This document shows positions 1 through 64,000 of a DNA stretch of 64,000 nt, one piece after another. Within the stretch, counting starts at the first letter, position 1; each line of letters begins with the position of its first letter. The translations under genes were made by a program, and so were the position numbers. This stretch comes from Komagataeibacter xylinus (lineage in GTDB: Bacteria > Pseudomonadota > Alphaproteobacteria > Acetobacterales > Acetobacteraceae): positions 1 to 64,000 of the forward strand of contig NZ_QQBI01000013.1 in assembly GCF_004302915.1 (NCBI RefSeq), in the 5' to 3' direction. The notes under the pieces were generated by a model. The model saw only the letters and a program-made list of their open reading frames with translations, made no database searches and had not been told where the DNA came from.

Positions 1-25
1 CAATGGCTGATCACCATATCCGTGC

Positions 26-503
<478 letters not shown>

Positions 504-549
504 AAGCCCTTCCTTTTTTTCATACATCATTTCAGGACCGACCAGCCAC

Positions 550-1035
550 ATGGCCACATCATTCCGCATCTCCCTCGCCGCCGCCTCCGTCATGGCGCTC
601 GCCCTTTCCAGCGGGGCCGCGCAGGCGCGTGACACGTCCAAGGCGTGCCACGCCAAATTCACGGCGGCCCGCACGGCGGGCACGCTGGGCACGCAGTCCT
701 ACAAGGAATTCAAGGCAGCCCAGTGCGATACCGGCGCCGCCACTACCACGGCCGAGGCGGCCAAGCCCGCCACACCGGCAGCCCCGGCTCCTGCTGCAGC
801 CCCCGTAGCCGCACCGGCAGCAGCCAGGGCCGCAGCGCCCGCAATCACCACCTCGGCCACCATGCCTGCCACTGTTGCTGACAAATACAGCAAGGAGCCC
901 GCGGGCAAGGGCCGCCTGCACACCTGCCTTGACCAGTACAACGCCAACAAGGCCACCAACGCCAATGGCGGGCTGCGCTGGATCCAGAAGGGCGGCGGCT
1001 ACTACAGCCAGTGCAACGCCAAGCTCGAGGGCTGA
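550..1035 (+). CDS. Secreted Ala/Pro-rich protein with two paired-cysteine modules
   Basis: 161 residues, family not recognised. Residues 1-26 form a signal peptide (Ser/Ala-rich core ending SGAAQA), so export is likely. Two short modules each open and close with cysteine about 27-30 residues apart: CHAKFTAARTAGTLG...AAQC and CLDQYNANKATNANG...YSQC. They flank a ~60-residue Ala/Pro/Thr linker. The spacing suggests one internal disulfide per module and possible duplication of a mini-domain. A longer frame begins at 427 but would run through the end of glnK, so the ATG at 550, directly before the signal peptide, is preferred. Convergent with the next gene. Confidence 0.7.
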   Translation: MATSFRISLAAASVMALALSSGAAQARDTSKACHAKFTAARTAGTLGTQSYKEFKAAQCDTGAATTTAEAAKPATPAAPAPAAAPVAAPAAARAAAPAITTSATMPATVADKYSKEPAGKGRLHTCLDQYNANKATNANGGLRWIQKGGGYYSQCNAKLEG

Positions 1036-1041
1036 GCCCCC

Positions 1042-1066
1042 GCACGGGCCACGCCCTGGCCCGTGC
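1042..1066. terminator. Hairpin between convergent genes
   Basis: A perfect 10-bp stem, GCACGGGCCA (1042-1051) with TGGCCCGTGC (1057-1066), and a 5-base loop. It fills the whole gap between the secreted-protein gene and the leftward protease gene. There is no clear T-run, so a bidirectional transcription end is inferred from position and stem strength only. Confidence 0.4.
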
Positions 1067-2010
1067 CTACCCGCCCTGCCTGCGCGCGGGGCGGACAAAG
1101 GCCTGGCTGGTGGCGTAGGATATCCACACCCTGTGGCTTGCGAACCAGTCCGAGCCCAGCAGCATTTCAAGATGCTCGCGCAAAGGAGCCACGGTGAGCG
1201 TGACATTGCGCTCAAGCTCGTGGCCCACCTGCAGGCTGTCAAAACGGTGCCAGTGATAGATGTCCTTGTGACCATCCACGCCGGCGGTAACCCCGCCGGG
1301 GTCGCGCTCAAGCTGTGACTGGGCAACACCCGCGCGGTGCGCCACGTCGGGCGAGACGATGCGCGAGCGCGCGCCACTATCGAGCAGCGCCGTAACCGGC
1401 CTGCCATCAAGCCTGACCTCGAGCAGGAAGCGGTTGTCCTGCCGGCGCAGGGGCAGGCTTTCATAGGGGCCATCCCACGCGGGCGGAGGGGCGCAGGCGA
1501 GCGAGCCGTGCTGGATGTTCCACAGGCTCAGCGTGCCGCCGGGCACATCCATGTCGAGATCGAAGCGCGAGAGGATGTCGCCACCAAGCAGCCCCGCCAC
1601 GGGCGGCTGGATCATGGGCTGGCCGGGCAGTTCGCCCACCGGCACGGAGCGCGCGCCAAAATCCACCCCGCCCACCCGCAGGTCGGGCACGATGGCGTTG
1701 GGCGTGGCCTGCGCCACACCGCCCGTACCATGCACCACCGTTTCATGCTCGGGGTCGAGGCGCAGGCGCAGGTAGCCCACCATCTCGGGCGTGAGCAGCC
1801 CGCCATCCGAGCCGGTATCGACCAGCGCGCTCAGGCTGTGGCCTGCAATACTGATGACGATGGAAAGGTACCCCCCATCATCACGCAGCGGCACCTGGGC
1901 TACGCGCTCATGGTTGCACAGCCGCGCGGCATCGGGGGCCGCCATCGCGCCATGGGCCACGCCAAGGCTACAGGCCAGCCCCAGGGCCAGCAGGGTGTTG
2001 CGGGCCGCCA

Positions 2011-2011
<1 letters not shown>
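1067..2011 (-). CDS. Secreted retropepsin-like aspartyl protease family protein
   Basis: 314 residues with a signal peptide (ends GAMAA, about residue 25) and two retroviral-protease-like halves. The first active-site loop is LVDTGSDGG (about 63-71) and the second is LLDSGARSR (about 210-218), giving the Asp-Thr/Ser-Gly pair expected of a two-domain aspartyl protease that folds as a monomer. Periplasmic or envelope location is inferred. The start codon is GTG and shares its first base with the last base of the upstream proline iminopeptidase TAG, so the two are translationally coupled. Substrate unknown. Confidence 0.78.
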
Positions 2012-2979
<968 letters not shown>

Positions 2980-3972
2980 TCATCGGGCAGTATCGGGCGG
3001 GGTGTCGGTGGTGGCATGCGGATGGGCGCGTGTCCAGACATCCATCAGCCGCGCCTCATCCGCCAGGGTGTAGCGCTGGGTGGTGGACAGGCTGGCATGG
3101 CCAAGCAGGTCCTGGATCACACGCAGGTCGGCGCCGCCTTCCATCAGGTGCGTTGCGAAGGAATGCCGCAGCGCATGCGGGGTTGCATGCTCGGGCAGCC
3201 CCGCCATGTGCCGCCACGTGCGCATGGCGCGCTGGGCAATGCCCGCCTGCAGCCGCCCACCCCGCACGCCCACGAACAGCGGCGCATCGGGCTGGGGCAG
3301 CGGGTGGGCATTGCGCCACCGCCTGAGCGCCTGCATGACCTGCGGCAGCACCGGCACCATGCGCTCCTTGCCGCCCTTGCCGCGAATGCGCAGCACGCCA
3401 TCACCCTGCACCGGGTTGCCAAGGCTGGCGGCCTGATCGAAATCACGCACATCCAGCCCCAGCGCCTCCGAGATACGCAGCCCGCAGCCGTACAGCAGCA
3501 TGAACAGCGCCCCATCACGCACCTGCGCCATGGGGGTGTGGGCAATGTCGGCCACGCCTTCGGGCACCTCGAGCGCATCAGGTTTTGGCAGCGGGCGGGG
3601 CAGTGGGCGGCGGGTGCGCGGGGTGGCCAGCAGGGCGGGCGCCGGGTTGTCCACGCCATGGTAGCGGGCAAGGTAGCGGTAGAACGAACGCAGCGCCGAG
3701 ACCCGCCTTGCCCGCGTGCGCGCGGCGCGGTCCTGCGTGGTCGCGCGCCTGCCGGTCAGGGCGGCATTATGCTCATGGGCCAGCCAAGCCCGCAGGTCGG
3801 CCAGTGAAAGCCCCGCCAGCGCCCCCAGATCGGGTTCCGCGCCCAGATGCCCCATGATGAAGGCGAGAAAGCGGTCCAGATCGCCCCGATAGGCCGCAAG
3901 CGTGAGGGGGGAAGCCCGGCGTTCGGTTTCCATCCACTGCAGAAAGGCATCGCGTGCCCCGGTTGCCATCAT
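2980..3972 (-). CDS. xerC: Tyrosine recombinase XerC
   Basis: 330-residue tyrosine recombinase that, with XerD, resolves chromosome dimers at dif. An N-terminal SAM-like core-binding domain (FLQWMETERRASPLTLAAY) is followed by the catalytic domain. Catalytic residues are visible: Arg in GCGLRISEALGLD, Lys in RIRGKGGKERMVPV, His/Arg in HALRHSFATHLME, His in LLGHASLSTTQ and the nucleophile Tyr in QRYTL. Divergent from priA, a common alphaproteobacterial arrangement, which supports the housekeeping XerC call over a phage integrase. Start ATGATG at 3972; either Met is possible. Confidence 0.92.
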   Translation of the reverse strand: MMATGARDAFLQWMETERRASPLTLAAYRGDLDRFLAFIMGHLGAEPDLGALAGLSLADLRAWLAHEHNAALTGRRATTQDRAARTRARRVSALRSFYRYLARYHGVDNPAPALLATPRTRRPLPRPLPKPDALEVPEGVADIAHTPMAQVRDGALFMLLYGCGLRISEALGLDVRDFDQAASLGNPVQGDGVLRIRGKGGKERMVPVLPQVMQALRRWRNAHPLPQPDAPLFVGVRGGRLQAGIAQRAMRTWRHMAGLPEHATPHALRHSFATHLMEGGADLRVIQDLLGHASLSTTQRYTLADEARLMDVWTRAHPHATTDTPPDTAR

Positions 3973-3995
3973 GCCGCCTGCCCTTTGCCTGACTG

Positions 3996-4080
3996 AAAAA
4001 AGTTTTGGGTGAAGCTTTTTTCAAAAAGCTTCGAAAGACGCCGCCTTATTTGAAAAGAGGCGGCACCCGAAAACTTTTAT
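3996..4080. repeat. Double-hairpin intergenic repeat, copy 1
   Basis: About 85 bases. Outer arms AAAGTTTTGGGTG and CACCCGAAAACTTTT are complementary and enclose two hairpins: GAAGCTTTTTTCAAAAAGCTTC first, then a GCCGCC...GGCGGC stem. It sits between the divergent xerC and priA genes, so it cannot serve only as a terminator. Six other full copies and two fragments are in the window. Confidence 0.85.
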
Positions 4081-4188
4081 CACCTATTCTCAATGTCTTG
4101 TTTCAAAATAATGTCTTCTCGGGGCGATGGATGCGCCATGCCTTACGGATGGACAAGACACAGCCGATGCCTGACGGTAGAAAAACAC

Positions 4189-6438
4189 ATGCCGCATCGC
4201 AACCCCACCCAGACGGACCTGCTGCCCCCCGCCCCTGACGGGCGCGTGCGGGTCATGCTCACCCTGCCCTTTGCCGGGCCGCTGGACTACCTGCTGCCCC
4301 CCCGGCTGGCCGATGCCCGCCCCGGTGATATCGTGACCGTGCCACTCGGCCGCCGCACCGAAACCGGCGTGATCTGGGATGCCGCCCCCAGCCTGCCGCC
4401 CGAATTCAGGCCACCCCCATCAAAGGAAGTGCCCACCAGCCGCCTCAAGCCCGTGGCTGCCCGCCTCGACCTGCCGCCCCTGCCCGCGCAACTGCGCCAG
4501 TTCGTGGACTGGGTGGCCGCCTATACGCTCTCGCCGCCGGGCATGGTGCTGGCCATGGCGCTGCGGGCCAATGCGCTGGCCGCCCTGCCCAGGCCCAGCA
4601 CGGGCTACAGCCCCGCACCCGCAGTGCCTGCCGACCTCCGGCTGACCCCCGCCCGCCAGAAGGTGCTGGACATTGCAGCCAATGGCCCGCCGCTCCCCGC
4701 CGCCGAACTCGCCCGCCGGGCAGGCGTGGGGGCGGCCGTGATTCGCGGCCTGGCGCAGGCGGGCGCGCTGCGCGCGGTCGAGATCACGCCGCCGCCCCCC
4801 TTCGCCACACCTGACCCCGCGCATTGCCCGCCCACGCTGGGCGGCAACCAGGCCGAGGTGGCAACCGAGCTGCGCGCAAGGGTGGATGAGGACAGCTTTT
4901 CCATCACCCTGCTGGAAGGCGTGACCGGGTCAGGCAAGACCGAGATCTACATGGAGGCCATTGCCGCCTGCCTTGAGGCCGGCAAGCAGGCGCTGGTGCT
5001 GCTGCCTGAAATCGCGCTCTCGGCGCAGTGGACCGGGCGCTTTGCCCGCCGCTTTGGCGCGGAACCCGCGCTGTGGCACTCCGACCTTGGGGCAAGGCTG
5101 CGGCGCGTGACATGGCGGGCGGTGGCCGATGGCACGGCGCGGGTTGTGGTGGGCGCGCGCTCGGCGCTGTTCCTGCCCTTCGACCAGCTTGGGCTGATTA
5201 TTGTCGATGAAGAGCACGAGACCGCCTTCAAGCAGGAAGATGGCGTGACCTACCACGCGCGCGACATGGCGGTGGTGCGCGCGCGCATGAGCAAAGCCCC
5301 CATCGTGCTGGTATCCGCCACCCCCAGCCTTGAAAGCCTGGCCAATGTGGGCGCGGGCCGCTACCGGCACCTCAAGCTCAATGCCCGCCACGGCAACGCG
5401 ACCATGCCGGTGGTGGAAACACTGGACATGCGCGCCGACCCGCCCGAGCGCGGGCTGTTCCTCTCGCCCGTGCTGACCGGCGCGATCAACGAGGCCGTGG
5501 GCCGGGGCGAGCAGGCCATGCTGTTCCTCAACCGACGGGGCTATGCGCCGCTTACGCTGTGCCGCACCTGTGGCCACCGCATGCAGTGCCCCAACTGCAC
5601 CGCCTGGCTGGTCGAGCACCGCGCCCGCCATATCCTGACCTGCCACCATTGCGGGTATGACGAGCCCATTCCCCAGACCTGCCCCAAATGCGCCGATGCC
5701 GACAGCCTGACCCCCATCGGCCCCGGCGTGGAGCGCATAACGGAGGAGGCGCGCGCCACCTTCCCCGACGCACGCATTCTGGTCATGGCGAGTGATACGC
5801 TCAGCGGCCCCGCCGCCACCGCCGCCGCCGTCGAGCGCATTGCCCGGCGCGAGGTGGATCTTGTGATCGGCACCCAGATCGTGGCCAAGGGCTGGCACTT
5901 CCCGCACCTGACACTTGTGGGCATTGTCGATGCCGATCTCGGCCTTGGCGGTGGCGACCTGCGGGCCTCCGAGCGCACGGTGCAGCTCCTGCACCAGGTG
6001 GCAGGGCGCGCGGGCCGTGCGGAGGCGCCGGGCCGGGTGCTGTTGCAGAGCTACGTGCCCGACCACCCGGTCATGCAGGCGCTGGTTTCAGGTAATTTCG
6101 GCAGCTTCATGGAGCAGGAGGCCGAGCAGCGCCGCCCCGGCTTCTGGCCGCCTTATGGCAGGCTCGCCGCCCTGATCGTAAGTGCCGAGACGCCTGATGC
6201 CGCCGAGCTGACCGCCCGCGCCCTTGGCCAGAACGCGCCACGGCTTGATGGCGTGCAGGTTCTTGGCCCGGCACCGGCCCCCCTGGCCATTTTGCGCGGG
6301 CGGCACCGCCACCGGCTGCTGCTGCGCGCGCGGCGCAACATTGCGGTGCAGCCCATCATGCGCGAATGGCTCAGCCGCGTAAAACCCGAGCGCGGGGCGC
6401 GGATTGACGTGGATATTGATCCGGTCTCGTTCCTGTAA
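4189..6438 (+). CDS. priA: Primosomal protein N' (replication restart helicase PriA)
   Basis: 749 residues from the ATG at 4189; the frame stays open from 4093, but PriA homologues begin close to the VRVMLTLPFAGPLDYLLP segment. PriA reloads the replisome at stalled forks as a superfamily 2 helicase. Domains in order: N-terminal 3'-end-binding domain, helicase with Walker A GVTGSGKT (about 244-251) and DEEH box (about 339-342), two interleaved zinc sites with paired CxxC motifs (CRTCGHRMQCPNC, CHHCGY, CPKC, about 457-501), helicase C with GTQIVAKGWHFP, and the C-terminal domain. Divergent from xerC and convergent with the FAD gene. Confidence 0.95.
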   Translation: MPHRNPTQTDLLPPAPDGRVRVMLTLPFAGPLDYLLPPRLADARPGDIVTVPLGRRTETGVIWDAAPSLPPEFRPPPSKEVPTSRLKPVAARLDLPPLPAQLRQFVDWVAAYTLSPPGMVLAMALRANALAALPRPSTGYSPAPAVPADLRLTPARQKVLDIAANGPPLPAAELARRAGVGAAVIRGLAQAGALRAVEITPPPPFATPDPAHCPPTLGGNQAEVATELRARVDEDSFSITLLEGVTGSGKTEIYMEAIAACLEAGKQALVLLPEIALSAQWTGRFARRFGAEPALWHSDLGARLRRVTWRAVADGTARVVVGARSALFLPFDQLGLIIVDEEHETAFKQEDGVTYHARDMAVVRARMSKAPIVLVSATPSLESLANVGAGRYRHLKLNARHGNATMPVVETLDMRADPPERGLFLSPVLTGAINEAVGRGEQAMLFLNRRGYAPLTLCRTCGHRMQCPNCTAWLVEHRARHILTCHHCGYDEPIPQTCPKCADADSLTPIGPGVERITEEARATFPDARILVMASDTLSGPAATAAAVERIARREVDLVIGTQIVAKGWHFPHLTLVGIVDADLGLGGGDLRASERTVQLLHQVAGRAGRAEAPGRVLLQSYVPDHPVMQALVSGNFGSFMEQEAEQRRPGFWPPYGRLAALIVSAETPDAAELTARALGQNAPRLDGVQVLGPAPAPLAILRGRHRHRLLLRARRNIAVQPIMREWLSRVKPERGARIDVDIDPVSFL

Positions 6439-6454
6439 GCCAGACAAAACAGAT

Positions 6455-6535
6455 AAAAGTTTTTGGGTGCAGCCTTTTTCAAAAAGGCTGCATTTATCGA
6501 AGCTTTTTGAAAAAAGCTTCACCAAAAACTTTTGC
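6455..6535. repeat. Double-hairpin intergenic repeat, copy 2
   Basis: Same family as the copy at 3996, in the opposite orientation: the GCAGCC...GGCTGC hairpin comes first and the GAAGCTTTTTGAAAAAAGCTTC hairpin second, between AAAGTTTTTGGGTG and CACCAAAAACTTTT arms. It lies between convergent priA and the FAD-dependent dehydrogenase gene, where the stems could end transcription from both sides. Confidence 0.85.
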
Positions 6536-6546
6536 TTTTTAGTAGT

Positions 6547-8232
6547 TTATTGGGCTTCGGTGGCATGGGTCATGCCCCGGTGCAGCGCCTGCTCCACATC
6601 CCGCCCCGCCAGCGACAGGGCCACCGCCTCGGCAATGCGGATGCCGTCAATACCCGCTGACAGGATGCCCCCGGCATAGCCCGCCCCCTCGCCCGCCGGA
6701 AACAGCCCGCGCAGGTTCACGCCCTGCCCATCCACCCCGCGTGGAATGCGCAGCGGGGAGGACGTGCGGGTTTCCACCCCGGTCATCACCGCATCCCGCA
6801 TGGAGAACTCTGCCAGCTTGCTGTCAAAATGCGGCAGGGCCTCGCGCATCGCTTCAATGGCAAAATCAGGCAGGCAGGCCGACAGGTCAGTAGGTGTCAC
6901 GCCGGGGCGGTAGGACGGCACGACGGTGCCAAGCGTGGTGGAGGCCACGCCATCGAGGAAGTCGCCCACCGTCTGCGCGGGCGCGAAATAGGCCCCGCCA
7001 CCGGCCGCGAACGCACGCCGCTCCCACTCGCGCTGGAAGGCGATGCCCGCAAGCGGCCCACCGGGATAATCGCGCTCCGGCGTCACCCCTACCACCAGGC
7101 CTGCATTGGCGTTGCGCTCGGCGCGGGAATACTGGCTCATGCCATTGGTCACCACCTGCCCCACCTCGGATGTGGCGGCGACCACCGTGCCGCCGGGGCA
7201 CATGCAGAAGGAATAGACCGCGCGGCCATTGCTGGCATGGTGCACCAGCTTGTAATCCGCAGCCCCCAGCAACGGCACGGCCTCGGGCTGGCCATAGCGG
7301 GCGGTGTTGATGACCGATTGCGGGTGCTCGATGCGCACCCCGATGGAAAACGGCTTGGCCACCATGGCAACGCCTGCCTCATGCAGCGCGCCAAAGGTGT
7401 CACGCGCGCTGTGGCCAATGGCCAGAACCACATGGCTTGCCGCAATCTCGTCCCCATCCGCCAGGCGCAGCGCGCGGATGCGCCTGTCCCCCGCGCCGTC
7501 ATCACCGGTCACGAATTGAGTTACGTGCGCGCCAAAGCGGTATTCGCCGCCCAGCGCCTCGACCTCGGCGCGGATATGCTCGACCATCGACACCAGCCGG
7601 AACGTGCCGATATGCGGGCGCGAGAGGTATTCGATCTCGGGCGGGGCACCCGCGCGCACGAACTCGGCCAGCACCTTGCGGCCATAATGGCGCGGATCAC
7701 TGACCTGGCTGTACAGCTTGCCATCGGAGAAGGTGCCCGCTCCCCCTTCGCCAAACTGCACGTTGCTCTCGGGGTTGAGGACGGATTTGCGCCACAGGCC
7801 GAAGGTGTCGACCGTGCGCTCGCGCACCACCTTGCCGCGCTCGAGCACCACGGGGCGCAGGCCCATCTGCGCCAGCACGAGTGCGGCCATCAGCCCGCAT
7901 GGCCCCGCCCCGATCACCACCGGGCGCATGAAGCCGGGCCGCGCGGCAAGGGCCGGGCCATCATCCACCGCAAAACGGTAGGTGGTATCAGGCGTGGGCA
8001 TGATGTTGCGCGCGCCTGCGTGGGCGGCCAGCACGGCGGCCTCGTCACGCACGGCGCAGTCCACGGTATAAACCAGCATCATGCGGTGCCGGTGGCGGGC
8101 GTCATGGCCCCGGCGGAAGATGGTGATGGCCTCGATCTCCGCCGTAGCCACACCCAGCCGTTCGGCCACCGCCTGTTCCAGTGCGGCGTCGTCATGCGCG
8201 ATGGGCAGGCGCAGTTCGGTCAGTCGGATCAT
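6547..8232 (-). CDS. FAD-dependent dehydrogenase (COG2509-like)
   Basis: 561 residues. An N-terminal ferredoxin-like region (RLPIAHDDAALEQAVAERLG) precedes an FAD-binding Rossmann fold with VIGAGPCGLMAALVLAQMG (about 105-123) and the downstream acidic end LERGK. The segment NVQFGEGGAGTFSDGKLYS is characteristic of the large uncharacterised FAD-dependent dehydrogenases of COG2509. Cys in FCMCPGG may be functional. The substrate is unknown. A Met 13 codons upstream (8271) is possible; 8232 is preferred because the conserved domain begins at once. Divergent from the CDF transporter gene. Confidence 0.8.
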   Translation of the reverse strand: MIRLTELRLPIAHDDAALEQAVAERLGVATAEIEAITIFRRGHDARHRHRMMLVYTVDCAVRDEAAVLAAHAGARNIMPTPDTTYRFAVDDGPALAARPGFMRPVVIGAGPCGLMAALVLAQMGLRPVVLERGKVVRERTVDTFGLWRKSVLNPESNVQFGEGGAGTFSDGKLYSQVSDPRHYGRKVLAEFVRAGAPPEIEYLSRPHIGTFRLVSMVEHIRAEVEALGGEYRFGAHVTQFVTGDDGAGDRRIRALRLADGDEIAASHVVLAIGHSARDTFGALHEAGVAMVAKPFSIGVRIEHPQSVINTARYGQPEAVPLLGAADYKLVHHASNGRAVYSFCMCPGGTVVAATSEVGQVVTNGMSQYSRAERNANAGLVVGVTPERDYPGGPLAGIAFQREWERRAFAAGGGAYFAPAQTVGDFLDGVASTTLGTVVPSYRPGVTPTDLSACLPDFAIEAMREALPHFDSKLAEFSMRDAVMTGVETRTSSPLRIPRGVDGQGVNLRGLFPAGEGAGYAGGILSAGIDGIRIAEAVALSLAGRDVEQALHRGMTHATEAQ

Positions 8233-8368
8233 GGGCGGGTTTTCCGTGGCTGATGGCAGTGCGGGAGCCATATCACGCCGGGGCGGCGCACAGGAATGTG
8301 CTAAATGCTGGTGACGCGCCGTAACCTTCTGCTAGGAAGGCGGCGATACCCTGCCCCTCCCGATCAAT

Positions 8369-9556
8369 ATGGATTCAGGCCCCATGGGCGAATGCCAGCA
8401 CAACCATGGCGCGGATGGCCATGACCACTCCCATGACCATGCCGCCCCCTCACCCGCGCACGGCCCTGCCTGCACTGGGCACGACCACGCGCAGGGCGGC
8501 CATGCGCACCCCGGGCAGGCCGCCACCGGGCCTGACACGGGCCATGACTGCGGTCATGACCATGACGCCCATGCGGGCCACGACCATGCCGATGGCGGAC
8601 ATGATGGCGGCTGCGGGCACGACCACGGGCATGGCGGCGGGCTGTTCGGCCACCACCATGTGCACACGCCGGCCTCCTACGGGCGGGCGTTTGCCATCGG
8701 CATCGCGCTCAACCTTGTCTATGTAGCGGGCGAGGCGGTGTGGGGCGTGCGCAGCCATGCGCTCTCGCTGCTGGCCGATGCGGGGCATAACCTGTCCGAC
8801 GTGCTCGCACTTGGGGCGGCATGGCTGGCCGAAATCCTCTCGCGCCGCTCGCCCACCGCCAATTTCACCTACGGACTGCGGCGCTCCTCCATACTGGCGG
8901 CACTGGGCAATGCCGTGGCCCTGCTGGTGGTGACCGGCGGCATCATGTGGGAGGCCGTGCTGCGGCTGGTCCACCCGCACCCGGTGGCAGGCGTTGCCGT
9001 GATGATAGTGGCCGGGATCGGCATTGTGGTGAACGGGCTGACCGCGCTGCTGTTTGCCAGTGGGGGCAAGAAGGATCTTAACCTGCGTGGCGCGTTCGTG
9101 CACATGGCATCCGACGCGGTGATGGCGCTGGCCGTGGTGGCGGGTGGTGGGCTGATCCTGCTGACCGGCTGGCTGCGCATCGACCCCGTCATCTGCCTTG
9201 TGGTGTCGCTTTCCATCATTCTTGCCACGTGGTCGCTGCTGCGCGATTCGCTCGACATGGCGCTTGACCGCGTGCCGCGTGGCATCGACCCTGCCGCCGT
9301 CGATGCCTTCCTGCGCACGCTGCCCGGCGTGTGCGATCTGCATGACCTGCATATATGGCCCATCAGCACCACCGAAACCGCGCTGACCGTCCACCTCGTG
9401 CGCGGGGCAGGCGAGCAGGGCCATGCGCCTGATGGCCTGCTGAACCGCGCGGCAGCCGAACTGCAGGCCCGCTTCGGCATTGTTCACCCCACCTTGCAGA
9501 TTGAAACCCTGACCGATGCCAACCAGTGCATTCTGGCCGAAGCCCACTCCGTCTGA
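8369..9556 (+). CDS. Cation diffusion facilitator with His-rich N-terminus (Zn/Co/Cd export)
   Basis: 395 residues, longer than most CDF proteins (~300) because of a ~95-residue N-terminal tail packed with His, Asp and Gly (HDHSHDHAAP, HDCGHDHDAHAGHDHAD). Such tails bind metal. The CDF core follows with six membrane segments, the metal-site residues of TM2 in LADAGHNLSDVLALG and of TM5 in HMASDAVMAL, and a cytoplasmic C-terminal domain (LRTLPGVCDLHDLHIWPIS). The HxxxD/HxxxD sites point to zinc, cobalt or cadmium efflux across the inner membrane. Followed 22 bases later by a second CDF gene, so the two are probably co-transcribed. Confidence 0.93.
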   Translation: MDSGPMGECQHNHGADGHDHSHDHAAPSPAHGPACTGHDHAQGGHAHPGQAATGPDTGHDCGHDHDAHAGHDHADGGHDGGCGHDHGHGGGLFGHHHVHTPASYGRAFAIGIALNLVYVAGEAVWGVRSHALSLLADAGHNLSDVLALGAAWLAEILSRRSPTANFTYGLRRSSILAALGNAVALLVVTGGIMWEAVLRLVHPHPVAGVAVMIVAGIGIVVNGLTALLFASGGKKDLNLRGAFVHMASDAVMALAVVAGGGLILLTGWLRIDPVICLVVSLSIILATWSLLRDSLDMALDRVPRGIDPAAVDAFLRTLPGVCDLHDLHIWPISTTETALTVHLVRGAGEQGHAPDGLLNRAAAELQARFGIVHPTLQIETLTDANQCILAEAHSV

Positions 9557-9578
9557 TCGCAAGGACCTCTTGTTCAGC

Positions 9579-10481
9579 ATGCTTTCCCGTACCGACCCCA
9601 AGATCCGCGCGGCCTGGTGCAGCGTTGTCGTCAGCCTCATTGCACTGGGCATGAAATATGCCGCCTGGCGGGTTACGGACAGCATCGCGCTGTACTCCGA
9701 TGCCATCGAGACCATCATCAACGTGGTCTCCGCCGTGGCCGGGCTGTGGGCGCTGCGGGTGGCAAGCCTCCCGCCCGACCACAACCACACCTATGGTCAC
9801 TACAAGGCCGAATACCTCTCCGCCGTGGCGGAAGGGGTGCTGGTGGTCATTACCGCCATCACCATCGCGCATGAAGCGTGGCAGGGCTTCCAGCACATGC
9901 ATGCGCCGCAGGATTCGTGGCTGGGCATTGCGCTCAATGGCGGCGCGGGCGTGCTCAACCTGGTGTGGGGGCTGTTCCTGCTGCGGCTGGGGCGGGCGCG
10001 CCATTCACCCGCCCTGGTGGCCAGCGGGCACCATGTGCTGTCCGATGTCTGGACATCGGCGGTGCTGATCACGGGGTTCGTACTGATCCCGCTCACCGGC
10101 TTTTTGTGGCTCGACCCGCTGCTTGCCGCCCTGATTGCGGTGAACGTGCTGCGCACGGGGTGGGAGATGATGCGCACCTCCATCGCGGGGCTGATGGACG
10201 AGGCCCCCAATTCCGAGACGCTGGGCGAGATCCGCTCCATCATCTCACACACCGCCACCGGCGCCATGGAGGCGCATGACATCCGCGCGCGCATTGTCGG
10301 CGCCATGACGTTTATCGAGTTTCATCTTGTCGTGCCCGGTGCCATGAGCGTAGAGGAAGCCCACCACATCTGCGACCGGGTGGAAGATGGCCTGCGCGCG
10401 GGGCTGGGCGATGCGCTGATCAACATCCATGTCGAGCCCGAGCGCAAGGCCAAGCATACCGGCGTGCTGGTGCTGCCCTGA
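9579..10481 (+). CDS. Second cation diffusion facilitator family transporter
   Basis: 300 residues, normal CDF length and without the His-rich tail of its neighbour. TM2 reads YSDAIETIINVVSA and TM5 GHHVLSDVWTS, so the two proteins carry different metal-site residues; the D-A-I-E-T pattern is closer to the iron/manganese-type subgroup (inference). The cytoplasmic domain includes AHDIRARIVGAMTFIEFHL and ends with VHVEPE-like residues. The ATG at 9579 is chosen because MLSRTDPKIRAAW starts just before TM1; AAGGA at 9561-9565 may be the ribosome-binding site, though distant. Likely in one transcript with the preceding CDF gene. Confidence 0.88.
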   Translation: MLSRTDPKIRAAWCSVVVSLIALGMKYAAWRVTDSIALYSDAIETIINVVSAVAGLWALRVASLPPDHNHTYGHYKAEYLSAVAEGVLVVITAITIAHEAWQGFQHMHAPQDSWLGIALNGGAGVLNLVWGLFLLRLGRARHSPALVASGHHVLSDVWTSAVLITGFVLIPLTGFLWLDPLLAALIAVNVLRTGWEMMRTSIAGLMDEAPNSETLGEIRSIISHTATGAMEAHDIRARIVGAMTFIEFHLVVPGAMSVEEAHHICDRVEDGLRAGLGDALINIHVEPERKAKHTGVLVLP

Positions 10482-10613
10482 CCTGGCGGAAGGGGCGGAT
10501 ATTCTGCCACTGACTGCCTGACCTGCGATAAATACCACCCCTGCCGCGAAACCGGACGGCCTGAACCCGGTTTTACCCGTTTCAGGGCTGTTGCTGAAAG
10601 TACGTTACCGGGC

Positions 10614-11981
10614 ATGCGAACCGACCTTACCGAGATACGCCGGAAACACATGCGCCACCTGCGCCGTTCCGCGCGGATCACCACCGAGCAGTGGCGGCGC
10701 AAGATCGCGTGCTGGGCGGCTGCCGTGGTGGTGGGCGTGGTGGCGGTAGGCTTTGCCATGGCGGCTGATGCGGCAGCGAGCCTGCGCACGCACATCATCG
10801 CATTCAACCCGTGGCTCATGCTGGTGCTGACGCCGGGCGGCCTTGCGCTTTCAACGTGGCTGACGCGCACATGGTTCCGCGGTGCGCAGGGCAGCGGCAT
10901 ACCGCAGACCATTGCAACGCTGCACCTTGAAAATTTCGCCATTGTCGACCGGCTGCTGTCGCTGCGGGTGGCGGCGGGCAAGATCGTGCTGACCTCGCTG
11001 GGGCTGGTGGCGGGGGCCTCCATCGGGCGAGAGGGGCCGAGCGTGCAGATTGGCGCCGCCATCATGCATGCGTGCGGGCGGTGGCTCAACCTGTCCACCA
11101 TCAGCATGCGGCGCGGGCTGATCCTGGCGGGCGGGGCCTCGGGCGTGTCGGCCGCGTTCAACACGCCGCTGGCGGGCATCGTGTTCGCCATCGAGGAACT
11201 CAGCCACTCGTTTGAGCAGCGCACCAGCGGCACCATGCTCACCGGCGTGATCCTGTCGGGTGTCACGGCCATAGCACTCGTGGGCAATTACAGCTATTTC
11301 GGCCATACGGATGTGGTGGTGCCCATTGGCATCAGCTGGATCGCGGTGCCGACCTGCGGCATTCTGGGTGGTATTGGCGGGGGCGTGTTCTCGGCCATTC
11401 TCATCCGGGCCACGCGCGGCCTGCCCGGCGGGCTGGGGCGCTTTGCCAAGGGGCGGCCCGTGGCGTTCGCCGCCGTGTGCGGGCTTTTGCTGGCCATACT
11501 GGGCATTGCCTCGGGCGGGATCACCTATGGCACCGGCTACTACCAGGCGCATGAAATCATTGACGGGCGAACCCATTATCCCGCCTCGTTCTTCATCCTC
11601 AAATTCATCGCCACCATCATTTCCTACTGCTCGGGCATTCCGGGCGGGCTGTTTGCGCCCTCGCTTGCCATCGGGGCGGGGTTTGGCGGCTGGGTAGCGC
11701 AGTTCCTGCCGCACACCACGCCGGGTGCGGTGGTGCTGCTGGGCACGGTGGCCTATTTCTCCGCCGTGGTGCAGTCACCGCTGACGGCCTCGGTCATTGT
11801 CATGGAAATGTGCGATAACCAGCAGGTTACGCTGGCGCTGCTGGCCACGTCGTTCCTGGCCTATGGCGTGTCGCGCATGATCTGCTCGCAGCCGCTCTAT
11901 GCGGCCCTGGCCGAGGCGTTTCTTGATGGCATGGCCTCTGCCCCCAAGCCTCCGCCCGCAGTCAAAACGGCTGTAAAATAA
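10614..11981 (+). CDS. ClC-type chloride channel/transporter
   Basis: 455 residues with about ten to twelve hydrophobic segments, an inner-membrane ClC protein that moves chloride, probably in exchange for protons. The three selectivity motifs are present: GSGIPQ (about 94-99), GREGPSVQIG (about 138-147, containing the gating Glu) and GIPGGLFAPSLAIGAGFG (about 342-359). There are no C-terminal CBS domains. In an acid-tolerant bacterium such a protein could support acid resistance, but that role is inferred. About 130 bases separate it from the CDF genes. Convergent with a glycosyltransferase gene. Confidence 0.93.
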   Translation: MRTDLTEIRRKHMRHLRRSARITTEQWRRKIACWAAAVVVGVVAVGFAMAADAAASLRTHIIAFNPWLMLVLTPGGLALSTWLTRTWFRGAQGSGIPQTIATLHLENFAIVDRLLSLRVAAGKIVLTSLGLVAGASIGREGPSVQIGAAIMHACGRWLNLSTISMRRGLILAGGASGVSAAFNTPLAGIVFAIEELSHSFEQRTSGTMLTGVILSGVTAIALVGNYSYFGHTDVVVPIGISWIAVPTCGILGGIGGGVFSAILIRATRGLPGGLGRFAKGRPVAFAAVCGLLLAILGIASGGITYGTGYYQAHEIIDGRTHYPASFFILKFIATIISYCSGIPGGLFAPSLAIGAGFGGWVAQFLPHTTPGAVVLLGTVAYFSAVVQSPLTASVIVMEMCDNQQVTLALLATSFLAYGVSRMICSQPLYAALAEAFLDGMASAPKPPPAVKTAVK

Positions 11982-11983
11982 CA

Positions 11984-12063
11984 GAAGTTTTTGGTGAAGC
12001 TTTTTGCAAAAAGCTTCGGAAGACGCCGCCTTCTTGAAAAAAGGCGGCACCCAGAAACTTTTA
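11984..12063. repeat. Double-hairpin intergenic repeat, copy 3
   Basis: Same family, in the orientation of copy 1: the GAAGCTTTTTGCAAAAAGCTTC hairpin, then GCCGCC...GGCGGC, flanked by GAAGTTTTTGGTG and CACCCAGAAACTTTT. It fills the gap between the convergent ClC and glycosyltransferase genes and touches the end of the latter. Confidence 0.85.
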
Positions 12064-13098
12064 TCCGTTTTTTGTCTTTAGCACCCGGTCGTAAAAGGCC
12101 AGCCATTGGCTGGTTACGGCCTCCGGCGTAAAGCCTGCCTCGTAATCCCGTGTGCCGCCTGCCCTGATCCTTGCTGCAAGGGCGGAATCATCAAGCACCG
12201 CGCGAATGGAAGTGGCCAGGGCCGGGGCATCATCAATCGGCACCAGCATGCCGTTTTCACCGTTGCGGATATGTGCCTTTGGTCCATCCGCCGCACAGGC
12301 CACCAACGGCACGCCTGCTGACCAGGCATCGAGTATCACGGTGCCAAACGGCTCATAGCGCGAGGGCAGCACGCACAGATCCGCTGCTGCCAGCAAGGCC
12401 CCCCGGTCCGAGCGCCAGCCCAGAAAATGCACCCGGTCCGCCACCCCCAGCCTTGCCGCCTGCGCGCCAAGGGCCGCACGCAGTTCGCCCTCGCCTGCCA
12501 GCCATACATGGCAGCGCGGCAGGGAGGGCAGCGCGTCAAGCAGGGTTTCCAGCCCCTTGGCCGGGTGCAGGCGCGAGAGCACCAGCAGCACCGGGGCATC
12601 GGGCGGCGTATCAAGTGCGTGCCGCGATACCGGCGGCTGCGGTTTTACGGAGGGGAAGGTGGGGATATAGGCCACGCGATCGGCTGGCGCGCCGCGCGCC
12701 ACCATGGAGGCCGCCATATCCGCCGTGCAGCCCACGAACCAGTCGCAATGCGCAAAGGCACGCAGATCCTTGTAATTGCCGAACCAGCCAATCACCGGCA
12801 CCCCGGTACCAGCGGGCACGATCTCGGCGGCACGGCGCAGCCAGCAATGGATGAGGTCGGGCCTGACGCGCCCGATCAGCCTGCGTATGGCGTGGCGGGC
12901 GACAGGGCGGAGCGGCAGGCGCAGCGGGGCGGTCTCCACAGCCATCCCCGCCGCCCGCATGGCGGGCACGCGGGGGGCTGCGGGGTGCATGACCACATCC
13001 TGTTCAAGCCCCGCCTCATGCAGGCTGCACATGACATCGGTAGCATAAAGCTCCGCTCCGCCATTGCCCCTTGCCGCCATGACATGCAGCACCCGCAT
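12061..13098 (-). CDS. Glycosyltransferase family 4 protein
   Basis: 345 residues, GT-B fold, soluble or membrane-associated. The N-terminal half starts MRVLHVMAARGNGGAELYATDV, the usual acceptor-domain opening with the GG loop. The C-terminal half is a group 1 glycosyltransferase domain: LVLSRLHPAKGLETLLDAL (about 165-183), WLAGEGELRAALG, and the EPFGTVILDAWSAG motif (about 266-279) where the second acidic residue of the E-x7-E pair is Asp. The sugar donor and glycan are not identifiable. It is the last gene of a leftward run behind the WD40 and CobW genes, 23 bases after the WD40 gene. Confidence 0.87.
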   Translation of the reverse strand: MRVLHVMAARGNGGAELYATDVMCSLHEAGLEQDVVMHPAAPRVPAMRAAGMAVETAPLRLPLRPVARHAIRRLIGRVRPDLIHCWLRRAAEIVPAGTGVPVIGWFGNYKDLRAFAHCDWFVGCTADMAASMVARGAPADRVAYIPTFPSVKPQPPVSRHALDTPPDAPVLLVLSRLHPAKGLETLLDALPSLPRCHVWLAGEGELRAALGAQAARLGVADRVHFLGWRSDRGALLAAADLCVLPSRYEPFGTVILDAWSAGVPLVACAADGPKAHIRNGENGMLVPIDDAPALATSIRAVLDDSALAARIRAGGTRDYEAGFTPEAVTSQWLAFYDRVLKTKNG

Positions 13099-13121
13099 GC
13101 GTTTTTCCGCCCCCTGCCGCT

Positions 13122-14183
13122 TTATTTGGCCGACAGGTCGATCACGGCGGCGCGGCCATCTTCCGTGCCAAAGGCCAGCGCGCAGCCATCGGGGCTGAAG
13201 GCGAGCGCGGTCACCGCGCCTTCGCCCGCCATGCTGACCGGCAGCACGCGCTGGGCGTTGGTATCGACCATCAGCACCGCGCCATCGGCAAAGCCCGCGG
13301 CTACGATGTCATGCACGGGGTGGCAGGCGACACGGGTGCACATGATGCCGGGAATGCCCCCGGCCTCGAAGGGGGGCTTGCCCATCGGGCCACCACCAAA
13401 GAACGGCCACATCACGATGGTGTCCGCCCCGCTGGTCACCAGCCACTTGCCATTACGCGTAAAGGCCATGGACTGCACCTTGGAAGGGTAGCCGCTCATG
13501 CGCATGTTATGCCCATCGGCCAGGCGCCAGCCATGCAGTTCCGATTCCTGCATGGAGGTCACCAGCGCGTCGCCCGCAGGATGGATGGCGATGCCGATAT
13601 GGCTGCCCTTCCATTCCAGCACGCGGGGGGTATCCACCCTGGCCTGCACGAACCACATCGACGCGCCATTATAATGCGAGGCCGCGATGCGCTTGCCCTT
13701 GGCATCGAACACGATGCCGCTGACGGTGGAAGGATGCTCGAGCACCTTGAGCGTATCCCGGCCCGCCGCATCACGCAGTTCGACCTGCTTGCCCGATGCA
13801 AAGGCGATCACCCCGCCCCTGTCATTTGCCCAGGTGGTGATGTGCTCGATCCAGCGGCGGCCCCTTGCCAGTTCACTCACACTGCCATCAGCCGCAATCC
13901 GGCGCAGGCTGTTGTCATCGCCGCCAGTCAGGAAGCCGGTGGGGGCGGCATCAGGTGCTATGGAAAGCACCGCGCCATCATGCACGGTCTGCACATCCCA
14001 TGCATCCGAGCGGCCCCAGTCGGCGCGGGCGGCCACCATCACGTCGCCCTCGGCGGTGGCGAAGGCGACCTGCTGGCTGTCACGCGCGATGGCGCAACCG
14101 GTGACCTGCCCTTCAAGCTGGCGCTGCGCACCACGGCGTTCGAGCAGCGAGGGGGGCATGGTGTCGTTCATGGCGCCGCTCAT
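13122..14183 (-). CDS. WD40-repeat protein coupled to CobW
   Basis: 353 residues made of WD40-like blades, visible as repeated stretches such as GCAIARDSQQVAFATAEGDV, TVSGIVFDAKGKRIAASHYN, VQSMAFTRNGKWLVTSGAD and VTALAFSPDGCALAFGTEDG, enough for a seven-bladed propeller. No signal peptide is seen, so it is probably a cytoplasmic binding platform. The start ATG overlaps the stop of the CobW gene by four bases (ATGA), so the two are translationally coupled and may act together in metal handling. No catalytic residues are recognisable. Confidence 0.82.
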   Translation of the reverse strand: MSGAMNDTMPPSLLERRGAQRQLEGQVTGCAIARDSQQVAFATAEGDVMVAARADWGRSDAWDVQTVHDGAVLSIAPDAAPTGFLTGGDDNSLRRIAADGSVSELARGRRWIEHITTWANDRGGVIAFASGKQVELRDAAGRDTLKVLEHPSTVSGIVFDAKGKRIAASHYNGASMWFVQARVDTPRVLEWKGSHIGIAIHPAGDALVTSMQESELHGWRLADGHNMRMSGYPSKVQSMAFTRNGKWLVTSGADTIVMWPFFGGGPMGKPPFEAGGIPGIMCTRVACHPVHDIVAAGFADGAVLMVDTNAQRVLPVSMAGEGAVTALAFSPDGCALAFGTEDGRAAVIDLSAK

Positions 14184-15181
14184 TTCGCACGGCAGCTTTC
14201 AAAACCACGGCGCAGTTGCGGGCGGTTGAGGTTGCGGCCAATGAAGACAAGGCGCGAGACATGCGGCTCATCCTTCTTCCACGGGCCGATAAAGCCGCCA
14301 TCGGCCATCATGTGCACCGCCTGAAAGGCAAAGCGCTGGTTCTCGCCCGCATAGTTCAGGATGCCCTTGGCCCGCAGGATGTCCGCCCCCTGCTCCTGCA
14401 GCACGGCCCCGATCCAGGCCTGGAACTTGGCAGCGTCGAGCGGTTCCTCCACCTCGAAGGACATGGACGTCACATCAGCCTCATGCGAGTGGCTGGTGTC
14501 CTCAAGGAAATTGGGGGCATGCTCGAGCGCGCGCTGGAGGTCAAAGCCGCCCTGGTCGAGCACATCGGACAAGGGCACGTCGCCGCGTTTCGCGCGGTGG
14601 AGGCGGCAGACGGAATTGATCGAGCGGATGCGCTTTTCAATCGCCTCAAGGCCTGCTTCATCCACAAGGTCGACCTTGTTGAGGATGATCACATCGGCAA
14701 AGGCGATCTGGTTCACCGCCTCGGGGCTTTCTTCGAGCGTCTGGAGCACGTTGTAGGCATCGACCACGGTCACGACCGCATCGAGCCGGGTCTTGCCGCG
14801 CACGTCTTCATCAACAAAGAAGGTCTGGGCCACGGGAGCCGGGTCGGCAAGGCCGGTGGTCTCGACGATGATGCCGTCGAATTTGGCGCGGCGCTTCATG
14901 AGGTTGCCGAGGATGCGGATCAGGTCGCCGCGCACGGTGCAGCAGATGCAGCCGTTATTCATCTCGAACACTTCCTCGTCGGCATCGACCACGAGGTCGT
15001 TGTCCACGCCGAGCTCGCCAAACTCGTTGACCACAACCGCGTATTTGCGGCCATGCTCGGCGGTGAGGATATGGTTGAGCAGCGTGGTCTTGCCTGCGCC
15101 GAGGAAGCCCGTCAGCACCGTAACCGGCACGAGGGCGTTCGCAGCTTTGGCGTCAGGTACGGCCTGAACGGTATCGGACAT
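14180..15181 (-). CDS. CobW/COG0523-family GTP-dependent metallochaperone
   Basis: 333 residues from the ATG at 15181, which has a clear GGAGG four bases upstream; the longer frame adds an unrelated N-terminus. G3E GTPase fold with Walker A GFLGAGKTT (25-33), the metal-binding GCICC motif (77-81) of COG0523 proteins, Walker B-like IIVETTGLADPAP and the guanine-specificity motif LNKVDLV. A C-terminal CobW_C domain follows. Family members deliver zinc, cobalt or other divalent metals to client enzymes. The absence of cobalamin genes nearby argues for a zinc or general chaperone role (inference). Coupled to the WD40 gene downstream. Confidence 0.9.
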   Translation of the reverse strand: MSDTVQAVPDAKAANALVPVTVLTGFLGAGKTTLLNHILTAEHGRKYAVVVNEFGELGVDNDLVVDADEEVFEMNNGCICCTVRGDLIRILGNLMKRRAKFDGIIVETTGLADPAPVAQTFFVDEDVRGKTRLDAVVTVVDAYNVLQTLEESPEAVNQIAFADVIILNKVDLVDEAGLEAIEKRIRSINSVCRLHRAKRGDVPLSDVLDQGGFDLQRALEHAPNFLEDTSHSHEADVTSMSFEVEEPLDAAKFQAWIGAVLQEQGADILRAKGILNYAGENQRFAFQAVHMMADGGFIGPWKKDEPHVSRLVFIGRNLNRPQLRRGFESCRAK

Positions 15182-15197
15182 GGAACCTCCAGTGTTT

Positions 15198-15218
15198 GGG
15201 CATGAGCCTTGCATGCCC
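15198..15218 (-). promoter_or_regulatory. Leader hairpin just upstream of the CobW ribosome-binding site
   Basis: An inverted repeat of GGGCATG and CATGCCC, 7-bp stem and 7-base spacer, ends about six bases before the GGAGG of the CobW gene. It could be an operator or an RNA hairpin affecting translation. It does not resemble a Zur box or cobalamin riboswitch that I know. Weak support. Confidence 0.25.
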
Positions 15219-15281
15219 AGATATAGGACGGCGCACGGCGCTGTCCCATACCCGCGCGGCATAAAAACGCAAAACGCGGCC

Positions 15282-16385
15282 TCAGGCGCGGCGGCGCAGG
15301 GCTTCGGCCCGCAGGTGGGCGCGGCAGGCACGCGCATGCTCCACCCCAAAGCGCAGCGCCTGCGCACGCCCCCGCGCAGCAAGGCCAGCGCGCAGGTCCG
15401 GCCCGTCCATCAGCCGGGCGATGGCCTGCGCCAGTTCCGGCGTGGGCTGGGGCGGGCAGAGCAGGCCGCCATCGCCCACCACCTCCGGCAGGCCGCCAGT
15501 AGGGGCGGCCACGAGGGCGGCACCCGCCGCCATGGCCTCCAGCGCTGCAAGGCCAAAGGGCTCGGGCCAGCGGCTGGGCACCACCACGATGGCCGCCCGC
15601 GCCATGGCGGCCAGCACATCCGCATGGGGCCGGTAGCCCTCAATCCCGATGCCTGCCGCCTGCGCGCGGGGCAGCAGTTCCGCCATGAAAGGGGTAACGG
15701 GCGCATCGGCGCGAAACCGGTCGGCCCCGATCATGTCAAAACGCCAGCCGGGATAAGCAGGGGCAAGCCCGGCGCAGGCCGCAACGAACAGGTCAGCCCC
15801 CTTGGTCTCGACCATGCGCCCGGCAAACAGCACCTGTGGCGCGCGCGCATCCATGGGCAGCACGCTGGCGGGAATGGCCACGCCGTTGGGCGAGACGCCA
15901 ACCCACTGTCCGTCCGTGGCGGGCACCCCCTCCATGAAGCGCTGGCGCACCCAGCCGGATACGCAGGCCACGTTCATCCATCGCAGCAGGGCAGCGCGGC
16001 GGGCGGGTGTTTCGGCCCCACGCATGCCCTGGGGGTCGTTATGCAGCACCAGCAGCACGTGCTGGCCGGGGCGGCTGCGCGCGATATGCAGCGCGGTATC
16101 GGGGCGGTTATGCACCTCGACCACCGCAGGGCCGATGTCATGCACGATCCGCAGCACGGCAGCGGCATAACGGTGGCTGCGGCTGCCCGGTGGCCACAGG
16201 CCGGGGCGCACTGTCCGGTATTCATGGTCGGGCAGCAGCGTGGGGCCTGCCACCGGCGCGCCGATGATGACATCATTCGGGCCGGCAAGGGCAGCCACCT
16301 GCAGGCCGATGGCCCCCACGGCCCCCGCACTGAAGCCTTCACGCGCGGGCAGCACCACCGCCACCCGCCAGGGCAGGTTTTCCAC
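15282..16385 (-). CDS. Glycosyltransferase family 4 protein
   Basis: 367 residues, GT-B fold. The N-terminus WRVAVVLPAREGFSAGAVGAI contains a donor-site-like loop. The C-terminal domain has VLFAGRMVETKGADLFVAA (about 186-204) and the canonical E-x7-E motif EPFGLAALEAMAAG (about 267-280), followed by GGLPEVVGDGGLL. It is likely to transfer a sugar onto a lipid-linked or surface glycan, but donor and acceptor are unknown. Five bases downstream of the GST gene in the same direction, so it ends the ferredoxin-MnmA-GST run, a partner set with no evident functional link. Confidence 0.86.
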   Translation of the reverse strand: MENLPWRVAVVLPAREGFSAGAVGAIGLQVAALAGPNDVIIGAPVAGPTLLPDHEYRTVRPGLWPPGSRSHRYAAAVLRIVHDIGPAVVEVHNRPDTALHIARSRPGQHVLLVLHNDPQGMRGAETPARRAALLRWMNVACVSGWVRQRFMEGVPATDGQWVGVSPNGVAIPASVLPMDARAPQVLFAGRMVETKGADLFVAACAGLAPAYPGWRFDMIGADRFRADAPVTPFMAELLPRAQAAGIGIEGYRPHADVLAAMARAAIVVVPSRWPEPFGLAALEAMAAGAALVAAPTGGLPEVVGDGGLLCPPQPTPELAQAIARLMDGPDLRAGLAARGRAQALRFGVEHARACRAHLRAEALRRRA

Positions 16386-16390
16386 GGGGC

Positions 16391-17062
16391 TCAGCCGATA
16401 TCCTCAAAGCGTGCCTGCTGCCACTGCTTTGGCTCCTGGGCGGCAAGCTGGTACCATTCCTCCATGAGCGGATGCGCGCGCACGGCGGTCATGTAGGCCC
16501 GTGATTCCGGCGAGGGGCTGACCCCGTAGGACAGGAAGCGCGAGACGATGGGCGCGAACATGGCATCCGCCATGCCGAATTTTTCCCCGAACAGGAAATC
16601 GCCATCCTTGCCAAAATCAAGCCGCGCCTCGGTCCAGATCGCATCAATCCGCGCGATGTCGGCATCGATATCCGCCGTGGTGCCCGCGGCAAGCGGGCGG
16701 TTCTCGCGCCCGGTATTCATGGGCATGGCGGCGCGCACGGCGCGAAAGCCCGCATGCATCTCGGCGGCGATGCTGCGGGCATAGGCGCGCGCACGGGCAT
16801 CGGCAGGCCACAGGCCGGGGGCCTGCTCGGCGCAGTATTCACAGATCGCGAGGCTCTCCCACACGGCAGCGCCATCATGTTCAAGGTAAGGCACCTTGCC
16901 ATTTGGCGAGATGGTGCGGATGGCGGGCGTCTCGCCCGTATCGGCCAGCGGGATCACCTGCTCGCGCACGTCAAGCCCGGCCAGGCGCACCGCAAGCCAG
17001 CCGCGCAGCGACCATGATGAATACCGCCGCGTGCCAATGACCAGAATACTGTCGCTCATCAT
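16391..17062 (-). CDS. Glutathione S-transferase family protein
   Basis: 223 residues. An N-terminal thioredoxin-like domain has RYSSWSLRGWLAVRLAG (about 13-29), where the Ser pair supplies the usual glutathione-activating residue, and SPNGKVPYLEHDGAAVWESLAI (about 53-74) with the cis-Pro and the ES glutathione-binding pair. An all-helical C-terminal domain includes FLFGEKFGMADAMFAPIVSR. Cytoplasmic detoxification or isomerisation is typical. Its ATG overlaps the mnmA stop (ATGA), indicating translational coupling. The Met at 17059 is an alternative start. Confidence 0.88.
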   Translation of the reverse strand: MMSDSILVIGTRRYSSWSLRGWLAVRLAGLDVREQVIPLADTGETPAIRTISPNGKVPYLEHDGAAVWESLAICEYCAEQAPGLWPADARARAYARSIAAEMHAGFRAVRAAMPMNTGRENRPLAAGTTADIDADIARIDAIWTEARLDFGKDGDFLFGEKFGMADAMFAPIVSRFLSYGVSPSPESRAYMTAVRAHPLMEEWYQLAAQEPKQWQQARFEDIG

Positions 17063-18156
17063 GCCGCCTTTCCTTCGCCTCCGGCCTCGACCCGGCGGAT
17101 GAACCCGCCACCAAGCACCCGGCTGCCATCATACATCACGCAGGCCTGCCCCGGCGCGGGCACCGCCCCCTCATCCAGCACCACGCGGGCCGCCCCATCA
17201 GGCAGCGCCCACACGGTGGCGGCGCGCGCCACCTCGCGCGCGCGGATCTGCACCGCGCAGCGCAGGCCCTCGGGCCCCGGCGGGGTCACCAGCCAGTTCA
17301 TGTCGCGCAGCACCAGCGTGCGGGCTACCGCCCGGGCGCGCGGGCCGATCACCACGCGGCGGCTGGCAGGCTCGATGCCCACCACCATCTGGCGCTCGCC
17401 CGCCAGCATGGCGGCATTGCCCAGCCGCTTGCTCTGGCCCACGGTGTAGCGGCTCACGCCTTCATGCGCGCCCACCACCTGGCCGGACTGGTCCACGATC
17501 TCGCCCGCGCCGGTTATGTCGGGGCGCAGCTTTTCCACCAGGGCCGCGTAGGAGCCATCGGTCACGAAGCACAGGTCCTGACTGTCGGGCTTGGCGGCCA
17601 CGGCGAGGCCAAAGCGCTCGGCCTCGGCGCGGACGGCGGCCTTGTCGGGCATGTCGCCCAGCGGAAAGCGCAGGAATTCAAGCTGGTCGCGCGTGGTGGC
17701 GAACAGGAACCATGACTGGTCGCGCCCCTCATCAACGGGGCGGTGCATCTCCACCCCATCCGGGCCTTCCACGCGGCGCACGTAATGCCCGGTGGCCATG
17801 GCATCGACCCCAAGGTCACGCGCCATGCCCAGAAGATCGGTGAATTTCACGCCCTGGTTGCACGCAACGCACGGCACCGGCGTCTCGCCCGCGGCATAGG
17901 CATTGGCGAACGTGTCGATCACGCTGTCCTGAAAGCGGCGTTCGGCGTCGATCACGTAATGGGGGATGCCGAGCCTGTCGGCCACGCGGCGGGCGTCGTG
18001 TATGTCGCGCCCGGCGCAGCACGCGCCTTTTTTCTTGCTCTCGCGGGAATCGTAGAGCTGGAGGGTCGCGCCAATGACCTCGTGCCCTTCGGCCACGAGG
18101 CGCGCGGCAACGACGGAACTGTCCACCCCGCCAGACATGGCCACAAGAATACGCAT
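17059..18156 (-). CDS. mnmA: tRNA 2-thiouridine(34) synthase MnmA
   Basis: 365 residues from the ATG at 18156; the longer upstream frame lacks family similarity. MnmA adenylates U34 of tRNA Lys, Glu and Gln and installs sulfur. The PP-loop SGGVDSS lies at 8-14, the catalytic Cys is in PCVACNQGVKF (about 100-110) and the second Cys in DSQDLCFV (about 197-204). The C-terminal beta-barrel domain contains PASRRVVIGP. Placed downstream of two cysteine desulfurases and a ferredoxin in the same direction, the sulfur source it needs is encoded next door. Overlaps the GST gene by four bases. Confidence 0.95.
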   Translation of the reverse strand: MRILVAMSGGVDSSVVAARLVAEGHEVIGATLQLYDSRESKKKGACCAGRDIHDARRVADRLGIPHYVIDAERRFQDSVIDTFANAYAAGETPVPCVACNQGVKFTDLLGMARDLGVDAMATGHYVRRVEGPDGVEMHRPVDEGRDQSWFLFATTRDQLEFLRFPLGDMPDKAAVRAEAERFGLAVAAKPDSQDLCFVTDGSYAALVEKLRPDITGAGEIVDQSGQVVGAHEGVSRYTVGQSKRLGNAAMLAGERQMVVGIEPASRRVVIGPRARAVARTLVLRDMNWLVTPPGPEGLRCAVQIRAREVARAATVWALPDGAARVVLDEGAVPAPGQACVMYDGSRVLGGGFIRRVEAGGEGKAA

Positions 18157-18280
18157 GGGCTCGGTTCCACTTCCCTTGAAACAGGCAATGCCCGGAGAAC
18201 TATCAGCCTCCGGGCATCGCGCGTCAAACATCATCCTGCCCGCCCGCGCACAAATCACGCAGGCGGCATGGCACGTCCGG

Positions 18281-18595
18281 TCAGGACGTGCTGGGCAGGC
18301 GCACCACAAGGCCGTCGAGCGCTTCGGTCATCACGATCTGGCAGCCCAGGCGCGAGGTCTTTTCCAGCCCGAAGGCAAGGTCGAGCATGTCTTCCTCGTC
18401 CTCGGTCGGCGGCGTCAGCTTGGGCGCCCATTCTGGGTCGACCACCACATGGCAGGTGGCGCAGGCCAGCGAGCCTTCGCATGCGCCTTCAAGGTCAACA
18501 CCGTTCTTGTGCGCGATTTCCAGGACCGACAGGCCCAGCGGGGCCGCGACTTCGCGGCGGGTGCCATCACGCTCGATGAATACTATATGCGCCAT
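18281..18595 (-). CDS. fdx: [2Fe-2S] ferredoxin, adrenodoxin/ISC type
   Basis: 104 residues. The [2Fe-2S] ligands are Cys39, Cys45 and Cys48 in [10 protein letters not shown] (C-x5-C-x2-C) and Cys85 in RLGCQIV, the vertebrate-type/ISC pattern rather than the plant type. Acidic residues [11 protein letters not shown] follow, as in Fdx that donates electrons to Fe-S cluster assembly. The ATG at 18595 is preferred (AGGA eight bases upstream) over one three codons earlier. It lies 31 bases after a cysteine desulfurase and 124 bases before mnmA, consistent with a sulfur-mobilisation operon. Confidence 0.93.
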
Positions 18596-18626
18596 CTTTT
18601 CCATCCTGCCTGTGCGTTGCGCCCGG

Positions 18627-19808
18627 TTAGCCTGGCGCAGCGCTGCCTTGCGCGCGGCAATGTGCCACTGCGCGGCACAGGATCGCCGCCGCGCGATCCA
18701 CTTCGGCGGGTGAGGTATAGCGTCCGACCGCCAGACGCAAGCCTTCCGCCGCCTGCGCCGCCTCAAGCCCCATTGCGCTGAGCACATAGGACGGCACCAC
18801 CTCGGCCGAGGAACACGCCGACCCGGTGGACAGGCACAGCTCGGGTGCGGCTGCCAGCAGGTCGAGTGCCCGCACCCCCTCGAAGCCTATGTTCAGGTTG
18901 GCCGCAAGCCTTGCCTGCATGCCGCCATGCACGCGCAGGCCGGGGCAGCCCGCCGCAAGGGCGGCCAGCATGCGGTCGCGCAGGGAAGCGATACGGGCAC
19001 GCTCGGCGGCCCCTTCAAGGCGGGCAATGCGGCATGCCGCGCCGAACCCGATGATCAGCGGCGCTGGCAGCGTGCCCGAGCGCAGGCCGCGCTCCTGCCC
19101 CCCGCCCGAAAACAGCGGGGCAAGGCGCACGCGCGGCCTGCGGCGCACGAACAGCGCGCCCACCCCCTTCGGCCCATACAGCTTGTGCGCCGAGACGGAG
19201 GCCAGATCGAGATCCCACGCCCTGACATCAACATCCACCTTGCCCGCCGCCTGCGCAAGATCGCTGTGCAGCAGGCTGCCTGCCCGGCGCACGATGGGGG
19301 CGAGGGCTGCAAGGTCGTGCAGCACGCCGGTCTCGTTATTGGCGGCCATGATGGAGGTGAGCAGGGTAGGCACCTCAAGGGCCCCGGCCAGCACGTCAGG
19401 GTCGAGCGTGCCATCGGGCCGCACGGGCAGGATCACCGGCTCGCAGCCCTCACGCGCCAGGTCACGCACCGACTCCAGCACGCATTTGTGTTCGGTCGCC
19501 ACCGTGATGACCCGCCTGCGCGGATCCCCGCGCGCGATGAGGTGGCGCACGGCCCCCTTGATGGCAAGGTTGTTGGCCTCGGTCGCACCCGAGGTGAACA
19601 CGATCTCACGCGCATCAGCGCCGAGCAGGGTGGCGACTTCGCCCCGCGCCTGCTCCACCGCATCATGCGCGGCGCGGCCTGCCGCGTGGTCGAGGCTGTG
19701 GGGGTTGGCGAAGCTATGGGCAAACCACGGCATCATTTCGTCCACCACGCGGGGATCGCACGGCGTGGTGGCCTGATAGTCGAGATAGATCAGGTCAGGA
19801 TCGGTCAT
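18627..19808 (-). CDS. Cysteine desulfurase (NifS/IscS-like), copy 1
   Basis: 393 residues, aminotransferase class V, PLP-dependent. It converts cysteine to alanine and carries the sulfur as a persulfide. Visible: [14 protein letters not shown] at the N-terminus, the GATEANN segment, NNETGV, the PLP lysine in [10 protein letters not shown] (about Lys 208) and the catalytic cysteine in STGSACSS (about Cys 331), with the extended loop of group I enzymes. Start at 19808; the longer frame overlaps the upstream gene. It is immediately preceded by a second, divergent desulfurase and followed by ferredoxin. iscU, iscA and hscAB are absent here. Confidence 0.93.
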
Positions 19809-19878
19809 GCCCGCCCTCCGTGCCGGTGGGGCCTCATTTCCGCCCCGCCATGCGCCCGACGGTTCATGGCAGCTCCGC

Positions 19879-21012
19879 TCATGCAACCGCTCCCGCCTGT
19901 GCGGGCAGGCGGGCCGCCATGGCCGCATAGGCATTGATGAAGCCCTGCACGTCCGCCTCGCTCACCGACCATGGCAGCGAGACGCGGATGGCGCAGCCCG
20001 CCCCCTCGCCCAGCCCCATCGCCTCGAGCACATGCGACCGCGCCACCTTGCCCGATGAACATGCCGCACCGGCTGAAACGCCATACCCCGCCATGTCGAG
20101 CGCGATCAGCTGGGTCTGCGCCCGCCGGCCGGGCAGCACGAGGCTGGTGGTATTAGCCAGGCGCGCGGCCCCTGCCCCGCACGCGCTGGCCCCTGCCGCC
20201 ACGGCCGCCGCCTCGATCCGGTCACGCCATGCGCCAAGCCGCCCGGCCTGCGCCACCATTGCCGCAACCGCAACCCTTGCCGCCGCCGCCATGCCGGCGA
20301 TGGCCGGGAGGGCTGGCGTGCCGCCACGCCGCCCCTGCTCCTGCCCGCCACCGGCCAGAAGCGGCGCGATGGCATGGAACCGCGAGCCCGCCAGCAAAAG
20401 CGCGCCCGCGCCTTTCGGCCCGCCAAATTTATGGCCCGAGATGGCCACGCTGTCCGCGCCGAGTTCTTCCAGCCCAAAAGCGATCCGCCCGGCCGCCTGC
20501 ACTGCATCCACATGCAGCAGCGCGCCATGGGCGTGGCACAGGTCAGCAATCCTGCGCACGGGATTGATGACGCCGGTCTCGTTATTGGCCAGCATGGCGC
20601 AGACCAGCGCGGGCGGCCCCTCGGCCGCCAGCATGCGCTCAAGGGCGGCCAGGTCCAGCACGCCATCGGCACGCACGGGAATGGGGGCGGAGCTGGCCGC
20701 CGCACGCACGGCATCATGTTCACTTGCACCCACGAGCACGCGCCTGCCGCACGCCTGCCCGGCAATGGCCAGCACATTGGCTTCCGTGCCGCCGGAGGTG
20801 AACACGCAGTTCTCCGCCGCAGCCCCGAACAGGGCCGCGATGTCCTCACGCGCGGTCTCGAGCACGGCGCGGGCCGCACGCCCCGCCCGGTGCACGGAGG
20901 CCGAGTTGCCCGCAACCGCTGCCGCCTGCGTCATGGCCTCAAGCGCCTCGGGCCGGATGGGCTCAGCGGCGTTGGCATCAAGGTATGTAAAACGGTCGTT
21001 CAGGGTGCTCAT
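19879..21012 (-). CDS. Cysteine desulfurase (NifS/IscS-like), copy 2
   Basis: 377 residues, the same PLP fold as its neighbour but clearly diverged. Visible: FTYLDANAAEPIRPEALEAM, TSGGTEANVLAI, ANNETGVINPVRR, the PLP Lys in SGHKFGGPKGAG (about Lys 194) and the catalytic Cys in SAGAACSSGKV. All key residues are kept, so it is not a decayed duplicate. The motif YLDANA in place of YLDYQATT and a shorter middle suggest a different partner or substrate. First gene of the leftward run, with 70 bases before copy 1. ATG at 21012 is preferred; 21039 is also possible. Confidence 0.9.
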   Translation of the reverse strand: MSTLNDRFTYLDANAAEPIRPEALEAMTQAAAVAGNSASVHRAGRAARAVLETAREDIAALFGAAAENCVFTSGGTEANVLAIAGQACGRRVLVGASEHDAVRAAASSAPIPVRADGVLDLAALERMLAAEGPPALVCAMLANNETGVINPVRRIADLCHAHGALLHVDAVQAAGRIAFGLEELGADSVAISGHKFGGPKGAGALLLAGSRFHAIAPLLAGGGQEQGRRGGTPALPAIAGMAAAARVAVAAMVAQAGRLGAWRDRIEAAAVAAGASACGAGAARLANTTSLVLPGRRAQTQLIALDMAGYGVSAGAACSSGKVARSHVLEAMGLGEGAGCAIRVSLPWSVSEADVQGFINAYAAMAARLPAQAGAVA

Positions 21013-21595
21013 GCTGTCCAGCCATATGGGTTGCGCCAAGTCCTTTTGCGACGGGAATTACGATTTATCTGGCGTTTTGTGAATCCACACCGCTATAAGG
21101 CAGCGCAACATAATATTTATTGCAACGTGTTATGGGTGATGGACACCCCTTTGCCCCATACCGCTGCCTCAATGTCGCCTGCCCGCCATCCGGGCCATGG
21201 CAAGGAGAGCAAACCGACACGAGACACCCGGCGCGCTGGTTCAATGCAATGTTGCCCCCGGGCCGGGTCATGGCCATATACCGCCATATCTGCCCCCCGC
21301 GCAGGGCACGCCTGCCGAAGATGCACTGTTACCCGGTAGGCATAATGCCCATTATTCAGGTGGGTTGGTATATTTCGGTCTGGCGCGCCGGGCCGGGTCA
21401 CTTCTGCTTTTCGTGCTGTAACCACCCGGATGAATACAGGCCACCTGCCTGCATCCGGCGCGTGGCAGCCCGAAGGCCGCACTTTTTTCTCTGCCTGCCG
21501 ACCTGACGGGGCATCGCCGGTCGGGCAGGCTGTAACAGAAACCGTTCCCGTTGCAATGCCTGGAATGCACGGGGAGATGCAAATGCGGGATACCT
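21013..21595. other. 583-base divergent intergenic region
   Basis: Lies between the leftward cysteine desulfurase and the rightward hydrolase gene. No convincing gene: frames here lack domains and ribosome-binding sites. The stretch 21055-21135 is AT-rich and probably holds the desulfurase promoter. At 21493-21530 a strong imperfect hairpin (GCCTGCCGACC with GGTCGGGCAGGC, 15-base loop) precedes the hydrolase gene. An IscR/Rrf2 gene, often found here, is absent. Confidence 0.5.
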
Positions 21596-22261
21596 ATGCC
21601 TGAGGTCATGTTTGCCGGCCCTGATGGCCGCCTGGAAGGTCGATACCACCACTCGAGCGCGCCCAACGCGCCGCTTGCCCTGGTGCTCCATCCCCACCCG
21701 CTGCATGGCGGTACCATGAACAACCGCATCACCTACGCCATGTACCGCGCGTTCGAGAAGATGGGCTTCTCGGTCATGCGCTACAATTCGCGCGGGGTCG
21801 GGCGCTCGCAGGGGCGCTATGATGGCGGCATTGGCGAGATTTCGGATGCCGCCGCCGCCCTTGACTGGATGCAGATGGTCAACCCCAACGCCAGCGGGCT
21901 GTGGATCGCGGGCTATTCCTTCGGGGCTTTCGTGGGGATGCAGCTGCTCATGCGCCGCCCCGAGATTACCGGCTGGATCAGCGTGGCGCCGCCTGCCAAC
22001 TACTATGATTTCGGCTTCCTCGCCCCGTGTCCGTGCGGGGGGCTGATGATCGCGGGCGAGAACGATGAACTCGTGCCCGAGCCCGCCGTGCGCAAGCTTG
22101 TCGACAAGCTGAACACCCAGAAGGGCGTGAGCGTGGATTACCGCATCTTCAAGGGGGCCGACCACGTGTTTGCCAACCAGGCCGAGCAGGTGGCCGATGC
22201 GCTGGAAGACCATGTGAGCACGGTCATGAACCGCAAGATGCTGGCACTCGCGGCGGACTGA
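21596..22261 (+). CDS. Alpha/beta hydrolase, dienelactone-hydrolase-like
   Basis: 221 residues. [21 protein letters not shown] (about 27-47, quoted in part) and [12 protein letters not shown] match the family of short alpha/beta hydrolases often found beside tyrS in alphaproteobacteria. The nucleophile elbow is [10 protein letters not shown] (about 104-113), the acid Asp or Glu lies in [11 protein letters not shown], and the His in GADHVFANQ is near residue 193. Cytoplasmic; the substrate is unknown. The ATG at 21596 gives the usual family start [14 protein letters not shown]. Codirectional with tyrS, 112 bases downstream. Confidence 0.85.
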
Positions 22262-22373
22262 TTGCCGCCCCTGCCTGTTCCGGGTGGTTTCACCAACGCC
22301 AGCTAACATGCTAGAGGCTGGTCCGCGCCGGGGCGGCCCGGCCAGCGACGGACCTTACAGCGCGGAACAGATC

Positions 22374-23621
22374 ATGCCCAAGAGTGAATTCCTCCGGGAA
22401 GCCGAAGCACGCGGCTTCATATTCCAGTGCACCGACATGGAGGCACTCGACGCCGCCATGCAGGCCGGACCGGTGGGGGGCTATATCGGGTTCGACCCCA
22501 CGGCGGACAGCCTGCACGTAGGCAGCCTGATCCAGATCATGATGCTGCGCCTGATGCACCGCCACGGCCACCGCCCGGTGGCCCTGGTGGGCGGCGGCAC
22601 CGCGAAAATCGGCGACCCCTCCTTCCGCGAGGAAGCCCGCAAACTCATGACGGCGGAAACCATCGCCACCAACCTGCGCGGGGTGGAGGCGTGCCTGCGG
22701 CAGTTCCTGCCACTGGGCACCGGCCCCGCCGAACCACTCCTGACCAATAATGCCGACTGGCTGGACAAGCTCTCCTACATCGACCTTCTGCGCGACGTGG
22801 GCATTCATTTTTCCATCAACCGCATGCTGTCGTTCGACTCGGTGCGCTCGCGGCTGGAGCGTGAGCAGGGGCTGACCTTCCTGGAGTTCAATTACTCCAT
22901 TCTCCAGTCCTATGACTTCCGCGAACTCAACCTCCGTCATGGCGTAACGCTCCAGATGGGGGGATCGGACCAGTGGGGCAACATCGTATCGGGCATCGAC
23001 CTGGTGCGCCGCATGAACGGGGCGCAGGTTTTCGGCCTCACAACGCCGCTGCTCACCACAAGTTCCGGCGCCAAGATGGGCAAGACGGCGCAGGGCGCGG
23101 TGTGGCTCTCGGCCGAGCGGCTGCCGGTATTCGATTACTGGCAGTTCTGGCGCAATGTGGAGGACGCGGATGTGGGCCGCTTCCTCAAGCTGTTTACCGA
23201 ACTGCCCATTGAGGAATGCGACCGCCTGGCAGCCCTTGAGGGCGCCGGGATCAATGAGGCGAAAAAGGTGCTGGCCACCGAGGCCACGGCGCTGTGCCAC
23301 GGTCGCGCAGCCGCCGAGGAAGCCGCCGAGGCCGCCCGCCGCACCTTTGAGGAAGGCGCCGTGACGGCTGCCGCCCTGCCCACCACCACCGTGCCCGCCG
23401 CATTGCTGGCCGAAGGCGTACCGGCCTTCCGCCTGTTTGTTGAAGCCGGTTTTGCCGCCAGCAATGGCGAAGCCCGCCGCCTGATCCGTGGCGGGGGCGC
23501 GCGCGTGAATGACGTGGTGGTGCAGGACGAGGCGCAGGTCATGACCAATGCCGACCTGATTGATGGCGCGATCAAGCTTTCATCGGGGCGCAAGCGCCAT
23601 ATTCTGGTGCAGCCGGCCTGA
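22374..23621 (+). CDS. tyrS: Tyrosyl-tRNA synthetase
   Basis: 415 residues, class I aminoacyl-tRNA synthetase that charges tRNA-Tyr. The HIGH-type motif is HVGS in [11 protein letters not shown] (about 42-52), the tyrosine pocket is formed around QSYDFRELN and [10 protein letters not shown], and the KMSKS-type loop is GAKMGKT (about 232-238). A C-terminal S4 RNA-binding domain ([20 protein letters not shown]) completes the fold. ATG at 22374 is chosen because homologues start at this [12 protein letters not shown] helix. The downstream DUF4186 gene begins three bases after the stop, so the two are co-transcribed. Confidence 0.96.
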
Positions 23622-23624
23622 GCC

Positions 23625-24101
23625 ATGGCGCGCAGGCCCGCACGCAAGGCAGCCCCGGCGCAGCAGGCTGACCTGTTTGCGCCCGCCGCACCGCCGCCTG
23701 CGCCTGCACCTGCGCCACTGGCCGACCTGTCCGCCCTGCCGCCCGTCGCACCAGAGTTATGGGCGCGGCTGGCCTACTCCCAATTCCGCGCCCGCTTTCA
23801 CCTTGGGGCGAAGGAGCGGGATTATCTGGCCAGCCGGGGCCTGCCGGAAGTCATGCGCCACGCAGCCGACTTCATTGCCACCCGTCTCGCCCCCGCCCAG
23901 CCCGCGCGCGATGGCAGGCAGACCCCATGGCGCGGGCACCCGGTCTTCATTGCCCAGCATGCCACCGGCACCTGCTGCCGGGGCTGCGTTGCCAAATGGC
24001 ATGCCATGCCCGAAGGCGAAATGCTTGATGCTGACCAGCAGGCCTACCTGCTGGCCGTGATACAGGCATGGATCAGGCGCGATAGCAGCCAGAAATCATA
24101 A
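23625..24101 (+). CDS. DUF4186 domain-containing protein
   Basis: 158 residues. A Pro/Ala-rich N-terminus (about 1-45) precedes a DUF4186 domain: RLAYSQFRARFHLGAKERDY, HAADFIATRLAPAQP, GHPVFIAQHATGTCCRGC and CVAKWHAMPEGEML. The conserved CCRGC/KWH cluster with several His looks like a metal site, but the family has no established function. Starts three bases after tyrS. A double-hairpin repeat lies directly after its stop, before the convergent Rieske gene. Confidence 0.85.
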   Translation: MARRPARKAAPAQQADLFAPAAPPPAPAPAPLADLSALPPVAPELWARLAYSQFRARFHLGAKERDYLASRGLPEVMRHAADFIATRLAPAQPARDGRQTPWRGHPVFIAQHATGTCCRGCVAKWHAMPEGEMLDADQQAYLLAVIQAWIRRDSSQKS

Positions 24102-24102
24102 G

Positions 24103-24182
24103 GAAGTTTTTGGTGAAGCTTTTTTTTTAAAAGCTTCGAAGAACGCGGGCTTTTTGAAAAAAGGCAGCACCGAAAAACTTTG
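24103..24182. repeat. Double-hairpin intergenic repeat, copy 4
   Basis: Same family, orientation of copy 1: GGAAGTTTTTGGTG, the GAAGCTTTTTTTTTAAAAGC-type hairpin, then a weaker GC hairpin (GCGGGC...GGCAGC), then CACCGAAAAACTTTG. Compensation is partly lost in the second stem. Located between the convergent DUF4186 and Rieske genes. Confidence 0.8.
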
Positions 24183-24200
24183 CACGGCATCTGCAGGCTT

Positions 24201-24539
24201 TTATCCATCAACCCGCGCCCAGACTTCATCCCCGCTGATCCAGCTTTCATAGGATCGCGGCATCGGCCCCGCCGCCTCCATGCGGCCACCGGGGGCCTGC
24301 GCGCGGCCATCGGCGCCAAAGGTCCACATATGCAGCGGGCAGACGATGCGGCCATACAGCACGTATCCGTCAGACAGGCGGGCATTGCCATGCGGGCAGC
24401 GGTCATCGATCACGGCAGGGCGGTCGTCCTCCACCATCCACACCACCACGGCGCGGCCATCGCACACCACGCGCTGCGGGGCATCAAGGGCTGCCGATAC
24501 GGTGCATAATGCGCGGGAACCCGTTAACGCCTGTTTCAT
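24201..24539 (-). CDS. Rieske [2Fe-2S] domain protein
   Basis: 112 residues, a stand-alone Rieske domain. Cluster ligands are Cys48/His50 in RCPHGNARL and Cys67/His70 in CPLHMWTF, spaced as in ring-hydroxylating-dioxygenase ferredoxins rather than cytochrome bc1 Rieske proteins. There is no membrane anchor, so it is cytoplasmic and probably an electron carrier or small oxygenase component; no partner reductase or oxygenase lies nearby. Two Met codons are available: 24539 has GGAG ten bases before it and is preferred to 24548. Confidence 0.86.
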   Translation of the reverse strand: MKQALTGSRALCTVSAALDAPQRVVCDGRAVVVWMVEDDRPAVIDDRCPHGNARLSDGYVLYGRIVCPLHMWTFGADGRAQAPGGRMEAAGPMPRSYESWISGDEVWARVDG

Positions 24540-24664
24540 TGAGTGCATGCTCCGCGCTGGTTTGCGGTTATCATTTTACGCGCCGGGCGTGTGTCGTCTA
24601 TCCTGCGGGGCACTTTCCGCAGGCCTGCGGCACGCCGCCTGCCTTTTACAGGATATGATTACGC

Positions 24665-25912
24665 ATGGCTCTCTCCCCCCGGCATGAACATCTTCTGGAC
24701 CGCCTGGCCGAAGTCGCCGTTCGCGTGGGCGTGAATATCGCCCACGGGCAGCAGCTTCTCATCACCGCCCCGCTCGACGCCGTGCCGCTGGTGCGCCGCA
24801 TTGCCGAGCACGCCTACCGGGCAGGCGCATCCCTGGTCACGCCGTTCTATTCCGATGACGTGACCACGCTGGCGCGCTTTCACCATGCGGCGGATGATAC
24901 GCTCGACACCGCCGCCGACTGGCTGCACGAAGGCATGGCCAGCGCCTACCGCAAGGGGGCGGCGCGCATGGCCATTACCGGTGGCAACCCGGTGCTTCTG
25001 GCCAATGAGGATGCCGAGCGCGTCTCGCGCATAGGCCGCGCGGCCTCCAAGGCGGGGCGGCCTGCCATGGAACTGATCACGCGATTCGCCATCAACTGGA
25101 ACATCGTGGCCTTCGCCACCCCGGCCTGGGCGGCACAGGTCTTTCCCGGCGTGCCGGAGGAAGAAGCCGTCAGCCGCCTGTGGGATGCCATCTTCCAGGC
25201 CTCACGCGTGATGGTGGATGACCCGGTGGCGGAATGGAAAGCCCATAATGCCCACCTGCGCAAACGCGCCGCCTGGCTGAATGAAAAGCGCTTCGCCGCC
25301 CTGCACTTTACCGGCCCCGATACCGACCTGACCGTGGGCCTGGCCGATGGCCATGCCTGGGCGGGCGGCGCGGAACCGGCAGGCAACGGCATCGTGTGCA
25401 ACCCCAACATCCCCACCGAGGAAGTATTCACCACGCCGCATGCCCGCAAGGTCAGCGGCACGGTGCGGGCCACCAAGCCGCTGTTCCACCAGGGCACGCT
25501 GATCGATGATATTGCCGTGCGCTTTGAAGAGGGGCGCATTGTCGAGGCCCATGCCAGCAGCGGGCTGGACGTGCTCAACCGCATTCTTGACACCGATGAG
25601 GGCGCACGCCGCCTGGGTGAAGTGGCACTCGTGCCCGCCTCCTCCCCCATCTCGGCAAGCGGCATCCTGTTCCGCAACACCCTGTTTGACGAGAACGCGG
25701 CCAGCCACATCGCCCTTGGCCAGTCCTACGCCAAGTGCATGCTTGATACCGACAGCCTGACCGAGGCCCATCTGGCCGAACAGGGGGCCAATACCAGCTT
25801 CATCCATATTGACTGGATGATCGGGTCCAGCAAGATCGATGTCGACGCCATCAACCACGATGGCACACGCGAACCCCTGATGAGACAGGGCGAATGGAGC
25901 AACCAGCCATGA
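24665..25912 (+). CDS. Aminopeptidase, M29 family (AmpS/AmpT-like)
   Basis: 415 residues, the usual length for the dimeric metallo-aminopeptidases of family M29. Visible: LDRLAEVAVRVGVNIAHGQ at the N-terminus, the middle FTGPDTDLTVGLADGHAWAGG, and the metal-ligand region NIPTEEVFTTPHARKVSGTV (about 254-273) with the catalytic Glu pair, then the C-terminal SYAKCMLDTD and FIHIDWMIGS with further His/Asp ligands. Cytoplasmic, removes N-terminal residues from peptides. Its stop overlaps the start of the next gene (ATGA). Confidence 0.92.
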   Translation: MALSPRHEHLLDRLAEVAVRVGVNIAHGQQLLITAPLDAVPLVRRIAEHAYRAGASLVTPFYSDDVTTLARFHHAADDTLDTAADWLHEGMASAYRKGAARMAITGGNPVLLANEDAERVSRIGRAASKAGRPAMELITRFAINWNIVAFATPAWAAQVFPGVPEEEAVSRLWDAIFQASRVMVDDPVAEWKAHNAHLRKRAAWLNEKRFAALHFTGPDTDLTVGLADGHAWAGGAEPAGNGIVCNPNIPTEEVFTTPHARKVSGTVRATKPLFHQGTLIDDIAVRFEEGRIVEAHASSGLDVLNRILDTDEGARRLGEVALVPASSPISASGILFRNTLFDENAASHIALGQSYAKCMLDTDSLTEAHLAEQGANTSFIHIDWMIGSSKIDVDAINHDGTREPLMRQGEWSNQP

Positions 25913-26466
25913 CCGCTTCCTTCCTGCGCCGCACCCTTGCCGCCAGCGCCTGCACGCTTGCGCTGGCCACCGGCCTCATGGCCGCGCACCCGGCCCTGGC
26001 CCAGCAGCCGATGCAGCAGAGCACCACCGCACAGGCCCAGCCCACCCCCGCCCAGCAGGCCGCCATTGCTCGTGACATGAAAACGGTGGCGGAATACAGG
26101 CTGCCCAAGGATTTCTTCAGCCGCATGATGCCGGTGATCGAGCAGATCCGCCAGTCGCGCATCTCCCCGCCCGAGACGCCCAACATGTCACTTGAAGAGA
26201 CCATCAAGCGCACGGGCGACATGGAGGCGCTCAAGCCCATTCTGGAGCATAATCACATGAGCGCGCGTGAGTTCGTGATGGGCATCACCACTTTTGGCCT
26301 GACCAGCGCCGTGATGCAGCACCCGGCGCAGGACAGCAAGAACATGCCGCAGCTGAACCCTGATAACGTCAAGCTGCTCCAGTCGCATCAGGCCCAGACG
26401 CAGGCGCTGATCCAGGCCATGGGCGGCAGCGAGGGCGAAGGCCAGCAGCCCGCAGCGCCCCAATAA
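25909..26466 (+). CDS. Secreted protein of unknown function
   Basis: 185 residues. A signal peptide (FLRRTLAASACTLALATGL...PALAQQ, cleavage near residue 33) is followed by a Gln/Pro/Thr-rich linker and a helical domain with IARDMKTVAEYRLPKDFFSR (about 51-70) and LEHNHMSAREFVMGITTFGL. The Gln/Gly/Glu-rich C-terminus has no Cys. I do not recognise the family; a periplasmic location is inferred. The ATG at 25909 overlaps the aminopeptidase stop, which suggests coupled translation; a Met at 25894 inside that gene is less likely. Confidence 0.72.
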   Translation: MTASFLRRTLAASACTLALATGLMAAHPALAQQPMQQSTTAQAQPTPAQQAAIARDMKTVAEYRLPKDFFSRMMPVIEQIRQSRISPPETPNMSLEETIKRTGDMEALKPILEHNHMSAREFVMGITTFGLTSAVMQHPAQDSKNMPQLNPDNVKLLQSHQAQTQALIQAMGGSEGEGQQPAAPQ

Positions 26467-26479
26467 AATACTGAAAAAT

Positions 26480-26560
26480 GAAAGTTTTTGGGTGCCGCCT
26501 TTTTTCAAAAAGGCGGCGTTCCTTGAAGCTTTTTGAAAAAAGCTTCACCAAAAACTTTTG
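26480..26560. repeat. Double-hairpin intergenic repeat, copy 5
   Basis: Orientation of copy 2: GAAAGTTTTTGGGTG, the GCCGCCTTTTTTCAAAAAGGCGGC hairpin split across 26495-26518, then GAAGCTTTTTGAAAAAAGCTTC and CACCAAAAACTTTTG. Located between convergent genes (secreted protein and GT4). Confidence 0.87.
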
Positions 26561-26561
26561 A

Positions 26562-27683
26562 TCAGTCAGGCCTGCCCGTAAGCAATGCCGTGACCCGGGC
26601 CATGACAGCCGCCTGTGTGTACCGCGCAAGGGCGCGGGTCCGCCCGGCTGCGCCCATGCGTTCACGCAGGGCGGCATCATGCACCAGCCGCCCAAGGGCA
26701 CTGGCCAGCGCGGCGGCATTGCCGGGGGGGACCAGCAGCCCGGTCTCCCCCGCCACGACCTGTTCACGCGGGCCGCGAATGGTGGTGGCGACAACCGGCA
26801 GGCCGCACAGCATCGCCTCGATCACGCTCATCGGCAGCCCCTCGAAATGGCTGGGCAGGGTAAAGATATCCGCCGCCGCCATCAGGGCCGCCACGTCCTC
26901 GCGGTAGCCCAGAAAGACCAGCCTTGCCCCCAGCCGTGCACGGGCCGTGGCAAAACAGGCCGCAAGGTCCTCGCCCCGGTCGCTCGGCAGGCGTTCCCCC
27001 ACGATCCACAGCACCGCGTTACCGGGCACGCGCTCCATCGCCGCCAGCAGCTCCGGGTAGCCCTTGGCGCGCACCAGCCTTGATACGGCCAGGATGACCA
27101 CCTGCCCTTCCTTCACGCCCAGCGCCGCGCGCAGGCGGGCGCGGGCCTGCGGGTCGGGGTGGAAGGTGGCCGGGTCGCGCCCGTTGCCAATGGCGGTGGC
27201 GTGGCGGTGAATGCCCAGCCTGCGGGCATCGCGTGCTTCTTCCTCCGATACGGTGAGGTAGATGTCGGTCACGCGTCCGGCCAGCCATTCCAGCACCAGC
27301 GCCACGATGCGCCGCAACCGTGAGCCGGGCTGGTTGAACAGAAAGCCATGGCAGGTATAAGCAATGCGCGGCACGCCACACCACCGGGCGGCAAACCGCG
27401 CCAGCAGGCCGCTTATGGGCATGTGGGCATGCACCATGTCAGGCTTTTCCGCCCGGATGACGCGCACCAGCGCCCGCCACGCCCGCCACTGCGCCAACGG
27501 CGAGAGCGTGCGCGACATGGGCACGCACACCACCCGCAGCCCATCGGCACGCACCTGCGCCAGCAATGGCCCATCGGCGCAGACGCCGGCTACGTCATGC
27601 CCTTCGCCATGCAGCGCCTGCATGAGGGGAAAGAGGAACTGCCGCATCGAGAAATCAACATTCGTGATTTCAAGAATCTTCAT
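26562..27683 (-). CDS. Glycosyltransferase family 4 protein
   Basis: 373 residues, GT-B fold. N-terminal half: MKILEITNVDFSMRQFLFPL and the AHMPISGLLARFAARW segment. C-terminal half: VILAVSRLVRAKGYPELLAAM (about 197-217), FLGYREDVAALMAAADIFTLPS and EGLPMSVIEAMLCGLPVV (E-x7-E, about 280-297). The N-terminus resembles capsular or exopolysaccharide transferases of the PssB/EpsF kind. Its ATG overlaps the stop of the heparinase-like gene by four bases, so the two are translationally coupled, a hint that both handle the same polysaccharide. Confidence 0.88.
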   Translation of the reverse strand: MKILEITNVDFSMRQFLFPLMQALHGEGHDVAGVCADGPLLAQVRADGLRVVCVPMSRTLSPLAQWRAWRALVRVIRAEKPDMVHAHMPISGLLARFAARWCGVPRIAYTCHGFLFNQPGSRLRRIVALVLEWLAGRVTDIYLTVSEEEARDARRLGIHRHATAIGNGRDPATFHPDPQARARLRAALGVKEGQVVILAVSRLVRAKGYPELLAAMERVPGNAVLWIVGERLPSDRGEDLAACFATARARLGARLVFLGYREDVAALMAAADIFTLPSHFEGLPMSVIEAMLCGLPVVATTIRGPREQVVAGETGLLVPPGNAAALASALGRLVHDAALRERMGAAGRTRALARYTQAAVMARVTALLTGRPD

Positions 27684-29377
27684 GTCAGCAGCAGCAGTTT
27701 CTCACGTTTCAGCCCCCAGCGCACCACCTGCCGCACCTTGCCCGGCGGCACATCGCCCAGCGGCGTGCTGCCCTGTGGCGGCGGGGCCGCGGGCGCCACG
27801 CCAGCCTCCTGCCCGCCTTCCGCCATCCTTGCCGCCGGTTCCACCTGCACCACAAGCTGAAGCGTGCGACACGGCACCTGCCCGCCGGAATAGACGCTCT
27901 CCTCGATGGAGACCACGCCCCCTTCCGCCTGGAAGCGCCAGTGCTGCTCGCCCGCAGTCAGCAGGATGGAGCCATCAAGCGCATCCACTGCCGTAACCGA
28001 CGGGTGCAGGTGCAGCCGCAGCGCGAAGGCCAGTTCGCGCTCGCCCTCCAGCGTTTCCTCGCCGCGCAGGACCTCGCCATCGGCCGAAAGGTAAAGCCTG
28101 CGGTAATACGTCGCCCCGGCGGAGGCATGGTAGCCATCATGCGACAGGTTGAGCCAGTGCGCCCCTTCGGCCACGGCATGCTCCACCCCCACATGGGCGG
28201 GGCGGCGGAGGACGGCGCCATCCTCACCAAATTCGGAGGATGACATCCCCTCCACCGTCACGACCGCGTGCGCCGCCGTCTGCCGCAGGGCATCCTTCCA
28301 TGCGGGCAGCACGCCACCACCGCAATTGACGATAAGACGCTGGCGCGCGCATGAGAACTCGAATGACAGCGTGCCCGCATGCGCATTGTGGTCAAACGGG
28401 GCCGGGGCGGGAATGCCCGCATCGACCAGAAGCAGCGAGCGCACGGCCTGCATGCGCACGAACCCGCCATCGGGCATGACACTGGCCACGACCCGCGTGC
28501 GCGTGGCCTGCGACAGCACCATGTCAATCAGCGCGGCGCTGCGCTCATGGCTTCCATTGAACAGCGCCAGCCCCCCATCGCCATGGCGCATGGCGCGCAG
28601 CACCGGGCTCATCTTGTCCAGCGCCAGGGCCACCGAATGCGGCAGCGCGTGCTGCACCGCCTGCATCATGGCCCGCATCTCGGCCAGTTCGCGCAGGGCG
28701 CGCAGCTGCACCTCCGGGCTGCGCTCGATGTGCCAGCCATCGGGCAGGATCTGGCTTTCCACCACGTTGTCGATATAGCGGCGGTAGCGGGTCAGGAAGC
28801 CGGTATATTCCGGCATGGCCACGGCCACGGCCAGCAGCCCCTTGAGTGCCGCCAGCCCCTGCCAGCCCGGCTGTTCGGGCGGCATGAGGGCTGCGATCAT
28901 GCGCCCTTCCACCAGAATGCGGGCCATGAGGCGCTGGCGGAACGCATCACTGGCGGAGGCGGCAAAGAAATCGTAATGCCCCAGCCACGCCGCGACCCGC
29001 GCGCCGATCACCCCGCATTCGAGCGCCATCGGGCTCTGGGAGGGATGGTGCAGCCAGTCATCCACCAGCGCGCGCGCCTTGAGCCGCGCGGCATCGGTGC
29101 CCACGGCGCGCAGGTCGCGCAGCCAGCGGAAACTGAGCAGCCCCTCACGGAAGGCGGGCTCGAATGCAGGGTCATCCCACTGCCCCGGCCCCACGGGGTG
29201 GGTATAGCCCGCCCATGTCAGGCTGCCACGCGCAAGCCTGGCGCCTGCGGTGGTATTGCCCGGCCACAGGTCACGCACATTGTGAACGGGGGCGGCAGGC
29301 AGGTACCTGCCATCCCCGAAAAGGGGAAAGCGCGCAAGGGAGACCCGCATGACGCGCGCGAAGCGGCTCAGTGCCAT
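27680..29377 (-). CDS. Heparinase II/III family protein
   Basis: 565 residues from the ATG at 29377. The N-terminal (alpha/alpha) barrel includes LARGSLTWAGYTHPVGPG, FRWLRDLRAVGTDAA and ILPDGWHIERSPEVQLRALR, where the NGSHE-like active-site Tyr/His region would lie. The C-terminal beta-sandwich is heparinase II/III-like (FEFSCARQRLIVNCGGG, HAVVTVEGMSSSEFG, GEETLEGERELAFALRLHLHP). Members of this type, usually encoded between rsmB/rpe and purH in alphaproteobacteria, have no proven substrate; uronic-acid polysaccharide lyase activity is inferred. No signal peptide is clear with this start. Coupled to the GT4 downstream. Confidence 0.85.
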   Translation of the reverse strand: MALSRFARVMRVSLARFPLFGDGRYLPAAPVHNVRDLWPGNTTAGARLARGSLTWAGYTHPVGPGQWDDPAFEPAFREGLLSFRWLRDLRAVGTDAARLKARALVDDWLHHPSQSPMALECGVIGARVAAWLGHYDFFAASASDAFRQRLMARILVEGRMIAALMPPEQPGWQGLAALKGLLAVAVAMPEYTGFLTRYRRYIDNVVESQILPDGWHIERSPEVQLRALRELAEMRAMMQAVQHALPHSVALALDKMSPVLRAMRHGDGGLALFNGSHERSAALIDMVLSQATRTRVVASVMPDGGFVRMQAVRSLLLVDAGIPAPAPFDHNAHAGTLSFEFSCARQRLIVNCGGGVLPAWKDALRQTAAHAVVTVEGMSSSEFGEDGAVLRRPAHVGVEHAVAEGAHWLNLSHDGYHASAGATYYRRLYLSADGEVLRGEETLEGERELAFALRLHLHPSVTAVDALDGSILLTAGEQHWRFQAEGGVVSIEESVYSGGQVPCRTLQLVVQVEPAARMAEGGQEAGVAPAAPPPQGSTPLGDVPPGKVRQVVRWGLKREKLLLLT

Positions 29378-29414
29378 AGGCACCCGCCACCGCGATGGAT
29401 CGGCAAGCCCTGCC

Positions 29415-30092
29415 TCACGCCGGGCTATGCGCCCCGCTGCGCAGGGCCGCGATGGCGGCGCCGTAATCGGGCTGCCCGTAGACGGACGTACCCGCGACCA
29501 GCACGTCAGCGCCCGCGGCAACCGCCAGCGGGGCGGTTTCAGCGGTGATGCCGCCATCCACGCCAATGCGGATGTCGCGCCCGGTGGCATAGGCCATGCG
29601 GCGCAGGGTTTCGATCTTGCGGAGCTGGCTGGTCAGGAATTTCTGCCCGCCAAAACCGGGGTTGACGGTCATGACAAGAATCATGTCCACCAGGTCGAGC
29701 ACTTCGCCCACCGCCTCGGGCGGGGTGGCGGGGCAGATGGCAACACCCGGCTTGACCCCGTGGTCGCGCACATGCTGCAGCGAGCGGTGCGTGTGCGGCC
29801 CGGCCTCGACATGCAGGTGGATGTGGTCGGCCCCTGCCTTGGCAAACGCCTCGATATAGGGATCGACCGGCGCGATCATGAGATGCACGTCAAACGCGAG
29901 CCTCGATTTGGGGCGCAGGGCCTTGATCAGTTGCGGACCCATGGAGAGGTTGGGCACGAAATGCCCATCCATCACATCCAGATGCAGCCAGTCGGCGCCA
30001 GCGGTTTCAACCGCGGCGACTTCCTCCGCCGCGCGTGAGAAATCCGCAGCCAGCAGGCTCGGCGCGATAAGGGGGGTGTTCAGAGCAGCCAT
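29415..30092 (-). CDS. rpe: Ribulose-phosphate 3-epimerase
   Basis: 225 residues, TIM barrel, interconverts ribulose 5-phosphate and xylulose 5-phosphate in the pentose phosphate pathway, central in acetic acid bacteria that oxidise sugars by this route. Visible: IAPSLLAADFSRAAEE (about 8-23), the metal His in HLDVMDGHFVPNLSMGP (about 37-53), HLMIAPVDPYIEAFAKAGAD, MTVNPGFGGQKF (about 141-152) and the second Asp in IGVDGGITAETA. Downstream of rsmB in the same direction, 96 bases after it, and 37 bases before the heparinase-like gene. Confidence 0.97.
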   Translation of the reverse strand: MAALNTPLIAPSLLAADFSRAAEEVAAVETAGADWLHLDVMDGHFVPNLSMGPQLIKALRPKSRLAFDVHLMIAPVDPYIEAFAKAGADHIHLHVEAGPHTHRSLQHVRDHGVKPGVAICPATPPEAVGEVLDLVDMILVMTVNPGFGGQKFLTSQLRKIETLRRMAYATGRDIRIGVDGGITAETAPLAVAAGADVLVAGTSVYGQPDYGAAIAALRSGAHSPA

Positions 30093-30188
30093 GCCTGTTT
30101 TTTAACAGAAATCCCTGCCCGACGCCAACCTTTCATCACACCTCCCCCGGTAATGTGTCCATCTGCCCGAAGGGGGCGGCAGCCCCTC

Positions 30189-31523
30189 TCACCCCCGGCG
30201 GAAGCGCGCGGCAAAGAAGCCATCCATGCCGCCCCGGTCAGCCAGCATGCCCGGATGGGTGCGCAGCCAGCCCTCGGGCGTGCGGGCCTGCGGCAAAAAG
30301 GCCAGTTCCTCGGGCGTGAACGGATCGGGGACCAGCCCCATGGCCTGCGCCGCGCGGGCGCGCTGCTCGCCTTCCTCGGGCTGGAGGGAGCACACGGCAT
30401 AGACCAGGCGGCCACCGGGGCGCAGCATGTCGCGGGCTGCGGCGAGCAGGCGGTCCTGCCCTTCGGTCATGGTGGCGATGTCACGCGGGCGCTTGATCCA
30501 CATGGCATCGGGGTGGCGGCGGATGGTGCCGGTGGCCGAGCACGGGGCATCGAGCAGGATGGCATCGAGCGGGGCCTCGGGCTTCCAGGTGGCGGCATCG
30601 GCGTGGATCACCTTCACCGCCGCCAGCCCCAGCCGGGCGAGATTGGCGCGCAGGCGCTCGAGCCGCCTGCCTTCGCGCTCGATGGCGAACACCTCCGCCC
30701 CCGCGCAGGCCAGTTGCGCGGTCTTGCCGCCAGGTGCCGCGCACAGGTCGGCCACGCGCTCGCCTGCCGTCACGTTGAGCAGGCGCGCGGGCAGCGTTGC
30801 CGCCATGTCCTGCACCCAGAACGCGCCTTCGGCAAAGCCGGGCAGTTCGGCCACCTTGACCGTGCCTGCCGCGAAACGCACGCTGCCATTTGGCATCACC
30901 TCGCCACCGGGGGGGGCGTCACAGCCGGGCTTCACGGTCAGGTCCAGCGGCGGCTCGTGGCCCAGCGCGCTGGCGATGGGGCGGGCCAGCCTGCCCCAAG
31001 ACTGCCACAGCCACGCCGGCACATCGAGCCGGGGCTGGTCCAGCCCTTCCAGCGCCTCAACGCCGCCACCGGCCACCCGGCGCAGCACCGCATTGACCAG
31101 CCCTGCAAACGGCACCAGCCCCCGCCTGCGCGCCAGCGCCACCGAGGTGGCCACGGCGGCATGGGCGGGCGTGTCGAGGAACAGGAGCTGTGCCACGCCA
31201 ATGAGCAGCACCACGCGCACCGGCTCGGGCGGCTCGCGCTTGAGGAAGGGGGAAAGCACCTCGTTCGCGGTGCCCATATGGCGCAGCACGGTGGCGGCCA
31301 GCCGGTGGGCGGCGGCGCGGTCGCGCGGCTCGGCGGTGCGGGCGGCGGCGGAATGCTCGAGCGATGTATCGAGCATGCGGCGGTGCACGATCACCCCTTC
31401 AACGATATCGAAGGCAATGTCGCGCGTGGGGTCAGGGGCAACCTTGCCGCCGCGCCGGTCGGGGCGGCCCGCGCGATTACGGCGGGCATCGGGGCGGGAC
31501 GACGGGGACGGGGGAGACTTCAT
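30189..31523 (-). CDS. rsmB: 16S rRNA (cytosine(967)-C(5))-methyltransferase RsmB
   Basis: 444 residues. An N-terminal NusB-like RNA-binding domain (ARDIAFDIVEGVIVHRRMLD-type helices, about 30-170) precedes the SAM-dependent RsmB/NOP methyltransferase domain. Visible: DLCAAPGGKTAQLA (about 263-276), ILLDAPCSATGTIRRHPD (about 325-342, first catalytic Cys in the PC) and YAVCSLQPEEGE (about 385-396, second catalytic Cys). Modifies the small ribosomal subunit RNA. Heads the leftward rsmB-rpe-heparinase-GT4 run and is divergent from yggS. Confidence 0.93.
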   Translation of the reverse strand: MKSPPSPSSRPDARRNRAGRPDRRGGKVAPDPTRDIAFDIVEGVIVHRRMLDTSLEHSAAARTAEPRDRAAAHRLAATVLRHMGTANEVLSPFLKREPPEPVRVVLLIGVAQLLFLDTPAHAAVATSVALARRRGLVPFAGLVNAVLRRVAGGGVEALEGLDQPRLDVPAWLWQSWGRLARPIASALGHEPPLDLTVKPGCDAPPGGEVMPNGSVRFAAGTVKVAELPGFAEGAFWVQDMAATLPARLLNVTAGERVADLCAAPGGKTAQLACAGAEVFAIEREGRRLERLRANLARLGLAAVKVIHADAATWKPEAPLDAILLDAPCSATGTIRRHPDAMWIKRPRDIATMTEGQDRLLAAARDMLRPGGRLVYAVCSLQPEEGEQRARAAQAMGLVPDPFTPEELAFLPQARTPEGWLRTHPGMLADRGGMDGFFAARFRRG

Positions 31524-31610
31524 GTAATCCTGACCTGCAAATGCGGCACTTCACAACGCGACGGCGCCTTGGGGCTTGACCGGGCCGCTATTCATGCCAA
31601 GCCTAGGGCC

Positions 31611-32294
31611 ATGTCAACATCCGCATCCATAGCACAGGCCCTGAGCGGTATCCGCACCCGCATTGCAGCGAGTGCGCGCGAAGCAGGGCGCGACCCCTCC
31701 AGCGTAGGGCTGGTGGCGGTGTCGAAATTCCATCCGCAGTCCAGCGTCATCGCAGCGCTCGAGGCGGGCCAGCGCCTGTTTGGCGAGAACCGCGTGCAGG
31801 AGGCGGCAGCCAAATTCCCCCCGCTGCGCGAGCGTTTCCCCGACCTGAAGCTGCACATCATCGGCGGGTTGCAGACCAACAAGGCGCTTGAGGCAGTAAA
31901 AATCGCGGACATGATCGAAAGCCTCGACCGCCCTGCCCTGTCGGATGCGCTGGAACGGGCAGCGGATAAGGCAGGCCGGCTGCCGCAACTGCTGGTGCAG
32001 GTGAACACCGGCGATGAAAGCCAGAAATCGGGCGTGAGGCTGGAAGAGGCCGATGCCTTCATTACCGACAGCATGACCCGCTTCGGCCCTGCCGTGCGCG
32101 GGCTGATGTGCATTCCGCCGCATGATGCCGACCCCACACCGCATTTCCGCACGCTCGCAGGCATGGCGGCACGCCACGGACTGCCCGTGGTCTCGATGGG
32201 CATGTCGGCCGATTTCGAGGCGGCAATTGCCTGCGGGGCCACGCTGGTGCGGGTGGGCAGCGCCATTTTCGGGGCCCGTCCCGCCCACACCTGA
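31611..32294 (+). CDS. YggS-family pyridoxal phosphate homeostasis protein
   Basis: 227 residues, a single-domain alanine-racemase-like TIM barrel that binds PLP and buffers it; no enzyme activity is established for the family. The PLP lysine is in LVAVSKFHP (about residue 38), and GENRVQEAAAKF, LHIIGGLQTNK and LVQVNTGDESQKSGV follow, with MGMSADFEAAIACGATLVRVG at the phosphate site (quoted in part). The ATG at 31611 is used; the open frame extends far upstream, antisense to rsmB, and is not coding. Kup follows after 126 bases. Confidence 0.93.
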   Translation: MSTSASIAQALSGIRTRIAASAREAGRDPSSVGLVAVSKFHPQSSVIAALEAGQRLFGENRVQEAAAKFPPLRERFPDLKLHIIGGLQTNKALEAVKIADMIESLDRPALSDALERAADKAGRLPQLLVQVNTGDESQKSGVRLEEADAFITDSMTRFGPAVRGLMCIPPHDADPTPHFRTLAGMAARHGLPVVSMGMSADFEAAIACGATLVRVGSAIFGARPAHT

Positions 32295-32420
32295 ACGGGG
32301 CGGAATGGCACCCGAGCACACAGGGGCCTTGCTGCACATGGGGCGAGGCGGTAATGCGGAACTATCCGGTTGCGATGTGATGCCGGTTTTCAGTCTTCAT
32401 TGCCGCGGAGCCGTCACGAC

Positions 32421-34421
32421 ATGACGCAACCCACGGGGCCTGTTGCCCCCGGATCCTCAACGACGCCGGATGGCGGCGCACACCCCGCGCCTGCCGCACA
32501 GCAGGCCAGTGCCGCGCCCAAGATTACCGAATACGGCGCCGACCAGCACGAGCATGCCGCAAACCCGGTCGGCTTCGCCGCCCTGCTCAGCGTGCTCGGC
32601 GTGGTGTTTGGCGATATCGGCACAAGCCCGATCTACGCCCTGCGCTCGACCATCATGGTCGTATCGCAGCACCACAGGATCGAGCCGTGGGAAATACTGG
32701 GCGTTCTCAGCCTCATCATCTGGTCGCTGCTGCTGATCGTGACGGTTAAATACGTCATCCTGATCATGCGCGCCGACCATAATGGCGAGGGCGGGATCAT
32801 CTCGCTCATGTCGCTCGCCCAGCGCGTGGCACCGAGCAACCGCATGCGCATAGCCCTCGGCATGGTGGGAATCGGCGGCGCGTGCCTGTTCTTTGGCGAT
32901 GGCATGATCACGCCCGCCATTTCCGTGCTCTCGGCGGTGGAAGGCCTTGAGGTCAGTTTCCCCGCCGCCCATGACCTCGTCATTCCCATCGCACTCATGG
33001 TGCTGGTGGGGCTGTTCTCGGTGCAGTGCTACGGCACGGGCAAGGTAGGCACCATATTCGGCCCCATCATGCTGGTATGGTTCAGCCTGCTGGGCATATT
33101 GGGTGGGCTTGAAATCCTGCACCACCCCAAGGTGCTGCTGGCCATATCGCCCACCTATGCGGTGCAGTTCATCATCTATCACGGGTGGCTGTCGTTCATC
33201 GCCCTTGGCTCGGTGGTGCTGTCGGTTACGGGTGCGGAAGCGCTTTATGCCGACATGGGGCATTTCGGCCGCCAGCCCATCCGCTATGCGTGGCTGTTCT
33301 GCGTGCTGCCGTGCCTGGCGCTGAACTACCTGGGCCAGGGCGCGCTCATCATCTCCGAGCCCAAGGCGCTGGAAAACCCGTTCTTCCTGCTCGGCCCGCA
33401 CTGGATGCAGGTGCCGATGATCATCCTGTCAACCATGGCCACGGTCATTGCCAGCCAGGCGGGCATCTCGGGCGGGTTCTCGCTGTGCCGCCAGATCATC
33501 CAGCTTGGCTACCTGCCGCGCCTGCGCGTGACCCACACCAATGCGGAGGAAGAGGGCCAGATCTACCTGCCCGAGTTCAACCGCTTCCTCATGGTGGGCG
33601 CGCTGCTGCTGGTGCTGGCCTTCCGCAGTTCCGATGCGCTGGCCTCGGCCTACGGCATTGCGGTGACGGGCACGTTCATGTGCACCTGCGTGCTGGCCAT
33701 GGTGGTGTTCCGCAGGCTGTATCACTGGTCGCGGCCTGCGGCGATTGCCACATTCGGCGGTTTCTTCCTGCTTGATACGACGTTCTTTGCGTCGAACGCG
33801 CTCAAGATCCCGCAGGGCGGCTGGGTGCCGGTGCTGCTGGGCGTGGTGCTGACGCTGATGATGACGACCTGGAAAAAGGGCCGCCAGCTCATCATGAACC
33901 GGCAGAAGCAGGACAGCATGCCGATGAACTCGTTCCTGGCCCGCCTGCCGCAGTCACGCATCATCCGCGTGCCGGGCACCGCCGTTTACATGACCGGCAA
34001 CCCCGATTTCGTGCCCGCCTGCCTGCTGCACAACCTCAAGCACAACAAGGTGCTGCACGACCACGTGCTGTTCGTGACCGTGCAGACGCTCGACCAGCCC
34101 GAGGCCGATCATGGCCACCGCGTGGCGTTGCAGGAACTTGCCCCCGACATCTACCGCATCATCCTGCGCTACGGCTTCATGGAAATGCCCAACCTGCCCC
34201 GCGCGCTGGAAGACCTGAAGGCGAGCGGGCTGGACTTTGATGCGCTGCAGGCCTCCTACTTCACCAGCCGCGAGCTGCTGGTGCGCTCGTCGGTGCCCAA
34301 GCTCTCGCGCTGGCGCATGTCGCTGTTCCTGTTCATGGCGCGCAATGCGACGCCGGCCACCGAGTTCTTCCGCATTCCGCCCGACCGCGTGGTGGAACTG
34401 GGCGTGCGACTGGGGATCTGA
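32421..34421 (+). CDS. kup: Kup-family potassium uptake protein
   Basis: 666 residues, inner-membrane K+/H+ symporter of the KUP/HAK family. The N-terminal ~45 residues are Pro/Ala-rich, then [15 protein letters not shown] (about 61-75) begins the conserved region, followed by [19 protein letters not shown] and twelve predicted membrane segments (for example [13 protein letters not shown]-like and [16 protein letters not shown]). A ~150-residue cytoplasmic domain ([21 protein letters not shown]) ends the protein. Potassium uptake supports pH and osmotic balance. ATG at 32421 follows a GGAG at 32407-32410. Confidence 0.94.
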
Positions 34422-34436
34422 CGGTCCTGAACAGGA

Positions 34437-34521
34437 TAAACGTTTTCAGGTGCCGCCTTTTTTCAAAAAAGGCGGCATTCTTTTTGAAGCTTTTTGGGAA
34501 AAAGCTTCACCAAAAACTTCT
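34437..34521. repeat. Double-hairpin intergenic repeat, copy 6
   Basis: Orientation of copies 2 and 5: GCCGCCTTTTTTCAAAAAAGGCGG hairpin (34453-34476), then GAAGCTTTTTGGGAAAAAGCTTC, ending CACCAAAAACTTC. Here it lies between codirectional kup and hemW, so a simple one-way terminator role is possible but the flanks are not convergent. Confidence 0.85.
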
Positions 34522-34575
34522 GATGGTTTGCAAGGAGTTGCCTTGGCAGGTTTTTCACACAAACCCGCATCCGAC

Positions 34576-35748
34576 ATGAGCGAGCCACTGGCGCTGTATG
34601 TGCACTGGCCGTTCTGCCTGTCCAAATGTCCGTACTGCGATTTCAACAGCCATGTGCGCGATGAAATTCCCCGCGCCCGCTTTGGTCGCGCGCTCAGGCG
34701 CGAACTCGCGCATGAAGCAGCCCTGATGGGCGACACGCCTGACGAGCGTCCGACCATCAGTTCCATCTTTTTTGGCGGCGGCACGCCATCGCTCATGGCG
34801 CCCGAGACGGTGGCAGGGCTGATTGCCGATGCCCGCGCCGCGTTCGGCTTTACCGACACTGTGGAAATCACGCTCGAAGCCAACCCGACAAGCGTGGAGA
34901 CCGGCCTGCTGCGCGCCTTCCGCGAGGCCGGGGTCAACCGTATTTCAATGGGTATCCAGAGCCTTGAGCCCGCGGCCCTGCGCTTTCTGGGCCGCGAGCA
35001 TGACGCGCCGCAGGCCATTACAGCCCTCGAGACCGCGCGCAAATTGTTCGACCGCATCTCGTTCGACCTGATCTACGCCCGGCCGGACCAGACCGAAGCC
35101 GCATGGCGCAGCGAGCTTGAAGCCGCCCTGGCGTTGGTGTCCGATCACCTCTCGCTCTATCAGCTCACCATCGAGCCGGGCACGAAATTCGAGGGGCTGT
35201 ACCGCCAGGGCCGCTTCCGCCTGCCTGAAGGCGATGACGCGGCAAGGCTGTATGAACTGACCGCCGAGGTCGCGGCCCGCCACGGCCTGCAGGGCTACGA
35301 GATCTCGAACTACGCCCGCCCTGGCGCCGAGAGCCGCCATAACCTGACCTACTGGCGCTATGGCGACTATCTGGGAATCGGCCCCGGCGCCCATGGGCGG
35401 CTGACCCGCAATGGCGTGACCTGCGCCACCCGCCGCCACCGCGCGCCCGAGCCATGGGCCGAGCGCGTGGAGCGCACCGGCACCGGCGCCCACCCTGACG
35501 AGCGGCTCGATAACCGCGACCGCGCGCGTGAAATGCTGCTGATGGGCCTGCGCCTGCGCGAGGGCATCGACACCGCCCGCTTTGCCCGGCGCACCGGCAT
35601 GGCTGTGGTTGACGCGCTTGATGCCGATATCCTGAACATGGCGACCGATGAGGGCTACGTGGTGCTCGACCCCGCAGGCCAGCGCCTGCACGCCACCGAT
35701 GCAGGCCGCCTGCGGCTGGAAAGCCTGCTGGCCGCGCTGGTGCTTTGA
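34576..35748 (+). CDS. hemW: Radical SAM heme chaperone HemW
   Basis: 390 residues. Radical SAM cluster ligands Cys14, Cys18 and Cys21 in the CLSKCPYC motif (C-x3-C-x2-C) and the FGGGTPSLM segment match HemW (often annotated as coproporphyrinogen III oxidase). HemW lacks the fourth Cys of true HemN and binds and inserts heme. The C-terminal HemN_C-like domain follows LLMGLRLREGIDTARFARR. ATG at 34576 gives the expected short N-terminus before the YVHWPF strand. Downstream of kup and the repeat, upstream of a secreted nucleoside hydrolase with 24 bases between. Confidence 0.91.
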   Translation: MSEPLALYVHWPFCLSKCPYCDFNSHVRDEIPRARFGRALRRELAHEAALMGDTPDERPTISSIFFGGGTPSLMAPETVAGLIADARAAFGFTDTVEITLEANPTSVETGLLRAFREAGVNRISMGIQSLEPAALRFLGREHDAPQAITALETARKLFDRISFDLIYARPDQTEAAWRSELEAALALVSDHLSLYQLTIEPGTKFEGLYRQGRFRLPEGDDAARLYELTAEVAARHGLQGYEISNYARPGAESRHNLTYWRYGDYLGIGPGAHGRLTRNGVTCATRRHRAPEPWAERVERTGTGAHPDERLDNRDRAREMLLMGLRLREGIDTARFARRTGMAVVDALDADILNMATDEGYVVLDPAGQRLHATDAGRLRLESLLAALVL

Positions 35749-35772
35749 GGCATTAGGCCATACGATAGGGCC

Positions 35773-36915
35773 ATGCATTCAGGGCAGGGAGATTACTGCG
35801 TGTTGTCATCCATCCTTTCACGGTCCACCCGCCTCGCCGCCACCGCCGCGGCCCTTGCCTTCATGGCCGTGCCCGCCATGGCGGCCCCCGCCACGGGTGG
35901 CCCGGAACTGGTCATCGAGGATAACGACTTCCTCGGCCCGGGCGGGTCGGACCAGCTTTCCACCATTCCGCTGCTGTTCAACCCCCATGTGCGCGTGCTG
36001 GGCTTTACGGTGGTGAGTGGCGACGGGTGGGAAAACGCGGAATCCGCCCATCTGCGCCGCCTGCTTGAAATCATTGGCAAGACCGACGTGCCGGTGGCCG
36101 ATGGCGCGGTTTACCCGCTGGTCAACACGCGTGCCGAAATGCGCCTGCATGAGCAGCAGTACGGCGCCATTCCGTGGAAGGGTGCGTGGGGCGGCATTGG
36201 GTCCATCGATACCGCCCCCGATGTGCAGCCCGCCATCGGAACCATGAAGGAAGGCGCACCGCACACGCCGCCCGCAAAACAGGACGCCGTGCAGTTCCTG
36301 ATCGAGCAGGTGCATGCCCACCCGCATGAAGTCACGATCGTGGCGGCAGGCCCGCTGACCAACCTCGCGCTTGCCATCCGCCAGGACCCCACCTTTGCCG
36401 AGACGGCGAAACAGCTCATCTTCATGGGCGGCATGCTTGATACCAGCATGATGTCGATTACCGGCAACGCGGATTTCGCCTCTGACTTCAACATGATCTT
36501 CGACCCCGAGGCCGCCCACATCACGCTGACCGCGCCGTGGAAGGCGATTACGGTGGTGGGCAGCGTGTCGAACGACCTCATGCTCTCACGCGAATATCTC
36601 GGCCAGATCACCAGCAGAAAGACGCCGCTCACCACCTATATCGGCAGCTATTACGACCCGCTGCCCATGTGGGATGAAATAACCACCGCCATCGCCGCCG
36701 ACCCCACGCTGGTCACCTCCGCCGTCGATGCCCGCATGGATATCGACACCAGTCGTGGCCCGCATTACGGCCATGCCTTTGTGGTGCCCGAGGCCCTTGC
36801 CCCCAAAGGCAGCCCCATGCGGGTGATGCATATCGTGCGCAGCATTGATGAAAAGCGCTTCCGCGAGACCTTCGCGCACGAGGCGCAGGCTGATTCCGCG
36901 ACCCCGGCGCGGTAA
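35773..36915 (+). CDS. Secreted nucleoside hydrolase family protein
   Basis: 380 residues with a signal peptide (VLSSILSRSTRLAATAAALAF...VPAMA, cleavage near 38). The inosine/uridine nucleoside hydrolase domain starts IEDNDFLGPGGSD (48-60), replacing the classic DTDPGIDD calcium motif; the pattern matches the secreted subfamily that begins DND. Other landmarks: VLGFTVVSGDGW, VPVADGAVYPLVNTR, IVAAGPLTNLALA and FMGGMLDT. It probably hydrolyses the N-glycosidic bond of nucleosides or related compounds outside the cytoplasm; calcium binding by the variant loop is not established. The DUF1489 gene follows nine bases later. Confidence 0.82.
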   Translation: MHSGQGDYCVLSSILSRSTRLAATAAALAFMAVPAMAAPATGGPELVIEDNDFLGPGGSDQLSTIPLLFNPHVRVLGFTVVSGDGWENAESAHLRRLLEIIGKTDVPVADGAVYPLVNTRAEMRLHEQQYGAIPWKGAWGGIGSIDTAPDVQPAIGTMKEGAPHTPPAKQDAVQFLIEQVHAHPHEVTIVAAGPLTNLALAIRQDPTFAETAKQLIFMGGMLDTSMMSITGNADFASDFNMIFDPEAAHITLTAPWKAITVVGSVSNDLMLSREYLGQITSRKTPLTTYIGSYYDPLPMWDEITTAIAADPTLVTSAVDARMDIDTSRGPHYGHAFVVPEALAPKGSPMRVMHIVRSIDEKRFRETFAHEAQADSATPAR

Positions 36916-36924
36916 GGGGCGGGC

Positions 36925-37368
36925 ATGCTGCACATGGTCAAGCTGGCGGTGGGCGTCCATTCCCTTGAGGATCTCGCCGCCCGCCAGTCGCTCCAGACCC
37001 CGCCGGTCGATGACCTTGATGGCACCAGCCCCTCGGGGCAGCCATGGTTCCGCACGCGCATGTATCCACGCCGGGCGGCGGAAATACTGGATGGCGGGTC
37101 GATCTACCGCGTAATTGCCGGGCGCATCCTGTGCCGCCAGCGCATTACCGCCATCGAACCCGACACGCGCGAGGATGGCGTGGCCTGCGCACGAGTGGTC
37201 ATGGCGCCCGAGATCATTCCCGTCAGCCCGCGTGCCATGCGTGCCTTTCAGGGCTGGCGTTACCTCAAGCCCGCAGACGCGCCACCCGACCTTCTGGCAA
37301 ACAGCCATGCGGGCGACATCCTGCCCGAAGCCCTACGCAACGAACTGGCGGAACTGTGCCTGATCTGA
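36925..37368 (+). CDS. DUF1489 family protein
   Basis: 147 residues. Matches DUF1489 by HMVKLAVGVHSLEDL, TRMYPRRAAEILDGGSIYRV, GRILCRQRITAIE and MRAFQGWRYLKPADAP. Function unknown; a widespread, compact cytoplasmic protein of alphaproteobacteria that is usually near-universal and single-copy, often taken as a housekeeping gene. The ATG is preceded by AGGGG at 36914-36917. Lies between the nucleoside hydrolase and the transglycosylase genes, all codirectional. Confidence 0.87.
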   Translation: MLHMVKLAVGVHSLEDLAARQSLQTPPVDDLDGTSPSGQPWFRTRMYPRRAAEILDGGSIYRVIAGRILCRQRITAIEPDTREDGVACARVVMAPEIIPVSPRAMRAFQGWRYLKPADAPPDLLANSHAGDILPEALRNELAELCLI

Positions 37369-37400
37369 ACATGCTCCCTGCACCTCCCTCCCTGCGGGAC

Positions 37401-38462
37401 ATGACGCGCCTGTTTCTCGTAGCCATTGCAGGCCTCGGGCTTGCCGCCTGCGCCACGTCATCGGGCGGGGGCGGCAGCCACAGCCATGCCAGCTACAACA
37501 GTTACTACAAGGGCAAGGCCGCCTACCGGCCGCCCGGGCCCGCAACCGACCCGTGGCAGCCCTATATTGCCGATGCCTCGGCCCGCTTTGCCGTGCCGCA
37601 GGAATGGATTCGCGCCGTGATCCAGAAAGAATCGGGCGGGCATGAATATATCGATGGCCACCTCACGCGCTCGGCCAGCGGGGCAATCGGGCTGATGCAG
37701 CTCATGCCCCCCACCTATGCCGACATGCAGCGCCGCAACCACCTCGGCTCCGACCCGTATGACCCGCACAACAACATCCTGGCCGGCACGGCCTATATCC
37801 GCATCCTGTACGGACTGTATGGCGCGCCGGGCTTCCTTGCCGCCTACAACGCGGGCACGGAGCGGCTGAACGATTACCTTGAAAATGGCCGCCCGCTACC
37901 CAGCCAGACGGTTCGCTACCTGCGCATCATCACCCCCAACCTTGGCAATGAAGTGGCGCTGAGCGGGCCGCTGGCGGTTTATGGCGCCTCCAGCCAGCGG
38001 GTTACGTCCACGCCGGTGCCGCTGGGCAATGGCACCACCATCCAGCCCGACCATACCTATGTGCAGTACGCAACGCTTAACCCGCCCGCCCCCGTGCAGC
38101 ACCGCACCGCCTGCATGCATGATGCCAACCTTGCCTATGACCCCACGAGTGCCGCCTGCCACACCGATGCCCGCACGGCTGCCGCCGCCGCGCCCAGTGC
38201 TGGTGCCGGATATGGGGCGTGGATGGTGCAGGTGGGTGCGTTTTCGGCGGAGGGGCAGGCCCGTTTTGCCAACTCCATGGCGCGGCAGGGTGATTTCGCG
38301 GCCCTTCAGGGCGCGCGCAGCCTGGTCATTCCGGTCAGGCGGCCTGCGGGCATGATCTATCGCGCCCGCCTGGCCGGGCTTTCGCAGGCTGCCGCGACAC
38401 AGGCCTGCGCCACGCTGAAGGACCAGGGCCTGCCCTGCACCGTCATCCGGCCCGGACAGTAA
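37401..38462 (+). CDS. Lytic transglycosylase lipoprotein with SPOR domain
   Basis: 353 residues. A short lipoprotein signal with lipobox GLAAC (Cys17) anchors it in the outer membrane. The SLT domain includes WIRAVIQKESGGHEY (catalytic Glu77), GAIGLMQLMPPTYADM, NNILAGTAYI and FLAAYNAG (about 60-170). A Ser/Pro/Ala-rich linker follows, and the C-terminal SPOR domain (WMVQVGAFSAEGQARF, about 273-353) binds denuded peptidoglycan glycans at division sites. Cleaves peptidoglycan with formation of 1,6-anhydromuramic ends. An ATG at 37371 is also possible; both give plausible lipoprotein signals. Confidence 0.88.
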   Translation: MTRLFLVAIAGLGLAACATSSGGGGSHSHASYNSYYKGKAAYRPPGPATDPWQPYIADASARFAVPQEWIRAVIQKESGGHEYIDGHLTRSASGAIGLMQLMPPTYADMQRRNHLGSDPYDPHNNILAGTAYIRILYGLYGAPGFLAAYNAGTERLNDYLENGRPLPSQTVRYLRIITPNLGNEVALSGPLAVYGASSQRVTSTPVPLGNGTTIQPDHTYVQYATLNPPAPVQHRTACMHDANLAYDPTSAACHTDARTAAAAAPSAGAGYGAWMVQVGAFSAEGQARFANSMARQGDFAALQGARSLVIPVRRPAGMIYRARLAGLSQAAATQACATLKDQGLPCTVIRPGQ

Positions 38463-38471
38463 CGGGCTGAT

Positions 38472-38524
38472 AAAAGTTCCTGGCGAAGCCTTTTTCAAAA
38501 AGGGGGCACCCGAAAACTTTTATC
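38472..38524. repeat. Truncated double-hairpin repeat, copy 7
   Basis: About 53 bases, missing the middle: the arms ATAAAAGTTCCTGGCG and CACCCGAAAACTTTTAT remain, with a single hairpin GCCTTTTTCAAAAAGGGGGC between. It looks like an internal deletion joining the first hairpin's left part to the second hairpin's right part. Between the convergent transglycosylase and GH3 genes. Confidence 0.75.
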
Positions 38525-38533
38525 CGTCAGGGC

Positions 38534-40585
38534 TCATTCAGCGGTCACCACCGGGGCGGGCTGGTTTTCCAGCGTGGCGGGCACATGCAGGGCGGGCAGG
38601 TGCAGTGTGGCGTGCCGCACCAGCATGACCGATGAAAACCCGAGCGAGAGCGTATAATCCCCCGCCGCCACGGCCCAGTTGCCCCCTGTCGCGTTCCACT
38701 GCCCCACCAGCCGCAGGCCTATGGGCACGCTGAGCCGCACCGGGTGCCCCGGGGCGACCATCACGCTGCGCCACGCGGCCAGCCTGCGTGGGTTGCCCGG
38801 CAGGTCGGGCGGAGTTTCGACATAAAGCTGGGGCACGGCCCGCAGCGCCGCCGTGCCGGGATTGGAGAGCGTGAAGCTGGCATTGAGGTGATTGCCCTCA
38901 CGCGCCACATGCAGTTCGCTCAGCACCAGCCGCCCGCGGGCCGACAGCCCGTAGCCAAACGGAAACAGCGGCACGACATGCGCGCGCTCGAAAGCGCGGT
39001 AATTCGCATCGACCATACCCGGCGGGTAAAGTCCGCCCGTCAACGTGACCGGCAGGTGGCCCGAGAAATCCTGCTGCCCCGACAACAGCGCCGACAGGGC
39101 CTGCGCATATTCATCCCGCCACGCCCAGCCCTGCACCACGCTATCGACCGCATCGAGCCAGGGCATCTGCCGGTCAGGGTCATCGGCGGTCAGCACCACG
39201 GCCACATGGCCGCCCAGCTCGGCCAGGGTGGTGATCATGCGGTTATCGTCATTGCTGGCGCTGAGCACCAGCGTGCGGGCGGCCTGCGCGCAGGCGGGCG
39301 GCAGCGTGCCCGTAGCCCCCGCGCCCTCAGGCGCGGTCACCACCGTTACATTCAGCCCGGCATGGCGCAGCCCTTCGGCCAGCAGGTCGGCGGGCCCGCG
39401 CATGGCGGGGTGCACCAGCACCAGCACCGGGCCAAGGGCGGGGTCGAAGGGCAGGACACGATTCTCGTTCTGCAGCAGCACCGCGCCCTCGGCCTCCACA
39501 TCACCCACCAGCGTATCGACCGGCGGGGGCTGCACGCCGGTGCGGGCAGCGGCGAAAGGCGGCGGGTGGTCAAGGCTGCCCGCCATGTAGAACGAGGCCA
39601 GGATATGCGTGACCATGGCCTGCACCTGCGCGGGCTTTACATCCCCATCGCGCACGGCCTTGCGCAGCATCTCGCCCAGCACGTCGGGCCGGTCGGGGCT
39701 GACCTGCTCCATGTCCACCCCCGTGGCGACGGCATTCAGCGCGGGCGCGGTATCCGTGCCATGCGGGGCGCTGCCCGGCGCACCCCCTCCCGGCAGGTCG
39801 CCTCCGGGCACGGACAGGATCATGCCGGGAAAATGCCATGCCTCATGCACCATGCCCGCGAGTCCCGTAACCTCATGGCACGGGGCCATGCCGCCGCACA
39901 GCATGGCCCCGCCATGGGCCACCTCCAGCGCCGTGGCCATGCCCAGCAGGCTGTGGGCCGCAAGGTCGGCGGCCCTGACCGGCGCGCCGCGCTCGGGGGC
40001 CGCGCCATCGGCGCGCACCTGCTCCTCACGCGCTACCGAGCCAAAGACCGGCAGCACGTGGCCCGATAGCAGCCCCGCCCCGATCATGCCCGCCATGCTG
40101 CCCGCCAGCACCTGGTCCTCGCCACCTTGCAACCGGCCCGAGGGCAGCGTGTCCACGCCGCCCACGCGCAGCACCGCGCGGCCATGCAGCCATTCCGCCC
40201 GGGCCCGGGCCACGCCTGCGCGGCGGGCGAGGTCGGGGTCCCATGTCGCGGCCAGCGCCAGCCATGGCAGCATGGGCCGGGGCGGGCCATCGCCGGGTTG
40301 CACAGGGGTGGCGAAGGTGGGCATGCGCAGCACCGGCAGCCCCAGCCGGGGCACGCCCGGCCAGGCCAGCAGGCCGGGGGCGTTCCCATCCCCATCGCCA
40401 GCCGGGGCGGGGCGGGCCTGAAGCACGGCCTGCTGCTCGGCGGGTTGCAGGCGGGCCGCCATGTCCGCCGCACGGGGACTGGTCGGGCTCGCGGCAACGG
40501 CTGTCGCTGCATGTGCTGGCGCGGCATAAAGCAGCCCCGTCATGAGCAGGAAGGCGAAAGACCGTGTAAGCGCGTGTTTCATCAT
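38534..40585 (-). CDS. GH3-like secreted protein, probably catalytically degenerate
   Basis: 683 residues with a signal peptide (MMKHALTRSFAFLLMTGLLY...AHA). The fold of glycoside hydrolase family 3 is visible: N-terminal barrel remnant (AATWDPDLARRAGVARARAE), GH3 C-terminal domain (AVLLQNENRVLPFDPALGP) and a fibronectin-III-like end after FPFGYGLSARGRLVLSELHV. Where the nucleophile motif SDW normally stands, the protein reads HFPGMILSVPGGDLPGG (about 244-262) with no Asp directly after Ser. The KHF motif is not found either. I infer loss of beta-glycosidase activity. M47 of the longer frame (40585) is the start; one codon later (40582) is possible. Confidence 0.78.
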   Translation of the reverse strand: MMKHALTRSFAFLLMTGLLYAAPAHAATAVAASPTSPRAADMAARLQPAEQQAVLQARPAPAGDGDGNAPGLLAWPGVPRLGLPVLRMPTFATPVQPGDGPPRPMLPWLALAATWDPDLARRAGVARARAEWLHGRAVLRVGGVDTLPSGRLQGGEDQVLAGSMAGMIGAGLLSGHVLPVFGSVAREEQVRADGAAPERGAPVRAADLAAHSLLGMATALEVAHGGAMLCGGMAPCHEVTGLAGMVHEAWHFPGMILSVPGGDLPGGGAPGSAPHGTDTAPALNAVATGVDMEQVSPDRPDVLGEMLRKAVRDGDVKPAQVQAMVTHILASFYMAGSLDHPPPFAAARTGVQPPPVDTLVGDVEAEGAVLLQNENRVLPFDPALGPVLVLVHPAMRGPADLLAEGLRHAGLNVTVVTAPEGAGATGTLPPACAQAARTLVLSASNDDNRMITTLAELGGHVAVVLTADDPDRQMPWLDAVDSVVQGWAWRDEYAQALSALLSGQQDFSGHLPVTLTGGLYPPGMVDANYRAFERAHVVPLFPFGYGLSARGRLVLSELHVAREGNHLNASFTLSNPGTAALRAVPQLYVETPPDLPGNPRRLAAWRSVMVAPGHPVRLSVPIGLRLVGQWNATGGNWAVAAGDYTLSLGFSSVMLVRHATLHLPALHVPATLENQPAPVVTAE

Positions 40586-40810
40586 GTTCCGCAGCAGTTG
40601 GCGAGTGTGCCCATTTTTGCGCTTCAATGGCCCGATTGTCACGCAGGGCACGGTAAAGTGCCCATGCGACTTGGCGTGGCTGGCGCGGCAGGATATGAAG
40701 AAGGATAACGCGACAGGCCGCAACGCCCCTGCCCGGCATGCCCGCCGGTGTCCGGGCGCGTGGCCGGATCACCACATGCGGGGGCCATCCCCGGCGTCCA
40801 CAGAGGCATC

Positions 40811-41344
40811 ATGACCCTTCGCCCGTTCCATCCCGCTCCCTCTGCCGCCCCCTCGGGCCGTGCCCTGCTGCCACGCGCCGCACTCCCCGCCCTGCTGGCC
40901 GCAAGCCTGCTGGCCGGTTGCGGCAGCGCGCCGCAACATGACAAAAGCGGGCTGGCCGTGCCCCAGAACCGCCTGCTGAAGGAAGATCGCGGCGCCAATG
41001 GCGGCTCCACGCCACTGGAAAGCAACGGGGTCAACGCCTTTTTGTGGCGTGGCGCGCTCGATACGCTGTCCTTCATGCCGTTTGCCTCGGCCGATGCGGT
41101 GGCGGGCGTGATCCTGACGGACTGGTACACGCCGCCCGCCACCAAGGATGAACGCTTCAAGATCACCTGCTTCGTCCTCTCGCGCAGCCTGCGCTCGGAT
41201 GCGGTGCGCGTCTCGGTGTTCCGCCAGGCCTATGAGGACGGGCAGTGGGTCGATACCCCGGTCGCCGCCAATACCGTGTCCGACATCACGGCCCGCATCC
41301 TGACCCGCGCGCGCCAGCTCCGCACCGATAGCGGCCAGCACTAG
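40811..41344 (+). CDS. DUF3576 family lipoprotein
   Basis: 177 residues. The lipobox LLAGC puts Cys37 as the lipid-anchored first residue after a basic, Pro/Ala-rich n-region, so it should sit in the outer membrane. The DUF3576 domain runs from GVNAFLWRGALDTLSFMPF through DAVAGVILTDWY to DITARILTRARQL (about 70-175). Its function is unknown but it is upstream of leuS in many alphaproteobacteria. The ATG at 40811 is chosen over an earlier one (40748) because of the signal peptide. 225 bases separate it from the divergent GH3 gene. Confidence 0.85.
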   Translation: MTLRPFHPAPSAAPSGRALLPRAALPALLAASLLAGCGSAPQHDKSGLAVPQNRLLKEDRGANGGSTPLESNGVNAFLWRGALDTLSFMPFASADAVAGVILTDWYTPPATKDERFKITCFVLSRSLRSDAVRVSVFRQAYEDGQWVDTPVAANTVSDITARILTRARQLRTDSGQH

Positions 41345-41444
41345 GCTTGACGCCCCGTAACGCAATCCCGGCCGGGCCATGCGCTGCCCGGCCCTTTTCA
41401 GCGGGCGCATGCCGCCCGCCCTCCGCTTACCGAACCAGAAGAAG

Positions 41445-44078
41445 ATGACCGAAACCAGCACCCCCCCGGACAACGCCACCCCCGCCTATGATTTCCACAC
41501 GGCCGAGCCGCAGTGGCAGGAACGCTGGGCGGCCTCGGGCATCTTCGACGTGCCGGACGTGCCGCCCGCCGACCGGCCCAAATACTATGTGCTGGAGATG
41601 TTCCCCTACCCGTCGGGGCAGCTGCACATGGGCCATGTGCGCAACTACACGCTGGGCGACGTGGTGGCGCGCTACAAGCGCGCGCGCGGCTTCAGCGTGC
41701 TGCACCCGATGGGGTGGGACGCCTTCGGCCTGCCTGCCGAGAACGCGGCGCGCGAGCGCGGCGTGCATCCGGGCCAGTGGACGATGGACAACATCGCCGC
41801 CATGCGCGCCACCCTCAAGCGCCTTGGTTTCTCCTTCAACTGGGACCGCGAGATCGCGACCTGCCTGCCCGAATATTATGGCAAGCAGCAGAAGCTGTTC
41901 CTTGACATGCTCAAGGGCGGGCTGGTCGAGCGCCGCGAAAGCTGGGTCAACTGGGACCCCGTGGACAACACCGTGCTGGCCAACGAGCAGGTGGTGGACG
42001 GGCGCGGCTGGCGCTCGGGCGCGCTGATCGAGCAGAAGAAGCTCTCGCAGTGGTTCCTCAAGATCACCCAGTTCGCCCCGCAACTGCTCGAGGGCCTGTC
42101 CACCCTGCCGCGCTGGCCCGAGCGCGTGCGCACCATGCAGGAACGCTGGATTGGCCGCTCGGAAGGGGCGAAGGTCCGCTTCGGCCTGCACGAGCCGCCC
42201 AAGGGCTTCGATACCGACCTTGATTCCATCGAGGTGTTCACCACCCGCCCCGACACGCTGTTCGGCATGTCCTTCCTGGCCATTGCCGCCGACCACCCGC
42301 TGGCGGCCAAGGTGGCGGCGGGCAACACGAAGGCGCAGGAATTCATTGCCGAATGCCAGCGCCTCGGCACATCGGAAGAGGCGATCGAAACCGCCGAGAA
42401 GCGTGGCTTCGACACCGGGCTGCGGGTCAGCCACCCGTTCATGCCCGATAAATCCTTCCCGGTCTGGATCGCGAATTTCGTGCTGATGGACTACGGCACG
42501 GGTGCGGTATTCGGCTGCCCCTGTGGCGACCAGCGCGACCTTGACTTCGCGCGCAAATACAACCTGCCGCTCACCCCCGTCATCCTGCCGCCGGGGGCGG
42601 AGGCCGGGACGTTCACCATGACCGACAGGGCATGTGACGGCCACGGCACGCTGTTCAACTCTGGCTTCCTTGACGGGCTGGACACGGATGCGGCGAAGAA
42701 AGAGGCCATCACCCGGCTTGAGGGCATGGGTGTTGGTCAGGGCGTGGTCAACTGGCGGCTGCGCGACTGGGGCATTTCGCGCCAGCGCTACTGGGGCTGC
42801 CCGATCCCGGTCATCCACTGCACCGATTGCGGCGCGCAGCCCGTGCCCGATGACCAGCTGCCCGTAAAGCTGCCCGAGGACGTGACCTTCGACCGCCCCG
42901 GCAACCCGCTGGAACACCACCCCACCTGGAAGCACGTGGCCTGCCCCAACTGCGGCAAGCCCGCCCTGCGCGAGACCGATACCTGCGACACGTTTGTGGA
43001 CAGCTCGTGGTATTTCGCCCGCTTTACCGCGCCGCATGCCGCCACCCCCACCCTGCCCGCCGCAGCCGATGGCTGGCTGCCGGTGGACCAGTATATTGGC
43101 GGCATCGAGCATGCGATCCTGCACCTGCTCTATGCCCGCTTCTTTACCCGCGCCATGCACGAGACCGAGCACCTGCATGTCGATGAGCCCTTCAACGGGC
43201 TGTTCACGCAGGGCATGGTCAACCACGAGAGCTACCGCGACGCGGAAGGAAACTGGCTCTACCCCGAGGAGGTCGAGCGCCGCGCGGACAGCGCCGTGCG
43301 CCGCGACAACGGCGCGCCGGTCACGATTGGCCGCGTGGAAAAAATGTCCAAGTCCAAGCGCAACACGGTCGCACCCGTGGCCATCATCGAGCGGTTTGGC
43401 GCGGATACGGCGCGGTGGTTCGTGCTGTCGGACAGCCCGCCCGAGCGTGACATGGAATGGACGGAATCGGGTGTCGCCGCCTCCGCGCGCTTCCTGCAGC
43501 GCCTGTTCCGCCTTGTGCGCGGCGTGGCTGAACAGACCCCGGCTGATGCCGCCTGCCCCGCCACCCTTTCACGCGCGGCCGATGGGCTGCGCCGCGCCAC
43601 GCATCGCGCCATCGCCGCCGTGACCGAGGCGCTGGAAGGCTTCAGCGCCAACGTGGCCGTGGCCCGCCTGCATGAACTCACCTCTGCCCTGGCCGAGGCC
43701 GAGAAGGCGGCAGGTGAGGACGGCATGGCCTTCGCACGCCGCGAGGCCGCCACCATGCTCGCCCTGCTGGCCGCCCCCATGGTGCCCCACCAGGCGGAAG
43801 CGATGATGGCGCTGCTCGAGCCCGCCGGCCAGCCGGTGGTGGAGCGCACCTGGCCCACCGCCATCCCCGACCTGCTCAAGGCCAGCGAGCTGACCATTGC
43901 GGTGCAGATCATGGGCAAGCTGCGCGGCACCATCGCCGTAGCGCCCGACCTGCCGGCAGACAGGGTGATCGCCCTGGCGGAAGCCGAGCCGAACGTGGCC
44001 CGCCTGCTTGAGGGGGCACGGATCGTCAAGCGCATCCATGTGCCCGGCCGCATCGTCAATTTCGTGGTTGCGAAATAG
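41445..44078 (+). CDS. leuS: Leucyl-tRNA synthetase
   Basis: 877 residues, class I synthetase. HIGH-type motif HMGH in [14 protein letters not shown] (about 56-69), the CP1 editing domain in the middle ([20 protein letters not shown]), a zinc-like Cys pair ([15 protein letters not shown]), the KMSKS loop EKMSKSKRN (about 633-641) and the C-terminal anticodon-binding domain ending IVNFVVAK. The ATG at 41445 is chosen because the conserved region begins near residue 12 ([15 protein letters not shown]). First gene of a conserved leuS-lptE-holA cluster, lptE starting two bases after its stop. Confidence 0.97.
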
Positions 44079-44080
44079 AC

Positions 44081-44965
44081 ATGGCCCTTCCCGTCCGTCG
44101 CACCGGCGTGCTGTGCGCCCTGCTCATGCTGGCAGGGTGCGGCTTTTCCCCGATGTACAAGACGACGGGAAGCCATATCGGCGCCGATGGCAAACCCACC
44201 ACCGGCAACGTGCTGGCCGAGCTCAGGCAGGTTTATGTCGCGCGCATCAACGAGCGCTACGGCCAGTTGCTGCGCCAGGCCCTGCAGCAGGACATGGGGG
44301 GCGCCGGGCCGGAAAACCCGACCGGTTACGTGCTGCGCATCCGCACCTACCTGATGAACGAGGCCGTGGACATCCACGCCGACAACACATCGGGCCGCAC
44401 GCGCACCACCGCCTTCGCCCACTGGACGCTGGAGACCGTGGCCAACAGCCCGGTCATGCTGGCGGGGGGCGATGCCTCGGTGGTGGATGGCGTGAACAAC
44501 AATTACGAGCAGTATTTCGCCCAGACCCTGAACCTTGAGGGCGTGCGCGCCCGCGTGGCCAAGAACCTGGCCGAGCAGATCACGCAGGAAGTGGCCGTGT
44601 GGTTCCGCACCCATGCCAAACCCGCTGTCAGCGGCTCGGTGCGGGGGCAGAACCAGCCGCGCTACATCGACCCCAACGGCATCATCAACCCCAACAACCA
44701 GATGCCCGCCCAGCACCCCGCCGCCGATGGCCTGCCCACCATGGCCACCGGCCGCACCGATGCCCAGCTGAACGAGGAAAACAACGGCGGCATGACCATG
44801 CCCGATGAAAACGGCCCTATGGACAACACGCCGGACACCACCACCACCACCACCACCACCCAGACCCCCGCCACGTCCGGTCAGGGCAGCTATTCGCGGA
44901 GCCCGTCGACATCGGAGAACGATGACATGTCGGGCATCAGCATCGGGGGCAACGAGAACCAGTGA
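44081..44965 (+). CDS. lptE: LPS-assembly lipoprotein LptE, with extended Thr-rich C-terminus
   Basis: 294 residues. Lipobox LMLAGC (Cys20) directs it to the outer membrane, where LptE plugs the LptD barrel and helps deliver LPS. The family core GFSPMYKTTGSH through QEVAVWFRTHA spans about 21-180. The last ~110 residues are unusual: Asn/Pro/Gly/Met-rich with PDTTTTTTTTQTPATSG (encoded by a run of ACC triplets, 44839-44862). Typical LptE is shorter. Position between leuS and holA is the classic one, and the last four bases (ATGA-type overlap) couple it to holA. Confidence 0.88.
   Translation: MALPVRRTGVLCALLMLAGCGFSPMYKTTGSHIGADGKPTTGNVLAELRQVYVARINERYGQLLRQALQQDMGGAGPENPTGYVLRIRTYLMNEAVDIHADNTSGRTRTTAFAHWTLETVANSPVMLAGGDASVVDGVNNNYEQYFAQTLNLEGVRARVAKNLAEQITQEVAVWFRTHAKPAVSGSVRGQNQPRYIDPNGIINPNNQMPAQHPAADGLPTMATGRTDAQLNEENNGGMTMPDENGPMDNTPDTTTTTTTTQTPATSGQGSYSRSPSTSENDDMSGISIGGNENQ
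44839..44862 (+). repeat. ACC triplet repeat (poly-Thr codons)
   Basis: Eight ACC units encode consecutive threonines in the LptE tail. A trinucleotide tract can expand or contract without shifting frame, so the tail length could vary between strains. Reported as seen; variability is inference. Confidence 0.8.
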
Positions 44966-45981
44966 AGATCGACGCCCGCTCCGTCAACGCGACCCTGAAC
45001 GCGCCCGGCGCGCTGCGGGCCATCGTGCTGCATGGGGATGATGCCGGGCTGATCCGTGAACGGGCCACGACGGCGGCACGGGCCATCTGCCCCGACCTGA
45101 ACGACCCGTTTCGCGTGGCCATGCTGGGCCGCGAAGACCATGACCGGCTGGAGGAGGAAACCACCGCCCTGTCGCTGACCGGCGGGCGGCGCGTGATCTG
45201 GCTGCGTGAGGTGGGTGACAGCGTGCTGGCCGCCCTGCAGCGCTGCCTGGCGCAGGAATCCGACACGCTGGTCATCCTTGAGGCACCGGGTCTGGCCTCC
45301 CGCTCCAAACTGCGCGCCTTTGCCGAAAAGGACCGCCATTGCGGCGTAATCGGCTGCTACCCCGAGGAAGGCCGCGCGCTTGAAGGTGCGATCCGGCAGA
45401 TGCTAGCGGGGCATGACGTGGGCATTGACCCCGATGCGCTGGGCTGGATGGTTGAACGCGCGGGGCCGGACCGTGCCGCCACCCGCAGCGAAGTGGAAAA
45501 GCTGGCCCTGTTCGCCGGGGCTGGCGGCAGACTGGGGCTGGAGGATGTGCGCGCCTGCGTGGGCGATGCCGCTGGCGTATCGCTGGAGGATGCGGCTTTC
45601 GCCGCCATGGCGGGCGAGCGCGAAGCCGCCGATGCCGCCGCCGAGCGCGCGCTGGTGACCGATGGCAGCAGCCCGGTGGCGCTGGCGCGCGTGCTGCTAG
45701 GCCACATTCACCGCCTGCGCCGGGTGCGGCTGGCCATGGATGGCGGGATGGGCCGGGCAGAAGCCATGCGGCAGTTGCGGCCGCCGGTATTCTTCAAGCG
45801 CACGGACAGTTTCGGGCAGGCACTCAATGCCTGGTCGGCGGCCGCCCTGCTGCAGGCGGCACAGGACACGCAGGCGCTGGAACTGGCCTGCAAGCAGACC
45901 GGCAGCCCCGATATCGTGCTGGGACTGCGGCATGTGGCCCGCCTGTGCGGACTGGCGCAGAAGGCACGCAGGCGGCGTTAA
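44962..45981 (+). CDS. holA: DNA polymerase III subunit delta
   Basis: 339 residues, clamp-loader delta subunit that opens the beta clamp. Start residues KIDARSVNATLNAPGALR lead to the first domain with VLHGDDAGLIRERATTAAR (about 24-42); middle domain TLVILEAPGLASRSKLRAFA and the AAA+-like DRHCGVIGCY segment follow. The C-terminal collar domain contains LARVLLGHIHRLRRVRLAMDGG and PPVFFKRTDSFGQAL. GTG start at 44962 overlaps the lptE stop. Last gene before the intron-bearing tRNA. Confidence 0.93.
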   Translation: MKIDARSVNATLNAPGALRAIVLHGDDAGLIRERATTAARAICPDLNDPFRVAMLGREDHDRLEEETTALSLTGGRRVIWLREVGDSVLAALQRCLAQESDTLVILEAPGLASRSKLRAFAEKDRHCGVIGCYPEEGRALEGAIRQMLAGHDVGIDPDALGWMVERAGPDRAATRSEVEKLALFAGAGGRLGLEDVRACVGDAAGVSLEDAAFAAMAGEREAADAAAERALVTDGSSPVALARVLLGHIHRLRRVRLAMDGGMGRAEAMRQLRPPVFFKRTDSFGQALNAWSAAALLQAAQDTQALELACKQTGSPDIVLGLRHVARLCGLAQKARRRR

Positions 45982-46017
45982 AAGAAAAATTGGCCCCGCC
46001 CGTGCAAACAAAACACC

Positions 46018-46046
46018 TTGCCCGCAGGCATGGGCTCGGTTAGAAA
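46018..46046 (+). promoter_or_regulatory. Candidate promoter of the tRNA-Arg gene
   Basis: TTGCCC (46018-46023) and TAGAAA (46041-46046) are separated by exactly 17 bases, a fair match to the sigma-70 -35 and -10 hexamers. Transcription would start around 46053, just ahead of the tRNA at 46058. Predicted by eye. Confidence 0.45.
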
Positions 46047-46057
46047 GCTGGCAGTAT

Positions 46058-46356
46058 GTCCGCGTAGCTCAGCCGGATAGAGCACAGGATTCCTGGTTTT
46101 CAAATTGGGCGCCATGACGGGAAACCCCATGGCGGATCTGCTCAAATTCGGGGAACGCTCTGGCGAAAGCCGTGCCAATCCCGAGCCAAGGCCGGCCCTG
46201 CCGGCAAGGTGTAGAGACTGGATGGGCAGCACCTGTAGGCCGCACGCGGCCCATGGTGAAGGGACAGTCCAGACCACGAACGCCATGACCATGGCGGCGG
46301 CGAAAGCCGAAGTGGTATGAATCCTGGGGCCGTGGGTTCGAATCCCGCCGCGGACA
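46058..46356 (+). tRNA. tRNA-Arg(CCU) gene interrupted by a group I intron
   Basis: The two exons, 46058-46094 and 46320-46356, join to a normal 74-base cloverleaf without CCA. The acceptor stem GTCCGCG/CGCGGAC pairs perfectly; the D arm is GCTC...GAGC; the anticodon stem CAGGA pairs with TCCTG around the loop TTCCTAA, anticodon CCT (46092-46094); the T arm is GTGGG-TTCGAAT-CCCGC with one T-G wobble; the discriminator is A. The anticodon reads AGG (Arg). A tRNA finder that disallows long introns would miss the gene. Confidence 0.93.
46095..46319 (+). ncRNA. Self-splicing group I intron (225 nt) within tRNA-Arg(CCU)
   Basis: Inserted directly after the anticodon. The 5' exon ends in U (46094) and the intron ends in G (46319), as group I introns require. 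The guide GGG (46107-46109) pairs with exon CCU, giving the U-G splice-site wobble, in a P1 hairpin closed by intron GGTT and AATT. Core helices by eye: P4 TCGGG (46148-46152) with CCCGA (46180-46184); P5 GGC-GAAA-GCC (46162-46171); P6 GCCGG/CCGGC; P7 GACTG (46216-46220) with CAGTC (46265-46269); P8 GGCCGC/GCGGCC; a P9 GAAA tetraloop near the 3' end. J6/7-P7 reads GGTGTAGAGACT, as in the well-known Azoarcus tRNA-Ile intron. No ORF, so it is not mobile on its own. Confidence 0.92.
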
Positions 46357-46523
46357 TACCTTCTTTTTCAGGAATGACCTCAAAGAGCAGGGAAAAGCTT
46401 TTTCAGGCCGCTTTTCCGTCCCCTTCCAGCAAGGATCGCCTCCCCAGGAAATTTCGGCCCTTTCAAACAATGGGCCGCGACAGCGCCGGGCTGGCCAGCC
46501 CGGCGGCACAGGTTTGGATGATA

Positions 46524-47018
46524 TTATCCGCCGGATGCACTGCCCGCATCGGGGCACTGATCGATAACGCTCTGGAAAGTCGATGCAGGCATATGCCCCG
46601 TGACCGCGCCATGGTAGCCAACAATCTTGAAATCGAACCCCGTTTTGGCAAACTGGTAGAATTCGTCCTTTGAGAGTTTGATGGCACCGCGTTCATCAAT
46701 CAGGCAGCCACCCGCGCCCATACAGGCATGGGCGTCCGATCCCAGGTCGTTATAGGTGTATTGATGCCCGTCGCTCCACACGGTTTCAGGCGACAGGCGG
46801 TTATATGAGTTATATTCAATGCCCACCGCGTATCCCTTGTCCTGCACATAGGTCGCGATGGTATTCAATGTCTGCAGCAGTCCGGGATGATCCGTATGCT
46901 TGCCCGAAACACAGGCCGTGGCGCCAGTGTATTTGTCATGTACTATCTGCGGGTGGCCCTGACATCCGCAAAGAGCCAGCATGACCATACCAGACCCTAA
47001 TATTGCAAGACGCTTCAT
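46524..47018 (-). CDS. Orphan lipoprotein beside the tRNA
   Basis: 164 residues from the ATG at 47018. A lipoprotein signal (KRLAILGSGMVMLALCGC, lipid Cys19) is followed by a small cysteine-containing domain with TACVSGKHTDHPGLLQTLNT, YAVGIEYNSYNRLSPETVW and HACMGAGGCLIDERGAIKL (about 110-130). I do not recognise the family. Base use is lower in GC than the housekeeping neighbours, and there is no operon partner: the tRNA ends 167 bases away in the opposite direction and AT-rich DNA begins upstream. Probably acquired with the AT-rich region (inference). Confidence 0.68.
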   Translation of the reverse strand: MKRLAILGSGMVMLALCGCQGHPQIVHDKYTGATACVSGKHTDHPGLLQTLNTIATYVQDKGYAVGIEYNSYNRLSPETVWSDGHQYTYNDLGSDAHACMGAGGCLIDERGAIKLSKDEFYQFAKTGFDFKIVGYHGAVTGHMPASTFQSVIDQCPDAGSASGG

Positions 47019-47740
47019 GGTACAAAAAATCCTTAAACCAGAAATATGGAAGTCATAGCTAGGTAATAATTGAAATATGTCAATATATGACAATTTATCA
47101 TTTATAAATATTATAGCGCCTTTTTAATACTTTAAATAAATGTTGAAAATAAAGTATATATCATGTAATTTAAATTATTTAATTTAAACTGTTAACAAAA
47201 AATATTCATATAATTCTTTCCGTCATCATATCCAAAAATAAAGACATCTTTCTGCTGAAACATTGAAAAACCATGAAAAACCGCCACTTTCTACCAGAAA
47301 GGAACATGGCAGAAAGTTTTATTATTTTTTATTGATGATTTATTTCAAACTTTATTTATGGCGCTCCCGCAGATGGTGGAGCAGCATCTGCACGAACTGA
47401 AAAAAGCACCTTTCCGTCCATCCCGCCCCCGCATGCCAGGCGCGGAACACGCATGGCATGCAGGACTTCATCATGCTGCATGTCGCAACCCATCACCGCT
47501 ACAACCCACGCGGATGGAAAGCGTCTTCATGCGGACAAATCTTGCATGATCGATACAATCCCGGACAGCGCACCTGATGGACACATGGGCGCGCAGACGT
47601 GACAGGAACGCAAAAAAGGCGCTTGCGCCTGGCCACCGGGGACAAAGGTTTTCCCCACAGCAGCCACATGGCAACGCCCTCTACGATAAACAGTTTTCAA
47701 ACAATGTGTTGATTGGAAATGATAACGGTTCAGACGCAGC

Positions 47741-47805
47741 ATCCCTTTTTGTCAGGAAGGCCGCATTGCCTGAAGCTTTTCGAAAACAGCTTCACCAAAA
47801 ACTTT
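47741..47805. repeat. Remnant of the double-hairpin repeat, copy 8
   Basis: Degraded: CATCCCTTTTTGTCAGGAAGG in place of the GC hairpin (quoted in part), then TGAAGCTTTTCGAAAACAGC, CACCAAAAACTTTCT. The second arm and outer end are recognisable; the first stem has lost pairing. Confidence 0.6.
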
Positions 47806-47970
47806 CTCCTGCTTTCCCTGTCCTCTTTACGGGTAACGGGCTGACATCCGTGCCTTTTGGTCGCATGCTTTATCCTGTGCAATACCAGAACGCGCGCACG
47901 CGAAGTATGGAAGCAGCATAAAAGTTCCCTTCATATTATTTATTTATTCACAACTATGACGTGTAAACTA

Positions 47971-47986
47971 TAAACCGTACGGTTTA
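47971..47986. promoter_or_regulatory. Perfect 16-bp palindrome TAAACCGTACGGTTTA, candidate repressor operator
   Basis: An 8-bp perfect inverted repeat with no spacer, in AT-rich DNA about 260 bases before the FAD oxidoreductase gene. A partial second half, ACGGTTGTTAAC, follows directly. Size and symmetry fit a TetR-type dimer site. No regulator gene is present in the window, so the protein is unknown. Confidence 0.45.
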
Positions 47987-48246
47987 CGGTTGTTAACTGT
48001 GTTATTTTTGCCAGATCACGTATCTATTACATATATTCATCTTTTTACGATTGTTGTCTTTCATGGGGTAAATGTATGGTTAACGTATGGCCAGATCATG
48101 ACGCGGCCTTCGTCCTGACACGTAAACCGCTGTTTCCCGTGCAAAAGCACATCGGCATCTGTCATGAATGCCCAATACAGATTCACGTCTCCACACTTTT
48201 ACTGATCACCGTTCGTACTTTGAACCTACAGGCTGGTGGATTACTG

Positions 48247-49482
48247 ATGAATACCGACATCGCCATTATAGGGGCTGGCCCCTATGGTCTTTCCCTTGCG
48301 GCGCATCTACGCGAGAGGGGGGTGAATTTCCGTATTTTCGGGCGGCCCATGGCGTTCTGGCGCGACCATGTGCCCGCTGCCCTGCGGCTCAAGGCAGAAG
48401 GCTTCGCGCTTGATCTGTTCGACCCTGCGCGGCAGTCCACGCTGGCGCAGTTCTGCCGTGCGCGGGGCTACCCTTACGCGCCAACGGGTGTGCCCATCCC
48501 CGCTGAAGTCTTTCGGGAATATGGCGAGACGTTCCAGAAAACCCACGTGCCCCAGCTCAGGCCTTTCCTGGTCACGCAGCTTGCGCGCGCGGGCGAGGGC
48601 TTCGCGCTGCGCCTGGAAAACGGCGAGAGCGTCATGGCGCGCAACGTGGTGCTGGCGGTGGGCATCGAGCATTTCGCCTACCTGCCCCCCGTCGTGCGCG
48701 ACCTGCCGCGCGAGCGGATCAGCCACACATTCGACGAGACGGAGTTCGCCCGTTTCTCGGGCAAGCGCGTGGCGGTGATCGGGGCGGGGTCATCAGCGGT
48801 GGATACGGCATGCTTTTTGCATGATGCAGGGGCGGAGACCTTCATCTGCACCCGGCGGCCCAAGATATGGATCAACAACCCGCCACAGAAGCTCAGCCCG
48901 CTCAGGCGGCTGGTCACGCGCATCAAGAAGCCCCTCTCCGGCCTTGGCACGGGCTGGCGCTCGCGCATGGCGTGTGACCTGCCCGATGTATTCCACATGC
49001 TGCCCGCACGCCTGCGGCTGCGCATCACGCGCGGGCATCTCGGGCCCGCCGCAGGCTGGGTGACCGGGCAGGTCGTGCGCGAGAAGGTGCCGATCTGGCT
49101 CAATGTGGAACTCACCGCCGCTACCATGCATGAGGGCGCCATTCACCTGACCTTCCGCGACAAACAGACCGGCCTGACCCGCACGGCGGATGTGGACCAC
49201 GTCTTTCTGGGCACCGGCGTGCAGGTTGCCGTTGACAGGCTGCCGTTTATCGATCCGGCGCTGGCGCACGCCGTACGCACGGAAGACAGCATGCCCGCGC
49301 TGTCCCGCCACTTCGAATCCAGCGTGCCGGGGCTGTATTTCATCGGCCCGATGGCGGCTGGCAGCTTTGGCCCGCTGCTGCGCTTTGCGTGGGGCGCGCG
49401 CTTTACCGCCCGCAGGCTGACGGCGCGGTTCAGGCGGCAACGCGCCCTTGCTCCCATCGCGCAGCCGGCTTTCGCCCCGTAA
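48247..49482 (+). CDS. FAD/NAD(P)-dependent oxidoreductase (monooxygenase-like)
   Basis: 411 residues from the ATG at 48247, with a GGTGGA seven bases upstream. The FAD Rossmann motif IIGAGPYGLSLAAHL is at 7-21, a second nucleotide-binding motif VAVIGAGSSAVDTACFL lies at about 174-190, and the C-terminal FAD contact GLYFIGPMAAGSFGPL is near 375. The segment ALRLKAEGFALDLFDP resembles class B/flavin monooxygenase and lysine-ornithine monooxygenase-like proteins. The in-frame upstream ATG (48076) would add a tail before the Rossmann fold and is less likely. Forms a two-gene unit with the ATP-grasp gene 53 bases downstream. Confidence 0.83.
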   Translation: MNTDIAIIGAGPYGLSLAAHLRERGVNFRIFGRPMAFWRDHVPAALRLKAEGFALDLFDPARQSTLAQFCRARGYPYAPTGVPIPAEVFREYGETFQKTHVPQLRPFLVTQLARAGEGFALRLENGESVMARNVVLAVGIEHFAYLPPVVRDLPRERISHTFDETEFARFSGKRVAVIGAGSSAVDTACFLHDAGAETFICTRRPKIWINNPPQKLSPLRRLVTRIKKPLSGLGTGWRSRMACDLPDVFHMLPARLRLRITRGHLGPAAGWVTGQVVREKVPIWLNVELTAATMHEGAIHLTFRDKQTGLTRTADVDHVFLGTGVQVAVDRLPFIDPALAHAVRTEDSMPALSRHFESSVPGLYFIGPMAAGSFGPLLRFAWGARFTARRLTARFRRQRALAPIAQPAFAP

Positions 49483-49535
49483 CGCTTCCCCTGCCGGTCA
49501 TGGCCGCCATGACCTGAACTGGAAAGTCCCGACCC

Positions 49536-50864
49536 ATGAAAAACGATTTTACAGTTCTGATCGTCTCCTCCGTCTGGTGGTCCGCCATTACGCGGGCGGC
49601 GGTGGAATTCATCGAAAGCGGGGTAACGGTGCATGCCATCTGCCCCCAGGGGCATTCGCTGCATTGCCTTGATGGCATCGAAAGCTTCAGCCGCTACCCC
49701 TATTTTGCAGCCCCCGCCGTTCTGGCCGAGGCCGTGGCCCGCATCAGGCCCGACCTGATCGTGCCGGCCGATGACCGGGTGGTGCTGGCCCTGCACCAGG
49801 CCTATGCCGAGGCCGACCCCGGCACCGGAGCGGGCCGCCTGTGCCGTGAAACCATCACGCGCTCGCTCGGGCAGCCTGAATTCTTCAGCTATGCCGAAAC
49901 ACGGCTCAAGCTGATCGATGCGCTCCGGGCCAGAGGCGTGCCCACCCCTGCCGCAGCCTCCCTCGACACGGCGCAGGACCTGCGCGCGTGGTGCGCGCAA
50001 ACGCCCGGCCCGTGGGTGCTCAAGCGCGACCGGAGCTGGGGCGGGTCGGGCGTGGTCATTGCCGATACCGCGCCCGAGGCCATGGCCGCCTTCCGCCGCC
50101 TGTCGCAGCCCGCGCGCATGGCCTGCGCGCTGCGCGTGCTGCTGGCCGATCGCGACATCTATTCCTTCATGGAGGCCTCGAGCCGCCGCCCCATGCCGGT
50201 CATGGCGCAGGCGCATGTCAGCGGCATGCCCGCCAATATCATGGTGGCATGCTGGCGCGGCGAGGTCGTTGCCACGCTGGGGGCGAACGTGGTGGCCTAT
50301 CAGGGGCGCACGGGGGCGGCCACGGTCATTGAAATTACCGAGGCGGCGGATATGGAGCACGCCGCACGGGTGGCATGCCGCAGCCTGCAGCTTTCGGGCT
50401 TTTTCGGGCTGGATTTTGTGCGCTGCGCCAGGACCGGCACCTATCACTTCATCGAAATGAACCCGCGCCTGACCCAGATCGGCCATCTGTGCCATAATGG
50501 CACAACGCTGATCCGCAGCCTGCTGCGCCATGTGCGCGGCACGCAGGTTGCCGTGACCTCACCCGACATGCTGGACCTTGGCACGCGCGCGCGCGTGGCT
50601 CTGTTTCCGCAGATACTGCGCGCGGAAGCCGATAGCGTGCGCAATGCCTCCGCGTGGATCGACATTCCGTGGCGGCACCCGGCTTTGGTGGAAGAACTGC
50701 TGCGCCGCCCCTGGCCGCGCCGTGGCTCGGTGGCCCGGCTGGAGGAGCGCCTGCGGCCCAACATGCCCTACGGCAAATCGGTGGACCGCAGCGAGGCCAT
50801 GGGCAAGCTCTCCACCCTGTTGCAGGGGGGCATGATAACCGACATGCCGCTCGCGCTCCCGTAA
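49536..50864 (+). CDS. ATP-grasp domain ligase
   Basis: 442 residues. N-terminal pre-ATP-grasp domain FTVLIVSSVWWSAITRAAVE and RPDLIVPADDRVVLALHQAY; ATP-grasp core with the lysine strand GPWVLKRDRSWGGSGVVIAD (about 151-170), a second Lys/Glu region, and the metal-binding FIEMNPRLTQIG (about 306-317). Such enzymes join a carboxylate to an amine or thiol through an acyl phosphate. Together with the FAD oxidoreductase it could make an amino-acid-derived small molecule; the product is unknown. No peptide-synthetase, transporter or regulator genes are adjacent. Confidence 0.85.
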   Translation: MKNDFTVLIVSSVWWSAITRAAVEFIESGVTVHAICPQGHSLHCLDGIESFSRYPYFAAPAVLAEAVARIRPDLIVPADDRVVLALHQAYAEADPGTGAGRLCRETITRSLGQPEFFSYAETRLKLIDALRARGVPTPAAASLDTAQDLRAWCAQTPGPWVLKRDRSWGGSGVVIADTAPEAMAAFRRLSQPARMACALRVLLADRDIYSFMEASSRRPMPVMAQAHVSGMPANIMVACWRGEVVATLGANVVAYQGRTGAATVIEITEAADMEHAARVACRSLQLSGFFGLDFVRCARTGTYHFIEMNPRLTQIGHLCHNGTTLIRSLLRHVRGTQVAVTSPDMLDLGTRARVALFPQILRAEADSVRNASAWIDIPWRHPALVEELLRRPWPRRGSVARLEERLRPNMPYGKSVDRSEAMGKLSTLLQGGMITDMPLALP

Positions 50865-50907
50865 GCCCCTGCCCCGTTAATATTTGAACGCAGACCACAT
50901 GAATGCA

Positions 50908-50940
50908 AACGGGCCGCATGGCATCACCATGCGGCCCGTT
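50908..50940. terminator. Strong hairpin after the ATP-grasp gene
   Basis: A 14-bp perfect stem, AACGGGCCGCATGG with CCATGCGGCCCGTT, and a 5-base loop CATCA, between the rightward ATP-grasp gene and the leftward porin gene. No T-run on either strand, so a bidirectional transcription block is likely but the type is uncertain. Confidence 0.5.
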
Positions 50941-51115
50941 GCGTAACCATGAGGGCGTAATGCCCCTTCAATGCAGCTTGCCGTGGTCACCTGAAGGCGG
51001 CGTAAAACACCCACCCACGGCACAGTCTGAAATTCACGAACGCGTCTGTGTATGGCTGTTTTCAAAACTTCAGGAAACGCCGCCCGCATGAAGCATGGCG
51101 GCGCCCCGAAGGCTG

Positions 51116-52825
51116 TTAGAAAGCGGCCTGGATACGACCGGCGACGGAATTGCCATCACGGCCATACAGGTCATACAGCGCGCTGTTGCGGCTGACGATG
51201 ATGTGGTTGAAGTCAAGCATGAAGCGGAAATGCCGGTTGGGATACCAGTTCACGCCTGCCGACCAGACCGTCTGCTGCCCGCCACGGATACCACCGGGGG
51301 TGCCCAGTGCGCTGTCCAGATCCGCTACGCTGTAACGGGCGGACAGTTCCAGCGCGCCCCAGTAACCGTGGGCGGGGTCAAAGGCATGGTCAACACCCGG
51401 AGCGGCGAAGGCACCTTCCTTGATGTTGTAGCTACGGGCCTTGCCAAACAGGGTGTAGTTGGCCGCGCCATAGTAACCCTGGAAATTGACGGAGCCACGG
51501 TTGGCGGCACTTGCACCGTAGTTATCACCACGGGTCACGCCGATGTGGTAGTATTCACCCTTCAGCACCAGACGCTTCCAGCGGAAGCCGAGTTCGGGAC
51601 CAGCCGACCAGATGCTGCCCACGTTGCCCACCGTCGTGCTGAGGAATTTGGTGGTGGTCAGGTTGACTTCAGGCCCTTCGGAGAAGGTGTAGCTGCGCGA
51701 ACCGCCATTCTCCGCAACCTTGAATGCGGTAATGCCAGACAGGCCAACATGCACGTCGATATCCTTCGACATGTAGGGACGGCCCGCCACGCGGAAGGTG
51801 GCACCGCTCTGGCTGTCGGCAATGCCGGTGTAGCTGTTGACACCGGTTACCTTTTCAGGCGAGCCGCCACGGCTGCCATAGCTCTGCCCGGTCACATAAC
51901 CCGCAATCCACCAGCGCTTGGCATAATGCAGCGCACCGAAGCTCATGCGCGCGTCACCTGCGGCGATGTTACGCACGATATCGGTAATGGCGGGGCGTTC
52001 CATCATCTCGAATTCGTTCGAGCTTTCGGAGTCTTCTTCCGTCACGCGCGGCTGGAAGTAACCGGCGGTGATGACCGTGTTATGGAAGCCGGCATAGTTC
52101 AGGTTGGCTTCATACAGCGTTGTCGAACCATCGCCCGTGCCATTACCGAAATCAGGCGTAATGTTCGCGATCCAGTTCTTGTAACGGAACGAGATGGGAA
52201 TACGCAGGCGGCGGGCGTTTTCGGCCAGGCTGGAGAAATCGCCACGCGCCTCGCCCCGGCGCGGGGACATGCCCATGAAGCCACCGATATCTTCATGGAA
52301 AGCAAGGCCGATGGACATGGCATACATGCCATCATCAGATGAAATGGTCGGACGCCCACCGGGGAAGCCCACCATCATGCCACCAAGGTGCAGCGCCTCT
52401 TCCTTTTCCGTCGCGGCACGGAAGGAAGACCAGGAGGAAGACACGCCACGGTCGGACGGCGGCGTGCCGAGATCGGCCTTCTGCATCGCGCTGCCAAAAT
52501 TGCTGCCCGTGCCGGTGTCACCACCGATATGGATGTCACGCGCGTAGCTTTCGGGCAGGGGCTGGCCATTGGCGGCGGCAACCCGGCGGGCCTGCGCCGC
52601 ATTGGCGGCGGCGGTGTTGGGGGCGTGCACTTCAGCACGGGCAAGGCGCTGGCGCAGGACGCTGATCTGGCCTGACATTTCACGCCGCATTTCCTGCATC
52701 TCGCGCTGCAGGGCCTGAATCTGGGCAGCATCGGACGCCGATGCCGCATGAGCTGACTGAAGGGAGCACGCCCCCCACAGGGCGGAGGAACCAAGCAACA
52801 GTGAAGCAGCTGAGCGGCGAATCAT
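51116..52825 (-). CDS. OprO/OprP-like outer-membrane porin
   Basis: 569 residues. Signal peptide ending near AHAASA (about 30). A short coiled coil (about 33-65, IQALQREMQEMRREMSG) is typical of OprO/OprP-type porins, followed by a long beta-barrel with alternating Tyr/Gly/Asn strands (for example SFRYKNWIANITPDFGNGTG, WSAGPELGFRWKRLVLKGEYYHIG) and ending in an aromatic C-terminal region FQYYGAANYTLFGKA...AGRIQAAF. It probably admits phosphate or related anions, because it lies behind candidate Pho boxes and next to pstS. The start at 52825 is chosen because GGA lies nine bases upstream; 52834 is an alternative. Confidence 0.82.
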   Translation of the reverse strand: MIRRSAASLLLGSSALWGACSLQSAHAASASDAAQIQALQREMQEMRREMSGQISVLRQRLARAEVHAPNTAAANAAQARRVAAANGQPLPESYARDIHIGGDTGTGSNFGSAMQKADLGTPPSDRGVSSSWSSFRAATEKEEALHLGGMMVGFPGGRPTISSDDGMYAMSIGLAFHEDIGGFMGMSPRRGEARGDFSSLAENARRLRIPISFRYKNWIANITPDFGNGTGDGSTTLYEANLNYAGFHNTVITAGYFQPRVTEEDSESSNEFEMMERPAITDIVRNIAAGDARMSFGALHYAKRWWIAGYVTGQSYGSRGGSPEKVTGVNSYTGIADSQSGATFRVAGRPYMSKDIDVHVGLSGITAFKVAENGGSRSYTFSEGPEVNLTTTKFLSTTVGNVGSIWSAGPELGFRWKRLVLKGEYYHIGVTRGDNYGASAANRGSVNFQGYYGAANYTLFGKARSYNIKEGAFAAPGVDHAFDPAHGYWGALELSARYSVADLDSALGTPGGIRGGQQTVWSAGVNWYPNRHFRFMLDFNHIIVSRNSALYDLYGRDGNSVAGRIQAAF

Positions 52826-52893
52826 ATTAACCATTCCGTAATGAAGAATGGGTTCATTTAAGGGCGTGACACAGTTTTGTGTGTTATGTTTCC

Positions 52894-52922
52894 AATACAG
52901 TTTCATGAAGGTTTTATGACAA
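52894..52922 (-). promoter_or_regulatory. Tandem Pho box upstream of the porin gene
   Basis: On the minus strand three heptamers repeat with an 11-base period: TTGTCAT (52922-52916), CCTTCAT (52911-52905) and CTGTATT (52900-52894), separated by the 4-base spacers AAAA and GAAA. PhoB binds CTGTCAT-like heptamers with this spacing. It lies about 70 bases before the porin start and after the pstS terminator, so the porin should have its own phosphate-controlled promoter. Confidence 0.68.
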
Positions 52923-52930
52923 TTGACCAT

Positions 52931-52960
52931 ACAGAAAAACCGCCCGGAAACCGGGCGGTT
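52931..52960 (-). terminator. Rho-independent terminator of pstS
   Basis: AACCGCCCGG (52938-52947) pairs with CCGGGCGGTT (52951-52960) around a 3-base loop. Read leftward the stem is followed by TTTTTCTG. A 10-bp stem plus T-run gives a classic intrinsic terminator after the pstS gene. Confidence 0.88.
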
Positions 52961-52988
52961 CTGTTATGTCGTTACTATATCGGGAGTG

Positions 52989-54008
52989 TTATTTAGCGCT
53001 GTCCCACTGGCGCAGGATCTCGGTCCTGACCGTGGCGGGAACCGTTACGTAGTCGAGCTTGTAGGCCGCAGCATCGCCGCTCTTGAGGGCGTAGCCAAAG
53101 AACTTGCGCACGGCGGCACCATGCTCGGCCTTGGCGGTGGGCACCGGCACGAGCACATAGGTGGGCGAGACGATCGGCCACGCGCCAGCACCCGCCGTGT
53201 CGAGCAGGTCAACGGCGAAGTGGGAGGCGTCCTTCCAGTCCGCGGCCTCGGCAGCGCTCTTGAAGCTGTCCATATCAGGGGCGACATAGGCGCCGCTGTG
53301 GTTCTTCAGCTTGACGGTGACCATGTGCGCGTTGGCGGCGAAGGCATATTCGACATAGCCGATCGCGCCCTCGGTATTGCGCACGGAGGCGGCCACCCCA
53401 TCATTGCCACGCGCGCCAATGCCGCCGGGCCAGGCGATGGAAGCGCCACTACCCTGCCCTTCGCGCCACTCGGGCGAGACACGGGCCAGATAGCCGGTAA
53501 ACACCGCCGTCGTGCCCGAGCCATCGGCACGGTGCACGGTGGCCACTGCCGTATCAGGCAGTTTCACGCCGGGGTTGAGGGCGGCGATGCGCTTGTCATT
53601 CCACTGCTCGATCTCGCCGCGATAGATGGCGGCAAGCGTGGGGCCATCAAGCTGGATCTGGTTGGCGGCAATGCCGGGCAGGTTGATGACCGGCACGATG
53701 CCGCCCATGACCGTGGGGAACTGGAACAGGTGGGCGTTTTCCAGCTTCTGCGCATCCATCGGCACGTCGGAGGCGCCAAAATCAACCGTGCCCGCCAGGA
53801 TCTGGTTCTGCCCGGCGGAGGAACCAACGGTCTGGTAATTCAGGTTGACGCCCGCAGCACTCCGCGCATCCGCCCCCCAGGCGCCATAGATGGGCGCGGC
53901 GAAGCTGGAACCGGCCCCTGTAATGTCAGCGGCATGGGCCATGACGGGCAGGGCGCTTGCCAGCAGGGCACAGGTAAGCATTCGAGCAGAAAAGGACATA
54001 ATACTCAT
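52989..54008 (-). CDS. pstS: Phosphate ABC transporter substrate-binding protein PstS
   Basis: 339 residues from the ATG at 54008, preceded by GGAG. Signal peptide SFSARMLTCALLASALPVMAHA. Phosphate-binding signatures: GAGSSFAAPIYGAWG (about 29-43), VGSSAGQNQI (about 59-68), DFGASDVPMD (about 75-84) and RADGSGTTAVFTGYL (about 159-173). Binds inorganic phosphate in the periplasm for the PstCAB permease, whose genes are not next to it here. Met at 54020 and 53999 are alternatives. A candidate Pho box and a separate terminator make it a single-gene unit. Confidence 0.93.
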   Translation of the reverse strand: MSIMSFSARMLTCALLASALPVMAHAADITGAGSSFAAPIYGAWGADARSAAGVNLNYQTVGSSAGQNQILAGTVDFGASDVPMDAQKLENAHLFQFPTVMGGIVPVINLPGIAANQIQLDGPTLAAIYRGEIEQWNDKRIAALNPGVKLPDTAVATVHRADGSGTTAVFTGYLARVSPEWREGQGSGASIAWPGGIGARGNDGVAASVRNTEGAIGYVEYAFAANAHMVTVKLKNHSGAYVAPDMDSFKSAAEAADWKDASHFAVDLLDTAGAGAWPIVSPTYVLVPVPTAKAEHGAAVRKFFGYALKSGDAAAYKLDYVTVPATVRTEILRQWDSAK

Positions 54009-54101
54009 GTTCTCCGACATGAAGAATACAGACGCGTCTGGCCTTGCAGCCGACAGGCCGGAGAATAAAAAATTAACATCCGTAATGAAAATGATATGTC
54101 C

Positions 54102-54119
54102 ATGACAGTTTTATGAAGG
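54102..54119 (-). promoter_or_regulatory. Pho box upstream of pstS
   Basis: On the minus strand CCTTCAT (54119-54113), spacer AAAA, CTGTCAT (54108-54102): the second heptamer matches the PhoB consensus exactly and the first at five of seven positions, with the canonical 4-base spacer. About 94 bases before the pstS start. TATCAT, a possible -10, begins five bases beyond the box. Confidence 0.72.
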
Positions 54120-54153
54120 AAATATGAACCCCCAATACCTGCCATGGCACCCG

Positions 54154-55596
54154 TCAGGCGCGGCTGTACACATCCTCGAGCCGCACGATATCATCCTCGC
54201 CCAGATACGGGCCGGACTGGACCTCGATCAGCGTGAGCGGAATGCGGCCGGGGTTTTTCAGCCGGTGTGTCGCACCCAGCGGCAGGTAGACGCTCTCGTT
54301 CTCGCGCACCAGGATCTCCTCCTCATTGCGCGTGACCAGCGCCGTGCCTTCCACCACCACCCAGTGCTCGGCGCGGTGATAATGTTTCTGCAACGACAGC
54401 ATCTGCCCAGGCTCCACCACGATCCGCTTGACCTGGAAGCGGGTGCCCATGATCAGCGTCTCATAAAAGCCCCAGGGGCGGTAGCGGCGGCGATGGGCGG
54501 TGGCCTCGGGGCGGTTGGCCTTTTTGAGCCGGGCCACGATGGTTTTCACATCCTGCGCATGCTGGCGGTGGGTCACCAGCACCGCATCCTCATTGACCAC
54601 CACAAGCAGGTCTTCCACCCCGCTCACCGCGGTCAGCACGCCATCGGTGCGCACGTAGCTGTTGGTGGTGTTATTGAGCACCACGTCGCCACTGACCACG
54701 TTACCCGCGTCATCCTGCGGGCCGAGTTCCCACAACGCATCCCAACTGCCCACGTCCGACCAGCCGAAATCACCGGGGATAACGGTCATGAGGTCGGTGC
54801 GCTCGGCCACGGCATAATCGATCGAGATGTCGGGCGAGGCCGCGAAGGCGGTGGGGTCCAGCCGCTCAAAATCGATGTCGGAGCGCCGCTCGCGCACGGC
54901 CTCGCGCACGGCGGCGAGAACGGCAGGCTCGAATTTTTCCATCTCCTGCAACAGGGTCCGGGCCGTGAACACGAACATGCCCGAATTCCACAAAAAGCGC
55001 CCCGAGCCGAACATGCGCTCCGCATTGGCCGCATCGGGCTTTTCAACAAACCGCTCGACCGCGAAGGCGCCGTCATATCCCGCGAGCGGCGCCCCCTTTT
55101 CAATATAGCCATAGCCGGTCTCGGCGCGCGTGGGGGTCATGCCGAAGGTCACGATCCGCCCGGCGCGCGCCACCTGTGCCGCCAGCGCAAGTGCCGGGGC
55201 CACGTTCTGCGGTTTCTGCATCGCGGCATCGGCGGCCATGATCCACAGCACCGCATCGGGGTCGGTCTCGGCCGCGAGCACGGCGGCGGCGGCAATGGCG
55301 GGGGCAGAATTGCGCCCGACCGGCTCAAGCAAGATGCGCGGCGCGGTTATGCCCACCTCGCGCAACTGTTCGGCCATGATGAAGCGGTGCTCGTTGTTGC
55401 ACACCACGATGGGCGCGCTGAAACCCGGCCCATGGCTGCGCAGCGCGGTCTCCTGCACCATGGTGCGCTGCGAGACCAGCGGCCAGAACTGCTTGGGGTA
55501 GGCACTGCGCGAGACAGGCCACAACCGGCTGCCACTCCCGCCTGACAGGATGACCGGAACCACGGATGGGGCAGGATGCGGGAGGGTAGCGGTCAT
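54154..55596 (-). CDS. manC: Mannose-1-phosphate guanylyltransferase / mannose-6-phosphate isomerase
   Basis: 480 residues, bifunctional type II PMI-GMP. N-terminal nucleotidyltransferase: VVPVILSGGSGSRLWPVSR (about 12-30, GDP-mannose pyrophosphorylase signature), PKQFWPL, FVEKPDAANAERMF and WNSGMFVF. C-terminal cupin isomerase domain with RPWGFYETLIMGTRFQVKR, QKHYHRAEHWVVVEGTAL and PLGATHRLKNPG (His/Glu metal ligands). Makes mannose 1-phosphate and GDP-mannose for surface glycans or exopolysaccharide such as acetan. The glycosyltransferase cluster lies at 56.9-60.2 kb, so a functional link is possible. Confidence 0.95.
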   Translation of the reverse strand: MTATLPHPAPSVVPVILSGGSGSRLWPVSRSAYPKQFWPLVSQRTMVQETALRSHGPGFSAPIVVCNNEHRFIMAEQLREVGITAPRILLEPVGRNSAPAIAAAAVLAAETDPDAVLWIMAADAAMQKPQNVAPALALAAQVARAGRIVTFGMTPTRAETGYGYIEKGAPLAGYDGAFAVERFVEKPDAANAERMFGSGRFLWNSGMFVFTARTLLQEMEKFEPAVLAAVREAVRERRSDIDFERLDPTAFAASPDISIDYAVAERTDLMTVIPGDFGWSDVGSWDALWELGPQDDAGNVVSGDVVLNNTTNSYVRTDGVLTAVSGVEDLLVVVNEDAVLVTHRQHAQDVKTIVARLKKANRPEATAHRRRYRPWGFYETLIMGTRFQVKRIVVEPGQMLSLQKHYHRAEHWVVVEGTALVTRNEEEILVRENESVYLPLGATHRLKNPGRIPLTLIEVQSGPYLGEDDIVRLEDVYSRA

Positions 55597-55762
55597 GGAA
55601 ACTCCTGAAGGGAAACGGGACGCAGGATATTTACAAAGCGTTTAAAAATGAAGGAAGTTCTGGGGCGCGCCTTTTTTGGGGAAGCGTGGATGAAGTGCTG
55701 CCTTTCCGCACGGGGCCGGCCGCCGGAAATTGTGATCAGCGCCCTGTTTTTAAAACGCACGC

Positions 55763-56431
55763 TCAATGAATTTTCTGGGCATCGGCGCGCAGCACGTCAA
55801 GCGAGGCGCGCAGCTGCATCGCCTTCTCGAAAGCATTCATCTGCTCGCGCTGATCGGCAAACAGGATGGCGTCTATGCGCAGGACCAGCTTGCGCAACCG
55901 CCAGAACTGCTCGGCATCGACAATCAGCGTATGAGACATGTCCTCGAGCGCGCCAACCTGGATGTATTTGCTGTTGTGGAGGGGATCATCATGCAGTTCC
56001 TCCACAAAAATGGGCACGAAGCACAGCGCGACCGAACAGGGCGTGGGCGTGAAGGGGCGGGTCTCGTGGCCATCATAGACCTTGACGCGGCTGATATCGA
56101 ACTTGGCGTATTCCTTCAGCAGCCACGTCATCTGGGCGGGGGGAGCGATGCGTGCGAAGTCCGCGCGGGTGAAGTCAAGGAAGACCTTGCGGTCCCTGAT
56201 GATGGTCTGGTCATCGACGGCAAGCTGCTGGGCGAAGGCCGCCTCCTCCTGCGAATGCTTGATCAGGATATTGTGCTGGGCAAAATCCGCCTCGCTGCGC
56301 GCGCTCCAGTGCAGGTAGAGCGCGAATACCGTTCCCAGGCACAGCAGCACCGGCACGCTCATGCAGGCCCACCAGTGCCGCCGCGCAAAGGCCCGCAGGC
56401 CCTTATCTTCATCCATCTGGGCCGGATACAT
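55763..56431 (-). CDS. Single-pass membrane protein of unknown function
   Basis: 222 residues from the ATG at 56431 (GGGAG nine bases upstream). A short cytoplasmic tail and one membrane segment (about 22-41, WACMSVPVLLCLGTVFALYL) are followed by a ~180-residue soluble region with FLDFTRADFARIAPPAQMTW, ISRVKVYDGHETRPFTPTP and FVEELHDDPLHNSKYI. The C-terminal part, AFEKAMQLRASLDVLRADA, is helical and may form a coil. No recognised domain. Transcribed toward manC, 166 bases upstream of it; a role in glycan assembly is only suggested by position. Confidence 0.68.
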   Translation of the reverse strand: MYPAQMDEDKGLRAFARRHWWACMSVPVLLCLGTVFALYLHWSARSEADFAQHNILIKHSQEEAAFAQQLAVDDQTIIRDRKVFLDFTRADFARIAPPAQMTWLLKEYAKFDISRVKVYDGHETRPFTPTPCSVALCFVPIFVEELHDDPLHNSKYIQVGALEDMSHTLIVDAEQFWRLRKLVLRIDAILFADQREQMNAFEKAMQLRASLDVLRADAQKIH

Positions 56432-56874
56432 GCACCCGATCTCCCTGTCTGTGCCCCTGCCGGGCCCGAAAGCCCCATGCGCCGGGCCCTGATGGCCCGC
56501 CACACCGGGTGGCACCGCTTTTTCCAGCCGCCATGATAACAGAAGGGCGGCAAAGCTGTCATGCCGCGGGCATGCATGGGGCTGGCCCCTGCCCTCCGCC
56601 CCTGCGCCATGCCGTGGCCCTTCTGGCTGCGCCCGATACCATATCCATCATGATTGATAATACCGGATACATGCAGCCCGATCCCGATGCCGGGCCATGG
56701 CAGGCGGCCCCGCATAACCGGGCTTTTATGACTGCACGGTACAGGATACGGCCCGCAACCCGCGCCCCGGCGCCAAAAACCGCGCCTGCAATAATCAATT
56801 CTTAAGGGATGTGCCCTAGCAGGAGGGATGTGCACCGGCACACCCCATGATGCCCCCAGCCAAGGTAAGAGCCA
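56432..56874. other. 443-base divergent intergenic region
   Basis: Separates the leftward membrane-protein gene from the rightward glycan cluster. No gene seen. It holds AT-rich pieces suited to promoters (around 56640-56670 and 56785-56810), a small CATGCC/GGCATG hairpin at 56562-56576 and a repeated GGGATGTG motif near 56807-56830. Nothing further is supported. Confidence 0.45.
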
Positions 56875-58443
56875 TTGTCCGCGGACCTGCTCCTGACACT
56901 GACGCCCACGGAACAACAGGACCTCCAGCAGATCAGGGAGTCCGGCCAGTTCGACGCCGCCTTCTATCTGGCCACCTACACCGATGTGGCCGGATCGGAA
57001 CTCGATCCCCTGCTGCACTACGTCAAATACGGTTATCGTGAAGGGCGGCAGCCCAACCGCAACTTCCGGCCCGATGCCTACCTGATCCAGCACCCCGATG
57101 CGGGGGCGCGCAACCGCAACCCCTTCCTCCACTTCCTGCACACGCATGCGGGCTGCCATGTGGCCCACCAGGGCCTGCTCACGCGCTTCCACCTCGAGGA
57201 CCTGAGCATCGGCGTGCGCACGCTGGAGCAACTGCCGTTTTTCGAGCCCGGCGCCTATCATGACAGCAACCGCGACCTCGACCGCGACATGACGGACATG
57301 GCCGAGCACGCCCTGCTGTATGGCGTGCCCGAAGGGCGGCGCATCTTCAGCCCGCTGCGTGTATCGGAAACGCTGGGCGCGCTATGCGCGGCAAAGGGGC
57401 TGGATGATGCGGACTACCTCGCCCCTGGCGGCCCGGTGCCCGAAAGCATCGGCGTCTATTACAATTCAGCCGGGAATGTCTTCATCCACGAAATCGCGGC
57501 CGACCTGCATCGCAGCCTGAGCGACGGCGGCCTGGACTGCCGCCTGCTTGATGAGACCGCCAGCATCGATGACCGGCCCGCGCTGTGCATTTTCGTCGCC
57601 CCGCATGAGTTCTTCCATCTCGGGCGCGGGCGGGACTGGGCCACGGGCGCCATCATCCGTGATGCCATCATGTTCAATACCGAACAGCCCCAGACCCTGT
57701 GGTTCGAGCGCGGCCTGCCCTTCATGCTCATGGCGGCGGGCGTGATCGATATTTGCCACCAGATGGCCGAGAGCTTCCGGCAGGCCGGGCTGCCCGCCAT
57801 CCATTTCACCCCCACGATCGGCGCCACGCGGGATTATCTGGAAAAAGACGACATGCAGCACCCCATGGTGCGCATCCTGCCGCCTGCGTGCCGCAAGCGC
57901 CCCGACCCGGCCACGCCTTTTGCGGAGCGTGGGCTGGATATCAGCTTTTTTGGCGGCCTCTCCGCCCACCGCGAGAAGTTCTTTGCCCGCAATGCCGGTT
58001 TTTTCGCGCAGTACCGCACCTATTTCTACTACCGCAAGTTCACGACACCCATCGATACCAGCCCGCGAGACAGGCCGCTCTCGCGCCTGGCCTCCCATGT
58101 GGCGGGGCATTCACGCATCGCGCTGAACATCCACCGCGATGATTACGGTTTTTTTGAATGGCACCGCATCGTCAAGGGCGCCATGGCCAATGGGGCGGTA
58201 GTGGTGTCCGAGCCGTGCCTGCCGCATCCGGTGTTCCGGGCGGGCGAGCATTTCCTTGAGGAAACGGGCCGCCATATCCCCAACCTTGTCGAATGGCTCA
58301 CCCGCACGCCGGAAGGGCAGGCAAAGGCCGAGGCCATCCGCCAGAGCGCCCTGGAACTGATCGGCACGCCATCGGGCAACCGGGCATGCTGCACGCGCAT
58401 CCGCGACTTTATCGCCCATGTATGGAGCACACCGGAAGAATGA
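56875..58443 (+). CDS. Repeat-containing glycosyltransferase-like protein of the glycan cluster
   Basis: 522 residues with a TTG start (56875; AAGG twelve bases upstream). The N-terminus holds three related ~30-residue repeats: FDAAFYLATYTDVAG...HYVKYGYREGRQP (about 26-60), FRPDAYLIQHPDAG...FLHFLHTH (about 64-92) and FEPGAYHDSNRDL...ALLYGVPEGRRIF (about 123-160). Such repeats are found next to sugar-transferase domains. The C-terminal half (FNTEQPQTLWFERGLPF, DISFFGGLSAHREKFFARN, NIHRDDYGFFEWHRIVKGAMANG, about 210-500) resembles CgeB/spore-coat-type GT-B glycosyltransferases. Substrate unknown. Overlaps the following GT2 gene by four bases. Confidence 0.72.
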   Translation: MSADLLLTLTPTEQQDLQQIRESGQFDAAFYLATYTDVAGSELDPLLHYVKYGYREGRQPNRNFRPDAYLIQHPDAGARNRNPFLHFLHTHAGCHVAHQGLLTRFHLEDLSIGVRTLEQLPFFEPGAYHDSNRDLDRDMTDMAEHALLYGVPEGRRIFSPLRVSETLGALCAAKGLDDADYLAPGGPVPESIGVYYNSAGNVFIHEIAADLHRSLSDGGLDCRLLDETASIDDRPALCIFVAPHEFFHLGRGRDWATGAIIRDAIMFNTEQPQTLWFERGLPFMLMAAGVIDICHQMAESFRQAGLPAIHFTPTIGATRDYLEKDDMQHPMVRILPPACRKRPDPATPFAERGLDISFFGGLSAHREKFFARNAGFFAQYRTYFYYRKFTTPIDTSPRDRPLSRLASHVAGHSRIALNIHRDDYGFFEWHRIVKGAMANGAVVVSEPCLPHPVFRAGEHFLEETGRHIPNLVEWLTRTPEGQAKAEAIRQSALELIGTPSGNRACCTRIRDFIAHVWSTPEE

Positions 58444-59243
58444 GCATCGCTGCCCCCTGGATGGCGACCGAACAGGACGCCTTCACCTTCAGGCACCGCC
58501 GCAGGAAGCCTGCCGACCTGGTCAGCCTGTGCGTGACCAACTTCAATTATGGCCGCTACATCATCGAAGCGCTTGACTCGCTTGCCGCCCAGACCCACCC
58601 GGCCCTTGAGCTGGTGGTGGTAGATGACTGCTCGGGCCAGGATGATTCGGTCGCGCTGATCACCGCGTGGATGGAGGAAAACCACGCGCGTTTCTGGCGC
58701 TGCACCCTGGTCGTGCATACGCGCAACCTTGGCCCGTCAGCCGCGCGCAACACCGCGTTCCGCCATGCGGCGGGGGCGTTCGTGTTTGTCATGGATGCGG
58801 ATAACATGATCTATCCCCGCGCCATTGCCCGCCTGCACGCGGCGGCGGTGGATGGCGGGTTTGACGCCACGTACTGCCAGCTTGAATATTTTGGCAAGGA
58901 ACAGCGCATCGGCTCGGCCGATATATGGGACCCCGCCCAGATCGTGCGTGAAAACTACGTGGACGTGATGGCCCTGCTGCGCCGCGAGGCGTGGGTGGCG
59001 GTGGATGGCTACAGCCATATTGACGAAGGCTGGGAAGACTACGATTTCTGGCTGAAATTCATCGACCACGACTTCCAGGCCGCCTACGTGCCCGAGATCC
59101 TGTGCCGCTACCGCGTGCACGGCAATTCACGCACCACCAACGAGGCATGGGTGGCGCATGAAAGCCTGCGCGCCATCATGGCGTTTCGCCACCCTGCGCT
59201 GAGCGCGCGTTACCGCCAGCCGCCCGCCGGTGCCAGAACCTGA
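58440..59243 (+). CDS. Glycosyltransferase family 2 protein
   Basis: 267 residues, GT-A fold. Opening LVSLCVTNFNYGRYIIEALDSL and VVVDDCSGQDDS (about 53-64), the DXD-type motif in VFVMDADNMIYPRAI (about 112-126) and the acceptor-side EGWEDYDFWLKFIDHDF (about 195-212, ED active-site base). Typical inverting transferase of polysaccharide or glycoprotein synthesis. Translationally coupled to the preceding gene (ATGA). The third gene of the cluster follows 48 bases later. Confidence 0.9.
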   Translation: MSIAAPWMATEQDAFTFRHRRRKPADLVSLCVTNFNYGRYIIEALDSLAAQTHPALELVVVDDCSGQDDSVALITAWMEENHARFWRCTLVVHTRNLGPSAARNTAFRHAAGAFVFVMDADNMIYPRAIARLHAAAVDGGFDATYCQLEYFGKEQRIGSADIWDPAQIVRENYVDVMALLRREAWVAVDGYSHIDEGWEDYDFWLKFIDHDFQAAYVPEILCRYRVHGNSRTTNEAWVAHESLRAIMAFRHPALSARYRQPPAGART

Positions 59244-59291
59244 AAAAAGCCCTGTATTTCCGCCCACACCGTCCTGTGCTTATATGCGGCC

Positions 59292-60230
59292 ATGACGCCG
59301 CCTGCCCGCCCCGAGACACCTGCTGTCCGCCGCATTATCGTAACCGGGTGCGACCACGCCTATTTTGAACTGGTGGCCGAACTCATCGCCTCCATCCGCG
59401 ACCATACCGACACGGCCATCGCCGTGATCGACTGCGGCATGACGGCAGGGCAGCGCACGGCGTTGCAGGCGCAGGGCGTGCGGCTGCTGGCACCCCATAT
59501 TCCCGATTACGCGCCCCGCCGGGCACTGGCCAGCCGGCCGAACCTTGCCATCAACATCAGCAAGCTGTGGCTTGACCAGATGCTGCCCGATTTTGATCTG
59601 ATCCTGTGGCTCGATGCCGATACATGGGTGCAGGACGGGCAGGCGCTGGAACGGATGTTTGCCGCGGCACAGGGCCAGAGCCTTGCCATCGTGCCTGAAA
59701 TTGGCGCCAAGCTGGCCAACCTGCTGGGCGTGCGCTGGATCTGCCCCGGCTGGATGCAGATCCGCTCGTTCCTGTATAAAAACGCCACCCGCGCCCGGCT
59801 GCCATTTGCCATCCGCAAGCGCATCGGGGCCAAGCCGCTGCTCAATGCGGGCGTATTCTGCCTGCACCGCCAAGCGCCCATCTGGCCGGTGCTGCGCCAG
59901 TGGCAGGCGCGGATCCTGCCCCGGCGGCACATGGCCTTCACACAGGACCAGCTCTGCATTGCGCTGGCCGTATATATCGATGGCCTGCCCGTAACCTTTC
60001 TCGATAACAGCCACAACTATATCGGCCCCTGGCTGCTTGATGAGGCCACGGGCACGCTGGTCAACCTGTTCTTTCCGCATGCGCCGGTGGGCATCGTGCA
60101 CATGGCCTCGCAAAAGGCCATGCGCAGCGGGCTGGAGAACACCCTCACCATCCCGACCGTGCAGGGCGGGCAGGCTGCGGTCAATTTGCGCTATGGCGGC
60201 ATGCGGGCGCTGTCAGGTCGCGGGGGTTGA
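59292..60230 (+). CDS. GT8-like glycosyltransferase
   Basis: 312 residues. RIIVTGCDHAYFELVAELIAS at the N-terminus, the DXD motif in LILWLDADTWVQDG (about 99-112), KPLLNAGVFCLHRQ (about 185-198) and FTQDQLCIALAVYIDG are compatible with a family 8-type or related retaining GT-A transferase. A lipooligosaccharide or glycan acceptor is probable; donor unknown. The stop lies 18 bases inside the convergent small gene that follows on the other strand. Confidence 0.8.
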   Translation: MTPPARPETPAVRRIIVTGCDHAYFELVAELIASIRDHTDTAIAVIDCGMTAGQRTALQAQGVRLLAPHIPDYAPRRALASRPNLAINISKLWLDQMLPDFDLILWLDADTWVQDGQALERMFAAAQGQSLAIVPEIGAKLANLLGVRWICPGWMQIRSFLYKNATRARLPFAIRKRIGAKPLLNAGVFCLHRQAPIWPVLRQWQARILPRRHMAFTQDQLCIALAVYIDGLPVTFLDNSHNYIGPWLLDEATGTLVNLFFPHAPVGIVHMASQKAMRSGLENTLTIPTVQGGQAAVNLRYGGMRALSGRGG

Positions 60231-60479
60231 GGCACTGTCCTGCTTTTGCGCGCGGGCGGCCTGACAGCGCTCGGCGGCCTTGCGCAACTGCCCTGCAAGG
60301 TTGAGGGCCAGTTCAGGCGGCAGCACGGTCACCACGCGCCTGTCACCCTTGGGCATGTGCTCGGGTGCGGTGGCCATGAACAGGTCCATCACCACGATGG
60401 AATCCTGCACGGCCTCCGCCCCGCAGCTTACGGTGGGGTAGACCACGGCCCGGCCTGCGGCGTCGCGTTCCTCTTTCAT
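60213..60479 (-). CDS. Small protein with IVVMDL segment (third of three small genes)
   Basis: 88 residues, last in the leftward trio of small genes. The middle has CGAEAVQDSIVVMDLFMATAP, then EHMPKGDRRVVTVLPPELAL and a helical end NLAGQLRKAAERCQAARAQKQ. The IVVMDL stretch is shared with the 94-residue protein at the head of the trio. No recognised domain, no signal peptide. Start at 60479 is preceded by only a weak ribosome-binding site. Its end overlaps the convergent glycosyltransferase gene by 18 bases. Confidence 0.6.
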   Translation of the reverse strand: MKEERDAAGRAVVYPTVSCGAEAVQDSIVVMDLFMATAPEHMPKGDRRVVTVLPPELALNLAGQLRKAAERCQAARAQKQDSASTPAT

Positions 60480-60506
60480 GGCGGGTTCTCCCTCGGGCGG
60501 GCGCAT

Positions 60507-60659
60507 TCAGCGCGTGGTGGGGCGTGACGCATCACGCCGCAGTTGCAGGTTCAGGTCCTGTATGGTCTTGCGGGCCTGTGCGAGTTCTTCACGCAGGCGG
60601 GCGAGTTCCGCCTTCAGCGCCACGATTTCTGCCCGCAGGGCGGGAGGATGATCGGCCAT
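60507..60659 (-). CDS. 50-residue coiled-coil protein (second of three small genes)
   Basis: Almost entirely one amphipathic helix: RAEIVALKAELARLREELAQ (about 9-28) and ARKTIQDLNLQLRRD, giving a heptad pattern that should form a dimeric or trimeric coiled coil. The AAGGAAGG at 60667-60674 on the minus strand is a strong ribosome-binding site, placed eight or so bases before the ATG, so the small frame is likely genuine despite its size. Lies between the other two small genes with 20 and 27 bases of spacing. Confidence 0.65.
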   Translation of the reverse strand: MADHPPALRAEIVALKAELARLREELAQARKTIQDLNLQLRRDASRPTTR

Positions 60660-60678
60660 GTAACACCTTCCTTGCAAA

Positions 60679-60963
60679 TCAGGTTTTTGGGGTGGTCGAT
60701 GCGAAGCGGGCACGCACCTGCTCGAACAGGGCGCGCGCGGCCATGTCCTTCGTATCGGTATGTTCGATGTGATGGCGCATGCGGGCGGCGATTTCATCAC
60801 CATGCAGCACCTTCGCCTCGACAAGCATCTGCATGAGGTCCATGACAACGATCTGCTGGGCTGCGATCATCTTGACCACGGGCATGACCTTGGCCTGCGC
60901 CGCATCGCCCGCCGCCTGGGCCAGCGCCTTGCGCAACTGGTCCGTTTCAGCCTGATCGTTCAT
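60679..60963 (-). CDS. 94-residue helical protein (first of three small genes)
   Basis: All-helical by appearance: LRKALAQAAGDAAQAKVMPV, MIAAQQIVVMDLMQMLVEAK and MRHHIEHTDTKDMAARALFE, then ARFASTTPKT. The residues AAQQIVVMDLMQML match AEAVQDSIVVMDLFMAT in the third protein of the trio. Cytoplasmic; no recognised family. Divergent from arfB, with 133 bases between that must hold the trio's promoter. Confidence 0.68.
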   Translation of the reverse strand: MNDQAETDQLRKALAQAAGDAAQAKVMPVVKMIAAQQIVVMDLMQMLVEAKVLHGDEIAARMRHHIEHTDTKDMAARALFEQVRARFASTTPKT

Positions 60964-61096
60964 GATTATGCTTCTCCGCTCTTGTCATCACGTGGCGGGC
61001 ATGGTGATAGCAAACAGCCCGTGCAGCAATGCCGCCCACGCAGGGCGGCCCATAGGCGGATGCCGCATCTGCCCCCCTTCAGGACCGTAAACCGCC

Positions 61097-61504
61097 ATGC
61101 CGCCCCCCACCATCCCCGATGATGAATTACATGTGACCTACATCCTGGCCTCGGGGCCGGGCGGGCAGAACGTGAATAAGGTGGCAACGGCGGCGCAGTT
61201 GCGTTTCGATGCGCGCAATTCTCCCTCGCTGTCCGCCCGCATCAAGAGCAGGCTGGTGACTGTTGCGGGCAGCCGCATGACGGCGGATGGCGTGATCGTG
61301 CTGACCGCGCGCCGCTTTCGCAGCCAGATCCGCAACCGTGAGGATGCGGTGGCCCGCCTGCATGAAATGATTGCCGAGGCCAGCCACGTGCAGGCCTACC
61401 GCGTGCCCACCCGCCCCTCGCGCACGCAGCGCCGCAAGCGGGTGGACAACAAGAAGCACCGCAGCCGCATCAAGCAGGGCCGCAGCGGCAACCATCTGGA
61501 CTAA
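61097..61504 (+). CDS. arfB: Alternative ribosome-rescue factor ArfB (aminoacyl-tRNA hydrolase)
   Basis: 135 residues, release-factor domain without the recognition domains. The catalytic GGQ is at 22-24 in SGPGGQNVNKVAT. The C-terminal tail RTQRRKRVDNKKHRSRIKQG is basic, as in ArfB/YaeJ and ICT1, where it fills the empty mRNA channel of stalled ribosomes. Hydrolyses peptidyl-tRNA on ribosomes that have run off an mRNA. Single gene, divergent from the small-gene trio and convergent with the efflux genes beyond the repeat. Confidence 0.92.
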   Translation: MPPPTIPDDELHVTYILASGPGGQNVNKVATAAQLRFDARNSPSLSARIKSRLVTVAGSRMTADGVIVLTARRFRSQIRNREDAVARLHEMIAEASHVQAYRVPTRPSRTQRRKRVDNKKHRSRIKQGRSGNHLD

Positions 61505-61508
61505 GGAC

Positions 61509-61588
61509 AAAAGTTTCTGGTGAAGCTTTTTTCAAAAAGCCTTGAAAGAACAGCGCCTTTTTCAAAAAAGGCAGCACCCGGAAACTTC
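61509..61588. repeat. Double-hairpin intergenic repeat, copy 9
   Basis: Orientation of copy 1: GAAGCTTTTTTCAAAAAGCC-type hairpin (partly mismatched), then GCGCCTTTTTCAAAAAAGGCAGC, between AAAGTTTCTGGTG and CACCCGGAAACTT. Between the convergent arfB and efflux outer-membrane factor genes. Confidence 0.82.
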
Positions 61589-61593
61589 CCCCT

Positions 61594-63090
61594 TCACCCC
61601 TTCCCGGTCACCTTCTGCCCTTTGGGTGGCGCGGGCACGGGCGTATGTTCCGTCCAGCCGCCGCCAAGGGCGCGGTAGAGGGTGATGAGGTTCTGGTAGC
61701 GCGATACCGCAATCGAGATCTGCCACTGCTGCGCCTGCAACAGCGTGCGCTGCGACACCAGCGAGGTGAGGTAGGAATCCGTCCCCGCCCTGTAGCGCAT
61801 CATGGCCAGGCTGTACGCATCGGCCGAGGTCGAGACATACCGGTCCATCTGCCCCGTCTCATCGCGATAGGTGTCACGTGCGGCCAGTGCATCCGCCACT
61901 TCACGGAAGGCGGACTGCACCGCCTTTTCATACGCTGCCGCCTTGGCGGCGCGCATGGCGCGCGAGGCCTTCAGGTTGCCGCTGTTCTGCCCCCAGTTGA
62001 GCAGGGGCACCTGCAGCTGCGGCGACACGCCCCATGTTGTCGCAGCCGAGGTAAACAGCTTGTGCGGCTGCAGGCTGCTGATGCCATCGGATGCGGTGAG
62101 CGTGATGCGCGGGTAGAACGCCGCCTTGGCCGCGCCAATATCGGCATTGGCGGCCAGCAGATCATGCTCGGCGGCCATGATGTCGGGGCGGTGCTCGAGC
62201 ACCTCGGCGGGCAGGCCCGGCGGCAGGTCCTGCATGATGGTCTGCTGCCCCAGCGGGCTGGCAGGCGGCAGGTTGTCAGGAATAGGCTGGCCGATGAGCA
62301 TGGTCAGCAGGTTTTCATCCTGCCGCACATGCCTGCGCGATTCATCACGGAAGGCCCCGCTCTGCGCCACCTGTGTTTCCGTCTGGCGCAGGGTCATCTG
62401 GTCGGTCTCGCCATGGGCGAAACGGGCCTTGACCATCTCCAGCGTGGCTTCCTGCGAGGCCATCGTCTCATCGGACAGGCGCAGCGAGGCCTGGTCGCCC
62501 AGCCATGAAACATAGGCCGTGGCCACCTGCGAAATGATGCTGATCAGCATGGCGCGCGCGTTTTCGCGCTGCATCAGCGCATGTTCCGCCGCCTCGCGCG
62601 ACATGCTGCGGATGCGCCCGAACAGGTCGATCTCATACGACGAGACGCCAATGCCCATCTGGTAATACTTGAACATGGGCGGGTGGCCGGTATCGAGGCC
62701 AGGCGCAAAGCTCAGGCCGGCTGCATCCGATGGCCCCTGGAACATCGCCTCGCCACCACCGCTGATGGCGGGGAACAGGCTGGCGTGCTGGATGTCGAAC
62801 TGGCCCTGCGCGCGGCGGATGTCGGCTGCCGCCTCCCGCAGGTCGCGGTTCTGGCGGATGGCGATGGCAATCAGCGCCCTGAGCCGGGGGTCGGTGAAGA
62901 ATTCCGCCCAGCCCAGATTGGCCGCGAGCGGGTTCTCGGCCACCGCATCGCCCGTGGTGGCGTAAGCAGGCCATGCCTTGGCCAGCGGCGGGGTGGGGCG
63001 CTTGTAATGCGGGATCATGGTGCAGCCCGCCAGCAGCATGGCCGCCAGCGTTGCGGCACCCGCCCGCCTGAGTGTGGGGAGAACGGTCAT
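61594..63090 (-). CDS. RND efflux outer-membrane factor lipoprotein (OprM/NodT type)
   Basis: 498 residues. Lipobox LLAGC (Cys23) followed by MIPHYKRPTPPLAKAWP, typical of the OprM/NodT branch of the TolC family. Two outer-membrane efflux domains can be seen, each with long alpha-barrel helices: DLREAAADIRRAQGQFD, EATLEMVKARFAHGETDQM (about 210-230) and LKASRAMRAAKAAAYEKAV with the strand-forming TDSYLTSLVSQRTLL near the end. Trimeric outer-membrane channel for a tripartite efflux system. Starts four bases after the RND pump gene, so the pair is co-transcribed. Confidence 0.93.
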   Translation of the reverse strand: MTVLPTLRRAGAATLAAMLLAGCTMIPHYKRPTPPLAKAWPAYATTGDAVAENPLAANLGWAEFFTDPRLRALIAIAIRQNRDLREAAADIRRAQGQFDIQHASLFPAISGGGEAMFQGPSDAAGLSFAPGLDTGHPPMFKYYQMGIGVSSYEIDLFGRIRSMSREAAEHALMQRENARAMLISIISQVATAYVSWLGDQASLRLSDETMASQEATLEMVKARFAHGETDQMTLRQTETQVAQSGAFRDESRRHVRQDENLLTMLIGQPIPDNLPPASPLGQQTIMQDLPPGLPAEVLEHRPDIMAAEHDLLAANADIGAAKAAFYPRITLTASDGISSLQPHKLFTSAATTWGVSPQLQVPLLNWGQNSGNLKASRAMRAAKAAAYEKAVQSAFREVADALAARDTYRDETGQMDRYVSTSADAYSLAMMRYRAGTDSYLTSLVSQRTLLQAQQWQISIAVSRYQNLITLYRALGGGWTEHTPVPAPPKGQKVTGKG

Positions 63091-63094
63091 CGCA

Positions 63095-64000
63095 TTACGC
63101 TCCCTTGGTCCGCTCGGACAGGCGCCTGACGCGGAACAGGCGCAGCACCACCACAAAGAACAGCGGTACGAAATAGACGGCCAGCAACGTCGCCGTCACC
63201 ATGCCGCCCACCACCGCCGTGCCGATCGCGACACGCGCGGCCGAACCCGCCCCCGAGGCGATGGCCAGCGGAAACACGCCCACCACGAAGGCGATGGAGG
63301 TCATGAGGATGGGGCGCAGGCGCTCGCGGCCTGCCTCGAGCACCGATTCCTCAAGTGTTGCCCCGTTCTCGAAAAACGCCTTGGCGAATTCCACGATCAG
63401 GATGGCGTTTTTCACCGCCAGCCCCACCGTGGTCAGCAGCCCCACCTGGAAATACACGTCATTGGCCATGCCGCGCAGCAGGGTGGCCACGATCGCGCCC
63501 AGCACGCCCAGCGGAATGACCAGCAACACGGCAAACGGAATGGCCCAGCTTTCATACAGCGCGGCAAGACAGAACAGGATGACGATCTTCGCCAGCGCGT
63601 AAAGCGGGCCGGTGGAAGAACCCGAGGCCATCTGCTCGAACGAAAGCCCGGTCCACTCATAGCCCACGCCGGTAGGCAGCTTGGCCAGGATCTCCTTCAT
63701 CGCAGCGATCGAATCGCCCGAACTGTAGCCTGCGGCGGGCTGGCCAAGGATTTCGAAGGCATTGAGGCCGTTATAGTCCTCGACCTTCTGCGGCCCCATG
63801 ATCCACTGCCCGGACACGAAGGCATTGAACGGCACCATGCCTCCGGTGGCGTTGCGGATATACCATTTGTTCAGGTCATCGGGGATCATGCGCGCATCGG
63901 GCTCACCCTGGATGTAGACCTGCTTCACGCGGTCATCGCGCAGGAACTGGTTGACATAGATCGACCCCAGCGCCCCCTCGATGGTGGTGTTGATGTCGGC
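63095..64000 (-). CDS. RND multidrug efflux permease (HAE1 family), C-terminal part; continues past the window edge
   Basis: The last 302 codons of an AcrB/MexB-like inner-membrane pump; the N-terminal ~700 residues lie beyond base 64000. Visible: the periplasmic pore-domain part (VYIQGEPDARMIPDDLNKWY, GLSFEQMASGSSTGPLYALA), TM helices of the second half (YESWAIPFAVLLVIPLGVLG, GLLTTVGLAVKNAILIVEFAK), ERLRPILMTSIAFVVGVFPL (the TM11 region) and LLAVYFVPLFFVVV. KNAILIVEFAK is a family signature. Uses the proton gradient to drive drugs out through the adjacent outer-membrane factor. The adaptor gene should lie further right. Confidence 0.95.
   Translation of the reverse strand, partial: ADINTTIEGALGSIYVNQFLRDDRVKQVYIQGEPDARMIPDDLNKWYIRNATGGMVPFNAFVSGQWIMGPQKVEDYNGLNAFEILGQPAAGYSSGDSIAAMKEILAKLPTGVGYEWTGLSFEQMASGSSTGPLYALAKIVILFCLAALYESWAIPFAVLLVIPLGVLGAIVATLLRGMANDVYFQVGLLTTVGLAVKNAILIVEFAKAFFENGATLEESVLEAGRERLRPILMTSIAFVVGVFPLAIASGAGSAARVAIGTAVVGGMVTATLLAVYFVPLFFVVVLRLFRVRRLSERTKGA

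Follow-up and report, generated by a model that had tools for sequence, protein, structure and literature searches.

A small group I intron in the anticodon loop of the tRNA-Arg(CCU) gene of Komagataeibacter, of a kind already recorded for Acetobacteraceae

Group I introns in bacterial tRNA genes were reportedly described by Reinhold-Hurek and Shub in 1992, in tRNA-Arg(CCU) of Agrobacterium and tRNA-Ile(CAU) of Azoarcus, as small, ORF-less elements located in the anticodon loop. The intron analyzed here is like these two in its small size, the lack of an ORF, the position in the anticodon loop and a guide pairing with the anticodon, and it shares the host tRNA-Arg(CCU) with the Agrobacterium intron. 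Its P9 closes two hairpins (P9a and P9b) and is probably larger than the Azoarcus P9.

Alphaproteobacterial tRNAs are listed as hosts of group I introns in a review, which cites Reinhold-Hurek and Shub (1992), quoted here as cited there, for self-splicing tRNA introns (PMC4033280). The closest previous report is a footnote to table 1 of a 2015 genome paper, recording for Asaia bogorensis, Acetobacter pasteurianus, Gluconobacter oxydans, Komagataeibacter medellinensis and Gluconacetobacter diazotrophicus that one tRNA (Arg) is interrupted by a sequence with homology to a group I intron (PMC4596401). The footnote gives no anticodon, coordinates or structure; otherwise its intron does not differ substantively from ours and agrees with it in family, amino-acid identity of the tRNA and kind of intron. 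Because all 19 of 19 Komagataeibacter genomes examined share one insertion site, the two are very probably orthologous. The intron is real and was correctly interpreted in the initial annotation, and it is already known for Acetobacteraceae, since the footnote records a tRNA-Arg intron in five genera.

We read the locus, with a confidence close to certainty, as a group I intron of the type known from bacterial tRNAs. It is small, has no ORF, separates U36 from A37 in the one tRNA-Arg(CCU) gene that was detected, would be spliced by the guide and guanosine route and is inherited vertically. Judged by its resemblance to the Azoarcus intron, it is probably closest to subgroup IC3.

The split tRNA-Arg(CCU) gene and its detection

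The stretch of DNA analyzed comprises 64,000 nt (in the following called the window). The split gene and its upstream neighbor are arranged as follows.

44962..45981, + strand: holA, DNA polymerase III subunit delta, upstream neighbor of the split tRNA (TIGR01128, 154 bits)
46058..46094, + strand: 5′ exon of tRNA-Arg(CCU), with acceptor strand, D arm, 5′ half of the anticodon stem and U32, U33, C34, C35 and U36 (ARAGORN, joined-exon call)
46095..46319, + strand: group I intron, 225 nt, terminal G (omega-G) at 46319 (RF00028, ARAGORN, same boundaries in 19 of 19 Komagataeibacter genomes)
46320..46356, + strand: 3′ exon of tRNA-Arg(CCU), beginning at A37, with no encoded CCA after it (ARAGORN, joined-exon call)

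With introns allowed, ARAGORN called a tRNA-Arg(cct) with a 225-nt intron at this locus, inserted between the anticodon nucleotide U36 and A37, and it recognized the joined exons alone as a normal tRNA-Arg(CCU). In both searches, the mature tRNA is 74 nt long and forms a complete cloverleaf with the anticodon CCU once the intron is removed. The exons, splice points and intron length of the initial annotation were exact to the base, and its claim that removal of the intron leaves a complete tRNA was confirmed by the joined-exon call. Directly downstream, the window lacks an encoded CCA (46354-46360, ACATACC), a trait common to a Komagataeibacter subclade, unlike most relatives, in which CCA is encoded.

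The Rfam model RF00028 (Intron_gpI), searched with E-value thresholds, matched positions 46089-46297 over its full length (model positions 1-253) with 46.0 bits and an E-value of 1.3e-10, the sole group I match in the genome. The gathering score of this model is 50, so that the match, which the initial annotation had proposed to look for, stands by its E-value and lies 4 bits under the curators' threshold. This is why the intron is missed by default Rfam searches, and no match was reported when the window was scanned at gathering thresholds. Likewise, ARAGORN without the intron option found no tRNA in the window, and tRNAscan-SE 2.0 is, according to its paper, not designed for detecting group I introns (PMC8450103). 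The prediction that standard annotation would lose this gene was therefore borne out. Scans for promoters and terminators found nothing. The motif combining 5′ splice site and guide occurs once in the 64 kb, compared to 0.02 expected occurrences.

Anatomy, covariation and proposed splicing of the intron

The following elements were delineated by pairing in the window and in relatives.

46092..46109, + strand: P1, exon CCU with guide GGG (46107-46109), closed by GGUU/AAUU
46110..46134, + strand: P2 hairpin with GGGAAACCC tip; five pairs with both-sided changes
46138..46143, + strand: P3 5′ strand, partner 46224-46229; 100% paired in relatives
46147..46185, + strand: P4 (46147-46152 with 46180-46185), enclosing P5 and P5a
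46186..46209, + strand: P6 and P6a; closing pair of P6a with both-sided changes in 11 of 22 sequences
46216..46269, + strand: P7 (46216-46220 with 46265-46269), enclosing the P3 3′ strand and P8; P7 100% paired
46230..46258, + strand: P8 stem and tip; both-sided changes at several pairs
46274..46315, + strand: P9 (CCAC/GUGG), closing the two hairpins P9a (46281-46296) and P9b (46299-46308)

All helices, that is P1, P2, P3, P4, P5, P5a, P6, P6a, P7, P8, P9, P9a and P9b, form by standard pairs in the window. The P4-P6 and P3-P7-P8 core with its P3/P7 pseudoknot is present and is kept with covariation in 22 sequences. Within P1, a wobble pair between U46094 and G46107 marks the 5′ splice site, and by inspection a P10 is possible between UU of the guide (46105-46106) and AA of the 3′ exon. 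The exon CCU, the motif AUUGGG and the U-G splice-site pair are invariant across the 22 aligned sequences, as is the terminal G (G46319 in the window) among the relatives compared. The guide pairing and final G noted initially were thus found again, and the helices P4, P5, P6, P7, P8 and P9 drawn at that stage both pair in the window and covary in relatives; the same applies to P1, P2 and P3.

For the covariation analysis, 22 distinct relatives were aligned and 70 pairs were scored, with 96.2% of the cells paired. Sliding the 3′ partners lowered the pairing to 28-44%. The alignment had not been adjusted to the structure; the structure itself, however, was derived from the sequence of the window, and this favors the unslid version. 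Stronger evidence than the pairing percentage comes from both-sided changes, which were observed at 25 of the 70 pairs, versus a mean of 10.0 in shuffled alignments and 5-10 in slid structures. In P9a, five of six pairs showed such changes. The minimum-energy fold of the single sequence was modestly better than those of shuffled sequences (z -1.92), with a method restricted to nested pairs in which the pseudoknotted core is absent, as expected; the support from this fold is weak, and our reading does not draw on it.

By homology to self-splicing introns, from which the splicing chemistry is inferred, the intron very likely excises itself. Pairing of the guide GGG with the exon CCU in the precursor would position the U-G wobble at the 5′ splice site. 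P7 would bind a guanosine, which would attack after U36. The freed 5′ exon would in turn attack after the G that terminates the intron, and U36 would thereby become joined to A37. This ligation would yield the normal anticodon loop UUCCUAA.

Inheritance and alternative readings

The intron was found at the identical position with the same boundaries in all 19 Komagataeibacter genomes examined, the window included. An apparent absence from two Komagataeibacter genomes was rejected as a sensitivity artefact, as a DNA search found the intron in both. In 18 named relatives, the split tRNA lies 57-242 bases downstream of holA. Among the named genomes searched, those of K. xylinus, K. nataicola and K. 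melomenusus encode the HolA proteins nearest to that of the window (96-97% identity), which assigns the window to Komagataeibacter. Distances between introns follow those between holA sequences (Mantel r 0.91, P 0.0001, n=19). In a tree of 97 rows, a branch with 99/97 support separates 69 of the 70 tRNA-Arg introns from the tRNA-Leu, Thr and Lys introns; because of long branches and an unsettled bootstrap, only the separation of Arg from Leu is used. Uninterrupted tRNA-Arg(CCU) genes occur in several other Acetobacteraceae genera. The simplest reading of these data is one old insertion that was inherited vertically in Komagataeibacter, and the intron is probably near neutral.

Several other explanations were weighed against this reading. 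A merely chance resemblance of the locus to a split tRNA with a group I intron, which has the sub-threshold Rfam score and nothing else in its favor, is refuted by the E-value of 1.3e-10, the exact tRNA halves, the conserved boundaries and the covariation, and its probability is negligible. The central claim of the initial annotation, that the anticodon loop of tRNA-Arg(CCU) is interrupted by a group I intron, is upheld by the covariance model, the splice-site anatomy, the covariation and all 19 of the congeneric genomes, which share the insertion. A second alternative is a decayed gene that has lost splicing, with AGG read by wobble of tRNA-Arg(UCU). That tRNA exists, AGG is rare (4 of 125 arginine codons in the three genes upstream, leuS, the ORF following it, and holA) and the window tRNA has no encoded CCA, unlike most relatives. 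The missing CCA is, however, common to a subclade and could be added post-transcriptionally, and in 22 sequences the core pairs, the guide, the splice-site U-G and every stem of the tRNA have been preserved, with compensatory changes. A dead gene would lose these features, and we regard decay as highly improbable.

A recently acquired and still mobile intron, spreading via homing or reverse splicing, would fit the related introns in other tRNAs of Acetobacteraceae. Yet the insertion site is identical in all Komagataeibacter members examined, and no endonuclease is encoded: none of the short mechanical ORFs lying across the intron (71 aa on the + strand, 71-162 aa on the − strand) had a Pfam match, and there is no homing endonuclease. 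The initial statement that the intron has no ORF thus stands in substance, although not to the letter. Moreover, the tree and the distances follow the host, and the congruence with holA largely refutes recent mobility for Komagataeibacter, leaving it very improbable. The earlier suggestion that the intron depends on other means to move is unneeded, since by our data the intron has been passed on vertically at a single site and nothing shows mobility. Finally, splicing could be rate-limiting or dependent on conditions such as GTP and Mg2+, making the supply of tRNA-Arg(CCU) a translational throttle. Such a throttle, if true, would explain retention of the intron through the whole genus; we consider it very improbable.

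Reading of AGG, annotation and related introns

The vertically inherited intron interrupts what appears to be the sole tRNA-Arg(CCU) gene. No second tRNA-Arg(CCU) was present among the 45 tRNAs found by the tRNA model in this genome assembly, nor did a search by anticodon-arm pattern allowing three mismatches reveal one in this genome and six relatives, five of them congeneric; ARAGORN recognized no intact tRNA-Arg(CCU) in the pattern matches. The search for an intact copy elsewhere, suggested initially, thus came out negative by all three approaches. The tRNAs recovered from this assembly do not include tRNA-Ile(GAU) and tRNA-Ala(UGC), which commonly lie in rRNA operons, and contigs absent from it could carry an intact copy. 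The mature tRNA-Arg(CCU) should read AGG. ARAGORN also identified tRNA-Arg(UCU), (CCG) and (ACG) in the genome, of which tRNA-Arg(UCU) could read AGG by wobble. The earlier description of a single AGG-reading tRNA accordingly holds for tRNA-Arg(CCU) as the only one found, but not for the reading of AGG as such, and the consequence of a missing tRNA is softened by the presence of tRNA-Arg(UCU).

A rare-codon tRNA in the industrially used genus Komagataeibacter is very likely ribozyme-dependent, and neither tRNA nor Rfam scans detect it at default settings. Because these scans miss the locus, genome annotations may list tRNA-Arg(CCU) as missing or contain spurious short proteins. Apart from this point on annotation, little is added, as the intron is already recorded for Acetobacteraceae.

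A scan for core motifs matched 63 of 150 Acetobacteraceae genomes. In a sample taken across the class, 17 of 240 genomes were matched, three of these 17 being Acetobacteraceae themselves. The comparison suggests that tRNA introns are abundant in Acetobacteraceae. Introns in tRNA-Leu(UAA), found in this family at seven loci, have the same core motifs as the window intron. They differ in being inserted after U34 instead of U36, and the alphaproteobacterial tRNA-Leu introns form a part of the tree separate from the tRNA-Arg introns. Two genomes contain both Arg and Leu introns. An AT-rich intron-bearing tRNA-Leu(UAA) in one alphaproteobacterial assembly appears to be a contaminant of plastid or cyanobacterial origin.

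Introns of the same kind as that in tRNA-Arg(CCU) were detected after U36 of tRNA-Thr(GGU) in three Acetobacteraceae genomes (G129, G153 and G066), with the guide GCC matching GGU. In two Acetobacteraceae genomes of one genus (G153 and G066), a class-II tRNA with a long variable arm holds a group I intron. Titles and abstracts of the papers retrieved for allo-tRNAs and for tRNA-Thr introns contained no mention of these Thr and class-II introns. The anticodon loops of the class-II tRNAs are odd (CCUAGUG or CCCUAGUG), and ARAGORN called one of them Ser and the other Leu(UAG); they might be allo-tRNAs or suppressor-like tRNAs. In another alphaproteobacterium, a group I intron is located after U34 of tRNA-Lys(UUU), with the 5′ exon ending in GACUU, identical to that of tRNA-Leu(UAA).
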